This document shows positions 1 through 64,000 of a stretch of 64,000 bases of DNA, piece by piece (position 1 is the first letter of the stretch; each line of letters begins with the position of its first letter). A program made the translations under genes and the position numbers. Source of the DNA: Pseudomonadota bacterium (GTDB lineage: Bacteria > Pseudomonadota > Gammaproteobacteria > Burkholderiales > JAJZUU01); the NCBI GenBank assembly GCA_021848325.1, contig JAJZUU010000001.1, forward strand, positions 1 to 64,000. The letters run 5' to 3'. The notes under the pieces are model-generated. The model saw only the letters and a list, made by a program, of their open reading frames with translations, was not told the DNA's origin and ran no database searches.

Positions 1-125
1 CCCTGCAAACCGTGCAATCCGACCCGTAGCGGGCTCACCAAACGGGTGAACCTCGCAATTAAAGGAAAAAAATTTAGAACCATGATGTTGAAACCCCAAT
101 GGAGCGGTCAACTGCCGTTTCTAGG
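1..125. mobile_element. Probable end of an IS1380-family element running off the left edge of the window; putative terminal inverted repeat at 107-125 (CCTAGAAACGGCAGTTGAC on the minus strand)
   Basis: 19-bp identity with 50892-50910, which directly abuts an IS1380-like transposase fragment; begins with CCTAGA as the ISEcp1 (IS1380 family) end does. Confidence 0.45.
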
Positions 126-218
126 ATTATGCCGCGTCGTGCCGGGATTGTCACACTTCGCGGCGCGGCCCGCGGGGCCGGTCCCGTGGTCTATATTGAG
201 TGGAATACCCTCTGGAGG

Positions 219-881
219 ATGACCATGGAAACGAAATACGCAAGCGTGCATTTTGCTGTAGGCGGTGCTCGGCGCGTGCTTGTTGCCGCGTTGGCCGCCG
301 CGTTCGCTGCGGGATGCGCGACCACCGACGGCCTGTTCGGCGGCACGCAGTCCACCCATCAGGCGGCGAGCGGAGCGGCCATCGGCGCCGTGGCCGGGAA
401 CGTGCTGGGCTATATGACCGATAGCGACCGCACCACGACTACGGTGCTGGGTGCCCTGATCGGCGGCGGCATCGGTTACTGGAGGGGTCTCGATGCGGAC
501 CGGCGCCTGCAACAGGCGCAAGCGACGTCCCAGGATATCGCCCAGGTCCAGCAGTCTCAGACCAGATATCAGTATGACCAGCCCAAGCTGTATGCCAGGG
601 AGACGGTACGGGACGGCAGGAAGGTGGCCACCTTCGACAAGCTGGAGACCCCCATCCCCTACGACGCGGTACGCTACCGTTCCGAGGACGCCGTCGCCGT
701 GCTGAGGAAGCTGGGCGCCTTGGCCGCCAGGAACGAAGCGGACATTTCGGTGTTCGCTCCGAGCAGGGAGGCCCGGGATTTCATGATCGCCCAGTTGCGC
801 CGCGGCGCCGATCCCACCAGGCTGGCCATCACCAGCAGCTACAGCAAGGAAACCAAGGTGGTGCTGGAGCAGATACCCTAG
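219..881 (+). CDS. Putative lipoprotein with glycine-zipper-like segment
   Basis: ORF MTMETKYASVHFAVGG...AAAFAAGCATTDG (lipobox-like AAGC), glycine-rich hydrophobic stretches GAAIGAVAGNVLG / GALIGGGIGYW; SD-like ggagg before the ATG at 219. Confidence 0.7.
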   Translation: MTMETKYASVHFAVGGARRVLVAALAAAFAAGCATTDGLFGGTQSTHQAASGAAIGAVAGNVLGYMTDSDRTTTTVLGALIGGGIGYWRGLDADRRLQQAQATSQDIAQVQQSQTRYQYDQPKLYARETVRDGRKVATFDKLETPIPYDAVRYRSEDAVAVLRKLGALAARNEADISVFAPSREARDFMIAQLRRGADPTRLAITSSYSKETKVVLEQIP

Positions 882-1080
882 GAGCCTGTCGGACTTGAAG
901 AATCGAAGCGAAGCGGGTCAGGCAGGCAAGCCGCGTAGCGGCTGCTCGCAAAATTCGGCTGGCCGAGGACAGATTTTGTCGATTTTGCAGGTCAATAGTC
1001 GTTCTATTGACCAAAAAAGCGGCGAAATATGGACCGGTCAGGCGGATTTGCAGCCGATTTCCTTTAAGTCCGACAGGCTC
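882..1080 (+). mobile_element. MITE-like element copy 1 (199-bp long form), flanked by CTAG (878-881 and 1081-1084)
   Basis: Terminal inverted repeats GAGCCTGTCGGACTT...AAGTCCGACAGGCTC; near-identical to five other copies in the window. Confidence 0.9.
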
Positions 1081-1711
1081 CTAGTCTTATCCGACTTGGT
1101 TTTGGATCTCCGAGGAAGTCCGACGGGCGCCGTTTGCCGAGGGCGGCCACCACGCGGTAGCCGAGCAGCACGGCCAGCGCGGCGCCGTACAGCGCCGGCT
1201 GGGTGATGTCCTTCTTCACCAGCCACCAATAGTGCACTACCCCTGCGGTCGCGATCAGGTATACCAGGCGGTGCAGCCGTTGCCAGCGCCTGGCGCCGAG
1301 GCGCCTGGTGGCGGCGTTGCTGGAGGTGACGGCCAGGGGGATGAGCAAGAGGAAGGCGGCGAAGCCGACGGTGATGAAGGGCCGCTTCGCCACGTCCTTG
1401 GCGATGGCGTGGAGATCGAAGAACTGATCCAGCCAGATGTAGGTGACGAAGTGCAGGCAGGCGTAGAAGAACGCGTACAGCCCCAGCATGCGGCGCAGCC
1501 GCACCAGCCAGTGCCAGCCGGACAGCCGGCGCAGCGGGGTGACGGACAGGGTGACGAGCAGGCAGGCCAGGGTCCAGGTGCCGGTGGAATGGGTCACGAA
1601 CTCGATGGGGTTGGCCCCCAGCCCCCCCGCGAAGCCCAGCCACACCAGCCGCAGCAGGGGCAGCAGGCAGGCGAGGAACACGGCCGTCTTGAGCAAGGTA
1701 AAGGTTTTCAT
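1064..1711 (-). CDS. msrQ: Protein-methionine-sulfoxide reductase heme-binding subunit MsrQ (YedZ)
   Basis: MKTFTLLKTAVF...SGWHWLVRLRRMLGLYAFFYACLHFVTYIWLD...; adjacent to msrP; C-terminus (LGACRT*) is encoded by the MITE end. Confidence 0.9.
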   Translation of the reverse strand: MKTFTLLKTAVFLACLLPLLRLVWLGFAGGLGANPIEFVTHSTGTWTLACLLVTLSVTPLRRLSGWHWLVRLRRMLGLYAFFYACLHFVTYIWLDQFFDLHAIAKDVAKRPFITVGFAAFLLLIPLAVTSSNAATRRLGARRWQRLHRLVYLIATAGVVHYWWLVKKDITQPALYGAALAVLLGYRVVAALGKRRPSDFLGDPKPSRIRLGACRT

Positions 1712-1718
1712 CCGGCCC

Positions 1719-2672
1719 TTAAAAATAGCGTTTAAGATCCATGCCCGCATACAGCCCGGCCACCTGCTCCCCGTAGCCGTTGAACATCAGGGTGGGGCGC
1801 TTGAAGAACTCGCCGATGCGGCGCTCCTTGGCCTGGCTCCAGCGGGGATGGTCCACCGTGGGATTGACGTTGGAATAGAAACCGTATTCCCGGGGCGCGG
1901 CTTTCATCCAGGTGCTCACGGGCTGTTTTTCCACCAGGCGTATCCGGACCACCGACTTGATGCTCTTGAAGCCGTATTTCCACGGCACCACCAGCCGCAC
2001 CGGCGCCCCGTTCTGGTTGGGCAGCACCTCCCCGTACAGACCCATCGCCAGGATGGCCAGGGGATGCATCGCCTCGTCCAGGCGCAGCCCCTCCACATAG
2101 GGCCAGTCCAGCACGCCGTGGCGCTGCCCCGGCATCTGCCTGGGGTCGTACAGGGTGGTGAATTCCACGTACCTGGCGTCGCCCGCGGGCTCGGCCCGGC
2201 GGATGACCTCGCTCAGGGGGAAGCCCACCCACGGGATCACCATGGACCAGCCCTCCACACAGCGCAGCCGGTAGATGCGGTCCTCCAGGGGGGCGAGCCT
2301 GAGCAGCTCCTCGATGGCGTAGACCTTGGGCCGCTTGACCAGCCCCTCCACCGCCACGTTCCACGGCCGGGTGACGAGACTGCCGGCCAGTTGCGCGGGG
2401 GACGCCTTGTCCGTGCCGAATTCGTAGAAGTTGTTGTAGGTGGTCACGTCCTGGTAGGGCGTCTGTTTTTCGTCCGTGCTGGTGCGGCTGTTGCGCACCC
2501 CGGCAAGCCGGGTGCCTGCGCGGGCTACCCGGGGGTCGATCAGCAGGGAGGACGGCAGCAGGCCGGCGGCCACGGACAGGGTGGCCTTGCGCATGAATTC
2601 CCGGCGCTCCCGGTACAGATCCCGGTCGGTGATCTCGGAGGGTTTGACATCGGACGGTTTCTTGATAAGCAT
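1719..2672 (-). CDS. msrP: Protein-methionine-sulfoxide reductase catalytic subunit MsrP (YedY)
   Basis: [29 protein letters not shown]...[20 protein letters not shown]...; molybdopterin oxidoreductase signature. Confidence 0.95.
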
Positions 2673-2782
2673 CTGAAATCCTCTAAAAAACAGGCCGCGC
2701 AGCGCCATCGTCCCTCTCCCCCGCGCAACGCCCTCTTCCATCAGTCGCAGCAACGGCGAAATCCTTACATTTTTTCAGGAGC

Positions 2783-3477
2783 TCAAGAGGTGAGCTGGCG
2801 ATAGACCGCATCCGCCACCCGCAGCAGGGAGGCCCGGTCCATCTCCCCCGACAGGGCGTAGCCCAGCGGGCCGTCCAGCCAGTAGAACACGCTCACGGTG
2901 CCCTCCCGGGCGTACTTGAAGGCAGTCTCCCGGTTGTCGCCGGCGTTGCTGCGCACGTACAGGGTGAGCCTTTGGCCGGCGGCGTTCTGGTACATGAACT
3001 GGGCTGCCGGGCCCTTCGCCCCCGGCAGCAGCCGCCCGCCCACCAGTTCGTAGCCCAGCGCCCCCAGGTGAGGCACCCGCAGCGGGGTGCCCAGCCGTTT
3101 GGACAGCCATTGCACCAGATGGGTTTCCTGGTCGGCCCCCACTTCCACCGGGTGGCGCACTTCGGGGGTATAGACCGCATGGGCCACCGCCGCCCGCTCG
3201 GCCAGGGCCATGGGGTAGGATTGGCCGGCGTTGTCGGCGCCCCGCAACGCCCAGCCCAGCACCATCCAGCCGGCCACGGCGGCGACGCGCAGCAGGGCAT
3301 GGGCTGCCGCCGCGCCCCGATCCGGGGCGGCAGCGGCTCCGCCAGCACCGGGTCGAACCGCCCGCGCAGCATCTCGTTTTGCCTGCGATAGGCGGTCACC
3401 CGCTCGGCCGCGGCGGGGTTGGCCGCCAGATAGGCCTCCACCGCGGCACGGCGTGTGTCGTCGAGTTGGCCATCCAC
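2783..3477 (-). pseudogene. Anti-sigma-factor-like membrane protein, frameshifted near 3305-3330
   Basis: N-terminal part VDGQLDDTRRAAVEAYLAANPAAAERVTAYRRQNEMLRGRFDPVLAEPLP in one frame; C-terminal part HALLRVAAVAGWMVLGW...VSVFYWLDGPLGYALSGEMDRASLLRVADAVYRQLTS in another. Confidence 0.65.
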
Positions 3478-3637
3478 GTAGCCGTGGAGCGTGCCGCGTC
3501 GCTTCGCGTTTTTCCGGTATTCCTATTATCATATTGCCTTGAGTTTTCCGCGAGCGGGCGCGCCGGGTGGAGCGAACCCTGCCGTCCCCTCCGCAGCGCA
3601 GCATCCCCGCCACCGTCATCACTAGAGCAGCCGCCAC

Positions 3638-7378
<3,741 letters not shown>

Positions 7379-7440
7379 GGGCGGGGCGGCCGTTGAGGCC
7401 GACGTCTTGATGTCCCGCCAGGCTGGAATGCACACAAACA

Positions 7441-7458
7441 GCCATATGTTTATATGGC
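7441..7458. promoter_or_regulatory. Inverted repeat GCCATAT-GTTT-ATATGGC upstream of brnTA, candidate autoregulatory operator
   Basis: Perfect 7-bp inverted repeat ~30 bp upstream of the toxin ATG; BrnTA systems are known to be autoregulated through BrnA. Confidence 0.4.
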
Positions 7459-7488
7459 TCTCGTTGCGCTGCCGTGCTAAGCTGATAT

Positions 7489-7753
7489 ATGAAGAAAACA
7501 CGGTTTGATTGGGATGCCAACAAGGATGCCGAAAATCGGAAAAAGCATGGGATACCGTTTTCCCTAGCGCAGCATGCCTTTGCCGATCCTCGCCGTGTCA
7601 TAGCCGAAGACCTCGCCCACAGTGAGACTGAAAAAACGCTATTTCTGTTTCTGCGAGGTCGAGGGTGGCATTCTTACCGTCCGCTTCACCTATCGTAGCG
7701 GGGTAATTCGCATATTTGGCGCCGGTTACTGGCGAAAGGGCAAGGCACTATGA
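7489..7753 (+). pseudogene. brnT: BrnT-family ribonuclease toxin with frameshift at the A6 run 7631-7636
   Basis: Frame 1 MKKTRFDWDANKDAENRKKHGIPFSLAQHAFADPRRVIAEDLAHSETEK; removing one A gives RYFCFCEVEGGILTVRFTYRSGVIRIFGAGYWRKGKAL*, the expected BrnT C-terminus, ending in an ATGA overlap with brnA. Confidence 0.75.
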
Positions 7754-8025
7754 GCGCGAAAATCAAATACAACGATGAGCCCATCGAGCCCAAGGTCATT
7801 CAGGATTTTCTCCCTCCACCCGAGGAGCTCGCCTTCCGGGAGGAAGGGGTAAAGGTTACCATCGCGCTCAGCAAGAAGAGCGTCGAATTTTTCAAGGCTG
7901 AGGCAACAAAACACCACACTCAGTATCAGCGCATGATCCGCAAGCTCATCGATACCTACGTGGAGGCCTACGACAAATCCCCACCTTCACGCTCGCGGTC
8001 CGCCCGCAAGCGGGCGTCTGGGTAG
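7750..8025 (+). CDS. brnA: BrnA-family antitoxin
   Basis: MSAKIKYNDEPIEPKVIQDFLPPPEELAFREEGVKVTIALSKKSVEFFKAEATKHHTQYQRMIRKLIDTYV; follows the BrnT-like ORF. Confidence 0.8.
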   Translation: MSAKIKYNDEPIEPKVIQDFLPPPEELAFREEGVKVTIALSKKSVEFFKAEATKHHTQYQRMIRKLIDTYVEAYDKSPPSRSRSARKRASG

Positions 8026-8202
8026 CTTCAGTCGTTGGGCATATATTGGTCCGTCAGACAGGAGAACTTTGTGGCTTCGATAAGGGGAATGGGGGTGGAT
8101 GGGTTTGTTCCGATTGATAATAAATCTGGGCTCTTTCCCGCTGCGCGAAAAACTGCGCAGACCGGTGATTTCAACGTTATGCCTCTAGACTAGCCACTAC
8201 CT

Positions 8203-8607
8203 ATGGCAATTGAGACCATCCCTATTCAAGGCATCTGGAGCGTCCTTCGGCGCCTTCCAGCGTTACTGCTTCGGCGCTATTTCACACCCGAGAAATTGGC
8301 GGGCCTTATCCACATCGACATTCGCCCGCGCCACGATTCGGCCGTCGTAGACCTTGGGCAAGTCGCGTCATTTACCTTGTATCTCCAAGCCATTAACCTC
8401 TCGCCGTTCCCTGTGGAGCTAGATCGCGCCAGTTTTCGGTTCGGGTACGGTGGCGTAACGCTCAACGCCTCAATCCTCAACAAGCAGGTCATCGGCCCCG
8501 GCGAAATTGCAAGCCTTTACCTACATGCTCATCGCGTAATCGTGTGGGTAAAAAGTGGAGTTTTGCATGAACGCAAAGCGCACCAGTTCACCATTCCAGC
8601 GGTTTGA
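8203..8607 (+). CDS. Hypothetical protein
   Basis: 134-aa ORF MAIETIPIQGIWSVLRRLPALLLRRYF...; no family recognised. Confidence 0.45.
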   Translation: MAIETIPIQGIWSVLRRLPALLLRRYFTPEKLAGLIHIDIRPRHDSAVVDLGQVASFTLYLQAINLSPFPVELDRASFRFGYGGVTLNASILNKQVIGPGEIASLYLHAHRVIVWVKSGVLHERKAHQFTIPAV

Positions 8608-8771
8608 ATACTGCCGGAAAACTGGCATGCCTTGTTCATGGCTACCCCACGCATTCGATCAGTGACCTCCGTCCGCTTTGGCCGAATAACGGCCCTGTCT
8701 CTTGCCTAACAGATTCGCAATCAGCGTTGTGCAATCGCGGTTAATTGTGGAGGCCGCCACGTGGCTCGCAT

Positions 8772-9725
8772 TTAATTATTGGGATTTACGTCCAGCCCGG
8801 CCTCCCGCGCCTGGTGCTCGGCGTGGTAGCTGGAGCGCACCATGGGGCCGCAGGCGGCGTGGCTGAATCCCATTTCCAGGGCGGCCCGGCGGAAGGCGTC
8901 GAACTGTTCCGGGGTAACGTAGCGGGCGAGCGGCAGGTGGTGGGGGCCGGGCTGCAGGTATTGGCCGATGGTGAGCATCTCCACCCGGTGCCGGCGCAGG
9001 TCCGCCATCACCTCGATGATCTCCGCGTCGCTCTCTCCCAGGCCGACCATCAGCCCGGACTTGGTGGCGACCTGGGGGTGGCGCTCCTTGAACTTCCGCA
9101 GCAGGTCGAGGGAGTGCAGGTAGTCGGCCCCGGGGCGCGCCTGCCGGTACAGCCGCGGCACGGTCTCCAGGTTGTGGTTCATCACGTCGGGTGGGGCGGA
9201 GCCCAGGGCCTCCAGGGCGACATCCATTCGGCCGCGGAAGTCGGGGGTGAGGATCTCGATCCGGGTCCGCGGCGAGGCCCGGCGCACCGCCCGCACGCAC
9301 GCGGCGAAATGGCCGGCGCCGCCGTCTTTCAGGTCGTCGCGGTCGACGCTGGTGATCACCACGTATTGGAGCCCCATGGCGGCGATGGTGGCGGCCAGGG
9401 CCTGCGGCTCGGCCGGATCGGGCGGCAGGGGCTTGCCGTGGCCCACGTCGCAGAACGGGCAGCGGCGGGTGCAGAGGTCGCCCAGGATCATGAAGGTGGC
9501 GCTGCCGTGGCGAAAGCACTCGCCGATGTTGGGGCAGGAGGCCTCTTCGCACACGGTGTGCAGCTTGTGTTCCCGCAGCACCCGCTTGAAGGCCGCGACC
9601 TCCGGGCCGTTGGGCGACTTGGCGCGGATCCAGGCGGGCTTCTTCAGGGCCGGCCGGGGCTCGATCTTGACCGGGATGCGCGCGGTCTTAGCGCGGCCTC
9701 GCTGCAGTTCGCGGTCGGCACTCAT
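8772..9725 (-). CDS. lipA: Lipoyl synthase
   Basis: [13 protein letters not shown] and [13 protein letters not shown] radical-SAM motifs; next to lipB. Confidence 0.97.
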
Positions 9726-10456
9726 GGGCGGTCTCCATCGGGTCCGGGCAGGAACGGGAGGGGATCCCGGGAAACTTGCAGGCGGTTCGCGGTTCCGCAG
9801 CCCCCTCCCAGGAGGTCCTGCAGCTTCGCGGTCAGCCGCTCGCTCAGTGCCGCGAGGCTCTCCGTCACGCCGAGGTCGCGGGTCTGGGTGACCTGCAGCC
9901 CGGGATAGCCGCAGGGGTTGATGGCGTGAAACGGCGCCAGGTCCATGTCCACGTTGAGGCTGAGGCCGTGGTAGCTGCGGCCCTGTTTGATGCGCAACCC
10001 GAGGGAGGCGATCTTGGCCCCGGCCACGTACACCCCGGGCGCCCCCCCGCGCCGGCGGCCCTCGACGCCGCTGTCCGCCAGCAGGTCGATCACCGCCTGC
10101 TCCATGCGTTCCACCAGGGGGCGCACGCCCAGCCCGCGACGCCGCAGGTCGAGCAGCAGATAGGCCACGATCTGGCCCGGGCCGTGGTAGGTGACCTGGC
10201 CGCCGCGGTCGGTATCGACCACGGGGATGGCGCTGTTGCGCGGCAGGTGTTCCGGCTTGCCGTTGAGCCCCATGGTATACAGCGGCGGGTGCTGCAGGAG
10301 CCACAGCTCGTCCGGGGTATGGGGGCCGCGGGCGGCGGTGAATGCACGCATGGCGGCCCAGGTGGGCGCATACGGCGTCAACCCCAGGTCCTTGACGACC
10401 AGGAACGGGGCGGCAGGGTGCGGCATCGGTTCAGCGTCTAGCCGGTGGCAGGTCAA
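9722..10456 (-). CDS. lipB: Lipoyl(octanoyl) transferase
   Basis: [24 protein letters not shown] motif; ATG overlaps the lipA start region. Confidence 0.96.
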
Positions 10457-10719
10457 AGCACCACCTTGACCGCCGGATGGCCGGTGAGGGCGCGGTACAG
10501 GGCGTCCAACTGCTCGCGCGAGGTCGCGTTGATGGTGCAGGTCAGGCTGAGGTAGCGTCCGTTCTTGCTGGGCCGCATCTCCATGGTGGCGGGATCGAAG
10601 TCCGGGGCGTGGCGCAGTACCAGATCCAGCACGGCCTGGGCGAAATCGTCCCGGCCCTCGCCCAGGATCTTGATCGGGAAAGCGGTGGGAAACTGCAGCA
10701 GGGATGATTGCCGGTCCAT
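10453..10719 (-). CDS. ybeD: DUF493 family protein YbeD
   Basis: LLQFPTAFPIKILGEGRDDFAQAVLDLVLRHAPDFD; conserved position before lipB. Confidence 0.9.
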   Translation of the reverse strand: MDRQSSLLQFPTAFPIKILGEGRDDFAQAVLDLVLRHAPDFDPATMEMRPSKNGRYLSLTCTINATSREQLDALYRALTGHPAVKVVL

Positions 10720-10869
10720 CGCATCAGAGGGTGTGAATAAACCTGCTGCGCGACCGGATGGCTTCGTTGCTCACTCGCTCACTCCTCGCCTATCCATTCG
10801 ATATGTCTCGTCGTTCGCATCGTTCGCGCCTCGCACTCCGGCCGCTCGCGACGGTTTTTTCACAACCTC

Positions 10870-11727
10870 TCAGCGCTTTCCGGCAGCGCGCATCACCGTG
10901 GACTTGTAGTCCTGGTACCAGGCATACATGCGCCGATACGCGGGGCCCGGCTTGCCGTCGCCCACCGGCCTGCCGTCCAGGGTGGTGATGGCGAGCACCT
11001 CCTTGGTGGAGGAGGTCAGCCACAATTCCTGCGCGCTGCGCACCTCGAATTCCGATATCTCCCGGACCTGGCACGGCATCTCGTTGGCCTCGGCCAGCTC
11101 CAGCACCACGTCGTAGGTGATCCCGGGCAGCATCAGGTGGTTTTTCGGGGGCGCCAGCAGGGTGCCGTCGCGCACCACGAAAATGTTGCTGGCCGCGCCT
11201 TCGGTCAGGAAACCTTCCCGCAGCAGGAGGGTTTCCGCGGCCCCTGCATCGACCGCCGCCTGGCGCAGCAGCACGTTGGGCAGCAGCGAGATGGACTTGA
11301 TGTCGCAGCGCAGCCAGCGGTTGTCCATCGCGGTGATCGCCGCTATCCCCTGCTCGCGCTGGCTTTCCGGCGGCGCGGTGAGGGGGCTGCTCATCATGAA
11401 CACGGTGGGGCGGACCCCCTCGGGGAAGGCGTGGTTGCGCTCGGCCGCGCCCCGGGTGACCTGCAGATAGATGTATTGGTCCTGCCACGGGTTGGCCTCG
11501 ATCAGGCGGCCGATCAGCTCGCCCCAGGCTTCCCCGGAATGGGGGTCGTCGAGGCGGATGGCGGCGAGGCTGCACTGCAGGCGCCGCAGGTGCTCAGCAA
11601 GCCGGAACGGGTGGCGCGAATAGACGGGAATGACCTCGTAGACGCCATCGCCGAAAATAAAGCCCCGGTCCAGCACCGGCACGAAGGCCTGTTCCAGGGG
11701 CATGAACGCGCCGTTCAGGTAGATCAT
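10870..11727 (-). CDS. dat: D-amino acid aminotransferase (PLP fold type IV)
   Basis: MIYLNGAFMPLEQAFVPVLDRGFIFGDGVYEVIPVY; context dacA-dat-ybeD. Confidence 0.88.
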   Translation of the reverse strand: MIYLNGAFMPLEQAFVPVLDRGFIFGDGVYEVIPVYSRHPFRLAEHLRRLQCSLAAIRLDDPHSGEAWGELIGRLIEANPWQDQYIYLQVTRGAAERNHAFPEGVRPTVFMMSSPLTAPPESQREQGIAAITAMDNRWLRCDIKSISLLPNVLLRQAAVDAGAAETLLLREGFLTEGAASNIFVVRDGTLLAPPKNHLMLPGITYDVVLELAEANEMPCQVREISEFEVRSAQELWLTSSTKEVLAITTLDGRPVGDGKPGPAYRRMYAWYQDYKSTVMRAAGKR

Positions 11728-11733
11728 GCCGGA

Positions 11734-12900
11734 TCACTTGAACAGGAGCCGGATGCTGTCCCAGGCACGGCCGAAGATATTGCCCACACCCACATTTTGC
11801 AGCGACTGCAGCGCGTATTCCGCAAAGGGCTTGCCGTCCAGGGTCAGCCGGAGGGTGCCCACCTTCTGGCCGGCATTCACCGGGGCCAGCAGGGGCTGAG
11901 TGCTGGTCATGCTCACCCTGAGCCGCTGGTATTGTCCCTTGGGCAATGCGATATAGATGTCCCGATCGAAGCCGGCCCGCAGGCGGTTCTCGCTACCCTT
12001 CCACACCGGCAGGGTGGCCACGGTCTGGTCTTTCTTGTACAGGCGGACGGTATCGAAGAACTGGAATCCCCAATTGAGCAGCCTTTGGCTTTCCATCGCC
12101 CGGGCACTGTCCGTGTCCGTCCCCAGCACCACCGATATCAGGCGCCGGCCGCCCCGCTTGGCCGACGACACCAGGCAGTAGCCGGCGGCATCGGTGTGGC
12201 CGGTCTTGAGGCCGTCCACATAGGGGTCCTGCCACAGCAGCCGGTCCCGGTTGGGCTGGTTGATGTTGTTGTATTTGTATTCCTTCACCGAGAAGACCGG
12301 ATAATACTCGGGGAAATCGTGAATCAATGCGGACGTCAGCAGGGCCAGGTCGTGGGCCGTGGAGTAATGCTGCGGATGGGGCAGCCCGGTGGCGTCGGCG
12401 AAGTGGGTATTTTTCATGCCCAGACGCTGCGCCTCCTGGTTCATCATCTGCACGAAGCCCTCTTCGCTGCCGGCGATGCCTTCCGCCAGGGCGACCGTGG
12501 CATCGTTGCCCGATTGCACGATCATGCCGTGAATCAACTGGTCCACGGTGACCGGCTTGTTGGGCTCGATGAACATGCGCGACCCCCCGGTGCGCCAGGC
12601 CTTTTCCGACACCGGCAGGGTCTGGGACAGATGCAGTTTGCCCTGTTTCAATGCCGTGAAGGTGAGATACGTGGTCATCAACTTGGTCAGGGAGGCCGGC
12701 TCTTCCCGTTGGTCGGCGTTCTTCTGGGCCAATATCTGGCCGCTCTGGAAATCCTCCAGAATGTAGGCCTTGGCCGCGAGTTCGGGTGCCGACGGAACGG
12801 GCAGATCCGGCTGCGGGGGGGCGGCCAGGGCAAGGGTGCTGGCAAGGGCGAGGAGGGCGGCGATTAGTGGCTTCATGGCTTTCTGCGGCAAAAGGATCAT
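11734..12900 (-). CDS. dacA: D-alanyl-D-alanine carboxypeptidase (PBP5/6 type)
   Basis: SXXK motif EEPASLTKLMT, SGNDATVALAE, KTGHTDAAGYCLVSSA. Confidence 0.94.
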   Translation of the reverse strand: MILLPQKAMKPLIAALLALASTLALAAPPQPDLPVPSAPELAAKAYILEDFQSGQILAQKNADQREEPASLTKLMTTYLTFTALKQGKLHLSQTLPVSEKAWRTGGSRMFIEPNKPVTVDQLIHGMIVQSGNDATVALAEGIAGSEEGFVQMMNQEAQRLGMKNTHFADATGLPHPQHYSTAHDLALLTSALIHDFPEYYPVFSVKEYKYNNINQPNRDRLLWQDPYVDGLKTGHTDAAGYCLVSSAKRGGRRLISVVLGTDTDSARAMESQRLLNWGFQFFDTVRLYKKDQTVATLPVWKGSENRLRAGFDRDIYIALPKGQYQRLRVSMTSTQPLLAPVNAGQKVGTLRLTLDGKPFAEYALQSLQNVGVGNIFGRAWDSIRLLFK

Positions 12901-12949
12901 TATAAACCTCCGTGAGGGGGAGTTCCAAACCGGGCGGATGGACGGCTGT

Positions 12950-13897
12950 TCAACGCACCACCACCAGGGGCGCGATGTCCACCGTCTGCTTCACCCTGGC
13001 GGCGACCTCCCCCGCTTCGGAGCGGCTGCCGTAAGGGCCCAGATTCACGCGAAACAGCCCGTCCCCGGACAGGATATGGAGCACCTCGCCCAGGGTGCCC
13101 AGTTGCTGCTTCATGCGGCTGCTGAAGTCCTCCGCGTTTTGCCGCACGCTGAACGCGGCCAACTGCAGGTAGACGCCGGCCGCATCCGCGGGGGGCGCGG
13201 TGTTTTCCCGTTCCGCCTGAAGCGTCGGCGGGGCGGGTTCTTCGCTGTGCGTGGGATCGATTGCGTCCACCTCCACCAGGGCGCTGCCGTCCTGCAGGAT
13301 ACCCAGCTTATAGGCGGCGGTATAGGACAGGTCGATCAGCCGGTTGCTGAGAAACGGCCCGCGGTCGTTAATGCGCACCACCACCGACTTGTGGTTGCCG
13401 AGGTTGGTCACGCGGGCGTAGCTGGGGATCGGCAGGGTGGCGTGGGCCGCGGTCATGGCGTACATGTCGTAAACCTCCCCGGAGGAGGTTTTCAGGCCGT
13501 TGAACTTGCGCCCATACCAGGAGGCGATTCCCTGCTCCCGGTACGGCCGGAAACTGGTAGCCGGCACGTACTCCTGGCCGAAAACTACGTAGGGACGGTT
13601 GGCGGCTCCATTGAGGGGCTCGGCCTTCGGCACTGCGTCGGGGATCTGATCCAGGTCGGGCGGAGGATTGTCGCCGGGGCCGTCATCCTGGTAATAGCCG
13701 CCTTTTCCCGTCCGGTTCGCGGGCGGGGGCGACGCGGCCTTTTGTGCGCCGGTGATCGGTCCCCGCTGCTGCGGCACGGTGGAGCAAGCGGAGAGATCGA
13801 GTAGCGCTGCGCCAAAGGCCAGGCACAACAGGGTGCGCGCGGACAAGCGGCGCGGCCCTGCCATCCGCGACCATACGTAACGGGCGTCACCTCTCAT
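12950..13897 (-). CDS. rlpA: Septal ring lytic transglycosylase RlpA family lipoprotein with SPOR domain (start may be 13864)
   Basis: GIASWYGRKFNGLKTSSGEVYDMYAMTAAHATLPIPSYARVTNL; lipobox LDLSAC. Confidence 0.93.
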   Translation of the reverse strand: MRGDARYVWSRMAGPRRLSARTLLCLAFGAALLDLSACSTVPQQRGPITGAQKAASPPPANRTGKGGYYQDDGPGDNPPPDLDQIPDAVPKAEPLNGAANRPYVVFGQEYVPATSFRPYREQGIASWYGRKFNGLKTSSGEVYDMYAMTAAHATLPIPSYARVTNLGNHKSVVVRINDRGPFLSNRLIDLSYTAAYKLGILQDGSALVEVDAIDPTHSEEPAPPTLQAERENTAPPADAAGVYLQLAAFSVRQNAEDFSSRMKQQLGTLGEVLHILSGDGLFRVNLGPYGSRSEAGEVAARVKQTVDIAPLVVVR

Positions 13898-13907
13898 GTC
13901 GGTCCAC

Positions 13908-15002
13908 TCAGGTCTTCACCAGCTTCTTGTGGGTCTGGATGCTCATCAAAATACCAAATCCCAACAGCACTGTCACCATGGACGTCCCGCCGTAGCTGAC
14001 CAGGGGCAGGGGCACCCCGACCACCGGCAGGATGCCCGCCACCATCCCCATGTTGACGAAGGCGTAGGTGAAAAAAGTGAAAGTGATGCTGCCCGCCAGC
14101 AGCCGGGAGGCCAGGGTGGGGGCATTGGCGGCGATGGCCAGGCCGCGCGCGGTGATCACCAGGAACAGGGTGAGCAACAGCAGCCCCCCCACCAGACCGA
14201 ATTCCTCGCCGAACACGGCGAAAATGAAATCCGTGGCGCTTTCCGGCAAAAAATCCAGGTGTGCCTGGGTGCCCTTCAGCCAGCCCTTGCCGAAGATGCC
14301 CCCCGACCCGATGGCGATGGTGGACTGGATGGTGTGATACCCCGCCCCCAGCGGGTCTAGCGAAGGGTTGAGCAGGGTCAGGATGCGCTGCCTCTGGTAG
14401 TCGTGCAGCAATGACCAGAGCAGGGGCATGCTGGCGGCGAACAGCGCCAGCAGCCCCACCATGACGCGCCAGGGCAACCCAGCCAGGAACAGGACGTAGA
14501 AACCGGAAGCGATGATCAGCAGTGCGGTGCCGAGGTCCGGTTGCCTGGCGATCAGGCCCACCGGCACCAGGAACAGGCAGGCGGCAATACCGTAGTGTTT
14601 GAGGCGAAGCACCGCCTGGTAGCGGTCGAAGTACCAGGCCAGCATCAGCGGTATGGCGATCTTCATCAGTTCCGAAGGCTGAATGCGGGTGACCCCAAGA
14701 TGCAGCCAACGGCGGGCGCCGTGGCTGACCTCGCCGAACAGCGCCACTGCCACGAGCAGCCCCAGGCCCAGGACGTAGGTGGGCAGCGCCAGCCGGATCA
14801 GGTGCTGCGGCGGTACGTTGGCCACGGCCCACATCACCGCAAGGGCCACCAGCATGTTGAGCGCCTGGCTCGCCACCTTGTCGACGTTCTGTCCCGAAGC
14901 GCTGTACAGCACCACCAGCCCGACCGCCATGAGCGTGATCAGGGCCGCGAGCAGGAAGCCGTCCAGATGCGCGCCGAAGCCTTTCAACAGGCGTCTAATC
15001 AT
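13908..15002 (-). CDS. rodA: Rod shape-determining protein RodA (SEDS glycosyltransferase)
   Basis: VVGVPLPLVSYGGTSMVTVLLGFGILMSI; next to mrdA. Confidence 0.97.
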   Translation of the reverse strand: MIRRLLKGFGAHLDGFLLAALITLMAVGLVVLYSASGQNVDKVASQALNMLVALAVMWAVANVPPQHLIRLALPTYVLGLGLLVAVALFGEVSHGARRWLHLGVTRIQPSELMKIAIPLMLAWYFDRYQAVLRLKHYGIAACLFLVPVGLIARQPDLGTALLIIASGFYVLFLAGLPWRVMVGLLALFAASMPLLWSLLHDYQRQRILTLLNPSLDPLGAGYHTIQSTIAIGSGGIFGKGWLKGTQAHLDFLPESATDFIFAVFGEEFGLVGGLLLLTLFLVITARGLAIAANAPTLASRLLAGSITFTFFTYAFVNMGMVAGILPVVGVPLPLVSYGGTSMVTVLLGFGILMSIQTHKKLVKT

Positions 15003-16899
15003 GGGGACCCCCCTCTTCGTGCGTCGCCGGCACGGCCTTGTCCTGGGGCAATTTGCCGAGCAGGTAGTAATCCATCACCTTGCGCGCGATCGGCGCGGCA
15101 GTGGAGCCTCCATGGCTGCCATGTTCCACCACCACCGCAACCGCGATTTTCGGGTCTTCGGCCGGGGCATAGGCGATATACAGGGCATGGTCGCGCAGCC
15201 TTTCCGCCACGCGGCTGGCCACGTATTTTTCGTTCTGCTTGATGCCGAATACCTGGGCGGTTCCCGTCTTCCCGGCCACCGTGTACGGAACACCGGCCCA
15301 GGCCACCACGGCGGTGCCTCCGGGTCGGTTGACATCGATCATGGCATCCTTCACCAGGGCCAGGTCTTCGGGTTTCAGGGAAAGATCGGCGCTCCGATGC
15401 AGTGCCACGTTATGCACCAGATCGGTCCTGCTATCCTGGATCGCCCGTACCAGGTGGGGCGTGTAGGTCACGCCACCGCCGGCAAGTATGGCAGTGGCAT
15501 AGGCCAGCTGCAGGGGCGTGGTCAGGGTATATCCCTGCCCGATCCCGGTGATGACCGTCTCCCCCGGATACCACCGCTGCTTGAAGCGCCGCCACTTCCA
15601 TTTCTGGGACGGCACCAGACCGGCCAGTTCCCCCTCGATGTCGATGCCGGTCTTGCGCCCGAAGTCGAATTTGCTCATGAAGCGGTGGATGTTGTCTATC
15701 CCCAGATCGTTGGCCACGCCGTAGAAATAGGTGTCGCAGGAGACCACGATCGCCTTGTGCAAGTCCACGGTACCGTGTCCGCCCGGCTTCCAGTCGCGGT
15801 AGCGGTGGCTGCTGCCCGGGAGCATGTAGTATCCGGGGTCGTGGATCGCGCTGGTGGCGGTGCGCTTGTGCAAGGCGAGGGCGGCCAGCGCCATGAACGG
15901 CTTGAACGTGGAGCCCGGAGGATACAACCCGCGCAACGCCCGATCGGTAAGGGGGTGGTCCGGGGAGTCGTTGAGGGCCTCCCAGTTGGCCGAGTCGATC
16001 CCGTCCACGAACAGATTGGGGTCGAACGCCGGCTCGCTGACAAAGGCCAACACATCGCCGTTCCTCGGGTCGATCGCCACCAGCGCGCCGTGATAGTCGC
16101 CGAAGGCCTTCTCCGCTATCTCCTGGAGCCGGATGTCCAGCCCCAGGAAAAGGTTGCTTCCGGAGATCGGCGGGGTGCGGCTCAAGGTCCTGACCGCCCG
16201 CCCGCTGGCGTCGGTTTCCACCTGCTCGAAGCCGGTCACTCCGTGCAGTTCCTTTTCATAGCTCTGCTCGACACCGGTCTTGCCGATGTGGTCGCCGCCG
16301 CGATAATTGGAGATCTCCCCGCTTTCTTCCAGCCGCCCCAGATCGCTGTCGTTGATGCGGCCGATATAGCCGATGGCGTGGGACGCGGTTTCCCCGAAGG
16401 GATACTGGCGAAACAGCCGCGCCTTGATTTCCACCCCGGGGAAGCGGTAATGGTTGGCCGCGAAGCGCGCCACCTCGTATTCGTTCAGCCGGGCGCGGAT
16501 CGGAATGCTCTCGAAAGTGTGGCTTTCATCCAGCAGCTTCTTGAAGCTCTTGCGATCCTTGGGGGTAATCTCCACCAGCTTGGAAAGTTCGTCGATGGTG
16601 GCCTCCAGATCGGGCACCTTGCTCGGGGTGATCTCCAGGGTGTAGGCGGAATAATTGCGGGCCAGCACCACGCCGTTGCGGTCCAGGATCAGCCCGCGAT
16701 TGGGGACGATGGGAACGATGGTGATGCGGTTGTTTTCCGCCAGGGTCCGGTAATGTTCGTGCTGCATCACCTGCACGTAGAAAAAGCGGCCGCCGAGGAT
16801 CAAGAACAGCAGGAAGACGAATACGGCACCCACCACCAAACGCACCTTGAAACGGTGCAACTCGGTTTGGTGGTCCTTGAGTTCGGTGGGTAGCGTCAT
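14995..16899 (-). CDS. mrdA: Penicillin-binding protein 2
   Basis: PPGSTFKPFMALAAL, YTVAGKTGTAQVFG transpeptidase motifs. Confidence 0.97.
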   Translation of the reverse strand: MTLPTELKDHQTELHRFKVRLVVGAVFVFLLFLILGGRFFYVQVMQHEHYRTLAENNRITIVPIVPNRGLILDRNGVVLARNYSAYTLEITPSKVPDLEATIDELSKLVEITPKDRKSFKKLLDESHTFESIPIRARLNEYEVARFAANHYRFPGVEIKARLFRQYPFGETASHAIGYIGRINDSDLGRLEESGEISNYRGGDHIGKTGVEQSYEKELHGVTGFEQVETDASGRAVRTLSRTPPISGSNLFLGLDIRLQEIAEKAFGDYHGALVAIDPRNGDVLAFVSEPAFDPNLFVDGIDSANWEALNDSPDHPLTDRALRGLYPPGSTFKPFMALAALALHKRTATSAIHDPGYYMLPGSSHRYRDWKPGGHGTVDLHKAIVVSCDTYFYGVANDLGIDNIHRFMSKFDFGRKTGIDIEGELAGLVPSQKWKWRRFKQRWYPGETVITGIGQGYTLTTPLQLAYATAILAGGGVTYTPHLVRAIQDSRTDLVHNVALHRSADLSLKPEDLALVKDAMIDVNRPGGTAVVAWAGVPYTVAGKTGTAQVFGIKQNEKYVASRVAERLRDHALYIAYAPAEDPKIAVAVVVEHGSHGGSTAAPIARKVMDYYLLGKLPQDKAVPATHEEGGPHD

Positions 16900-16931
16900 G
16901 CAGTCTGGTTCAAGGGCTGGTCAGGTCCGGC

Positions 16932-17462
16932 CTACGGCGAAACCTTGCTCTCGGGGCTGGTTTTCTTGCGTTGTGCAAGCTGCAGAAGGAAGGACAGCGG
17001 CGCCCACAGCAGCGTTCCCGTCAGTGCGGCCAGGAAATAACTCCAGCCGATGAAGGAGGCGCCCGCCGCAAGGTGGAGCAGAAGCAGCGTGCCCTGCAGC
17101 AACAACAGCAGCAGCACGATGTGAAGCGCCTGCTGCCACAGGGTGAACATCAGTATGCGCCGGCGCAGCGCGAGCGCGAGATAGGTGACCAGCACGTAGG
17201 CCAAGGCATGCTCGCCGAGCAGCGTACCGTCGGCTACGTCCATTATTACCCCCATTACCCAGGCGGTGCCGATGCCCAGTCTGGCGGGCTGGTTGACGCA
17301 CCAGTAAAGGAGCAGCAGGGCCACGAAATCCGGTCTCAGAAGCAGCAGGAACCCCTGCCACGGCAGCAGGTTGAGCATCAACCCCCCAATCAGACTCAGG
17401 GCGATGAGCTTGCGGCTGGGCGGCAACAGGATTTCCTGCGTCCTTGGGTTTCGCGGCTGCAA
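16932..17462 (-). CDS. mreD: Rod shape-determining protein MreD (probable TTG start)
   Basis: LPPSRKLIALSLIGGLMLNLLPWQGFLLLLRPDFVALLLLYWC...; follows mreC. Confidence 0.88.
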   Translation of the reverse strand: MQPRNPRTQEILLPPSRKLIALSLIGGLMLNLLPWQGFLLLLRPDFVALLLLYWCVNQPARLGIGTAWVMGVIMDVADGTLLGEHALAYVLVTYLALALRRRILMFTLWQQALHIVLLLLLLQGTLLLLHLAAGASFIGWSYFLAALTGTLLWAPLSFLLQLAQRKKTSPESKVSP

Positions 17463-17463
17463 A

Positions 17464-18363
17464 TTAGTTCCCCTTCCCGGTCCGTTTTGCGCGACGAGGG
17501 GGGGGTGAGGCGCGCGGCTCCGCCGGAGGCCGCTTCTGGAAATCGCCGGACAGGATAAGCACCTGCCGGTGGCGGCCAACCCCCGCACTCGGGATGCATG
17601 TGATCTTGGCGAAGGGATAGGCGGCGTTGCGCTCGATCCGGGTCACCACCCCCACCGGAAGCCCCGCCGGATAGGTTCCGTCGATCCCCGAGGTCACCAG
17701 CACATCGCCGTTCTGGACATCGGCGTTGACCGGCATGAAGGGCAAATCCAGGGTGCCGTCCTGGCCGGAGCCTGCCACGATGGCCCGCAATCCGTTGCGT
17801 ACGATCTCCACCGGAACGTTCTGCGCCTTGTCGGTGACCAGGGTGACCTCGCTGGAGAGGGGGTAGACGCGAGTCACCTGCCCGATGAGCCCGACATCAT
17901 CTATGACCGGGCTGCCGGCCTTGATGTTCTGGAGGGAGCCCTTGTCCACCACGATCCCGCGGACGAAGGGATTGCGCCCGCTGTGAAGGATCTCCGCCAT
18001 CACGGCGTGCTCGCCGAAACGCCGTTGCGCATTGAGCAATTGGCGCAGGTGGTCGTTTTCCGACTGCAGCGCGCGGAAACGCTGCAACTGGGCGGCATCG
18101 AGAAGCCGCTGCTCCTTGAGGCGCAAGTTCTCGCTTTGCAGCAGGGTCTGGGTGACAAAAAAGCCGCCGACCTGTTCGAACAGGTCTCGCGGGCTGTTGG
18201 CGACGCGCTGCAGGGGGTAGATCGCCAGGGACAGGGATTGGCGGATGACATTGAGGTAACCGTAGTGGGCATCGGCCACCAGCATGGCGAGGGAAAGGCA
18301 AACGAAGAAGGTTAGGCGCGCCAGCGGACTGGGGCCGCGCTTGAAAAACGGTGGTGATTCCAT
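17464..18363 (-). CDS. mreC: Rod shape-determining protein MreC
   Basis: VDKGSLQNIKAGSPVIDDVGLIGQVTRVYPLSSEVTLVTD. Confidence 0.96.
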   Translation of the reverse strand: MESPPFFKRGPSPLARLTFFVCLSLAMLVADAHYGYLNVIRQSLSLAIYPLQRVANSPRDLFEQVGGFFVTQTLLQSENLRLKEQRLLDAAQLQRFRALQSENDHLRQLLNAQRRFGEHAVMAEILHSGRNPFVRGIVVDKGSLQNIKAGSPVIDDVGLIGQVTRVYPLSSEVTLVTDKAQNVPVEIVRNGLRAIVAGSGQDGTLDLPFMPVNADVQNGDVLVTSGIDGTYPAGLPVGVVTRIERNAAYPFAKITCIPSAGVGRHRQVLILSGDFQKRPPAEPRASPPPRRAKRTGKGN

Positions 18364-18516
18364 TGGGTTTGAGTTCTGGGATCTGGGGTTTCGGACACCG
18401 TAGCCGCCCGCCGCCGCGCGTCCGAAGAGCTAGAGTGCAGACCGTTCGGCGGGTAGTGACCCAGGCGATGACGCCCAAGTCAACGCGCCGCCCGGCCGCG
18501 GGCGGGCCAACTCAAA

Positions 18517-19614
<1,098 letters not shown>

Positions 19615-19653
19615 CTATTGCGCTTACAGGTTTAAAGGCCGCGGGAAAAATTT

Positions 19654-19941
19654 ATGTCGCTCACTCTGGAAGACGTCAGGCGCATCGCGCACCTGGCCCG
19701 TATCGCCGTGGACGAGAACGAGGCCGCGGATTATCTCCGCCAGCTTTCCGGCATCTTCAGCCTGATCGAGGAAATGCAGTCGGTGGACACCACGGGGATC
19801 GAGCCCATGTCCCATGCCCAGGACGTCTGGCTGCGGCTGCGGGAAGACGAGGTCACCGAACCCGATCGGCACGAGTCTTTCCAATCCGTCGCCCCGCAGG
19901 TGGAAGCCGGATTGTACCTGGTTCCCAAGGTGATGGAGTGA
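19654..19941 (+). CDS. gatC: Asp/Glu-tRNA(Asn/Gln) amidotransferase subunit C
   Basis: [24 protein letters not shown]; followed by gatA, gatB. Confidence 0.96.
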
Positions 19942-20007
19942 CAGAAATGCGTCTGCCGCTTCGCGCCGGTTACCCATTGCTCGTTACCCTTGAGAAACGG
20001 GAACAGA

Positions 20008-21474
20008 ATGCTTAATTCCAGCCTCAAAGAGCTGGCGGCCATGCTCGCCGGCAAACAGATTTCCAGCGTCGAGCTGGCCGGAGAGTTCCTGCGCCGCATC
20101 AAGGCGCTCAATCCCGTCTACAACGCCTTCGTCACCCTGGCCGAAGAGGAAACCCTGAAACAGGCGCAGGCGGCTGACGAGATGATCGCCGCCGGCCGGG
20201 GGCAGCCCCTGACCGGCGTTCCCGTCGCCCACAAGGACATTTTTTGCGCCAACGGCTGGCGCACCACCGCCGGCTCCAGGATGCTGGGCAATTTCGTGGC
20301 CCCGTACGACGCCCACGTGATCGAGCGTTTTCGCCAGGCCGGCACGGTCAACCTGGGAAAGACCAACATGGACGAGTTCGCCATGGGCTCCTCCAACGAA
20401 AACTCCCATTTCGGTCCGGTGAAGAACCCGTGGGATGTCCGGGCGGTACCCGGGGGCAGCTCCGGCGGATCGGCCTGCGCGGTGGCGGCGCGCATGGCCC
20501 CGGCGGCCACCGGGACCGATACCGGCGGCTCGATCCGGCAGCCGGCGGCGCTGACCGGCATCTCGGGCATCAAGCCCACCTACGGGCTGGTGTCCCGCTA
20601 CGGCATGGTCGCCTTCGCCTCCAGCCTGGACCAGGGCGGTCCCATGGCCAAAAGCGCCGAGGACCTGTCGCTGCTGCTGAACGTGATGGTGGGCTTCGAC
20701 CCCCGGGATTCCACCAGCCTGCAGCGGGAGGCCGAGGACTACGGCCGCGACCTGGAGCGGCCGCTGGCCGGGCTCAGGATCGGCCTGCCCCGGGAATATT
20801 TCGCGGCGGGCCTGAGTACCGACGTGGAGCGCGCGGTGCAGGCGGCCATCGGCGAGTACCGCAGGCTGGGGGCGCAGACCGTGGAGGTCACCCTGCCCAA
20901 TACCCGGCTTTCGATCCCGGTCTACTACGTACTGGCCCCGGCCGAGGCCTCCAGCAACCTGTCCCGCTACGACGGGGTACGCTACGGCTATCGGGCGCCG
21001 GAGTACCGGGACCTGGCGGACATGTACCAGAAGAGCCGGGCCCAGGGCTTCGGGCCCGAGGTGAAGCGGCGCATCATGATCGGTACCTATGTGCTGTCCC
21101 ACGGCTACTACGACGCCTACTACCTGCAGGCGCAGAAACTGCGCCGCCTGATCGCGCGGGATTTTTCCGAGGCGTTCAAGCATTGCGACGTGATCATGGG
21201 GCCCACCTCCCCCACCACCGCCTTCAATCTGGGGGAAAAAAGCAGCGATCCGGTGCAGATGTACCTTTCGGACATATACACCATCGCGGTGAATCTGGCG
21301 GGGTTGCCGGGCATGTCGATCCCGGCGGGCGTGGGCGACGACGGACGCCCGGTGGGACTGCAGATCATCGGCAACTATTTTTCCGAGGCGAAAATGCTCA
21401 ATGTCGCCCATCGATATCAACAGGCCACCGATTGGCATGCGCGCATGCCGGAAGGCGCGAAGGCCGGCGGCTAA
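20008..21474 (+). CDS. gatA: Asp/Glu-tRNA(Asn/Gln) amidotransferase subunit A
   Basis: Amidase signature [38 protein letters not shown]. Confidence 0.98.
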
Positions 21475-21517
21475 GCCGGCGGCGGCTCGCATCTGGTACA
21501 GGAAGGGGTTCCAAAAC

Positions 21518-22951
21518 ATGCAATGGGAAGTCGTTGTCGGCCTGGAAGTGCACGCGCAACTGTCCACTCGGTCGAAAATGTTTTCCGCCGCGTCCACCGC
21601 TTACGGCGCGGCGCCCAACACCCAGGCCTGCGCCGTGGATATCGCCCTGCCCGGAGTGCTGCCGGTGGCCAACCGCGGCGCGGTGGAACGGGCGATCAAG
21701 TTCGGTTTGGCGGTAGGCGGGGCCATCAACCGGCGCTCCGTGTTCGCCCGCAAGAACTACTTCTATCCCGATCTGCCCAAGGGCTACCAGATCAGCCAGT
21801 ACGAGATCCCGGTGGTGTCCCGGGGCAGCGTGGTGATCCAGGTGGGCGAGCGGGAAAAGACTATCCGGCTTACCCGCGCCCACCTTGAGGAGGACGCCGG
21901 CAAGTCCCTGCACGAGGATTTCCACGGCATGACCGGCATCGACCTGAACCGCGCCGGCACCCCCTTGCTGGAGATCGTTTCCGAACCCGAGATGCGGGGG
22001 TCCGCGGAAGCGGTAGCCTATGCCAAGGCGCTGCATTCCCTGGTACGCTACCTGGACATCTGCGACGGCAACATGCAGGAAGGCTCGTTCCGCTGCGACG
22101 CCAACGTCTCCGTGCGGCCGCTGGGCTCCGACCAACTGGGCACCCGGTGCGAGATCAAGAACCTCAATTCGTTCCGCTTCCTGGAGCGCGCCATCGAGTT
22201 CGAGGCGGCGCGGCAGATCGCCGTCCTGGAGGACGGCGGGGTGATCCGCCAGGAAACCCGGCTGTACGATTCCGATAAAGACGAAACCCGTTCCATGCGT
22301 TCCAAGGAGGAGGCCCACGACTACCGCTATTTCCCCGACCCGGACCTGTTGCCGCTGCAGATATCCGATGCCTGGGTGGCGGAGGTTTACGCCACCCTGC
22401 CGGAACTGCCGCAGGCCAAGCGGGAGCGCTTCGTGGCCGAGTTCGGCCTGTCCGCCTACGATGCCGGCGTCCTCACCGCGTCCAGGGAAATGGCGGACTA
22501 CTTCGAAGCGGTGGTCAAGGCGCTGGGGGGCGAGCCCAAACTGTGCGCCAACTGGGTGATGGGCGACTTGAGCGGGATACTCAACAAAGAAGGGCTCGCC
22601 ATCGGCGAAAGCCGCATCGGCAGCGCCCGGCTTGCCGGGTTGCTGCGGCGCATCGTGGACGGCACCATTTCCGGAAAGATCGCCAAGGAGGTGTTCGAGG
22701 CCATGTGGGGGGGCGTAGGCGAAGCGGATGCGATCATCGATGCCAAGGGGCTCAGACAGATCTCCGACGCCTCCGAGATCGAGAACATCCTGGACCAGAT
22801 CATCGCCGCCAATCCGTCGCAAGTGGCCGAATACCGTGCCGGCAAGGACAAGCTGTTCGGTTTCTTCGTCGGCCAGGCCATGAAGGCGACCAAGGGCAAG
22901 GCCAACCCGGCCCAGGTGAACGAGATACTGAAGCGCAAGCTCGCGGGCTAG
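21518..22951 (+). CDS. gatB: Asp/Glu-tRNA(Asn/Gln) amidotransferase subunit B
   Basis: [26 protein letters not shown] stop is part of the MITE-flanking CTAG. Confidence 0.98.
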
Positions 22952-23111
22952 GAGCCTGTCGGACTTGAAGAATCGAAGCGAAAATTCGGCTGGCCGAGGA
23001 CAGATTTTGTCGATTTTGCAGGTCAATAGTCGTTCTATTGACCAAAAAAGCGGCGAAATATGGACCGGTCAGGTGGATTTGCAGCCGATTTCCTTTAAGT
23101 CCGACAGGCTC
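22952..23111 (+). mobile_element. MITE-like element copy 2 (160-bp short form), flanked by CTAG
   Basis: Same terminal inverted repeats and core as the other five copies. Confidence 0.92.
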
Positions 23112-23116
23112 CTAGG

Positions 23117-23734
23117 CTACCTCGAAGCCGTTCCTCCGCCGGTCAACTCCCGGTAGCGCAGCTTTTCCGCCTCATACCTGGCGCGGATTGCTTCCCGTTC
23201 CTTCTGGTGTTGCCGGATATTGTCCTCAAGGCCGCTCAAATCACTTTCGGCGGCGCGTATATCTTCGCCGAGGTCCGCGGGCACGGGCCGGCCGGCCTTA
23301 GTGGCGGCGGCCGCGTGCCTGCGGTAGCCGTCGAGCCTGGACTGCACCGACTTGGCCTGCTGCTGGACGCTCTGGAGGAGCGCATCCTCGCGCTGCAGAT
23401 TGCGGTCCCGCGCCAGGTCGATTTCCTGTTCGCTGCTGTAGCTGTTGAGCAGCGCCATGTCTTTGCGCTTGCGTTCCAGCGCTTCCTGCTGCTGCCGCTT
23501 CTGCTCGAGGGCCGCCGCTTCCTTGGCCTTGCGCTGCTCCGGAGTAAGCGCCGCGGGGGTCTGTCTGATGGTGACACCGCTGCGGTCCAGCTCGCTCCTG
23601 CACTGGCCGGCATACTGCGGGGGGATGGTGTCGCCGTAATGGGTGAGGCCCTTTTCGTCCACCCACTTATACATCCCGCCCAGGGCGGGCTGGGCGGCGA
23701 CCAGGAACAGCAGGGCGAGATAGGTGTAACGCAT
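23117..23734 (-). CDS. DUF4124 domain-containing secreted protein
   Basis: MRYTYLALLFLVAAQPALGGMYKWVDEKGLTHYGDTIPP: signal peptide plus DUF4124 motif, coiled-coil C-terminal half. Confidence 0.82.
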   Translation of the reverse strand: MRYTYLALLFLVAAQPALGGMYKWVDEKGLTHYGDTIPPQYAGQCRSELDRSGVTIRQTPAALTPEQRKAKEAAALEQKRQQQEALERKRKDMALLNSYSSEQEIDLARDRNLQREDALLQSVQQQAKSVQSRLDGYRRHAAAATKAGRPVPADLGEDIRAAESDLSGLEDNIRQHQKEREAIRARYEAEKLRYRELTGGGTASR

Positions 23735-23745
23735 GGCAGTCCTCT

Positions 23746-24390
23746 TCAGCTATTGATCCCGTAACGGTTGCGGTAGGCGGAAACGGCGCGCAGGTTTTGC
23801 GCCATCTCCGGCCGGTCCTCCAGGTAATTCACCAGGTCGTCCAGGGTGACGATACTCACCACCGGGATGTCGTAGGCCTGGGACACCTCCTGGACCGCCG
23901 ACAGGGTGCCGCTTCCGCGTTCCATGCGGTCGAGGGCGAGCAGCACGCCGGCCGGAACGGCCCCGTGGGCACGGATCAGGTCCACCGATTCCTTGACCGA
24001 GGTACCGGCGGAGATCACGTCGTCTATGATGAGCACCCGCCCCTCGAGCGGGGCGCCCACGATGTCGCCCTGTTCGCCGTGGTCCTTGGTCTCTTTGCGG
24101 TTGAAGCTGTAACGCACGTTGCACCCGTTCCCGGCCAAGGCCACGGCGGCTGTCGCGGCCAGCGGGATGCCTTTGTAGGCGGGGCCGAACAGCACGTCGA
24201 ACCGCAACCCGGCCGCGAGGGCGGCTTTGGCGTAGAATTGCGCAAGCCGGCCCAGGGACTCGCCGTCATTGAACAAGCCGGCATTGAAGAAATAGGGGGA
24301 GAGCCGCCCGGCCTTGGTCTTGAACTCGCCGAAGCAAAGCACCTTGCGGCTTAGCGCGAACTCAACGAAATCCTGGTGAAAATCTGTCAT
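23746..24390 (-). CDS. pyrE: Orotate phosphoribosyltransferase
   Basis: MTDFHQDFVEFALSRKVLCFGEFKTKAGRLSPYFFNAGLF; PRPP motif VLIIDDVISAGTSV. Confidence 0.97.
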   Translation of the reverse strand: MTDFHQDFVEFALSRKVLCFGEFKTKAGRLSPYFFNAGLFNDGESLGRLAQFYAKAALAAGLRFDVLFGPAYKGIPLAATAAVALAGNGCNVRYSFNRKETKDHGEQGDIVGAPLEGRVLIIDDVISAGTSVKESVDLIRAHGAVPAGVLLALDRMERGSGTLSAVQEVSQAYDIPVVSIVTLDDLVNYLEDRPEMAQNLRAVSAYRNRYGINS

Positions 24391-24446
24391 GTCTGTGGGG
24401 CCGTCGAATCCCGGAGGGGGTTCCCGTCCGGCAATGCAAGGAGGCA

Positions 24447-25229
24447 ATGTTGCGTATTATAACCTTGAATCTGAACGGCGTGCGCTCCGCCGCCGCCAAG
24501 GGCTTCTTCGATTGGCTGCCGAGGCGGGACGCCGATCTCGTCTGCGTCCAGGAACTGAAGGCCCAGGCCGCCGACATGGGCGGCCCGATGCTGGCGCCCG
24601 ACGGCTACCACGGCTACTTCCACTACGCCGAAAAGAAGGGCTACAGCGGCGTGGGCATCTACGCCAGGAAGCGGCCGGACAAGGTTACCGAGGGCATCGG
24701 CATCGCCGACATCGACGCGGAGGGACGCTACCTGCGGGCGGATTACGGCAATCTCAGCGTGATCTCGGTATACATTCCCTCCGGCAGCAGTTCGGAGGAA
24801 CGGCAGGCGGTGAAATTCGGCTTCATGGAAAGATTCCTGCCCCACCTGGGCAGCCTCATGGCCGAGGGGCGGGAGGTGATCCTGTGCGGCGACTGGAACA
24901 TCGCCCACCGGGAGATTGACCTCAAGAACTGGCGCGGCAACCGGAAGAACTCCGGGTTCCTGCCCGAAGAACGGGCCTGGCTTACCCGGGTGTTCGATGA
25001 ACTGGGCTGGGTGGACGTCTACCGCCGCCTCTATCCGGACGCCACCGGCGACGCCTACACCTGGTGGTCCAACCGCGGCCAGGCCTGGGCCAAGAACGTG
25101 GGCTGGCGCATCGACTACCAGATTTCGACCCCCGCCATCGCTGAAACGGTCAAGGCAGCCGCCATCTACAAGGACCAGCGCTTCAGCGACCATGCCCCGC
25201 TGACGGTGGATTACGACTGGAATCTCTAG
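24447..25229 (+). CDS. xthA: Exodeoxyribonuclease III
   Basis: MLRIITLNLNGVRSAAAKGFFDWL...VCVQELKAQ...CGDWNIAHREIDLKNW; TAG stop is part of the MITE-flanking CTAG. Confidence 0.95.
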   Translation: MLRIITLNLNGVRSAAAKGFFDWLPRRDADLVCVQELKAQAADMGGPMLAPDGYHGYFHYAEKKGYSGVGIYARKRPDKVTEGIGIADIDAEGRYLRADYGNLSVISVYIPSGSSSEERQAVKFGFMERFLPHLGSLMAEGREVILCGDWNIAHREIDLKNWRGNRKNSGFLPEERAWLTRVFDELGWVDVYRRLYPDATGDAYTWWSNRGQAWAKNVGWRIDYQISTPAIAETVKAAAIYKDQRFSDHAPLTVDYDWNL

Positions 25230-25389
25230 GAGCCTGTCGGACTTAAAGGAAATCGGCTGCAAATCCACCTGACCGGTCCATATTTCGCCGCTTTTTTGGT
25301 CAATAGAACGACTATTGACCTGCAAAATCGACAAAATCTGTCCTCGGCCAGCCGAATTTTCGCTTCGATTCTTCAAGTCCGACAGGCTC
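25230..25389 (-). mobile_element. MITE-like element copy 3 (160-bp short form, inverted), flanked by CTAG
   Basis: Reverse complement of copies 2, 5 and 6. Confidence 0.92.
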
Positions 25390-25653
25390 CTAGCCGGATC
25401 ACCCCGTGGCGCAATTCGGCTCCGGTCGATCGGACTCCTGAGTGTCGATGACGGTTCGATGCTGAAAGCGGTCATCGAGTTCCGGATGCCTGGTCCGCGC
25501 CTCCCGGCAAGGCAAGTTCCCGGCGTTTCAAATCCCGCGCTTTGCGCCTATGGTGGACCACCCTCGACAGGAGCATAATCAACCTGCGGGCCGGCTTCGG
25601 AAATTCGGACAGGGCGATGTGGCTCCACAACGAGGACGAACATCAGGAGGAAA

Positions 25654-27582
25654 TTGCCCATGGCCCGGGCGCCAGCCGCAAATGACCAAGCGCCGGCGGC
25701 TCCGCTTACCCTGCTCAGGAGTCCGTCGTGGGCGGGTTACGCCGCCCTGGTTGCAGGCCTGGCGGGTGTCGGCTGGGGTGTAGCGACCTTTCCCGTCCAA
25801 CCCGCCCTCCTCGGCCTGCTTTTAGCCGGGTACGCGGCCTTGATCTGGTACCGGCCGCAGTTTCTGCTCATCGTTATTCCTGCCGCCCTGGCGCTTTTCG
25901 ACCTCGCCCCCTGGAGCGGACGCTTCTATTTCGACGAATTCGATTTTCTTCTCTTGACCGGCATCGCCATCGGTTATGTCCGATTGCCCCCCGCGCCACG
26001 CCATTCGAAACGCGACCTGCTGTTCCTCTCCCTCTCGGCCTTGCTGGGTCTTTCCTACGCAATCGGCACCGTCCGCGGCTTGCTGCCCTGGCAGATGCCG
26101 GAGGCCAACGCGTTCACCAACTATTACAGCCCTTATAATGCGCTGCGCATCGCCAAGGGCGCATTGTGGGCGTTCCTTCTATCCGGCCTGCTCGGGCGCT
26201 TGGCGTCCGCCGGACAGGACGTTCGCAGACTCTTCGCCCGGGGCATGATTGTCGGGTTGGCCGGCACGGTGGCTGTAATCGTCTGGGAGCGTTTCGTATT
26301 CCCGGGGTTGTTCAATTTCGCCGACGTTTACCGGGTGACCGGGCCTTTCTCCCAGATGCACACGGGCGGGGCCGACATCGAGACTTACCTGACGCTATCG
26401 GCGCCATTCCTGGTGGTGCTGCTGTTTGAAAGACGGAACCGGGTAACGCGGCTGGGGGGCACAGCGTTGCTGATCGGCGCCACCTATGGGGTGATGGTCA
26501 CCTTCTCGCGCATTGGCTACGCCGCCTACGGTGTCGCTCTGGCGCTCGCCCTGCTGGCGGCAATGGCAAAATCGGATACCCGGGTGCGAACCGGGCCTTT
26601 CAAGCGCGGCATGGCGGCCTTCGCGCTTGCGGCGCTGGCGCTCGCCGTGGCAGTGCCGGTTCTCAAAGGCCCATTCGCACAGGAACGCCTGTCCCGCGCG
26701 GGGACCGATCTGGCGATACGTTTGGCCCATTGGGCCGACGCCTTGCGGATGCGCGATCCGGACTGGCCGACGGCGCTATTCGGAACGGGGCTTGGCCGTT
26801 ACCCGGAAACCCATTATTGGCGCAGCGAAGAAAGCAGAGCCGCCACCTACCGCCTGGACTCCGAAGCCGGCAACACCTTCCTGCGGCTAGGATCGGGCAG
26901 TCCGCTCTACATGGAGCAGTTCGTCGCGATAAAACCGCGGCATGATTATTCGCTCAGCCTGAACGTCCGCAGCGAACAGCCTAACGCCCAAGTCACCGTA
27001 TCGATCTGCGAAAAGTGGCTGCTCACCTCGGCGCGCTGCATCTTCAAACCGATCGATGTCACGGGAAACGGACGTTGGCAGTCGATCCGGACCCGCGTTC
27101 AATCCGGTGACGTGGGAAGCGGCCCCTGGTATGCCTCCCGCCCCGTCAAGCTGTCGATCTACGATTCCGGTGCCCATGCCGCGATAGATGTGGACAACGT
27201 GCACCTGCAAGCGACGGACGGGGCCGAGCTGCTGGCCAACGGAGACTTTTCGCGGGGGCTGGACCGGTGGTTCTTCACCATCGACAACGACAGGCCATGG
27301 CATATCTGGAGCCTGCCCATCCAAGTCCTGTTCGACCAGGGTTGGCTGGGGGTGGCCGCCCTGACCCTTTTCGTCGCGGCCGGCTTGTGGCGCGCCGGCC
27401 GCGACGCCTGGCGCGGTGACGCGATGGCCGGCGCGATGCTGGCGTCCAGCGCCGGCTTCCTCGTGATCGGAACCCTCGACAGCCTGGTGGACAGTCCTCG
27501 CCTGTTGCTGCTGTTTTTGCTGATTATCTGGTTTTGCGGGCGGGCCGGCAGAGGAGAACGGCCCGGCCCAAGGAATACCTGA
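25654..27582 (+). CDS. O-antigen ligase/polymerase-like membrane protein with inserted soluble domain
   Basis: Multiple hydrophobic segments, VTFSRIGYAAYG motif region; ~170-aa soluble insertion before the last TM segments. Confidence 0.72.
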   Translation: MPMARAPAANDQAPAAPLTLLRSPSWAGYAALVAGLAGVGWGVATFPVQPALLGLLLAGYAALIWYRPQFLLIVIPAALALFDLAPWSGRFYFDEFDFLLLTGIAIGYVRLPPAPRHSKRDLLFLSLSALLGLSYAIGTVRGLLPWQMPEANAFTNYYSPYNALRIAKGALWAFLLSGLLGRLASAGQDVRRLFARGMIVGLAGTVAVIVWERFVFPGLFNFADVYRVTGPFSQMHTGGADIETYLTLSAPFLVVLLFERRNRVTRLGGTALLIGATYGVMVTFSRIGYAAYGVALALALLAAMAKSDTRVRTGPFKRGMAAFALAALALAVAVPVLKGPFAQERLSRAGTDLAIRLAHWADALRMRDPDWPTALFGTGLGRYPETHYWRSEESRAATYRLDSEAGNTFLRLGSGSPLYMEQFVAIKPRHDYSLSLNVRSEQPNAQVTVSICEKWLLTSARCIFKPIDVTGNGRWQSIRTRVQSGDVGSGPWYASRPVKLSIYDSGAHAAIDVDNVHLQATDGAELLANGDFSRGLDRWFFTIDNDRPWHIWSLPIQVLFDQGWLGVAALTLFVAAGLWRAGRDAWRGDAMAGAMLASSAGFLVIGTLDSLVDSPRLLLLFLLIIWFCGRAGRGERPGPRNT

Positions 27583-27707
27583 CAAGACAAACGCCATGCG
27601 AGAGACTGCGGGTAGATTCGTGAGCCGGCGACAATCGCACTGACAAAGCGCCGCCACCGCCGCCTAGGCCGAAAATCCCGCTTTCGGCTTCAATATTGAG
27701 GCATACA

Positions 27708-28112
27708 TCAGGGACAACTCTGGCCGCTTGTGAAGGTGGCGCCACCTACGGTCTCGGAACCCCCTGTACAGAAGCTATACGGCCCCCCTGCCGGGCCATG
27801 GACGCTGTATGTATAGCTCGGGCCGCCCGTATAGGAGTACGTAACAGTGTTCGAGGAGGTATCGATACTCCAGGTTCCGACCTGCTTCGTTGGATCGACC
27901 GGATCGTTGGGACCCTTCTTGTAGTCCCAAAGGGTGCCGTCGCTCCGATGCTGTTCCTGCCACTTTTCGGTGCCCCGTGTGGCACAGACCGTTTGGCCCG
28001 AAATCAGTGTTGTAAGGTCGCTGCCCGTAACCGGGGGGTCTGAACAGGCAGCCATCACCTCTCCTGAAATCCCCGCGAGCAAAACGATGCTTATAACCAC
28101 CAGATGTTTCAT
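27708..28112 (-). CDS. Small secreted hypothetical protein
   Basis: MKHLVVISIVLLAGISGEVMAACSDPPVTG: signal peptide, 134 aa. Confidence 0.6.
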   Translation of the reverse strand: MKHLVVISIVLLAGISGEVMAACSDPPVTGSDLTTLISGQTVCATRGTEKWQEQHRSDGTLWDYKKGPNDPVDPTKQVGTWSIDTSSNTVTYSYTGGPSYTYSVHGPAGGPYSFCTGGSETVGGATFTSGQSCP

Positions 28113-28342
28113 GACCGCCCCTCCTTTCGAGTGAATAATGCCGATGTCAATTCGTTGCCTGGAACAAGCCTCATTGACATGGCAAATCGCTTAATGATCA
28201 AACTGTAGCAACTTTCGCACCACCTGCAAGTTTTCTTTTCCCATCCATGTGTTATTTCAAGCTTACGGTTGACCGGAGTTGCAACTGTAAATCTTCTCGA
28301 CAAATCCCGAGCCTCTTTTCGATATGGCGAATACGGGGGACG

Positions 28343-30301
28343 CTACCCTTTGTGCGGAGAGGCGCTCACGGCTGCCCCCCCCGGCCCCGGCAGGACCAGC
28401 GTTACCCGGGTGCCCGCCCCGGGCGCGGAGGCGATATCCAGCTCGGCACCGATGCGGTGCGCCCGCTCCCGCATGATCTTGATGCCGACGTGGCCCTCCC
28501 CGCCGGCGCCGCCATAGCGTCCGGGATCGAAGCCCTTGCCGTCGTCCTGCACCGTGATGCGGCACTCCGCGTTGCGCCGCAGTTCCACTTCCACCCGGGT
28601 CGCCGCCGCATGCTTGCGCACATTGGACAAGGCCTCCTGGATGATGTGCAGTACCTGGATCACGTATTCCGGCGCCAACGGCGCGCCGCCGCTGGCGGCA
28701 AACGAGGTCTTGATGCCGGTTTGCCCCTCGAATTTCTCCAGGGCGCTGCGAATGGCGCTTTCCAGGTCGGCATGGTCGACCCGGGTCCTGAAGTGCACCA
28801 GCAGTTCGCGCACGTCGTCGTAGCTTTCCTGCACCCCTTCCCCGATCTGGCCCAGCACCTCCAGGGCCTCCCCGGTATCGCCCCGGGTCAGCGAATCATG
28901 CAGCAGTTGCACCTGGATGTTGAGGAAGGCCAGGGACTGGGCGATGCTGTCGTGCAACTCCTGGGCCAGCAGGTTGCGCTCCTCGGACACCGCCATCTCT
29001 TTCTCCCGGGACACCAGCCGCAGGTTCTCGATAGCCACCCCGAGGTGGCGCGCCACCGTTTCCAGCAGGCGGATTTCGGCGTCGGTCAACACCCGGCGAT
29101 GATCGAAGAACAGGTTGAAGATACCCAGGACCTGCTTCTTCGCCCGGATCGGCACCACCGCCACCCCTTCGAACCCCTCGTCCCTGCAACCATAGAGCAG
29201 GGGCTGCCGGGAAGGCTTGGAGAGGTCCCAACTGACCGGCTCGCCGTCTTGCGCCGCCTTCCCGCAGAGACACTCCCCTACGGCCAGGCACGCCTCTTCC
29301 TGCAGGAATCGCTCCGACACCCCTTCGTGGACCACGATGGGCAGTTGCTGCGAGGCCGGATTCACCAGCCTCACCACGCCCCCCCGGGCCCCCAGCAGTT
29401 GCGACATTTTCGACAGCACGCCATGACACATTTCCTCCAGGATCGCCGGCTCGTTGAGGAAGGCGGCGACTTCGTACAGCATCTGCAGGTCCTGGTTTTT
29501 TTCCTCCAGGCTGCGGGTCTTCTCCTCCACCCGTTGCTCCAGGGTGGCATAGAGGCTCTCCAGATGGTCCGCCATCCGGTTGAAGCCCGCCGCCAGCACC
29601 CCGAACTCGTCGCGGCTTTCCACCGGCAGGCGTACCCCGAAATCCTCTGCGGCCATGCTGCGCATGCCGTGCTGCAGCTTGTTTACCGGACGCACCACCA
29701 GCAGGAAGAACCAATAAATGAGAAAGGCCGTTCCGAACAGGGCCAGGCCCACCAGCCCCACCTGGAAGGAGCGCAGCAAGGCGGTGTAGTGGGTATTGCT
29801 GCGCTCCACCAGCAGCACCAGGTGGTTGATCCTGGACACGAACTCCACCAGCATCGGCTGGTACTCGGCCATCAGGGCCTTTTTGTGCCCCACGTCCCGG
29901 GTTTCCATGATCTTCAGGACCAGCGGCTTGATGCGGTGCCGCCAGCGATGCTGGAGCTCCCTCACCAGCGCCTGAACCGTGGGGTCTTTCGGCAGCGACA
30001 GCGGGCGCGCCGGGTCCCCCCGCTCCAGGCGCAGCAGCGTTTCCTCGAAATCGTCGATTTCCTGCCGGATTTGCCGGGGAAGGGTGGGGTCCCGGGGATC
30101 GGCCTGGAGGGATTGGGACAAGAGGTAGGCCAGCCGGTAGGAGTGCATGCGCTCGCTGCCGGCATCGTTGATGGCGGCGGCGCCGCCTTCGAAGCGCCAG
30201 GATACCAGCAGCGTCAGGCCGATGACCGTAACGGCGGCCAGGAAAAAGACCACCAGGATGCCGGCGATCTTGGCGCTAAGGGTGCGGAACAAGGCGGTCA
30301 T
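28343..30301 (-). CDS. NarX-type sensor histidine kinase (periplasmic domain, HAMP, GAF, HisKA_3/HATPase)
   Basis: NDAGSERMHSYRLAYLL (NarX P-box-like), HAMP, GAF-like region, NLLAQELHDSIAQSLAFLNIQVQLL, VQDDGKGFDPG, GHVGIKIMRERA. Confidence 0.9.
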   Translation of the reverse strand: MTALFRTLSAKIAGILVVFFLAAVTVIGLTLLVSWRFEGGAAAINDAGSERMHSYRLAYLLSQSLQADPRDPTLPRQIRQEIDDFEETLLRLERGDPARPLSLPKDPTVQALVRELQHRWRHRIKPLVLKIMETRDVGHKKALMAEYQPMLVEFVSRINHLVLLVERSNTHYTALLRSFQVGLVGLALFGTAFLIYWFFLLVVRPVNKLQHGMRSMAAEDFGVRLPVESRDEFGVLAAGFNRMADHLESLYATLEQRVEEKTRSLEEKNQDLQMLYEVAAFLNEPAILEEMCHGVLSKMSQLLGARGGVVRLVNPASQQLPIVVHEGVSERFLQEEACLAVGECLCGKAAQDGEPVSWDLSKPSRQPLLYGCRDEGFEGVAVVPIRAKKQVLGIFNLFFDHRRVLTDAEIRLLETVARHLGVAIENLRLVSREKEMAVSEERNLLAQELHDSIAQSLAFLNIQVQLLHDSLTRGDTGEALEVLGQIGEGVQESYDDVRELLVHFRTRVDHADLESAIRSALEKFEGQTGIKTSFAASGGAPLAPEYVIQVLHIIQEALSNVRKHAAATRVEVELRRNAECRITVQDDGKGFDPGRYGGAGGEGHVGIKIMRERAHRIGAELDIASAPGAGTRVTLVLPGPGGAAVSASPHKG

Positions 30302-30441
30302 GTCTCGGGAGCAGGGAGATTTTCCACCCTATTGTTTGATCGAGGGGCGCGCGAACATAGCGAAACTTATGGGTTGTCGTCCCAGTCCAAGCCTTGCGTG
30401 ACCTGCCCCGCAAGCCGCGGTTCGCCGGCTTGCGGCCGGGC

Positions 30442-31068
30442 TCACCAGTACGCAAGCAAGTGCCCGTTTTCCACCTTGTGTTTGAACCGCTTGAGGGGAT
30501 GGGAGCCTTTGTCGATGCATTCGCCGGTCCTGATGTCGAACGCCCAGTGGTGCTTGGGGCAGGTGAGCGTTTCACCCGCAAGGGCGAGTTCCGGAATCTT
30601 GCTCACCTGGTGCGGGCAGCGGCTATCATAGACGTTGAGCGACTCATGGGTGCGATAGATGAACAGGTTGCGCCCGTCACACTCCGCATAGGCGACCTCG
30701 CCGAAGGCCACGTCATCGATCGCCATCAGGTCATGCCAGCGCGGCTGGCTGTCCAGCAGGTGGGGGTGAAATTCCGGGATATCCATCTCCAGAATGATGT
30801 CGATCGCCCACACGATCTTCGCCAGCCCCAGGGCGGGGAACGCCATGAGCAGGGCGTCCAGGACCTCGTTGGGCGAGCACCCGTCGCGCAGCGCGCGGGA
30901 CAGGTACTGGCGAAATCCGCCCTCGGTCTGGGCATGCACCTTGGTGATGACGGAAATCAGATCGCGCGTCTTGGGGTCCAGATGCTTCCCCGATTCCTTG
31001 AGGAATTTGAAGTACGGTTTGATCGCGTCCGGGCGTGCGGCCAGCAAATAATTCAATGCATCGCTCAC
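30442..31068 (-). CDS. Fusion of an AhpD/carboxymuconolactone-decarboxylase-like domain and a Rieske [2Fe-2S] domain (GTG start)
   Basis: VSDALNYLLAARPDAIKPYFKFLKESGKHLDPKTRDLISVITKVHAQTEGGFRQYLSRALRDGCSPNEVLDALL then CPHQVSKIPELALAGETLTCPKHHWAFDIRTG; AGGAGG ahead of the GTG. Confidence 0.82.
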   Translation of the reverse strand: MSDALNYLLAARPDAIKPYFKFLKESGKHLDPKTRDLISVITKVHAQTEGGFRQYLSRALRDGCSPNEVLDALLMAFPALGLAKIVWAIDIILEMDIPEFHPHLLDSQPRWHDLMAIDDVAFGEVAYAECDGRNLFIYRTHESLNVYDSRCPHQVSKIPELALAGETLTCPKHHWAFDIRTGECIDKGSHPLKRFKHKVENGHLLAYW

Positions 31069-31194
31069 TTGGGTCCTCCTGTAGGCGCAGAATGCGAATA
31101 GGTGCATTGTGGTTAATTCCGCTTCGCGGTGCAATGGTTTCTCGCCGCCCCCTCACCGCCCGGAAACCGGCGGCACGCGAGCGGCCTGCCCTAG

Positions 31195-31393
31195 GAGCCT
31201 GTCGGACTTGAAGAATCGAAGCGAAGCGGGTCAGGCAGGCAAGCCGCGTAGCGGCTGCTCGCAAAATTCGGCTGGCCGAGGACAGATTTTGTCGATTTTG
31301 CAGGTCAATAGTCGTTCTATTGACCAAAAAAGCGGCGAAATATGGACCGGTCAGGTGGATTTGCAGCCGATTTCCTTTAAGTCCGACAGGCTC
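31195..31393 (+). mobile_element. MITE-like element copy 4 (199-bp long form), flanked by CTAG
   Basis: Same long form as copy 1, including the 39-nt internal segment. Confidence 0.92.
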
Positions 31394-31478
31394 CTAGTGC
31401 CGAACGGCATCCGCGATTAGAATAACGACGGTAAGCGGTCCCACAACCGGAATAACAAGACAACCAGGGTGCCGAGCC

Positions 31479-32435
31479 ATGAAACCCCCTAAGGAGACGT
31501 TGCAGCAAAGCATCGCCTATCAGCGCGAGGCCCTCATCGCTATGCTGCAGGAACCGCTGAGACGGTTGGCCGAGGCCTGCAGCCGGGTTTGGGGTGATCG
31601 CGCACAGATCGATTCTGCGCTGAGTGAAGCGCTGACGGGGCTGCCCTACTGCAAGTCGGTCTATGCGCTGGGCACCGACGCGGTCCAGATCAGCGATAAC
31701 GTCAGCCGCCAGGGACCGGTGGAAACGGACTTCGGGCGCGACCGCTCGGATCGGCCCTACATGCGCGAGGTGGTGCCCAGCACCGGCTTTCTGCTTTCGG
31801 AGGCCTACATCAGCCTGCGGGCGCGGCGCCCGTCGCTCACCGCCGTCCAGATCGTGCGCGACGCCGCGGGCACGGTGCTGGGGTTTGTCGGCGCGGATTT
31901 CGATCTGCGGGACTTGCCGCTGACGCGCGAGCTCTACGAGGAGCCGAGGTACTGGCGCCAGATCAAGGGCGACCCTTCCATTCGCGGTACGGTCTTTCAC
32001 CAGACCCGGGTGGAAAGCGAGATGGACCGGCATATCGATACGGTGCTGGGTGTGGTGGAGGAATTGATGATCGAGCACGGGGTATTCCACGTGATGCTTC
32101 ATTTCTCCAGCAGCCGCGCCGTCATTTGGGTGATGGCGGACCCCTACCGCTATCGCCTGCTGGACATCGAGGCATTGATCGACCCGGACAGCTGTCTTGC
32201 CTATCCCCGCATGCCCTATCCGGGCGATACCCTGGTGCCCGCGGAGCGGATCCGTTCCGTGCTGGAGGTTATCCGGGAATTGCGTTTCATGGACGAGATG
32301 TTCTACCTGCGTTCCGCCACGCTGAACATCTTCAACGGCATCGTCGGCCTGACCTTCTCCTGCGACGGCTCCCATTACATTCCATACGACGAGTTCCTCG
32401 GAATGGACCATGGATTCTGGGTCGGCGGCGCGTGA
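31479..32435 (+). CDS. PDC/Cache-type sensor domain protein
   Basis: LPYCKSVYALGTDAVQISDNVSRQGPVETDFGRDRSDRPYMREVVPSTGFLLSEAYISLRARRPSLTAVQIVRD. Confidence 0.75.
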   Translation: MKPPKETLQQSIAYQREALIAMLQEPLRRLAEACSRVWGDRAQIDSALSEALTGLPYCKSVYALGTDAVQISDNVSRQGPVETDFGRDRSDRPYMREVVPSTGFLLSEAYISLRARRPSLTAVQIVRDAAGTVLGFVGADFDLRDLPLTRELYEEPRYWRQIKGDPSIRGTVFHQTRVESEMDRHIDTVLGVVEELMIEHGVFHVMLHFSSSRAVIWVMADPYRYRLLDIEALIDPDSCLAYPRMPYPGDTLVPAERIRSVLEVIRELRFMDEMFYLRSATLNIFNGIVGLTFSCDGSHYIPYDEFLGMDHGFWVGGA

Positions 32436-32766
32436 AGCGATGGGCGCGCCGGCCGTGTCGGCGGTTGGCCCTGCCACCACAAGACCGCCGCGTATTGAGT
32501 TTATCGGCGTCTTTAGACTTAAGAATTATCCAAGTCAAACCTGATGGCGAAAGCGGCAACGAAGAACGACGGCCCGTGCCCCACCTTTTGCGCACCAGGC
32601 CGACGGGTCGCCAGGGAGGATTTCGAGAAAGGGGCACCCCGGAAAGCGCGGGCTAGCGCCATTCGGTAGCGTGCCCTTTCCCCGTGCCGTTCTCAGCGGG
32701 ACCTCAACCCATCGGTAGCCCTGCCGTTAATGACAAAGATGGGTCGCGCATTCCCGGGAGACGTCC

Positions 32767-33216
32767 ATGAGCATCAAGGAAGACATCGAGCAAGCCATAC
32801 ACGCCCATGACGCATGGAAGGCGAAATTCAGGGATTTTCTCAGCGGCAAGGCCGCGTTCGACCTCGCGACGATCGGAGATGCCGGGGCGTGCCACCTCGG
32901 TCAGTGGATCGAGCAGGAAGGGTGCCGGCTGCTGTCAAAAAAAGATCGTGACGAGATATGCAAGCGCCACACCGAATTTCATCGTGTCGCCCGCGCAATC
33001 GTGCAGAAAATCAAGCAGAAGGACTTTAACGGCGCACGCCGGGATCTTGCTTGCGAAGGCGTCTTCGATCAGGCAAGCCTTGCCTTGGCCGTAGCCCTGC
33101 GCAAGGCCACCCTGCATGCCTCATCCAGCGCGGCGGGACCGGACACCCCGCCCGAACCGGCGGCCTCGCCCGCGTCACATCCGCCCGAGAGCGCGGTAAC
33201 TGGGCGGCGCCGCTGA
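32767..33216 (+). CDS. CZB (chemoreceptor zinc-binding) domain protein
   Basis: HDAWK...ACHLGQWI...HTEFH matches the HxxxW / CxxGxW / HxxxH zinc motif. Confidence 0.85.
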   Translation: MSIKEDIEQAIHAHDAWKAKFRDFLSGKAAFDLATIGDAGACHLGQWIEQEGCRLLSKKDRDEICKRHTEFHRVARAIVQKIKQKDFNGARRDLACEGVFDQASLALAVALRKATLHASSSAAGPDTPPEPAASPASHPPESAVTGRRR

Positions 33217-33350
33217 AAAGCGGTGCATTGCAGGCGGCTAGCCGATTATAGCCCTTGTGTGGTTGCGACATAATACCGGGGGCGCAAGGAGGGAGCGGCT
33301 ATCCGTGCTATCCTTTCCATGACCCCGGAAAACTGGCCCGAGCCCCGGAC

Positions 33351-34055
33351 ATGGAAATCCACCCCCGTCACCCCTGGAACCTCTCTGCGCAAGCCGCGAT
33401 CGCCATCCAACAGCAGTTGCGCGCCGAGGTGGTGACCCAGGACCAGTTCAATCAAGTTCGCTACGTGGCGGGCGTCGACGTGGGCTTCGACAACGCCCTC
33501 GCCCGTGCCGCCGTCGCAGTGCTGCGCTTCCCCGGCCTGCAACTCGAGGCCTACGCCATCGCCACCGTCCCCACCGCTTTTCCCTATGTGCCCGGCCTGC
33601 TGTCCTTTCGCGAGGTGCCCGCGGTGCTCGCGGCGCTGGGGCAACTCGCCGTCCCGCCCGACCTGCTGCTGTGCGACGGCCAAGGCATCGCCCATCCGCG
33701 GCGCTTCGGCATCGCCAGCCACCTCGGCGTGCTCACCGGCATCCCCGCCGTCGGCGTGGCCAAGAGCCGCCTGGTGGGCCAAGCCGAGGAGCCGGCCGAC
33801 GCCCGCGGCGCCTGGACTCCCCTCACCGACCGGGGCGATACCATCGGCGCGGTGCTGCGCACCCGGGTGGGGGTCAAGCCGCTCTATGTATCGGTCGGCC
33901 ACCGGGTCAGCCTGACCAGCGCCGTGGGCTTCGTCATGGCCTGCGTCACCCGCTACCGGCTGCCGGAGACCACCCGCTGGGCGCACCGCCTCGCCTCCGG
34001 CTCGCCGGCGGAGATCGCCCGGGCCCTCCAGAGGCAGGGTATGGCCCGGGCCTGA
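33351..34055 (+). CDS. nfi: Endonuclease V (deoxyinosine 3'-endonuclease)
   Basis: YVAGVDVGFDN...VPYVPGLLSFRE-type motif (FPYVPGLLSFREVPAVL), DGQGIAHPRRFGIASHLGVL. Confidence 0.95.
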   Translation: MEIHPRHPWNLSAQAAIAIQQQLRAEVVTQDQFNQVRYVAGVDVGFDNALARAAVAVLRFPGLQLEAYAIATVPTAFPYVPGLLSFREVPAVLAALGQLAVPPDLLLCDGQGIAHPRRFGIASHLGVLTGIPAVGVAKSRLVGQAEEPADARGAWTPLTDRGDTIGAVLRTRVGVKPLYVSVGHRVSLTSAVGFVMACVTRYRLPETTRWAHRLASGSPAEIARALQRQGMARA

Positions 34056-34068
34056 CCCATGTCCGACT

Positions 34069-34209
34069 TCAGCCGGGAAGCGGGGTCTTGCTGCCGCTGC
34101 CGTCCAGGCAGACGAAGGTCACCTGGGTGTGGAACACCAGTTCTTCCTTGCCGGTGTCGATGTCGTCGCTGAACACCCGGACGCCGTAGCGCACCGAGGT
34201 GTTGTAGGC
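34069..34209 (-). pseudogene. C-terminal remnant of a 4HBT-type thioesterase-like gene
   Basis: Minus-strand frame NTSVRYGVRVFSDDIDTGKEELVFHTQVTFVCLDGSGSKTPLPG* with no N-terminal half upstream. Confidence 0.5.
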
Positions 34210-34290
34210 AATCGGCGCAAGCCGCACAAGCGGCGGCCCATCGGATCGGTTATGATGGGCGGATCTTCGACCCGAACCGCAGGACGACCC

Positions 34291-35592
34291 ATGCGCCGCA
34301 GCCTCGCCCCGGATGTCAGCGCCCGCGAAGTATGGGCGTGGGCCATGTACGACTTCGCCAATTCCGGCTATACCACGGTGGTGATCACTGCCGTGTTCAA
34401 CGCCTATTTCGTGTCGGTGGTGGCGCAGAACAAGGGCTGGGCCACGTTCGCCTGGACCGTGTCCCTGGCCGTCTCCTACACCCTGATCATGCTCACCGCC
34501 CCCATCGTCGGGGCCTACGCCGATGCCTACGGCGCCAAGAAAAGGCTGCTTCTGGCCAGCACCGTGGGCTGCGTCGGCTTCACCGCGGCCCTGGCCCTGG
34601 CCGGGCCGGGCCAGGTCTGGCTCGCCGCTACCCTTGTCGTGCTGTCCAACTTCTTTTACGGCAGCGGCGAGAACCTGATCGCCGCTTTCCTGCCCGAACT
34701 GGCCAAGGGCCGCGCCATGGGCAAGGTCTCGGGCTGGGGCTGGAGCCTGGGCTACCTGGGCGGACTGGTGAGCCTCGGGGCCTGCCTGGCCTACGTGAGC
34801 CGGGCCCAGGCCCGGGGCGACACGGCCGCGGACTTCGTCCCCGTCACCATGCTGATCACCGCGGCCCTGTTCGCCCTGGCCAGCCTGCCCACTTTCGCCT
34901 GCCTCAAGGAGCGGGCGCTGCCCCAGGCCCGCTTGCAGGGCGCGGGGATGGCCGGGGAGGCCTTCGCCCGGCTGTTGGAGACCCTGCACCAGGCCCACCG
35001 CTATCGCGACCTGCGCCGCTTTCTGGTATGCACCGTGTTCTATCAGGCGGGCATCCAGGCGGTGATCACCCTGGCCGCCATCTACGCCCAGCAGGTGATG
35101 CACTTCACCACCCAGGATACCCTGATGTTGATCTTCGCAGTAAACATCACCGCGGCCATCGGCGCATTCGCCTTCGGCCACATCCAGGATCGCATCGGCC
35201 ACATCGCCACCATCGCCCTCACCCTGGTCGGCTGGATGGCCATGGTGGGGCTGGCCTGGGCCGCCCGCGGCCCGGGCCTGTTCTGGGTCGCCGCCAACCT
35301 GGCCGGCATCTGCATGGGATCGAGCCAGTCCGCCGGGCGGGCGCTGGTGGGGCTGTTGAGCCCCCCCGCCCGCCGCGCGGAATTCTTCGGCCTGTGGGGC
35401 CTGGCGGTCAAGCTCTCCTCCATCCTCGGCCCGGTGACCTACGGCGCGGTGAGTTGGGTGTCCCGCGGCGACCACCGCCAGGCCATGCTGATCACCGGCA
35501 GTTATTTTCTGGCGGGCCTGCTGATCCTGCTCGGGGTGGACGTGAGACGCGGCCGGCGCGCCGCGTTGCGGCGCACGCCCGCACGCGGCTGA
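34291..35592 (+). CDS. MFS transporter, UMF1/Atg22-like family
   Basis: VWAWAMYDFANSGYTTVVITAVFNAYFVSVVA. Confidence 0.9.
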   Translation: MRRSLAPDVSAREVWAWAMYDFANSGYTTVVITAVFNAYFVSVVAQNKGWATFAWTVSLAVSYTLIMLTAPIVGAYADAYGAKKRLLLASTVGCVGFTAALALAGPGQVWLAATLVVLSNFFYGSGENLIAAFLPELAKGRAMGKVSGWGWSLGYLGGLVSLGACLAYVSRAQARGDTAADFVPVTMLITAALFALASLPTFACLKERALPQARLQGAGMAGEAFARLLETLHQAHRYRDLRRFLVCTVFYQAGIQAVITLAAIYAQQVMHFTTQDTLMLIFAVNITAAIGAFAFGHIQDRIGHIATIALTLVGWMAMVGLAWAARGPGLFWVAANLAGICMGSSQSAGRALVGLLSPPARRAEFFGLWGLAVKLSSILGPVTYGAVSWVSRGDHRQAMLITGSYFLAGLLILLGVDVRRGRRAALRRTPARG

Positions 35593-35605
35593 GTGCCGCC
35601 CGCGC

Positions 35606-36523
35606 TCAGTGTCCCTCCGCCATGGCGGAAAAGGCGTGATACAGACCCTGGGTTGCCAGGGCGAGGCGCCCATAGTCGATCTTTCCCGGCGTGTCCTGGG
35701 CGGTGTGATAGTGGGGGTAGCGGTAAAAAGCGGTGTCCGTCACCATCAGCGCGCGGTAGCCGTTGCGCCAAAAGGAGTAGTGGTCGCTCCAGGCCACCCC
35801 TGGTATCCAGGCGAAGGTGGAGACGTGCTCGACCGGCAGCGCGCAATGGGAACGGAATGCCGCCACCGCGCTCAGCATGGCCCGGCGCGAGCGGAAATTG
35901 GATACGAAGGCGATGAAATTGGCCCGGTCGGGATAACACCACCGGAACAGCGGGGGATAGCGCTGGCTGCCCGGCTCATCGCGGTAGTAGCCGATGGTTT
36001 CCAGGGAAATCATCAGCCGGATATTGTCGCCCCGGGCGCGGGCGGCCCGGGCATAGACCCGGCTGCCCATTTTCCCCCAGAAGAAGAACGGCGGCTCTTC
36101 GTTCACGAAGGCCACAAAGCGCACGCTGCGGGCGGGCTGCGCCGCGGCGAACAGCCTGGAGATCTCTAGCATCGCGGCCACGCCGCTGCCGTTGTCGTTG
36201 GCGCCCGGGCTGCCGATGACCGAGTCGTAGTGAGCGCCCACCAGGATGAGTTCCCGCGGCCGGCTTGTGCCGTGGCGGGTAACCTCCAGGTTCGCGCACA
36301 GCACGCCCCGGGTGCGATAGGTTTGACAGACTACCTGGTAGCCCTGCTCGCGCCATTGCCCGGCGATGTAATCGGCGGCCGCCTGCAACGCCGGCGCGCG
36401 GAACACGTTGCGCTCGCCGATCTCGCCGGCGAGTACCTCTATGTGCCGCCTGAGGGCGTCAGCTTCTACGGCGAATGCCGAGGTTGCCCGTCCCGCGCCG
36501 GCCGCCGCAAGTTCGGGCGGCAC
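35606..36523 (-). CDS. M28 family zinc metallopeptidase (probable GTG start)
   Basis: LILVGAHYDSVIGSPGANDNGSGVAAMLEISR, FVAFVNEEPPFF. Confidence 0.88.
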   Translation of the reverse strand: MPPELAAAGAGRATSAFAVEADALRRHIEVLAGEIGERNVFRAPALQAAADYIAGQWREQGYQVVCQTYRTRGVLCANLEVTRHGTSRPRELILVGAHYDSVIGSPGANDNGSGVAAMLEISRLFAAAQPARSVRFVAFVNEEPPFFFWGKMGSRVYARAARARGDNIRLMISLETIGYYRDEPGSQRYPPLFRWCYPDRANFIAFVSNFRSRRAMLSAVAAFRSHCALPVEHVSTFAWIPGVAWSDHYSFWRNGYRALMVTDTAFYRYPHYHTAQDTPGKIDYGRLALATQGLYHAFSAMAEGH

Positions 36524-36528
36524 GCCGA

Positions 36529-36732
36529 CTAATCCAGCATGAAGGTGATGTTGGCGTTGATCCGGTACTTGACGATCTTGTCGCCCTCCACCTTTGCCTC
36601 GAAGTTCTTGATGTAGATCGACTTGATCCCGTGTATGGTCTTGGCCGCCTGCGCCACGGCATGGCTCGCCGCGTCTTCCCAGCTCTGGTCGGATTCGGTG
36701 AGCACCTCGATTACCTTCAGCATGTCGGACAT
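36529..36732 (-). CDS. Dodecin family protein
   Basis: MSDMLKVIEVLTESDQSWEDAASHAVAQAAKTIHGIKSIYIKNFEAKVEGDKIVKYRINANITFMLD. Confidence 0.92.
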   Translation of the reverse strand: MSDMLKVIEVLTESDQSWEDAASHAVAQAAKTIHGIKSIYIKNFEAKVEGDKIVKYRINANITFMLD

Positions 36733-36786
36733 GATGGATTCCTCCTGGGGTGAAATTGGGGGCTGCCGTTTCAGTATAGAACAGGG

Positions 36787-37872
36787 TTATGGGACCGCAG
36801 GCGGGGCGGTGAACGCCTCCCGGAGTTCCCGCCGCAGCAGTCCCTCCCGGTCCGAATAGGTGGGCGAGAAGTGAAAGGGGATCACGTTCCTGGCGCCGGC
36901 CGCCTGGGCCAGCGACCCCGCCTGGCGGGCCGTGAGATGGTATTTCCGGGCGGCGCGCTCCCGGTCCTGGTGGAGAAAGGTGGCCTCGATGAACAGCAGG
37001 TCCGAATCCCGGGCCAGTTCCACGATCTTCGCGGCATTCTGCCGATGGAAGACGGCATCGGTGACGTAGCTGATCTTCTGCCCGGGCACGATGCGCAGGA
37101 CATCTTTCTTCAGCATCCCCAGGGGCAGGCTGCGCTCCCGCGCCACGCCCCCTTCGCGCCACCATGCCCGCACCCGGGCATGGTCCGGATCGCCGCGGAC
37201 GACCGCCTTTTTCAAGTCCCGCAACCACGGCCCGGTGGGCAACCCGATCTCCGCCAGCCGGTTTTTCCACACGTTGACGTGGGCCTTTTCTTCCAGGCTG
37301 AAGGCGAGACACGGGGTGCCGTGGTCCAGCGTGACGGCACGCACCCGGAACAGGTCCTCGTCCACCAGCACACCCTCGGGAAGCTCCAGCGTTTCCTCCG
37401 CCTCCCGCCGGAACGCCGCCCGGCAACGGAACCTGGCGCGGCGGCCGCCGCCGTCGGGGTAGACCTCGGTGACCGCCAGCGTGAAGTCGGCGAGATAGTT
37501 TTGCACCAGGTTCCAGGTATAGGCAGCCAGCTTGTGCTGCACCTGGTCGATGAAACCGGCCGGGCCGAACAGATCCATGCGGCGCTCGCGGCCCAGGCAG
37601 ATCCGCAACAGCCAGTCGAACCCCATGAAATGGTCCATGTGGGCGTGGGACACGAAGGCGTGGCTCACCCGCAGGATCTTGCGCGGCGCGAGCCCCTGCA
37701 GGTCCCCCAGGTCGAACAGCAGGGCGCGCCTCTCGAACAGGCAATCCACGTAGAGCCCCGGGTCGCCGAACGGGCCGTTGATCAGATAGGGATGGAACAG
37801 GGGCCTCACAGGCGCTCCATGGCTGCATCCGAAGCGCCCCGGCTGCGCTGCCGCCGGGCTCGGAAAATGCAC
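36787..37872 (-). CDS. MBL-fold hydrolase, ribonuclease Z-like (start uncertain)
   Basis: VSHAHMDHFMGFDWLLR, VIPFHFSPTYSDRE. Confidence 0.83.
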   Translation of the reverse strand: MHFPSPAAAQPGRFGCSHGAPVRPLFHPYLINGPFGDPGLYVDCLFERRALLFDLGDLQGLAPRKILRVSHAFVSHAHMDHFMGFDWLLRICLGRERRMDLFGPAGFIDQVQHKLAAYTWNLVQNYLADFTLAVTEVYPDGGGRRARFRCRAAFRREAEETLELPEGVLVDEDLFRVRAVTLDHGTPCLAFSLEEKAHVNVWKNRLAEIGLPTGPWLRDLKKAVVRGDPDHARVRAWWREGGVARERSLPLGMLKKDVLRIVPGQKISYVTDAVFHRQNAAKIVELARDSDLLFIEATFLHQDRERAARKYHLTARQAGSLAQAAGARNVIPFHFSPTYSDREGLLRRELREAFTAPPAVP

Positions 37873-37953
37873 TTCCTCGCCGGTTTTTATATGAACAATT
37901 TTTACTATACTAAAAAATGTTGGGGACCATATACCCTAATAAGGAGGAATACC

Positions 37954-38424
37954 ATGGCCATCGCCTATACCGTCGAGAAATACCTCGATCTGCACCACAT
38001 CCCCTACGAAATCCTGAGCCACCCCCGCACAACGACCAGCCTGAAAACGGCGGAGGCCGCCAATATCGGGGCGGACCGCCTGGCGAAGGCGGTCCTGCTG
38101 GAAGACAAGGGCGGCTACATGATCGCCGTTCTTCCGGCCAGCCACCACCTCGTCCTGCGCGAGTTGCGCAGCCAGACCGGGCGCAGCGTCAGGATGGCCA
38201 CCGAGGACGAGATCTCGGGGCTGTTCAAGGACTGCGAGCGCGGTGCGGTCCCCGCACTAGGCCCGGCCTACGGCCTCGACACGGTATGTGACGACAGTCT
38301 TGCGGAGCAGCCGGACGTCTATTTCGAGGCCGGCGACCACCACGAACTGATCCACGTCGACCGCGAACAGTTCCTGGCGTTGCTCGGTGCGGCAGGGCAC
38401 GGGCGCTTCAGTAGCCACCTGTAG
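37954..38424 (+). CDS. YbaK/EbsC-type aminoacyl-tRNA deacylase
   Basis: IPYEILSHPRTTTSLKTAEAANIGADRLAKAVLLEDKGGYMIAVLPASHHLVLREL; aaggagg SD. Confidence 0.9.
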   Translation: MAIAYTVEKYLDLHHIPYEILSHPRTTTSLKTAEAANIGADRLAKAVLLEDKGGYMIAVLPASHHLVLRELRSQTGRSVRMATEDEISGLFKDCERGAVPALGPAYGLDTVCDDSLAEQPDVYFEAGDHHELIHVDREQFLALLGAAGHGRFSSHL

Positions 38425-38544
38425 CCTTGGCTTCCCCGCAGACCAGCTACGCCCGGACCCTTGCCCACGGGCTCACGGGGCCGATTGCCCGCAGCGCCTG
38501 AAACGCTCAGGCTCGCCGACGGCAGGGTCCCGGGCTGGGCCTAG

Positions 38545-38704
38545 GAGCCTGTCGGACTTGAAGAATCGAAGCGAAAATTCGGCTGGTCGAGGACAGATTT
38601 TGTCGATTTTGCAGGTCAATAGTCGTTCTATTGACCAAAAAAGCGGCGAAATATGGACCGGTCAGGCGGATTTGCAGCCGATTTCCTTTAAGTCCGACAG
38701 GCTC
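38545..38704 (+). mobile_element. MITE-like element copy 5 (160-bp short form), flanked by CTAG
   Basis: Same inverted repeats; carries the ctggTcgagg variant. Confidence 0.92.
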
Positions 38705-38793
38705 CTAGCATGGAGACCCGGGCGGCGCCCCGGTATTCATGTTTCACGGCCTGCCCGGCTCCTTGGTGTCTCGACAGGATTGACGGAAGCGAC

Positions 38794-39651
38794 ATGAAAC
38801 GACTGGGGATCGCGGTCATAGGCCTGGGCCGTGTGGGCAGGGCCTGCGTGGAAGCAGCAAGAGAAGCCGGCGACATGCGGCTGGCAGGGATCGTACGCCG
38901 CCCGGAAAAGGTGGCGCAGCCACTGCCGGAAGGGTGGCGCGACCTGCCTGTGGCGGCGCACATCAGCGAGCTCCGGGACGTGGATGCGGCACTCATCTGC
39001 GTCCCGACCGATTCGGTCCTGGGAACGGCGCAACAGTTGCTCCAGCAGCGGATTCCCATCGTGGAATGCGCCACCCTGGAAGGGCCCGCCCGGGACGCCC
39101 ACCGGGACGAGATCGGCCGCTTGGCCGAGCACCACCGCGTTCCCGCCATCGTGGGGGCGGGCTGGGAGTGCGGCACCCTTCCCCTGTTCAAGCGCCTGTT
39201 CGAACTGCTCATACCCAAGGGCCGCACGGAGATCACCAACCGCCCCGGGGTGAGCCTGCACCACACCTCGGCGGCACAGGACACAAAAGGGGTAAGGGGG
39301 GCGCTGTGCACCGAACTACGCGGGGCGAACGGCAGGATGCAGCGCTATGTCTACGTCGAACTGGAGCAGGGCGCGAACCTGGACGCCGTTAGCCGAGCCA
39401 TCCGCAGCGATCCGCTGTTTGTCGCCGAAGAAACCCTGGTGTTCCAGGTGGCGAGCCTGGCGGAACTGGAGCAGGGGGGCCACGGCATATTGATGGAACG
39501 GCGCGGCGCTTCGGGGCGCGCAGCACACCATACCCTGCTGCTGGAGGCACGCTTCCACGCGGGCTGTTTCACCGCCCAGGTCATGCTGGACGCTGCGCGC
39601 AGCCTGCCCGGACGCAGGCCCGGGGCCTATGCCTACACCGTGTTTTCCTGA
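38794..39651 (+). CDS. Diaminopimelate dehydrogenase-like NAD(P)-dependent oxidoreductase
   Basis: MKRLGIAVIGLGRVGRACVEAAREAGDMRLAGIVRRPEK; AIVGAGWECGTLPLFKRLFELL. Confidence 0.75.
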   Translation: MKRLGIAVIGLGRVGRACVEAAREAGDMRLAGIVRRPEKVAQPLPEGWRDLPVAAHISELRDVDAALICVPTDSVLGTAQQLLQQRIPIVECATLEGPARDAHRDEIGRLAEHHRVPAIVGAGWECGTLPLFKRLFELLIPKGRTEITNRPGVSLHHTSAAQDTKGVRGALCTELRGANGRMQRYVYVELEQGANLDAVSRAIRSDPLFVAEETLVFQVASLAELEQGGHGILMERRGASGRAAHHTLLLEARFHAGCFTAQVMLDAARSLPGRRPGAYAYTVFS

Positions 39652-39793
39652 CCGGAAGGCCGGAATGTTCCGCCCGCAACGGGGCCACGCCGTGCATTGC
39701 GCAATCGGGTAATGACGGCTATGCTATGTCTTTCTGCGGGTCCCAAAAATGGGTAGGCCGAGCGCGCCGGCAGTCATTGAACAGGGAGAAAGC

Positions 39794-40036
39794 ATGGGCA
39801 GCAAGGACCACGTCTCGCTTCAGGAACCGTTCCTGAACACCCTGCGCAGGGAACACGTTCCGGTAGCCATTTTTCTGGTCAACGGCATCAAGCTGGTGGG
39901 CAAGATCGAGTCATTCGACCAATACCTGATCCTGCTCAAGGGTGGCGACAACGTGACGCAAACCATATACAAGCACGCGATTTCCACCATTTCCCCCTCG
40001 CGCCAGGTGCGCCTTCAGCCGCGGGAAGCCAAGTAG
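39794..40036 (+). CDS. hfq: Divergent Hfq-like RNA chaperone
   Basis: [64 protein letters not shown]: Sm1 and Sm2 (YKHAIST) motifs with an altered loop. Confidence 0.88.
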
Positions 40037-40109
40037 CGGCCGGGCGCCGCAAGCCCCCGAGGCGACAAGCCAGCCGGGGCGGAGCGTGCGGCACCACGTT
40101 CCGAGCCAA

Positions 40110-41075
40110 ATGAAGCGATATCTTTGCCTGGGATTCGCCCTGGCCCTTTGCCTCTCGGCCAGCATGCCCTCGTGGGGCCAGGACGAGTGCGGGCTTTGCG
40201 ACACCCTCACCGGGGGCATATTCACTTACACGGTCCAGCCCGGCGACTACCTGATCCGCATCGGAGCGCGTTTCGGCGAGGCGGCCCTGGTCCTGGCACG
40301 GGAAAACCGGCTGGACTACGGCGGCATCCTCATGCCCGGCCGGCGGCTGGTGGTCGATAACCGGCACATCGTGCCCGCGCGCATGCGAGACGGCATCCTG
40401 ATTAACCTGCCGCAGCGCATGCTGTTTTTGTTCCGCGGGGGAGAAGTGGCCGCCGCCTACCCGGTGGGCCTGGGCAAACCCACCTGGCCCACCCCCACGG
40501 GCGGTTTCACGGTCGCCGACCTCCAGGTGAACAAGCCCTGGAAGGTGCCGAAATCCATCCAGGAGGAGATGCGCCGGGAAGGGAAAGCGGTAAGGAGCGA
40601 GGTGCCCCCGGGGCCCGACAACCCCCTGGGCCGGCACTGGATCGGCCTGAGCATCGCGGGCTACGGCATCCACGGAACCATCGCCCCCGCCAGCGTGTTT
40701 CATTTCCAGAGCCACGGCTGCATCCGCCTGCACCCGGACGACGTGGCCGAGCTGTTCGGACAGGTCCACATCGGCACCCGGGGCAGTCTCGTCTACCGCC
40801 CGGTGATGCTGGCCCTGCTGGCGGACGGCCGCATCTTTCTCGAAGTCCACCGGGACATATACAATCGGGGCATTGACCCGTGGCGCACGGTGCAGGACTT
40901 GGCACGCGCGCACCACATCGACGGCCGGCTTGACTGGAGCCGGGTACGGGAAATCATTCGCCGGCAGGATGGCCTGGCCCGGGAGGCAGGCTTGGCACCC
41001 GACGGCGGAACGAACAAGGAAAACGACTCATGGGAAAACCCTTGCCACCGTTGCTTGACCAGCGGCAGTCCTTAA
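40110..41075 (+). CDS. L,D-transpeptidase with LysM-like segment
   Basis: Signal peptide; FTYTVQPGDYLIRIGARFGE; HGCIRLHPDDVAELF catalytic region (SHGCIRL). Confidence 0.93.
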   Translation: MKRYLCLGFALALCLSASMPSWGQDECGLCDTLTGGIFTYTVQPGDYLIRIGARFGEAALVLARENRLDYGGILMPGRRLVVDNRHIVPARMRDGILINLPQRMLFLFRGGEVAAAYPVGLGKPTWPTPTGGFTVADLQVNKPWKVPKSIQEEMRREGKAVRSEVPPGPDNPLGRHWIGLSIAGYGIHGTIAPASVFHFQSHGCIRLHPDDVAELFGQVHIGTRGSLVYRPVMLALLADGRIFLEVHRDIYNRGIDPWRTVQDLARAHHIDGRLDWSRVREIIRRQDGLAREAGLAPDGGTNKENDSWENPCHRCLTSGSP

Positions 41076-41608
41076 GCAGACGCGGCTTCCTGAAACTCGG
41101 TGCCGCCCTGGCGTCGGCGGGGGCTGCGCCCCGCGCCGCTCTCGCCGCGGCCGCCGGGGGCTCGCCCGAACGGGCGTTGTCCTTCTACAACGTCAACACC
41201 GGTGAACGCCTGGATACCGCGTACTGGGCCGAAGACCGGTATCTGCCAGATGCCCTGGAACAGATCGACCATCTCTTGCGCGACCACAGAAACGATGCGG
41301 TCAGGCCGATCGACGTGCGCCTGCTCGATCTGCTGCACGCGGTCAAGACCGCGCTGAATGCCCCTGCGCCTCTTCACCTCATCTGCGGCTACCGCTCCCC
41401 CGCCACCAACGCCATGCTGGCCGCCCATAGCCGCGGGGTTGCCAAGCACAGCCTGCACATGACGGGGCAAGCGGCGGACATCCGCATCCCCGGCCACGAT
41501 CTCGCCGACCTGCGCAAAGCGGCCCTGGCATTGCGGGGTGGGGGCGTGGGATATTATCCCCGCTCCGACTTCGTCCACCTGGACGTAGGCCCGGTGCGTA
41601 CCTGGTAG
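41030..41608 (+). CDS. DUF882/YcbK (MepK)-type murein endopeptidase with Tat-like signal
   Basis: SRRGFLKLGAALA; LHLICGYRSPATNAML...SLHMTGQAADIRIPG...VHLDVGPVRTW. Confidence 0.92.
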   Translation: MGKPLPPLLDQRQSLSRRGFLKLGAALASAGAAPRAALAAAAGGSPERALSFYNVNTGERLDTAYWAEDRYLPDALEQIDHLLRDHRNDAVRPIDVRLLDLLHAVKTALNAPAPLHLICGYRSPATNAMLAAHSRGVAKHSLHMTGQAADIRIPGHDLADLRKAALALRGGGVGYYPRSDFVHLDVGPVRTW

Positions 41609-41752
41609 CGAGGCCCCCAGTCGGCGCAGACCGGCCGGGCCGCGCCGCCGTACAAACCGTTCCCCGCCCTGGCGAATCCCGGAAAATGGCCTATATTTAA
41701 GGCAAAGCAACCCGAGGGTTGCGCTTCGTGTGTTTTTTGGAAGGAGTGCATC

Positions 41753-42082
41753 ATGGCTAACGCAGAACAAATAGAACAAATGGAACAGGTGTCGAAGGAA
41801 AAGCTGGTGGAGGACTTCAAGGTGGTGGTGGCCGATGCCGAGGAACTGCTCAGGGCGACCGCCTCCCAGACCGGCGAAAAGGTGGTGGCGGCGCGCCAGC
41901 GCATTGAGGAGAGCTTGGGCGAAGCGCGGCGCAGGCTGGCGATCGTCCAGGCGGGGATCGTGGAGAAAAGCAAGCAGGCCGCCCGGGTGACGGACGAGTA
42001 TGTGCATGATCATCCCTGGCAGTCCATCGGGGTGTCCGCCGCCATCGGCTTCCTGGTGGGCCTGCTGGCGGGACGCCGCTAA
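41753..42082 (+). CDS. ElaB/YqjD (DUF883) family membrane-anchored protein
   Basis: HDHPWQSIGVSAAIGFLVGLLAGRR C-terminus. Confidence 0.93.
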   Translation: MANAEQIEQMEQVSKEKLVEDFKVVVADAEELLRATASQTGEKVVAARQRIEESLGEARRRLAIVQAGIVEKSKQAARVTDEYVHDHPWQSIGVSAAIGFLVGLLAGRR

Positions 42083-42091
42083 CGCCGTTTT

Positions 42092-42496
42092 ATGAACGAC
42101 GCGGCTTCCAACGCTTGCCAGGGCCGCTCCGGCGGCTTGTACGAGTCGGCGAAAACGTTGCTGTCGACCCTGCTGGGCATCCTGCACACCCGCGGCGAAC
42201 TCCTCGCGACAGAACTGGAGGAGGAGCGGGTGCGCCTCGAGCAACGGGTCCTGCTTGGTTTGGCAGGCCTGCTTTGCCTGGCTTTCGGGCTGCTGTTCCT
42301 GACCCTCTGGCTCGTCGTGGCCGCCGGGGAAAACCACCGCCTGGCCGCCCTGGGGGGGGCTGCCATCTTCTACCTGGTGCTGGGCGTGGGGGTGCTCTTG
42401 AGGCTGCGGCACGCGGTGCGTTCCAAACCGCGGCTGTTCGAGACCTCCCTGGCAGAACTGGCCAAAGACCGCAGCGGGCTGGCGTCCCGCTCATGA
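42092..42496 (+). CDS. YqjE family (phage holin-like) membrane protein
   Basis: LYESAKTLLSTLLGILHTRGELLATELEEERVRLEQRVLLGL; in YqjD-YqjE-YqjK order. Confidence 0.88.
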   Translation: MNDAASNACQGRSGGLYESAKTLLSTLLGILHTRGELLATELEEERVRLEQRVLLGLAGLLCLAFGLLFLTLWLVVAAGENHRLAALGGAAIFYLVLGVGVLLRLRHAVRSKPRLFETSLAELAKDRSGLASRS

Positions 42497-42780
42497 ACCG
42501 CCGGCTGCTGCAAATCCGTGCCCGCCGGGCGCGCCTTCTGGAACAAGCCGCCTCCCAGCGGCTGGTGCTCGCCCAGGCGTATCGGTGTTGGCGCACACCT
42601 CTGCGTTACGCCGACCTGGGCCTCTCCGTAGCCCGCGCCCTTGGACAAAAACCCCTGTGGCTCACCCTCTTCTCCGCCGGCTTGCTCGGCGCCAGGACCC
42701 GCGGGATGTGGAAGTGGGCCGCCCGCGCTTGGCCCCTCTGGACCGTTGTTCGGATCGCACGGAATTGGCGCGCGCGCTGA
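42493..42780 (+). CDS. YqjK-like protein
   Basis: MNRRLLQIRARRARLLEQAASQRLVLAQAY; ATGA overlap with the previous ORF. Confidence 0.8.
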   Translation: MNRRLLQIRARRARLLEQAASQRLVLAQAYRCWRTPLRYADLGLSVARALGQKPLWLTLFSAGLLGARTRGMWKWAARAWPLWTVVRIARNWRAR

Positions 42781-42881
42781 TTCCCCGGCCGCCGGAAGAT
42801 ACCGCTTATGTCCATGGAACCAGACCCAGGGGCGCCTGTCGAACCTTTCCGCGAGCGAACAAGACAAGATAAGGACACCCC

Positions 42882-43946
42882 ATGAGCGAGCTGTTTTCAC
42901 CGTTCAGGCTGCGGGAACTGGAGTTCAAGAACCGCATATTCCTGGCCCCCATGTGCCAATATTCGGCCCTCGACGGGTTTGCCGGTACCTGGCACCTGGT
43001 TCATCTGGGCGGCCGCGCCGTCGGCGGCGCGGGGCTGGTGATGGTGGAGGCCACCGGGGTCGCGCCGGAAGGACGCATCTCGCCGCAGGATCTCGGCATC
43101 TGGTCGACACAGCATGCCGCGGCCCTGGCCCCCATCGCCGCCTTCATCCGCGAGCAGGGCTGCGTAGCGGCGATCCAGCTCGCCCACGCGGGGCGAAAAG
43201 GGTCCGTCGACCTGCCTTGGCGCGGCGGTCGGCCGGTTGGGCCGGAACAAGGCGGGTGGCAGACGGTCGCGCCCAGCCCTGCGCCCTTCACGGCCAGTCA
43301 CCCGGTACCGCGGGAGCTGGGCGCCGGGGAACTGAGCGAAATCGTCGGCCGCTTCGCGGAGGCGGCGAGGCATGCCCTGGACGCGGGCTTCCAGGTGGCG
43401 GAGGTGCACATGGCCCACGGCTACCTGCTGCACCAGTTCCTGTCGCCCCTGAGCAACCGCCGGGGGGACGACTACGGAGGCACCCTGGAAAATCGCATGC
43501 GCCTGCCGTTGCAAGTGGCACAGGCGGTGCGCGACATGTGGCCGCCCCATCTGCCCTTGTTCGTGCGCATCTCCGCCACCGACTGGGTGGAGGGAGGGTG
43601 GGACCTGGCCCAGTCCGTCGAACTGGCGCGACGACTCAAGGAGATCGGGGTCGATCTGATCGATTGCTCCAGCGGCGGCCTCACGGCGGATGCCAAAATC
43701 CCGGACGGACCCGGCTTCCAGACCCCTTTCGCGACCGCCATCCGCCGGGAGGCCGGCATCGCCACCGGCGCGGTGGGGCTGATCACCGAGCCCGCCCAGG
43801 CCGAGCAGATCGTGGCCACGGCTTTGGCGGACGCGGTGTTCCTGGGCCGCGAGTTGCTGCGCGACCCTTACTGGCCGCTGCATGCCGCCCGCGCCCTCGG
43901 CGTGGACCTTCCCTGGCCCGCGCAATACCAGCGGGGCAAGCGCTGA
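42882..43946 (+). CDS. NADH:flavin oxidoreductase, Old Yellow Enzyme family (YqjM-like)
   Basis: [61 protein letters not shown]. Confidence 0.96.
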
Positions 43947-44091
43947 GCGGCCGATCGCCTCGGGATCCAATGCGGCCGGAACGCTGCCCGACCGGAGCTT
44001 GCGCAAGAAGCCCGTTGGGAGTTAAATTTTAGGATTTATGCTTGGCGCACCCGCCGGGTGCGCGGCAAAACCGAATAAGGATGACGAACAG

Positions 44092-44802
44092 ATGGACATG
44101 TACGGCCCCGGCAGCGATCAGGTCTGCGACGAGAGCGAAATCTACCAGGCCCTGTTGCCGCTGAATGGCGCAAAAATCCTGGAATTGGGCTGCGGCAAGG
44201 CGGAAAAGACCCGGGCGATCGCTCAGGCGGGTAAGGTAGCCTCGATTACTGCCTTGGAAGTGGACGCGGTGCAGCATGCCAAGAACCTTCAGATCACCGA
44301 TCTTCCCAACGTGCACTTCGGCGCGGGCGGGGCGCAGGACATCCCGGCGGCGGACAACAGCATCGACATCGTGCTGATGTTCAAGTCGCTGCATCATGTG
44401 CCGCTGGACAAGATGGACCGGGCGCTGGCGGAAATCCGGCGGGTATTGAAGCCGGGGGGTCTCGCTTATGTGTCCGAGCCGATTTTCGCCGGGGAGCTTA
44501 ACGACATCATCAGGCTGTTCCACGACGAGAAGGCGGTGCGCGAGGCGGCCTTCGCCGCGATACGCCGGGCCGTGGAGTCCGGCCTGATGGAACCGGTGAC
44601 CCAGAAGTTCTTCAGCACCCCCGTCGCCTTCCAGGACTTCGCCCAGTTCGAGCAGCAGATCCTGCGGGTAACCCACACCGATCACCAACTCTCCCCCGAG
44701 TTGTTCGAGCAGGTGCGCGCGGCGTTCATGCAGCACATGACGCCGCAGGGCGCGCGTTTTGCCACACCGATACGCGTTGACCTGTTGCGCAAACCCGCTT
44801 GA
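44092..44802 (+). CDS. Class I SAM-dependent methyltransferase
   Basis: AKILELGCGKAEKTRAIAQAG...RVLKPGGLAYVSEP. Confidence 0.9.
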   Translation: MDMYGPGSDQVCDESEIYQALLPLNGAKILELGCGKAEKTRAIAQAGKVASITALEVDAVQHAKNLQITDLPNVHFGAGGAQDIPAADNSIDIVLMFKSLHHVPLDKMDRALAEIRRVLKPGGLAYVSEPIFAGELNDIIRLFHDEKAVREAAFAAIRRAVESGLMEPVTQKFFSTPVAFQDFAQFEQQILRVTHTDHQLSPELFEQVRAAFMQHMTPQGARFATPIRVDLLRKPA

Positions 44803-44871
44803 ACCGCCTACGCGCACTGCCCCGCCTATGGGCCGGAGGGCTCGGAGGTAAGGCGCTTCAAGGCCCAGATC

Positions 44872-45204
44872 ATGTATCCCCCCACCTCTGCCCGTCCCCT
44901 CATGTGCCCCCGCTGTGGTGGTCCCGTGGAACGCGTGCGTCGCCGCCCGATCGACCGTTGCCGAAACGTCGAATGCCGCTGGGAGCGGTACCCTGCGCGG
45001 GGTAAAATAGTCTGTCGACTTCGGAGTCGCCTGGGGCGCGGTGCGCCGCAATCCACATGCCGAGACGGGGCCAGAGGGACCCGACGCCATACCGGGGGCA
45101 AGCCCGGAAATTGCGGGAGTACACGATATAACATACTGTTTATGCGTGTGTTTATTATCGCTCAAATTTCGGGCAAGATGAAAAAAGCATATCTCTTACA
45201 ATGA
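44872..45204 (+). CDS. Putative small zinc-ribbon protein (boundaries uncertain)
   Basis: MCPRCGGPVERVRRRPIDRCRNVECRWER: CxxC...CxxxxC pattern; C-terminal part looks non-coding. Confidence 0.25.
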   Translation: MYPPTSARPLMCPRCGGPVERVRRRPIDRCRNVECRWERYPARGKIVCRLRSRLGRGAPQSTCRDGARGTRRHTGGKPGNCGSTRYNILFMRVFIIAQISGKMKKAYLLQ

Positions 45205-45225
45205 GGTTACAGTCTTTTTAAAACC

Positions 45226-45246
45226 TTATTCACAAACTTATCCACA
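45226..45246 (+). promoter_or_regulatory. Tandem DnaA-box-like sequences TTATTCACA (45226-45234) and TTATCCACA (45238-45246)
   Basis: The second is the perfect consensus R-box, the first has one mismatch; adjacent AT-rich tract and three TTGAGG repeats at 45283-45307. Confidence 0.55.
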
Positions 45247-45526
45247 GCTTTTGTGGAACGTTGAAGAAAAACCAGTCCGCTGTTGAGGTTATTGAGGATT
45301 GTTGAGGGAAACATGAGCAGACTCCGCTAAGTTGATCCGTTACGCCCCGGATCAGGAACAGGAGGCGCCCGTCCCGCCGGCCAGACATGGCGGCTTGACC
45401 GCCGTTTTCTCGCGCACGGCGCTTGTGGCGCGTTGTCGCAAGGGGTGGGAACGCAACGCTACTGTTGCCACGCCGCACCCTGGGCGCTATTTAAGGCGGC
45501 CCTTGAATTCCTTGGTGTCTTCATTT

Positions 45527-45575
45527 CCGCGAAGGCGGGAATCTGGCCGGTTTTACCGGGCTCCCGCCTTCGCGG
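45527..45575. repeat. REP-like inverted repeat, 14-bp perfect stem CCGCGAAGGCGGGA / TCCCGCCTTCGCGG
   Basis: Direct reading of the inverted repeat, with an inner CCGG-TTTTA-CCGG hairpin. Confidence 0.8.
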
Positions 45576-45610
45576 GAGCGACGGAATGATGGGGCCGGGT
45601 TACTGAACTA

Positions 45611-45781
45611 CCACCTGCTAAAGCAGGTGGGTTAGCGCAGCTAGGCGCAGAGGACTAAAGTCCTCTTGCTCGCGCCCAGCTAAACGCGCAACACCAGCAA
45701 GGTGGAACGAGCTTCGGTTTGTTCCACGCTTGCTGAATTTGCAAGGCTAAAGCTGACCGGCTAAAGCCGGTGGTTTAAACC
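45611..45781. other. Array of four consecutive hairpins (45611-45630, 45640-45682, 45693-45735, 45756-45771); candidate structured RNA or non-autonomous IS200/IS605-like element
   Basis: CCACCTGC-TAAA-GCAGGTGG; AGCTAGGCGC..GAGGAC-TAAA-GTCCTC..GCGCCCAGCT; CAGCAAGGTGGAAC..GTTCCACGCTTGCTG; ACCGGC-TAAA-GCCGGT followed by GGTTTAAACC. Confidence 0.6.
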
Positions 45782-45903
45782 TTGCGATGGACAATTAATA
45801 ACATGGTGGATCCGCCGCCGTTGCGCCGTTCCCGGGTAGCCATTCCCGGCATGGCGAGAGCAGGGGATCGGGACACCACTTCGGCAACGGGAGATACACG
45901 AGT

Positions 45904-46569
45904 ATGCCATTTTCGCCGCTGCGATTGCTGCTGGCTGTCGCCGCATTCGTATTTCTGGTCACATTTGTCCAAATCGGCGTACTCACTATCGCTTTCGACA
46001 AGCTTGGGCTTTCGCCGCACTCCGCCTATTTGCTGTTTCTGACCACCCTGGTCGGGAGCATGATCAACGTGCCGCTGTTCAGCGTCAAGGCGGAGGGCCC
46101 GCCCCCGGACGTGCAACTGCCCCGGGCCTTCCGCGACCTGCTGCGCATCCGGCGGCCCCCTTTCACCGGCAGGACCATCATTGCGGTGAACGTGGGAGGT
46201 TGCGTGACGCCGCTGGCCTTCTCCATTTACCTGCTGGCGCACCATCCGCTGAGCCTGTTCCAGGCGGCCGCGGCGACCGCGGTGGTCGCCGGCGTCAGCT
46301 ATGCCTTCAGCCGGCCGGTACCCGGTGTGGGGATCGGCATACCCCTATTCGTCCCGCCCGTAATCGCGGCGCTGGTTGCCGTGGCGCTCAGCCCGGAGCA
46401 GAGCGCCCCGCTTGCCTACATCGGGGGCTCCCTGGGCGTATTGGTCGGCGCCGATCTGCTGCGCCTCAAGGACATCCGGAGGATGGGGACGCCGATCGCG
46501 TCCATCGGCGGGGCCGGCACTTTCGACGGCATCTTCATCACCGGCATCGTCGCGGTCCTGCTGGCCTGA
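45904..46569 (+). CDS. DUF1614 family membrane protein
   Basis: LTIAFDKLGLSPHSAYLLFLTTLVGSMINVPLF...NVGGCVTPLAFSIYLL...GGAGTFDGIFITGIVAVLLA. Confidence 0.85.
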   Translation: MPFSPLRLLLAVAAFVFLVTFVQIGVLTIAFDKLGLSPHSAYLLFLTTLVGSMINVPLFSVKAEGPPPDVQLPRAFRDLLRIRRPPFTGRTIIAVNVGGCVTPLAFSIYLLAHHPLSLFQAAAATAVVAGVSYAFSRPVPGVGIGIPLFVPPVIAALVAVALSPEQSAPLAYIGGSLGVLVGADLLRLKDIRRMGTPIASIGGAGTFDGIFITGIVAVLLA

Positions 46570-46626
46570 GAGACGATTCGGCTGTTCCGGTTCGATGGTG
46601 CATGCCCGACCGGCGAAGCTCGGCTG

Positions 46627-48264
46627 CTACGTGCCGGTGAAAAAAATCTCGCCGTCCTTGAGCCAGCAGGTCCCGCCGGCGCGCTCGTCCGCCACCCGCC
46701 AGATCCTGTTCCCGATCCGGATCTCGACGCCGCTGTGGATGGCGCCTTCCACCACCACTTTGGCGTCCTCGGCGAACTTCATCCGTCCCAGCAGGTCCTG
46801 CTGAGTCTCGCTCAGCCGGATGATATCGGTCAGCAACTTCTCCAGAGTGCGCTCCGCCTTTTCCAGCAGCCCTCCCCTGTTCTTGTCGGGATTTTCCTTG
46901 AGGTAGGCGATCACCTTGTAGAGATTTTCCTGCTCCTTCTTCTTGTTGTGCAACTCCAGTCTGGCCTCCTCCAACTGCTCCTGCAGGTAGGGGTTGTGGC
47001 CCACGTGTATCACCGTCGCGACGCCGCCGGCGGAACCGATGACCAAGGCCTTGACCAGGGCGGTGGCACGCGTGGTGCCGCCCAGGATGTGTCCTTTTTT
47101 CGAGCCCTTCTTGCCGATCATCACCTCGTTCAATGCGGTCAGGTCGCTGTGGCTCGCATGGTCTTCCAAGAGGATGCTGTTTCCCGCCCGAACCTCGGCG
47201 TTTTCGATGAACCGCGCGCTTACGGAGCCCTTGCTGCGAATGCTCGCCGTGGCCCCATGCGCACCGTGGGGCGCGTTTCCGGATGCGATATGCCCGATGA
47301 TCCCGCCCTTGACCACTACGTCGCCACCGGCTTCGATCTCCGCCGCTTCCACCATGCCTCCGACGATCACGTCACCGGTGGCGCTGATCTTCATGCTCTC
47401 TTTCACGTCGCCGTGGACGTTAACCGTCCCCTCGAAATTCAGGTTGCCGCTGGCCAGGTCCACACTGGCCAGGGTAATGGCGGGCTCGACCGTCACGCCA
47501 TGGGTAACCAGCACCGGCTGGCCGGTGATCGCCGCAAGCAGTACGTTTGCGTCGCCGGGGTCGGACTTGGCACCCTGCAGCCCGGGGGCAAACTTGTGGT
47601 CTTGCACGACAGGGGGCGGGACCGCCTCCCCCAGAACGTTTTCCCCGCTCTTTCCCGGGACGGCCGGAACGCGGCGCATGAGCGGCTGATCCGGATGAAC
47701 GATGTTGATCTGCCCCAGGTCGCGGTAATCGGCGACGCCATGCTCGTCCACGTGGGGGCGCCGTTCTTTCATCTCGGGCAGGAGGCTTTCGAAACGGGCG
47801 TCGCTGCCGGGCACCGGCTCGCGCCCCCGGGCAATGATCTTGTCCTGTGCGGCCCCGGCCGCCAGCGCGGCATCGATCTCCCGTCCCAGGACCCCGCTGG
47901 AGATGGCCTTCTCTTGCAGCAGGCGTTCCGCTTGTTCCCGGTCCACCGGTTTGCCGCCGTAGGGCGGGACCAGGGACAGCCAGGCGGTCATCTTGTCGGC
48001 AGCCAGCGTGATGCTGCACTCCCCGTCCCGGCGCTCGCCGATATCCACCGCCGTGGGTTCCGTCCCGCCGCGGCACTGCTTAACCAAGTCCGAGACCGCG
48101 CCTTCCCGGATAAACCAGTCGGAGTAGCCCTGCTCCGCAAGCGCCTCCATAACCGTCGAAACCTGCAACGGCGCGCCTTCCGCGCATGGCTCCGCCACGG
48201 CCTGCAGCTTGACTTCGTCTACCCGGAACTGTACGTGCCAGCCCGGCGGTCGCTCCTCGCCCAT
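46627..48264 (-). CDS. FapA/DUF342 family protein
   Basis: GNLNFEGTVNVHGDVKESMKISATGDVIVGGMVEAAEIEAGGDVVVKGGIIGH beta-helix-like repeats. Confidence 0.93.
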   Translation of the reverse strand: MGEERPPGWHVQFRVDEVKLQAVAEPCAEGAPLQVSTVMEALAEQGYSDWFIREGAVSDLVKQCRGGTEPTAVDIGERRDGECSITLAADKMTAWLSLVPPYGGKPVDREQAERLLQEKAISSGVLGREIDAALAAGAAQDKIIARGREPVPGSDARFESLLPEMKERRPHVDEHGVADYRDLGQINIVHPDQPLMRRVPAVPGKSGENVLGEAVPPPVVQDHKFAPGLQGAKSDPGDANVLLAAITGQPVLVTHGVTVEPAITLASVDLASGNLNFEGTVNVHGDVKESMKISATGDVIVGGMVEAAEIEAGGDVVVKGGIIGHIASGNAPHGAHGATASIRSKGSVSARFIENAEVRAGNSILLEDHASHSDLTALNEVMIGKKGSKKGHILGGTTRATALVKALVIGSAGGVATVIHVGHNPYLQEQLEEARLELHNKKKEQENLYKVIAYLKENPDKNRGGLLEKAERTLEKLLTDIIRLSETQQDLLGRMKFAEDAKVVVEGAIHSGVEIRIGNRIWRVADERAGGTCWLKDGEIFFTGT

Positions 48265-48428
48265 GGTGGTTTCCGCGGATGCCTTGTGCTCGATTAAAAG
48301 GACGGCTTATACTCGAACTGGACTTATTGTGTTTCAACGCATTAGCCATTGCAACCGAAAAGCGCAGCCGGGGTCGCCGAATCGCCCCTCGGTCGCTTTG
48401 GATAACGCACGATCCTGTGGTTACCTCC

Positions 48429-50255
48429 ATGCGCGTCCATCATACCGGCCCCCCTCCCAGCAACCGCAAGGACTGGAAGACCATCCGCACACTGCTGCCC
48501 TATCTGTGGGAGTTCAAAGGCAGGGTGATCGCGGCGCTGATCCTGCTGGTGGGGGCCAAGCTGGCCAACGTGGCCATCCCGCTCGTGCTGAAGCACATCG
48601 TCGATTCCCTGAACCGGCAGCCGCCGCTCCTGGTGCTGCCCGTGGCCCTGCTGATCGGCTACGGGGTGCTGCGCCTGGCCAGCACTTCCTTTGGCGAACT
48701 GCGGGACGCGGTGTTCGCCAAGGTCACCCAGCGCGCCATCCGGCGCGTCGCCCTCCAGGTATTCCGCCACCTGCACTCCCTGGCGCTGCGTTTCCATCTG
48801 GAGCGCCAGACCGGCGGCGTGTCGCGGGACATCGAGCGCGGCACCCGGGGCATCAGTTTCCTGCTCAATTTCATGCTGTTCAACATCCTGCCCACCCTGG
48901 TGGAAATCGGGCTGGTGGCGGCAATCCTGCTCGCCAAGTACGACATCTGGTTTTCCGTGATCATCTTCGCCACCCTGGTGGTTTACGTCGCCTTCACTCT
49001 GGTGATCACCGAATGGCGCATGATCTTCCGCCGCACCATGAACCAGATGGACTCCCAGGCCAATACCCGCGCCATCGACAGTCTTATCAACTACGAAACG
49101 GTGAAATATTTCGGAAACGAGGAATACGAGTCGCGTCGCTACGACGAGAACCTGCAAGGCTGGGAGCAGGCGGCGGTACGCAACCAGACCTCGCTCGCGG
49201 CGCTGAACGCCGGACAGAGCACCATCATCGCGATCGGAGTGACCCTGCTCATGCTCCTTGCCGCCCAGGGGGTGGTGAAGGGGACCATGACCATCGGCGA
49301 TCTGGTGCTGGTCAACGCCTATCTGCTGCAGCTTTACACGCCGCTCCATTTCCTGGGTTTCGTGTACCGGGAGATCAGGCACTCCCTGGCGGATATGGAG
49401 CGCATGTTCAGCCTGCTGGAGCAGCACACCGAGATCGCAGACCGGCCCGGGGCGCCGGACCTGACGGTGCGGCACGGCGCGGTGCGCTTCGAGCATGTGG
49501 ATTTCGGCTACGATGCGAACCGCCAGATCCTGTTCGACGTGAGCTTCGATATCCCCGCCGGGCACACGGTGGCGGTGGTGGGGACGAGCGGGGCCGGCAA
49601 GTCCACCCTGTCGCGTCTGCTGTTCCGCTTCTACGACGTGGCCGGCGGGCGCATCACCATCGACGGCCAGGACATCCGGGACGTCGCCCAGAAGAGCCTG
49701 CGCGCGGTGATCGGCATCGTGCCGCAGGACACGGTGCTGTTCAACGACACCATCTACTACAACATCGCCTACGGACGCCCGGGGGCCGCCCGCGACGAAA
49801 TCATCCAGGCCGCGCGGCACGCCCATATCCATGCGTTCATCGAATCCCTGCCGGACAAGTACGACACGCTGGTGGGCGAACGCGGGCTGAAGCTCTCCGG
49901 CGGCGAGAAGCAGCGGGTGGCGATTGCCCGCACCATCCTCAAGGACCCGCCCATCCTGATGTTCGACGAGGCCACCTCCGCCCTGGACTCCAAGTCGGAA
50001 AAGGCCATCCAGGAAGAACTCAGGCACATCGCTCAAAATCGCACCACCTTGGTAATCGCTCACCGTCTTTCCACCATCGTCGACGCCGACGAGATCCTGG
50101 TGATGGAAGGCGGCCGGATTGTCGAAAGAGGGTCACACCGGGAACTGCTGGCCCTAAACGCCGCCTACGCCAACATGTGGGCGCTGCAACAGCGCGAAGA
50201 GGCGGAGCGGGGAGTATCCGCAGAACCGCTGCAGGCGCTCGGCGCAAGCGCCTGA
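48429..50255 (+). CDS. Atm1/HMT-type ABC transporter (TM plus ATPase)
   Basis: VGTSGAGKSTLSRLLFRFYD, LSGGEKQRVAIARTILKDPPILMFDEATSALDS. Confidence 0.95.
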   Translation: MRVHHTGPPPSNRKDWKTIRTLLPYLWEFKGRVIAALILLVGAKLANVAIPLVLKHIVDSLNRQPPLLVLPVALLIGYGVLRLASTSFGELRDAVFAKVTQRAIRRVALQVFRHLHSLALRFHLERQTGGVSRDIERGTRGISFLLNFMLFNILPTLVEIGLVAAILLAKYDIWFSVIIFATLVVYVAFTLVITEWRMIFRRTMNQMDSQANTRAIDSLINYETVKYFGNEEYESRRYDENLQGWEQAAVRNQTSLAALNAGQSTIIAIGVTLLMLLAAQGVVKGTMTIGDLVLVNAYLLQLYTPLHFLGFVYREIRHSLADMERMFSLLEQHTEIADRPGAPDLTVRHGAVRFEHVDFGYDANRQILFDVSFDIPAGHTVAVVGTSGAGKSTLSRLLFRFYDVAGGRITIDGQDIRDVAQKSLRAVIGIVPQDTVLFNDTIYYNIAYGRPGAARDEIIQAARHAHIHAFIESLPDKYDTLVGERGLKLSGGEKQRVAIARTILKDPPILMFDEATSALDSKSEKAIQEELRHIAQNRTTLVIAHRLSTIVDADEILVMEGGRIVERGSHRELLALNAAYANMWALQQREEAERGVSAEPLQALGASA

Positions 50256-50611
50256 ACCCCACTCCGAGGTGTTCCCGGGGCCGCGCGCCCCCTCTGCCGC
50301 GACCCCGCGCCACGCCTATATCACAGAAAATAAGCAATTACTAATAAACAAAAATTATTTGCGGATAAGAAAATATTATTGTATATAATTGCTGTGCCTC
50401 CACACCGGCTGCCGCGAAGGCCCGGAGACCCCCGCCGCCTGCGGTTCCCTTGGCCCGACAAGCACGAAAAGGGGGCGCCACGACAAAAAGGGATCCCGGC
50501 AATAGGCGTCCGCTCGGGGCGACCGGCATGGTTCCGGAATCCGACGAGCCCTAAGCGGCATCCAACAACAATTACGAGGCAGTGGAAGCGGTTCACCAAA
50601 CAAGCGGCTAG

Positions 50612-50771
50612 GAGCCTGTCGGACTTGAAGAATCGAAGCGAAAATTCGGCTGGCCGAGGACAGATTTTGTCGATTTTGCAGGTCAATAGTCGTTCTATTG
50701 ACCAAAAAAGCGGCGAAATATGGACCGGTCAGGTGGATTTGCAGCCGATTCCCTTTAAGTCCGACAGGCTC
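50612..50771 (+). mobile_element. MITE-like element copy 6 (160-bp short form), flanked by CTAG
   Basis: Same inverted repeats; one substitution (gattCccttt). Confidence 0.92.
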
Positions 50772-50910
50772 CTAGAACAGCCGCAGGTGATTGGCCAGAA
50801 GGCGATGGGCGGACGTGCGATCATTGAAGAGATCATTCTTGATCTGCTTGATGAGGTTCTCGTCCTGCCCGCGACCGCAATACAGGTCGCAGTCAACTGC
50901 CGTTTCTAGG
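50772..50910 (-). pseudogene. IS1380-family transposase fragment fused to a putative IS terminal repeat (50892-50910)
   Basis: Minus strand CDLYCGRGQDENLIKQIKNDLFNDRTSAHRLLANHLRLF resembles the IS1380 YCxRGxxENxIKxxKxDLFxDRTSxHxxxANQxRL region. Confidence 0.75.
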
Positions 50911-51269
50911 TTAAAGGCACTCCGGATGGCAAATCCAGCGATGTAACAAGATGTGCGTATGCGGCCAAGAGGCGCGCAGCCGTTTTGGCGCCCGTCTCAT
51001 GATCATCACGTTCTCGGCGCCCTTTGGGCTGTTTGCCCGGACGCAGACAGGCAGTAATGAACTTGCCGGAGAGTCGTTCGAAGATGAATAGTAACTAATC
51101 TGATCAGCGACGGGAAAATCTCAGCACACTTGTTCTTGTACCGGAAATCGACCGGGGAAAGGAGGAAATGGTATCGCACCCGCAGTCCGGCCCGACATAA
51201 GAGGCCATTTGTCTTAATCCCGTCTTGGCAGCACCCGGTCAATAAACCGATAATATGGAGGAGGCTAAC

Positions 51270-52658
51270 ATGACAACTCAAGAGTCGTGGAACGAAAGTG
51301 GTGAGGGATCCAAAGCACGGAGGCTGGGACTGAAGGAACTGTATCTCAAGGAGGATTGGTGGGCCATTTGGCTCGGCATCGGCGTCATGGTTCTTGCCGT
51401 CATCCTGTTTGCCAATGGCAGCACGTTTCTTAAGTCTCTCGCGATCAATCCCGGAGGCCTAAAATGGACATCTTTCGGGCAACTGGCCGATCATTTCACT
51501 CAAAATTCCGGGATGTATGCTTTGCAGTTTAGCGCTTGGCTCGTGATCTTCGGTGCCACCACCCGCATCATGGGGATCAAGCTTTCCCAGTTTGTGCCCG
51601 CGTTCATTTTCCTCTACATCCTCTCGATCATCATGTTCGCGATCGCCGGATGGGCGAATGCGGCCAAGTTTAACCTGGAACCGCCCTTGGTCGCACTGAT
51701 CGTGGGTCTGATCCTGGCCAACTTTATAAGGTTGCCGCAGTGGATGGATGCTGCGTTCCGGGTGGAATACTTCATCAAACTCGGCATCGTGCTTCTAGGG
51801 GCGACCTTTCCCATTACGCTGGTGCTCACGGCCGGACCGGTAGCCATCGCCCAGGCGACCATTATCTCCTTGGTCACTTGCTTGACTATTTATTTCCTCG
51901 GCACCAGGGTGTTCGGCCTGGACCGCAAGCTGGCCGCCGTGTTAGGTGTGGGCGGATCGGTTTGCGGGGTGTCGGCATCGATGGCGATCGCTACTTCGGT
52001 GGGAGCGAAAAAAGACCACCTCTATACCTCCGTGACTTTGGTGGTGGGTTGGGCGCTGGTGATGATCCTCGTTCTGCCCTTCATTTCACGGGCATTGGGA
52101 CTTTCCGCCGGGGTTGCAGGCGCCTGGATAGGCACCTCCGAATTTGCGGATGCCGCCGGCTTCGCCGCAGCGAGCGCCTATGGCAAGATGGCCGGCAACG
52201 AAGATGCGGCGATCAAAGCCTTCACCTTGATGAAAGTGATCGGCAGAGACTTGTGGATCGGCATTTGGTCCATCGTCTGGGCGCTGATTGCAACGGTCGT
52301 GTGGGAGAAAAAGGAGGCGGGCGCCAAGCTGGATGCCAGGGAAATCTGGTGGCGCTTTCCCAAGTTCGTGATCGGCTTCTTCGCCGCATCCCTTATGATG
52401 ACGCTGATCACGAGCGGCTACTCCGCCGCGGACTTCAATAAAGTGGTGAAGCCCGGCCTGATCCTCCCCCTGGTATCCCTACGCACGTGGGCGTTCATCT
52501 TCTGCTTCCTCAGCATCGGGTTGACCACGCGATTCAGAGAACTCAAGCCAGTAGGATGGAAGGCCTTTTCCGCCTTCACGATGGGGGTCGGAGTGAATGT
52601 ATTGCTCGGCTACATTATGTCGGTTCACGTCTTCTCCGGCTTTTGGTCCAGCATGTAA
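51270..52658 (+). CDS. YeiH family putative sulfate exporter
   Basis: FIKLGIVLLGATFPITLVLTAG...VGGSVCGVSASMAIATSVGAKKDH...FLSIGLTTRFRELKPVGWKAFSAFTMGVGVNVLLGY. Confidence 0.9.
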   Translation: MTTQESWNESGEGSKARRLGLKELYLKEDWWAIWLGIGVMVLAVILFANGSTFLKSLAINPGGLKWTSFGQLADHFTQNSGMYALQFSAWLVIFGATTRIMGIKLSQFVPAFIFLYILSIIMFAIAGWANAAKFNLEPPLVALIVGLILANFIRLPQWMDAAFRVEYFIKLGIVLLGATFPITLVLTAGPVAIAQATIISLVTCLTIYFLGTRVFGLDRKLAAVLGVGGSVCGVSASMAIATSVGAKKDHLYTSVTLVVGWALVMILVLPFISRALGLSAGVAGAWIGTSEFADAAGFAAASAYGKMAGNEDAAIKAFTLMKVIGRDLWIGIWSIVWALIATVVWEKKEAGAKLDAREIWWRFPKFVIGFFAASLMMTLITSGYSAADFNKVVKPGLILPLVSLRTWAFIFCFLSIGLTTRFRELKPVGWKAFSAFTMGVGVNVLLGYIMSVHVFSGFWSSM

Positions 52659-52718
52659 GCCGCGTGGGCCGCGAGGTCGGCCTCCCGCCCTCGCGGCCCG
52701 CACAAAAAGGGATATGAC

Positions 52719-52937
52719 ATGACTCGGTACACGTGCAGAGAATGCGAATTCTTCCTCAGCGAACCGGACAGACTGGAACGCGCAGTGCCCGGACTGAATA
52801 TTCTGAGTTCGGCGTACGGTTCCGTGCGCGCGGATACCGCTATTTGCGAGCGGCATGACATCTTCGTTACCCCCTTGGCGGAATGCCCGGACTTTCGGTA
52901 TCACGGCCGAAGCGGCCCGTCGCAGGCCCTCGGGTAA
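52719..52937 (+). CDS. Small cysteine-rich protein (four Cys, putative metal-binding)
   Basis: MTRYTCRECEFFLSEPDRLERA...ADTAICERHDIFVTPLAECPDFRYHG; SD-like aaaaggg; follows the yeiH-like gene. Confidence 0.6.
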   Translation: MTRYTCRECEFFLSEPDRLERAVPGLNILSSAYGSVRADTAICERHDIFVTPLAECPDFRYHGRSGPSQALG

Positions 52938-53718
52938 TGACGGACGGCAAGATTGGTACGGACTCTCCAGGACAGGCGGCCGGAAGTCCTGGAACAGGCC
53001 GCTGGAGAGAACGGAACCCTGCTCTCGATCGGCGACCGGTGAGCGAACAATCCGGGATCGTGCTGACGAATCTTGACCAGCCTCGGTGCGCAAGGACGAC
53101 GGCATCTGCGTGCTAAGCGACCTGTACCTGTCCGCCGAGCACTGGTGCGACGACGCCAACCCCGGGTGGCCTGACCGTTTCCGCCGGAGTTCGGCAATAG
53201 GCGCCCAAAAAAGAGATTCCCGCCATTGATCGGCCGGCTGCAAAGCCGGCCGCTTTTCTCCCGCGCTCCCCGCATATCCGCCAAGTTTTCTCGCCCGGGG
53301 ACGCCCACTGCCACCGCTTCCGCGCCTATCGGACGCGCCTCTGCGCAACGGCCATAGCCTGGCGTTCAATACCCGACGAAGATGACAAGCCGCTTGATAT
53401 AAGCCAGAATCGTCGTGCCGCTTAGGTAAAGGGCGGCTCGGCACGTTGGGGTTGTTGATCTCCCGTTTCGGGTCATAAAGGCGACTCGCGGCCGCGGGCA
53501 GACCAGCAACAGGCCCCCGGGCGTGAAGTTCGTGAAACCGAAGCGACAGAATGTCACAAATGGAAGCGAGACGAGGTACGCGCGATCTTGCTTGCGAACG
53601 CGGGCAGTCAATTCGGTGCCCCGTCGTCACGGCGCTTGTCGAGATGCCGGGCGAAGGACCGGTTGCCCTGTGGCGGCACGCCGGTTCCAAGCGGGCCGCT
53701 TTATGTTTCGGAGGATGC

Positions 53719-54747
53719 ATGACGGCGTGGAGAACGGGTGTTTTTGGGTTGTGCCTCGCCCTGCAGGGCCTCTGCGCCGCGCCGACCTTGGCCGGCGACT
53801 ATCATCTCGGAGCGGGCGAGAACATCGGACCCGTGAACCTGGCGGGCTATTCGAACCTGGTGTTCGAGGCGCCGCACAGCGGTCCCGATGCGCTGATACT
53901 GGAAGGCCTCAGCCTGTTCGTATCCGCCCACGTCAACCGCTATTTCAATCCTTTCGCGGAAGCCGAACTCGAGGGGGCGACGCTGGCCGCGGAGCATGGC
54001 GGGGCGTCCTCGGGGAAAATCTCGGTGGAACGCCTTTACAACGACTTCGAATTGACCCCGTCGGCATCCCTGCGGGTCGGGAAGATGCTCACTCCCGTCG
54101 GCGAGTGGAACCTCATCCACGCGGCTCCCCTGGTGTGGACCGTGACCCGCCCGCTTTCCACCTACTACTCGTTCCCGGTATTCGTCAGCGGCGCGTCGTT
54201 GGATATCCAGCGCGCCGCGGACGACAATTGGGGCGCGCAGATTTATCTCCAGCCAGGCAGGACCGCGCTTGCGGGGAAGGATGAACTAACGCCGCGACAA
54301 TACTCCAACGTGGGCGGCCTGGATATACGCTACACGGGGGATGTGTTGAACCGGCTCGGGCTGTCCTTACAGACGGCCGAGGTCCGGGGATCGGGCGGGA
54401 ATCAGACGCTCGGCAGCCTCTACGGGGGATTCAACACCGGCTCCGTGATGTGGGATTTCCAGGTAGATGTCACGGATATCCGCGGCGGTACGGTCGCCAG
54501 GGCTCACGACCGCGAGGGGGGAGGATTTCTGCAGGCAGTCTATCCGCTTACGTCCCGCTGGTTCGTCGTCGGACAAGGAGAGTCGTTCCAACCCCGGGAT
54601 TATGCCGCGCGTGCGAGGCACTGGGCGGTCGGGGCGGTCTATCGCCCGCGCCCGGCGATTTCCTGGAAGCTGGAATATCTTGATGCCCAGGGTGCGCCCG
54701 TGGGTGAACCGGGAGGCGTCTACGCAGCCTGGACGGTGCTGTTCTGA
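53719..54747 (+). CDS. Outer-membrane beta-barrel (porin-like) protein
   Basis: Signal peptide MTAWRTGVFGLCLALQGLCAAPTLAGDY, alternating amphipathic strands, C-terminal aromatic (AAWTVLF). Confidence 0.75.
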   Translation: MTAWRTGVFGLCLALQGLCAAPTLAGDYHLGAGENIGPVNLAGYSNLVFEAPHSGPDALILEGLSLFVSAHVNRYFNPFAEAELEGATLAAEHGGASSGKISVERLYNDFELTPSASLRVGKMLTPVGEWNLIHAAPLVWTVTRPLSTYYSFPVFVSGASLDIQRAADDNWGAQIYLQPGRTALAGKDELTPRQYSNVGGLDIRYTGDVLNRLGLSLQTAEVRGSGGNQTLGSLYGGFNTGSVMWDFQVDVTDIRGGTVARAHDREGGGFLQAVYPLTSRWFVVGQGESFQPRDYAARARHWAVGAVYRPRPAISWKLEYLDAQGAPVGEPGGVYAAWTVLF

Positions 54748-55199
54748 TGGCGACCGCCGCCGGAAGCAAGGCACGGGCGCTCCTGCTCCTTGCGCTGCTG
54801 GCGTTTTTTGTGCGCCATGGCTACGGCGCAAACACGGGCGGGTCCATCATTGTGATCGCCAATCCGAGCGTTCCGGTCGCCTCCGTAAGCCTGAAGGAAC
54901 TCGTCACCATCTACCTGCTGCGAGTCACCCTCTGGCCGGACGGGCAGCCTATCGTACCGGTCAACCAGGAGGCGGACAGCCGGCTGCGCAGCCGTTTCTC
55001 CGAGACCGTCCTGGGCCAGCAGCCCATGGCGCTGGCCAATTATTGGAACCAGATGCATTTCCAGGGAAAAAATCCACCTTTGGTCATGGACTCCAGCCAG
55101 GCGGTCGCCGCTTTTGTCCGGAAGGTGCCCGGCGCGATTGGCTACGTGAGCGCGAATACCCCGACGGAAGGGGTCAAAATAGTAGAGCGCCTGCCATGA
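54747..55199 (+). CDS. PstS-like periplasmic phosphate-binding-type protein
   Basis: SIIVIANPSVPVASVSLKELVTIYLLRVTLWPDGQPIVPVNQ...GAIGYVS; TGATG overlap with the upstream gene. Confidence 0.78.
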   Translation: MATAAGSKARALLLLALLAFFVRHGYGANTGGSIIVIANPSVPVASVSLKELVTIYLLRVTLWPDGQPIVPVNQEADSRLRSRFSETVLGQQPMALANYWNQMHFQGKNPPLVMDSSQAVAAFVRKVPGAIGYVSANTPTEGVKIVERLP

Positions 55200-57604
55200 T
55201 CCCGTTTGCACCCTTTCCGCGCTATCTTGGCCCTTTCGCACGCAAGGTGCTGCTCCTGCTAACCGCCCTGTTTGTCATCACCTACGCCAGTATCTCGGCC
55301 ATCATCCTATTCGATCTGAGCGCCTATCAGCGCGCGGCGACTCGAAATGAACTGTCCCGTTTGGCGTCCGCGAAGCTCAATAATTTGGCGGTAGAGTTCT
55401 CCCACCAGGCGGTCAACAGCCGCGCCTGGGCCAGGCTCGACGTGATGAACGATCTCGTCACCAACGACGTGGACCAGCGCATCGCCCGCGCACTGGGGCA
55501 GATGAAGATTCAATACAGGCTGCCCGGCAACATTTACGCGTTCGGCGAAAACGGGAACCTCATCACCTCCAACGCCGTGCCGGGCGCCCGGGGGCGGTCC
55601 ATGCCGTCCAACTGGAGGCTGACGCCGGGGGATGATTTCCGCTTCATCGACAAATCCGTCGACCCGTACACTGGCCAGGCGATCGTTGCCTTCAGTAACG
55701 CGGTGCCCGCCGCTTATGCCCCCGGGAAGACCATCGGCTACCTGGTGGTGACCTATCCGTGGCAGGTGGTGGCATCGCTGCTGCACGCAGACAACGCCAG
55801 CCTGGTGGTTCTGAACCATAGCGGCGAGGTGCTATACAACGGCATGGGAACGGCCTTGTCCCCGGCGGGCCTGGAACGGCTTCGGGCACACGCGACCCGC
55901 TACCCCGCCGGGCGGACGGATTATATGGTGGCGTACGCAAAGCCCCCCGATAATCGGGTGGGGCCGCACTGGCAACTGGCCGCAATCGAATCCTCGAACA
56001 GCATGAAGGATTACCTGCACACCGCCTGGGAGCAGATCGCGTTGGGGATGGTCCTGCTCGGGGTGCCGTTGGGTGTGCTGACCATAGGGATCACATACCG
56101 CTTTACTCGGCCGCTGGCCGAGCTCACCGCCACCGCGCTTGAAATCAGCAAGTCGTCGGACCTCTCCAAACGTGTCGCGGTGACCGGGCGCGACGAGGTG
56201 GGCCTGCTCCAGCGCGCCTTCAACGAAATGACTTCGCGGCTGCAACAGGACATCATCGAACGCAAGAAGGCCGAAACAGAGATCCATAACCTCGCCTTTT
56301 TCGATCCGCTGACCCAGCTTCCGAATCGCCGTTTTCTGCACGGCCGCGTAGAGTACGCATTGAATAGTAGCGCCCTGCACGGAAATCACGGCGCGCTCAT
56401 GTTCATTGATCTTGATCACTTCAAGAAACTCAACGATACCAAGGGGCACGAGTGGGGCGACCAGTTACTGATCGAAGTGGCCAAACGGCTGAAACCCTGT
56501 GTCCGGACCACGGATACGATAGCCAGACTGGGGGGCGACGAGTTTGTCGTGCTCCTGGAAGGCTTAAGCGAGCGGCCGGAAGAAGCGACCACCCAGGCCA
56601 GGAAGGTGGCGGAGAAGATCCTCAATGTGATCACCCAGCCCTTCGTGCCCAAAGATCGCGATGCCGACGAATACCAAGGTACCTGCAGTATCGGGATCTC
56701 CCTGTTCAGAGGCAATGAAACCACGCTCAACGACCTGCTCAAACAAGCCGATATCGCGATGTACTTCGTGAAGGACTCCGGCCGCAACGCCATTCGCTTT
56801 TTCGATGTTGGCATGCAGTCCGCGATGGAGTATCGCAACGCATTGGAAACCGACCTGCGCCGCGTTCTATCAAAGCGGCAGTTGAGGCTCTACTTCCAGC
56901 CGCAGGTAGATAGCGTCGGGCGCATCCTGGGCGCCGAGGTGCTGCTGCGCTGGGAACATCCGGAACACGGCCTCGTTTCGCCGGTGGAATTCATCCCGCT
57001 GGCCGAGGAAACCGGATTGATAGTACCGATCGGGCTATGGGTACTGGAGACCGCCTGCGCCCAACTCAATGCGTGGAAAGGCGGCCCCCATACCCGGACT
57101 TTGGTGCTTGCCATCAATGTCAGCGCCCGCCAGTTCCAGCAGCCGGATTTTCTTGCACGGGTGAGTGAAATACTCGAGAGGACGGCTGTTGATCCGGCTC
57201 AACTCAAGCTCGAGCTGACCGAGAGCCTCATACTCGATAACGTCAGCGCCGCCATAACCACGATGCGCGCACTCAAAGCGATGGGGATTGGTTTTTCGAT
57301 GGATGACTTCGGTACCGGCTACTCGTCGCTGACCTACCTGAAGCTGTTGCCATTGGATCAGCTCAAGATTGACCGATCCTTTATACGCAACATCGCGACC
57401 GACCCCAATGACGCTGCCATCGTGCGGACGATTATCGCAATGGGGAAAACCTTGGGAATGGATGTCATCGCAGAAGGGGTGGAGACCGAGGCGCAGCGCG
57501 AATTTCTCGAATTGCAGGGGTGCCGTGCCTTCCAGGGATATTTGTTTGGCAAGCCCCTGCCGCTACCGGACTTCGAGCAACTGTTGGGCGTGCGGCAAGC
57601 CTGA
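55196..57604 (+). CDS. Membrane HAMP-GGDEF-EAL protein (cyclic-di-GMP turnover)
   Basis: HAMP region, LGGDEFVVLLEGL, EVLLRWEHPEHGLVSP, MDDFGTGYSSLTYLKLLPLDQLKIDRSFI; ATGA overlap with the upstream gene. Confidence 0.95.
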   Translation: MIPFAPFPRYLGPFARKVLLLLTALFVITYASISAIILFDLSAYQRAATRNELSRLASAKLNNLAVEFSHQAVNSRAWARLDVMNDLVTNDVDQRIARALGQMKIQYRLPGNIYAFGENGNLITSNAVPGARGRSMPSNWRLTPGDDFRFIDKSVDPYTGQAIVAFSNAVPAAYAPGKTIGYLVVTYPWQVVASLLHADNASLVVLNHSGEVLYNGMGTALSPAGLERLRAHATRYPAGRTDYMVAYAKPPDNRVGPHWQLAAIESSNSMKDYLHTAWEQIALGMVLLGVPLGVLTIGITYRFTRPLAELTATALEISKSSDLSKRVAVTGRDEVGLLQRAFNEMTSRLQQDIIERKKAETEIHNLAFFDPLTQLPNRRFLHGRVEYALNSSALHGNHGALMFIDLDHFKKLNDTKGHEWGDQLLIEVAKRLKPCVRTTDTIARLGGDEFVVLLEGLSERPEEATTQARKVAEKILNVITQPFVPKDRDADEYQGTCSIGISLFRGNETTLNDLLKQADIAMYFVKDSGRNAIRFFDVGMQSAMEYRNALETDLRRVLSKRQLRLYFQPQVDSVGRILGAEVLLRWEHPEHGLVSPVEFIPLAEETGLIVPIGLWVLETACAQLNAWKGGPHTRTLVLAINVSARQFQQPDFLARVSEILERTAVDPAQLKLELTESLILDNVSAAITTMRALKAMGIGFSMDDFGTGYSSLTYLKLLPLDQLKIDRSFIRNIATDPNDAAIVRTIIAMGKTLGMDVIAEGVETEAQREFLELQGCRAFQGYLFGKPLPLPDFEQLLGVRQA

Positions 57605-57675
57605 CCACCGCGGCATGCCGCGCTTCTTGCACCGGGTCATTGAAACCGCCCCCTTTTCCCGCTGAGCACCCGGCA

Positions 57676-59397
57676 TTACTCCCCTTTCTGGCTCGGCCGC
57701 AGGCCCATCCGCTCCGCCGCGATTTCCCGCATGCGGAATTTCTGCAGCTTGCCGGTGACCGTCATGGGAAACGCCTCCACGAACCACACGTAACGCGGGA
57801 TCTTGAAATGGGCGATGTTTCCCTGGCAGAAGTCCCGGATATCCTCCTCGGTGGCGCTCTGCCCGGCGCGCAACTGGATCCAGGCCATCACCTCCTCGCC
57901 GTAGAATCGGTCGGGCACGCCGAACACCGCCACCTGGGCGATCTTGGGATGGGTAAACAGGAACTCCTCGATCTCCCTGGGGTAGATGTTCTCCCCGCCG
58001 CGGATGATCATCTCCTTGAGCCGCCCGGTGATGCGCAGGTAGCCCTCGCCGTCCATGGTGCCCAGGTCCCCGGAGTGCAGCCAGCCGTTGGCGTCGATGG
58101 CCTTGCCCGTGGCGTCGGGGTCGCCGTAGTAGCCCTTCATGATGTGGTAGCCGCGGAAGCATATCTCACCCACCTCGCCCAGGGGCAGCGTCCGCCCCGT
58201 TTCCAGGCTCGCCACCTTGACCTCCTGGTGGGGCAGGTTTCTGCCCACCGTCTCCACCCGGCGCTCGAAGCTGTCCTCCCTGGCGGTGAGGTGGGTCAGG
58301 GGGGAGGCCTCGGTCTCGCCGTAGCCGATCAGGATCTCCCGGCAGTGCATCTCCTCCATCACCCGCTTCATCAGGGCCGGCGGGCACGGGGCGCCTGCCA
58401 TCACCCCGGTGCGCAGGGTGCCAAGATCGAACTCCCGGAACCGGGGGTGCTCCAGTTCCGCGATGAACATGGTGGGCACGCCGTGGATCGCCGTGCAGCG
58501 CTCTCCTTGCACGGCCTGCAGCACTGCCAGGGGATCGAAGTGCTCGCACGGCAGCACCTCGCACGCCCCCACAGACAGGCACAGCAGGTTGGCCAGCACC
58601 ATGCCGAAGCAGTGGTAGAACGGCACCGGCACGCACAGCCGGTCCCGCTCTGAAAAGTGCATGGCGCGGGCCGAGAAATACGCGTTGTTGAGCAGGTTGT
58701 GGTGGGACAGCAGCACCGCCTTGGGGAACCCGGTGGTGCCCGAGGTGTACTGGATATTGATGGGATCGTCCATATCCAGGGAGGCGCCGATCTGATCCAG
58801 CCTTTCCGCCGGGACCGCCTGGGCCATTTCCAGCACTTCTGGCCAGGTCCAAAATCCGGGAAGGGGCCGACGCGTGCGCTCCGGGCCGGCGGGGTCGTAC
58901 AACACCACCCGCCGCAGGAACGGAAACTCGCCGCTGCCCAGCCGCTCGGGCGCCGCCTCCTTGAGTTGGGGCAGGAGCTCCGCCAGCATGGCCACGTAGT
59001 CGCTGCTGTGGAACGCGGGGATGAGGAACAGGCCCTGCACCTCCGAGCGCTTCAGGGCATAGGCCAGTTCCCGCGGGCGATAGGCCGGGTTGATGTTGAC
59101 CAGGACGGCCCCGATGCGCGCGGTGGCCATTTGCAACAGCAGCCATTCCAGGTTGTTGGTCGCCCAGATGCCGATGCGCTCGCCCTTGCCGAACCCGAGC
59201 GCCAACAGGCCCCGCGCCAGCCCATCGATCCGGCTCGCCAGGGCGGCGTAGCTGAGGCGCACCCCCTGGGGCAGAGAGACCACCGCCTCGCGCTCGGCAA
59301 AGCGCTTGACCACCTGCGCGAAGTGCTGCGGGATGGTCGCCCCCAGCAGCGGGGCGGTCCCGCCCCGGTGGGAATAGCTGCCGGCCGCATCCGTCAT
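57676..59397 (-). CDS. AMP-binding acyl-CoA synthetase/ligase
   Basis: INIQYTSGTTGFPKAVLLSHHNLLNN, GWLHSGDLGTMDGEGYLRITGRLKEMIIRGGENIYPREIEE. Confidence 0.95.
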   Translation of the reverse strand: MTDAAGSYSHRGGTAPLLGATIPQHFAQVVKRFAEREAVVSLPQGVRLSYAALASRIDGLARGLLALGFGKGERIGIWATNNLEWLLLQMATARIGAVLVNINPAYRPRELAYALKRSEVQGLFLIPAFHSSDYVAMLAELLPQLKEAAPERLGSGEFPFLRRVVLYDPAGPERTRRPLPGFWTWPEVLEMAQAVPAERLDQIGASLDMDDPINIQYTSGTTGFPKAVLLSHHNLLNNAYFSARAMHFSERDRLCVPVPFYHCFGMVLANLLCLSVGACEVLPCEHFDPLAVLQAVQGERCTAIHGVPTMFIAELEHPRFREFDLGTLRTGVMAGAPCPPALMKRVMEEMHCREILIGYGETEASPLTHLTAREDSFERRVETVGRNLPHQEVKVASLETGRTLPLGEVGEICFRGYHIMKGYYGDPDATGKAIDANGWLHSGDLGTMDGEGYLRITGRLKEMIIRGGENIYPREIEEFLFTHPKIAQVAVFGVPDRFYGEEVMAWIQLRAGQSATEEDIRDFCQGNIAHFKIPRYVWFVEAFPMTVTGKLQKFRMREIAAERMGLRPSQKGE

Positions 59398-59433
59398 GAT
59401 CCGTCCGCTCCGTGGGGCCGTCTCGCGCGCCGC

Positions 59434-60348
59434 TCAACCCACCGCCTGCCAGTAGGCATCGACCCGCCCCTGGATCTCGCCCAACAAGGCCTCGTTGCGT
59501 TGCGGCGTGAAGAGGTGGGCAAAGCGCCCCTGGGTCTTGAGGTAATCCTCCACCGGCAGGCGCGCGCCGGGGATCTTGGTGTGCGTCACCTTGCCGTCCC
59601 GGTATTCCTTCAACGGCCACACCCCGCTCCTGACCGCCAGCCTGCCGATCTCCACCGTGTCCTTCGGGTCGTAGTCCCAGCCGGTGGGGCAGGGGGACAA
59701 AGCGATGATGAACCGGGGGCCCTTGAGGCCCTTGGCCTGCTCGACCTTGCGTGCCAGGTCCAGCGGCTCCGCCCCGATGGCCGTCGCCACGTAGGCCGGC
59801 CGATGCGCCGCCAGGATGGAAAACAGGTCCTTCTTGTAGCCCGGATAGCCGCGCGCGCCCGTGCTGGTGGCGGTCCTGGCCCCGTGGGGCGTAGCGCCGG
59901 AATATTGCTGGCCGGTGTTGCCGTAGCCCTCGTTGTCGTAGCAGACATAGAGGAAATCCAGCCCGCGCTCGATGGCGCCGGAAGTGGCGGATAGCCCCAT
60001 GCCGTAGGCCGCCCCGTCGCCGGTCAGCACCACCACCTCCAGGTCGTCTGTCGGCGCCATCCTGCCCTTTTGCAACAGGATATCCAGGGCATCGCGCACC
60101 CCTTGCGCCCCGGCCGGCGCACTGGCCATGGCGGTATACAGCCAGGAGCCGCGAAACGGGGTGAAGGGGTAGACCGAAAGCAGGGTCATGCACCCGGCGG
60201 CATTGACGAAGACTGTCTTCTCCCCCAGGATATCGTAGATCTCGTGCAGCGCTTCCAGCCCGCCGCAGCCTGCGCACATGGGGGTGCCGCTGCCCAGCAG
60301 GTGGCCGGAGGGCAAGTCCTTCATCCGCTTGAACCGAGTCTCGCTCAC
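59434..60348 (-). CDS. 2-oxoacid (pyruvate-type):ferredoxin oxidoreductase beta subunit
   Basis: GTPMCAGCGGLEALHEIYDIL, VVVLTGDGAAYGMGLSATSGAIERG (TPP motif). Confidence 0.92.
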   Translation of the reverse strand: MSETRFKRMKDLPSGHLLGSGTPMCAGCGGLEALHEIYDILGEKTVFVNAAGCMTLLSVYPFTPFRGSWLYTAMASAPAGAQGVRDALDILLQKGRMAPTDDLEVVVLTGDGAAYGMGLSATSGAIERGLDFLYVCYDNEGYGNTGQQYSGATPHGARTATSTGARGYPGYKKDLFSILAAHRPAYVATAIGAEPLDLARKVEQAKGLKGPRFIIALSPCPTGWDYDPKDTVEIGRLAVRSGVWPLKEYRDGKVTHTKIPGARLPVEDYLKTQGRFAHLFTPQRNEALLGEIQGRVDAYWQAVG

Positions 60349-61592
60349 GATTCCTCCCCCAGCCCTTGCCGCTCCACATGGGCGATGGCCTGAAGTTTCC
60401 TGACCTCCCTCAGTTCATCCAGGGTATAGAGCAGCCTGGGAGGCGGGGCGGTCCCCTGCTCCGCGGCGCTACGGGTCACTGCGGCCATCTCGTAGAATTC
60501 CTCCGCGCTGATGTCCCGCCCGCCCAGCCCGCCGATGAAGCTCACCAGAACGGGGGCCGCCTGCCCCAGGCCGTAGAGGGCCGAGGCCAGCTCCCCGTAG
60601 AGCACGCCCCCTTTCCCCATGGAAATGTTCTGGTCGATCACCGCCACACCCCTCTTGCCGGCCAGCGCCCGGCGCAGCCCCTCCTCCGGGAACGGTCGCA
60701 ACAGCCGCGGCCTGACGCAGCCCACCGGCCGGCCCGCCTGCCGCAGCCGGTCCACCGCCTCCCGCGCCTTGGTGGCGAAGGACCCCATCATGACGAAAAC
60801 GATCTCCGCGTCCTCGGTACGATAAGTGTCCAGCGCGCCGTAAGTCCGGCCGAAGGTGCGCGCGAATTCCTCCGCGATCTCCTCATGGGCCTCGAGGGCG
60901 TTCAGGGCGGCCAGGTGGCTTTCGTAGCGGAAATAGGAATAGGGCGAGCCCCCCAGCACCACCACCGCCTGGCTCAGGGGCGCGCTGGCGCGGAAGCGGA
61001 CGTTTTCCGGGTCGTAAGGCGGCAGAAAGCCGTCTACCGCCGCCGGGTCCGGGGTCTCCACCGGTTCCCGGGTGAAGGAGAGATAAAAGCCGTCCAGGTT
61101 CACGATCACCGGCAGCCTCACGCGGGCGTCCTCCCCCAGCCGGTAGGCCATGAGGATGCTGTCCAGCACCTCCTGGCAGGTAGCGCAATGGATCTGCAGA
61201 AAGCCGCTGTCCCGCGTAGCCAGGACGTCGTTGTGATCGGGCTCCAGGGTGAGGGGCGAGGCCAGCCCGCGGGATACGTTGACCAGCACGAAGGGCGCCC
61301 GCCAGCCGGCCACGGTGTAGATCATCTCCATGCCGTACAGCAGCCCCTGGCTGGAGGTGGCGGTAAACACCCGGGCCCCGGTGGCGGCCGCGGCCCCCGC
61401 CGCGGTGATCATGGAGTGCTCCGACTCCAGGGTGGCCATGCGGCAGTCCATCTCGCCCGAGTCGATCCAGGACCCGATGGTCTCGATGATCTCGGTCTGG
61501 GGGGTGATGGGGAAGGCCGGCAGATAGTCGGCCCGCGCCAGGCGTGCGCCCCAGGCCGCGGCCCTGTTTCCGGTCAACAGGATGCGCGTCAT
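60345..61592 (-). CDS. 2-oxoacid (pyruvate-type):ferredoxin oxidoreductase alpha subunit
   Basis: MTRILLTGNRAAAWGARLARADYLPAFPITPQTEIIETI. Confidence 0.92.
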   Translation of the reverse strand: MTRILLTGNRAAAWGARLARADYLPAFPITPQTEIIETIGSWIDSGEMDCRMATLESEHSMITAAGAAAATGARVFTATSSQGLLYGMEMIYTVAGWRAPFVLVNVSRGLASPLTLEPDHNDVLATRDSGFLQIHCATCQEVLDSILMAYRLGEDARVRLPVIVNLDGFYLSFTREPVETPDPAAVDGFLPPYDPENVRFRASAPLSQAVVVLGGSPYSYFRYESHLAALNALEAHEEIAEEFARTFGRTYGALDTYRTEDAEIVFVMMGSFATKAREAVDRLRQAGRPVGCVRPRLLRPFPEEGLRRALAGKRGVAVIDQNISMGKGGVLYGELASALYGLGQAAPVLVSFIGGLGGRDISAEEFYEMAAVTRSAAEQGTAPPPRLLYTLDELREVRKLQAIAHVERQGLGEES

Positions 61593-62515
61593 GGCCGGCC
61601 CCCCTCCGCTGCCGCCGCTGCGCGCTCCGCAATCGCCTCGATGGCGTGGGGCGGGCACTGGGCCACGCAGATCATGCAGCCCTTGCAGTGCTCGTAGTCG
61701 ATCTGCGGCCGGCCCTCCGCATTCACGCCGATGGCGCTGTCCGGGCAGAAGCTGCTGCATACCCACCAGCAGCGGTTGCAGCGGCTGTAGTCGATCACCG
61801 GGCGCATGGTGCGCCACAGGCCGGTCTTCACCTCCACGCTGGTGGCGGCCCCATGGATGGCCGGCGCCGCCACCCGCGCGTCCTCGAACGGCAGGTCGAT
61901 CCACTCGGGGTGCCGGTAACCGCTGGCGGATACCTCCGTTCCCTCCTGCACGCAACCGGCATGGCCCGCCATCAGATCGAACGCCGCCAACGCCCGCTCC
62001 AGGTTGGCGGCCACCACCTCGGCCCCCAAGGGTCCGAGTTCTTCCCGGATTGCGCGCTCCGTCGCGCCCCGCGAGACCACACCCAACAGCGCCGCCGCCG
62101 CACCCGCGCAGGCGGCCCCGGCAAAGCGCAGCTCCTGGCGGTCCTCCGCCGTCGCCGGCAACGTGAGCACCGGACCTTTCAGGTTGAGCCTGTCTTTCCA
62201 GACGGATGGTGCTTCCTGGCTGTTGACGAGCAGCACCGTGAAATCGCCCAACCCCGCCATCACGCCCGCCGCCGGCATGGGCACCAGGGTGTCGTCGGCC
62301 ACGATGACCAGGTCGGGGCGACGGATCACCCCCCGCTCGTTGATGGGCTGCCTCGATGCGCGCACGTAGGCGAACAGCGGGGCGCCCCGGCGCTCCGCGC
62401 CGTAGCGGGGGGCGTCCTGCACCTCGAAGCCGTCGAGGAACAGGGCGGTGCCCAGGATACGGCTGGCGGTCTTCATGCCCTGCCCTCCGCGACCGTGGAA
62501 TCGAATGCGATACAT
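61589..62515 (-). CDS. 2-oxoacid:ferredoxin oxidoreductase gamma-delta fusion (with 2x[4Fe-4S] ferredoxin domain)
   Basis: MYRIRFHGRGGQGMKTASRILGTALFLDGF...CNRCWWVCSSFCPDS...CKGCMICVAQCPPHAIE. Confidence 0.92.
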   Translation of the reverse strand: MYRIRFHGRGGQGMKTASRILGTALFLDGFEVQDAPRYGAERRGAPLFAYVRASRQPINERGVIRRPDLVIVADDTLVPMPAAGVMAGLGDFTVLLVNSQEAPSVWKDRLNLKGPVLTLPATAEDRQELRFAGAACAGAAAALLGVVSRGATERAIREELGPLGAEVVAANLERALAAFDLMAGHAGCVQEGTEVSASGYRHPEWIDLPFEDARVAAPAIHGAATSVEVKTGLWRTMRPVIDYSRCNRCWWVCSSFCPDSAIGVNAEGRPQIDYEHCKGCMICVAQCPPHAIEAIAERAAAAAEGGRP

Positions 62516-62590
62516 GGCGCCTCTTCGAACTCCCTCAGCCCGCCTCTTCGCCCGGAGACGGGGATCCCGCGATCCGGTGAAATATCCGGA

Positions 62591-63724
62591 CTAGAAAATG
62601 GCCCAGCGGCGGTAGCTCATGGCCTTCTTCACCCGGGAGACGGCCAGGTCCAGCGCCGCATCCCGGGGAAGGATTTTCTTCGTCCTGGCCGCCCCCAGCA
62701 CCTCCTCGGTATTGCGCCGCAGTTTCTCCTTGATGGTCTCGAACGCGGCGCCCTCGCTTGCTCCCTGGTACTCCATGGCGGCGCAGATCACCCCGCCGGC
62801 ATTGGCGATGAAGTCGGGAACGCACAGGATGCCCTTGTCGTGCAGGTACTTCTCCGCGGCCTGGGTGACGGGGATGTTGGCGCCCTCGAGCACCAGCCTG
62901 GTTTTAAGACGCGCGACGTTGTCCTCGTGGATGACATCGGGGCGCGCGGCCGGTATCCAGATGTCGCATTCGATGTCGATCACCCCGTCCCGGTCGAGCT
63001 TGCCGCCGCCCGCATAGTCCACCACGCTGTTGCCGGCCTCCTTGAGGGCGATCAGCGCGGCCAGGTCCAGCCCGTTCGGGTCGTGGACCGTCCCCAAGGA
63101 ATCCGCGGCACCCACCAGCAGCGCGCCGCGGTCGGCGAGGAAGCGGGCCGCGTGCTTGCCTACCGCGCCGAAGCCCTGCACCACGAAGCGGGCGCCCTCC
63201 AGCCTGAAACCGCAATGCCCGACGGCGACCTCCGCCACATGGCTCAGGCCCCAGCCGGTGGCCCCGATCTCGTCCAGGGGGATGCCCCCCACCTCCCGCG
63301 GCAATCCGACGGCACGGCCGATCTCGTCCTTGACCCAGGCCATGCACGCCTCGTCGGTCCCCATGTCGGGCCCGAAGATATACTCGTGCGCATGGCGCAG
63401 GGAACAGGCCAGGGCGCGCATCAATCGCTCCTTGTCGGCCCTGGGCATCTTCGGGTCGCCGTACAGCACCGCCTTGCCGCCGCCGTGGGGCAGGCCGGCG
63501 GCGGCATTCTTCAAGGTCATCGCCCGGGCCAGCCGCACGCACTCCTCGGTGCTGACGTCGGGGGCCATGCGCACGCCGCCGATAGAGGGGCCGGCGGCGA
63601 CGTTATCCACCACCAGGACCGCCTTCAACCCGACCGACGGCTCATGGACATGAATGATCCGCGCGGGCCCAAGCTCGTCGGCAAACTTGAAAGCGCCCTC
63701 CATTCCAACCTCTTCTCGCATCAC
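62591..63724 (-). CDS. Glu/Leu/Phe/Val dehydrogenase family protein
   Basis: GGVRMAPDVSTEECVRLARAMTLKNAAAGLPHGGGKAVLYGDP; VVQGFGAVGKHAARFL. Confidence 0.94.
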   Translation of the reverse strand: MMREEVGMEGAFKFADELGPARIIHVHEPSVGLKAVLVVDNVAAGPSIGGVRMAPDVSTEECVRLARAMTLKNAAAGLPHGGGKAVLYGDPKMPRADKERLMRALACSLRHAHEYIFGPDMGTDEACMAWVKDEIGRAVGLPREVGGIPLDEIGATGWGLSHVAEVAVGHCGFRLEGARFVVQGFGAVGKHAARFLADRGALLVGAADSLGTVHDPNGLDLAALIALKEAGNSVVDYAGGGKLDRDGVIDIECDIWIPAARPDVIHEDNVARLKTRLVLEGANIPVTQAAEKYLHDKGILCVPDFIANAGGVICAAMEYQGASEGAAFETIKEKLRRNTEEVLGAARTKKILPRDAALDLAVSRVKKAMSYRRWAIF

Positions 63725-64000
63725 GCCGACACGCCATCCGCCCCCGATACCGGTTCATCCTGTTGCGGGAACAAGGGCCTCCATGAAGTAAATATAGCAG
63801 TTCCGCGGCCCGGTCTCGACGCCAGGCTGCCCCGTCTTGGTCATCGAAGAGCGCCGCCAAAACGTGGCGGGAGCGACGAGAAGCAGGGGACCGCGGGCGG
63901 CCTGCGCCAGTCGGAATGTTTGCCTACCTGCAGGATGGTCATGCCCGCCCTTTTCCGGTCAGGTATGCGCCTGCCCCGATGCGCCCGGACCTACCCGGGA

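Follow-up and report, generated by a model that had tools for sequence, protein, structure and literature searches.

A hairpin array in a Burkholderiales genome as a probable non-autonomous IS200/IS605-type element with a covarying internal stem

The DNA analyzed here is a stretch of 64,000 nucleotides (the window) from contig JAJZUU010000001.1 of a Burkholderiales genome, in which an array of four hairpins makes up most of a 191-bp element (Table 1). The preliminary description of the array (45611-45781) covered most of this element and missed both of its termini. The four stems that it listed, including a nested pair, were all recovered at their places by folding and in the sequence, and the three TAAA loops are as stated for the plus strand. 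The TnpA-sense, and presumably transposed, strand of the element is the minus strand. In agreement with the remark that the array overlaps no credible ORF, the longest open frame within the element is 42 codons; there is no tnpA, and 191 bp are too short for a transposase. Terminal inverted repeats are absent, as the ends GTCCATCGCAAGG.. and ACTGAACTACC.. (the latter being the reverse complement of the other end) match at only 4 of 20 positions. On its right-end side the element interrupts a REP/BIME-like repeat, CCCGCCTTCGCGGGAGCGACGG...GGGCCGGGTTAATA, of which at least eight more copies are present in the genome (L136-L143). Just left of the element, an AT-richer intergenic stretch contains two DnaA-box-like 9-mers, TTATTCACA and TTATCCACA, 12 bp apart (45226-45246); a replication origin at this place was considered and rejected, with no clear GC-skew turn there.

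Table 1. The element, its parts and the adjoining repeat (positions in the window)
Feature	Position	Strand	Basis
Probable non-autonomous IS200/IS605-type element	45602-45792	-	7 full genome copies; ends of tnpA elements; 20-nt cleavage-to-hairpin spacing
Pentamer TAATT of the target/left cleavage site (TTAATT if extended by one base), external to the element	45793-45797	-	Comparison of copies and of left ends
Right-end cleavage sequence TTCAGT	45602-45607	-	Terminates every copy; next base varies
Right-end subterminal hairpin, 8 bp, CCACCTGC-TAAA-GCAGGTGG (minus-strand loop TTTA)	45611-45630	-	Fold; tnpA elements with homologous hairpin
Internal nested stem GCGC / AGCT / GGCGC / inner 7-bp hairpin AGAGGAC-TAAA-GTCCTCT (45649-45666)	45635-45689		Compensatory changes in 18 sequences
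Long stem, single bulge, TTCG loop	45696-45734		191-bp subfamily only; changed-base pairs in Ca. Nitrotoga BS
Left-end subterminal hairpin ACCGGC-TTTA-GCCGGT (plus strand ACCGGC-TAAA-GCCGGT), possibly within an outer stem (45742-45784) that can enclose it	45756-45771	-	Identical in intact tnpA elements
Left-end leader, including GGTTTAAACC (45772-45781)	45772-45792	-	20 nt from cleavage site to hairpin foot
REP/BIME-like repeat interrupted by the element	45520-45601		8 other copies uninterrupted

The array folds strongly. With single-stranded DNA parameters, 45611-45781 reached -50.5 kcal/mol; 200 dinucleotide shuffles gave -28.4 +/- 3.5 kcal/mol, and not one went as low (z -6.4). In raw fold energy the array is not alone in this GC-rich window, since at least equally good folds occur in 7 of 1064 sliding windows, and for this reason the fold alone was insufficient to settle the matter. 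The same count is what would speak for a chance cluster of hairpins in GC-rich intergenic DNA. Against such a cluster stand homologs across the order, covariation, multiple near-identical, sharp-edged copies and empty sites, all described below; the last two refute chance clustering, to which we assign virtually no probability.

Window positions 45601-45798, searched against the draft genome (3.0 Mb in 119 contigs), returned seven full-length copies at 99-100% identity and one more that is truncated where its contig stops. A solitary element, as had been proposed, is thus not what the genome contains. The flanks beyond the repeat edges differ among copies, except that the copies on contigs C94 and C97 have one flank in common. 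Read on the minus strand, full copies start after TTAATT (TTTATT in one copy) and end with TTCAGT followed by a variable base. Contigs C94 and C97 (L003, L006, L077) share the flanks of the element and the right-end flank of a tnpA element, in different order, owing either to an artefact of assembly or to rearrangement at the repeats.

Comparison with other genomes related the ends of the element to insertion sequences of the IS200 type. Over about 50 bp of the left end (query bases 146-198), identity with left ends from other genomes of the order reaches 98%, and several of the matching loci carry tnpA just inside. One intact tnpA of this kind lies in the same genome, on contig C94, within an element whose ends match; a search for a tnpA-bearing copy had been suggested together with one for further copies. 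Its product matches the NCBIfam IS200/IS605 transposase model (6.2e-50, above the cut-off) as well as solved Y1 transposases, including that of ISHp608. Between the 191-bp element and the tnpA elements, the left subterminal hairpin is identical and the right one similar. Correspondences at the right end comprise the terminal TNAGT, a CCAC..TTTA..GTGG hairpin and then a GGACTTT(C)AGTCC hairpin; the tnpA elements terminate in TTTAGT or TTGAGT, compared with TTCAGT in the 191-bp copies. In sequence, the right half of the element is unlike the right ends of the known tnpA elements, so that the exact helper for this end is a presumed one. Because tnpA is absent inside, we did not file the element as an autonomous IS, a member of which would have a Y1 transposase gene of its own.

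One of the 191-bp copies is immediately adjacent to the tnpA element of contig C94. The junction reads TTCAGT/ATCAATCATAAGGTTTAAAC/CACCGG, with the tnpA side starting ATCAATC.., and the tnpA element thus starts exactly 20 nt before the foot of its own hairpin. The same spacing at the copy in the window (TTAATT/GTCCATCGCAAGGTTTAAAC/CACCGG) defines the extent given in Table 1; indeed, 20 nt separate cleavage site and hairpin in both of the subfamilies described below and at the tnpA-element junction. The two elements on C94 (L003/L009, G000:C94:3370-4145) lie head to tail with zero bases between them, and from its sequence the join looks as if the copy's own TTCAGT end had been the target for the tnpA element.

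A plausible partner of the REP/BIME-like repeat is a RAYT-type protein (L010) of the same genome, which scores 82 bits against the NCBIfam REP-associated tyrosine transposase model (cut-off 80). Together with the contact between element and repeat, this protein would fit a REPIN or BIME mobilized by the genome's own RAYT. The ends of the element, however, match IS200-type tnpA elements and not the repeat, and the repeat is the target that the element interrupts, which makes a REPIN or BIME extremely unlikely.

Insertion in the IS200/IS605 family takes place 3' of a specific tetra- or pentanucleotide and creates no duplication, and TnpA binds a hairpin at each end (PMC7290912). We found the same type of insertion here. 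Motif extraction yielded 27 distinct left ends, of which 24 have T-N-A-N-T at the cleavage position (TTAATT in 15); at least two of the three that do not fit look indel-shifted. The repeat interrupted in the window runs uninterrupted at eight other loci as GGGCCGGGTTAATA (ACA / ...TTAACA in one); these empty sites are paralogous and leave an ambiguity of ~4 bases, and they are consistent with the lack of a target duplication. For a sister subfamily of 153 bp, orthologous empty sites were found in other Nitrosospira genomes for three loci of N. multiformis Nl12 (L093 vs L198, L101 vs L175-L177, and L091 vs L199). The insertions measure 153-154 bp, are free of duplications and lie 3' of the target site; L198 and L199 have TTATT there, the L101 relatives TTTTT. 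Alignments were less clean for another three comparisons (L178, L200 and L201), on which we place no reliance.

A pattern scan of a species-level genome collection gave 27 loci. By inspection, 25 are true relatives, and the remaining two (L090 and L099) are chance matches that were excluded from alignments. The relatives, whose absence elsewhere had been named in the preliminary description as grounds for giving up its reading, are spread across several genera: Nitrosospira, Nitrosomonas, Ca. Nitrotoga, Gallionella, and metagenome-assembled Nitrosomonadales and related bins. The 191-bp subfamily is found in the window's genome, Ca. Nitrotoga BS and Gallionella S40-4. Most other relatives belong to the ~153-bp subfamily, which occurs once in the window's genome, on contig C82. 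No TnpA was detected by tblastn within the fetched loci around the 27 pattern matches; Y1 transposases are encoded elsewhere in all 15 pattern-scan genomes searched, and several belong to the same clade and have the same hairpins. A shorter relative (L026, G153:C62, ~1500-1620) has the same left end joined to the long stem, terminates in TTAAGT and is devoid of the nested stem, an arrangement that suggests exchangeable internal modules. In another, decayed relative (L040, G144:C51, ~1500-1850) the right-end hairpin is split by a later hairpin-bearing insertion.

Lack of covariation had also been set down as a result that would count against the array, and compensatory changes were in fact found. 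We analyzed the right half in 18 distinct but related sequences, mostly exact-pattern finds with ~18 positions fixed, using a structure derived from one of them; 94.4% of cells were paired, compared with 24-35% when the structure was slid. Seven pairs are changed on both sides, giving 30 such cells vs 11.2 +/- 2.8 after shuffling. The nested stem is kept with compensatory changes in both non-autonomous subfamilies. Its outer stems are absent from tnpA elements, where the inner hairpin alone has a counterpart. For the long stem of the 191-bp form, pairing with changed bases was seen in Ca. Nitrotoga BS as well; in the other two sequences examined this stem is weaker. Wobble-type cells number 7 for plus-strand G-U and 15 for the minus strand; since they do not favor the plus strand, they give no indication of its being maintained as an RNA.

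The strong fold and the covariation of the right half are what a duplicated chromosomal gene for a structured RNA, rather than a transposon, would also show. Such a gene is very improbable given that the copies lie in unrelated flanks after a fixed pentamer, that their empty sites are precise, that their ends are common to tnpA elements, and that the wobble pairs favor neither strand.

A guide RNA of the omegaRNA/HEARO type, put forward in the preliminary description, would be a relic of a tnpB or iscB element, with a minus-strand transcript that ends at the right end and uses the flanking DNA as guide. The multi-hairpin right end of an IS200/IS605-type element and the compensatory changes agree with it. 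However, the recommended Rfam scan for HEARO and IS605-related families gave no family at the gathering threshold in the window and ten loci, and no match to the TnpB C-terminal domain was present in the genome. At 30 TnpB loci of the order, our structure model (R1) gave no credible match (best 15 bits, E 0.09), and the one match adjoining a TnpB gene (L159, 15 bits) is a single plain hairpin and not the nested stem. Related autonomous elements, moreover, carry only tnpA. From the Rfam and TnpB results we consider an omegaRNA very unlikely, and this part of the earlier proposal is not supported, although an RNA as an additional property of the element is conceivable.

At low threshold, the sole Rfam lead was psRNA14 (RF02351), near E = 0.1. 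Membership was rejected at 23.3 and 22.2 bits against a gathering cut-off of 60, and a search across 17 genomes gave sub-threshold matches only. The weak psRNA14 matches in Nitrosospira and Ca. Nitrotoga (L207 and L208) are IS200-type right-end hairpins. A literature search of partial coverage found no paper naming psRNA14.

We conclude that the array is a non-autonomous IS200/IS605-type element, or PATE, that has kept both ends of an IS200-type insertion sequence and lacks tnpA; from comparison of sequences, we put the probability of this reading at about 0.95. PATEs have no terminal inverted repeats, carry near-terminal palindromes, produce no target duplication and are too short for a transposase (PMC3119063). 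The present element lacks inverted repeats, has palindromes related to those of IS200/IS605, leaves the target unduplicated and is too short in the same way. The suggestion of an IS200/IS605-like element with its ORF missing was thus borne out by the tnpA-element ends, the many copies, the empty sites and the lack of target duplication.

We infer that the element is very probably mobilized in trans by an IS200/IS605 TnpA. In the mechanism that we propose, TnpA (HUH plus Tyr) would bind both subterminal hairpins in trans on minus-strand single-stranded DNA and cut after the target pentamer and after TTCAGT. A single-stranded circle would be excised and then inserted 3' of a new TTAATT-like site. 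The nested stem may be retained for helping the single-stranded element to fold, which is the weakest step of the scheme.

An origin from transposon ends only does not by itself explain a covarying internal stem. Tentatively, the nested stem, which is retained in several genera, could be a functional structure under selection in a transposon without genes, either as an RNA or as a fold of single-stranded DNA by which the passenger gains an edge on its helper (for instance, through better excision from the lagging-strand template); we regard this as possible and rather doubtful. Why a gene-less transposon retains such a stem is the question raised by these data.

The element is of an ordinary kind, recognized here as a family in these bacteria: a well-bounded, IS200-derived passenger of ammonia-, nitrite- and iron-oxidizing bacteria, for which a candidate helper, the target, empty sites and two subfamilies could all be identified from sequence. 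Our literature search, partial in its coverage, found no paper describing it in Nitrosospira, and a prior description (e.g., in ISfinder) is possible. More generally, an array of hairpins taken for a candidate RNA can turn out to be the ends of a transposon. The psRNA14 family may be another such case, a transposon end rather than an sRNA, judging from its 5' hairpin consensus, ACUcAAcAACcAccGgcUAAAgcCggUgGUUgUUgAGU, which resembles the IS200-type right end of this clade.

Among known systems, tnpA-only IS200-type insertion sequences (the nearest being those on G000:C94 and in G028, G383, G014 and Ca. Nitrotoga) share with the element a near-identical left end, the right-end hairpin, the GGACTTT(C)AGTCC hairpin, the T-N-A-G-T terminus and the type of target; the element differs from them in being without tnpA and in having extra internal stems. 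REPINs and BIMEs associated with RAYT (PMC3116915, PMC2817692) are likewise short, non-coding and hairpin-bearing, and are thought to be mobilized in trans by a Y1-type enzyme; the ends of our element are instead those of IS200-type TnpA elements, and its genome has a separate REP-like repeat and RAYT. The closest likeness is to the PATEs of Haloquadratum walsbyi (PMC3119063) and the PATE-like copy of Halanaerobium hydrogeniformans (PMC7290912), with which it has in common the absence of inverted repeats, near-terminal palindromes related to IS200/IS605, insertion without target duplication, a length that leaves no room for a transposase, homogeneous multi-copy families and strain-specific insertions. 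In contrast to these, the element described here is bacterial, occurring in Nitrosomonadales and relatives, and its right half contains a nested stem that has compensatory changes and is more than the fused terminus of the known tnpA elements.
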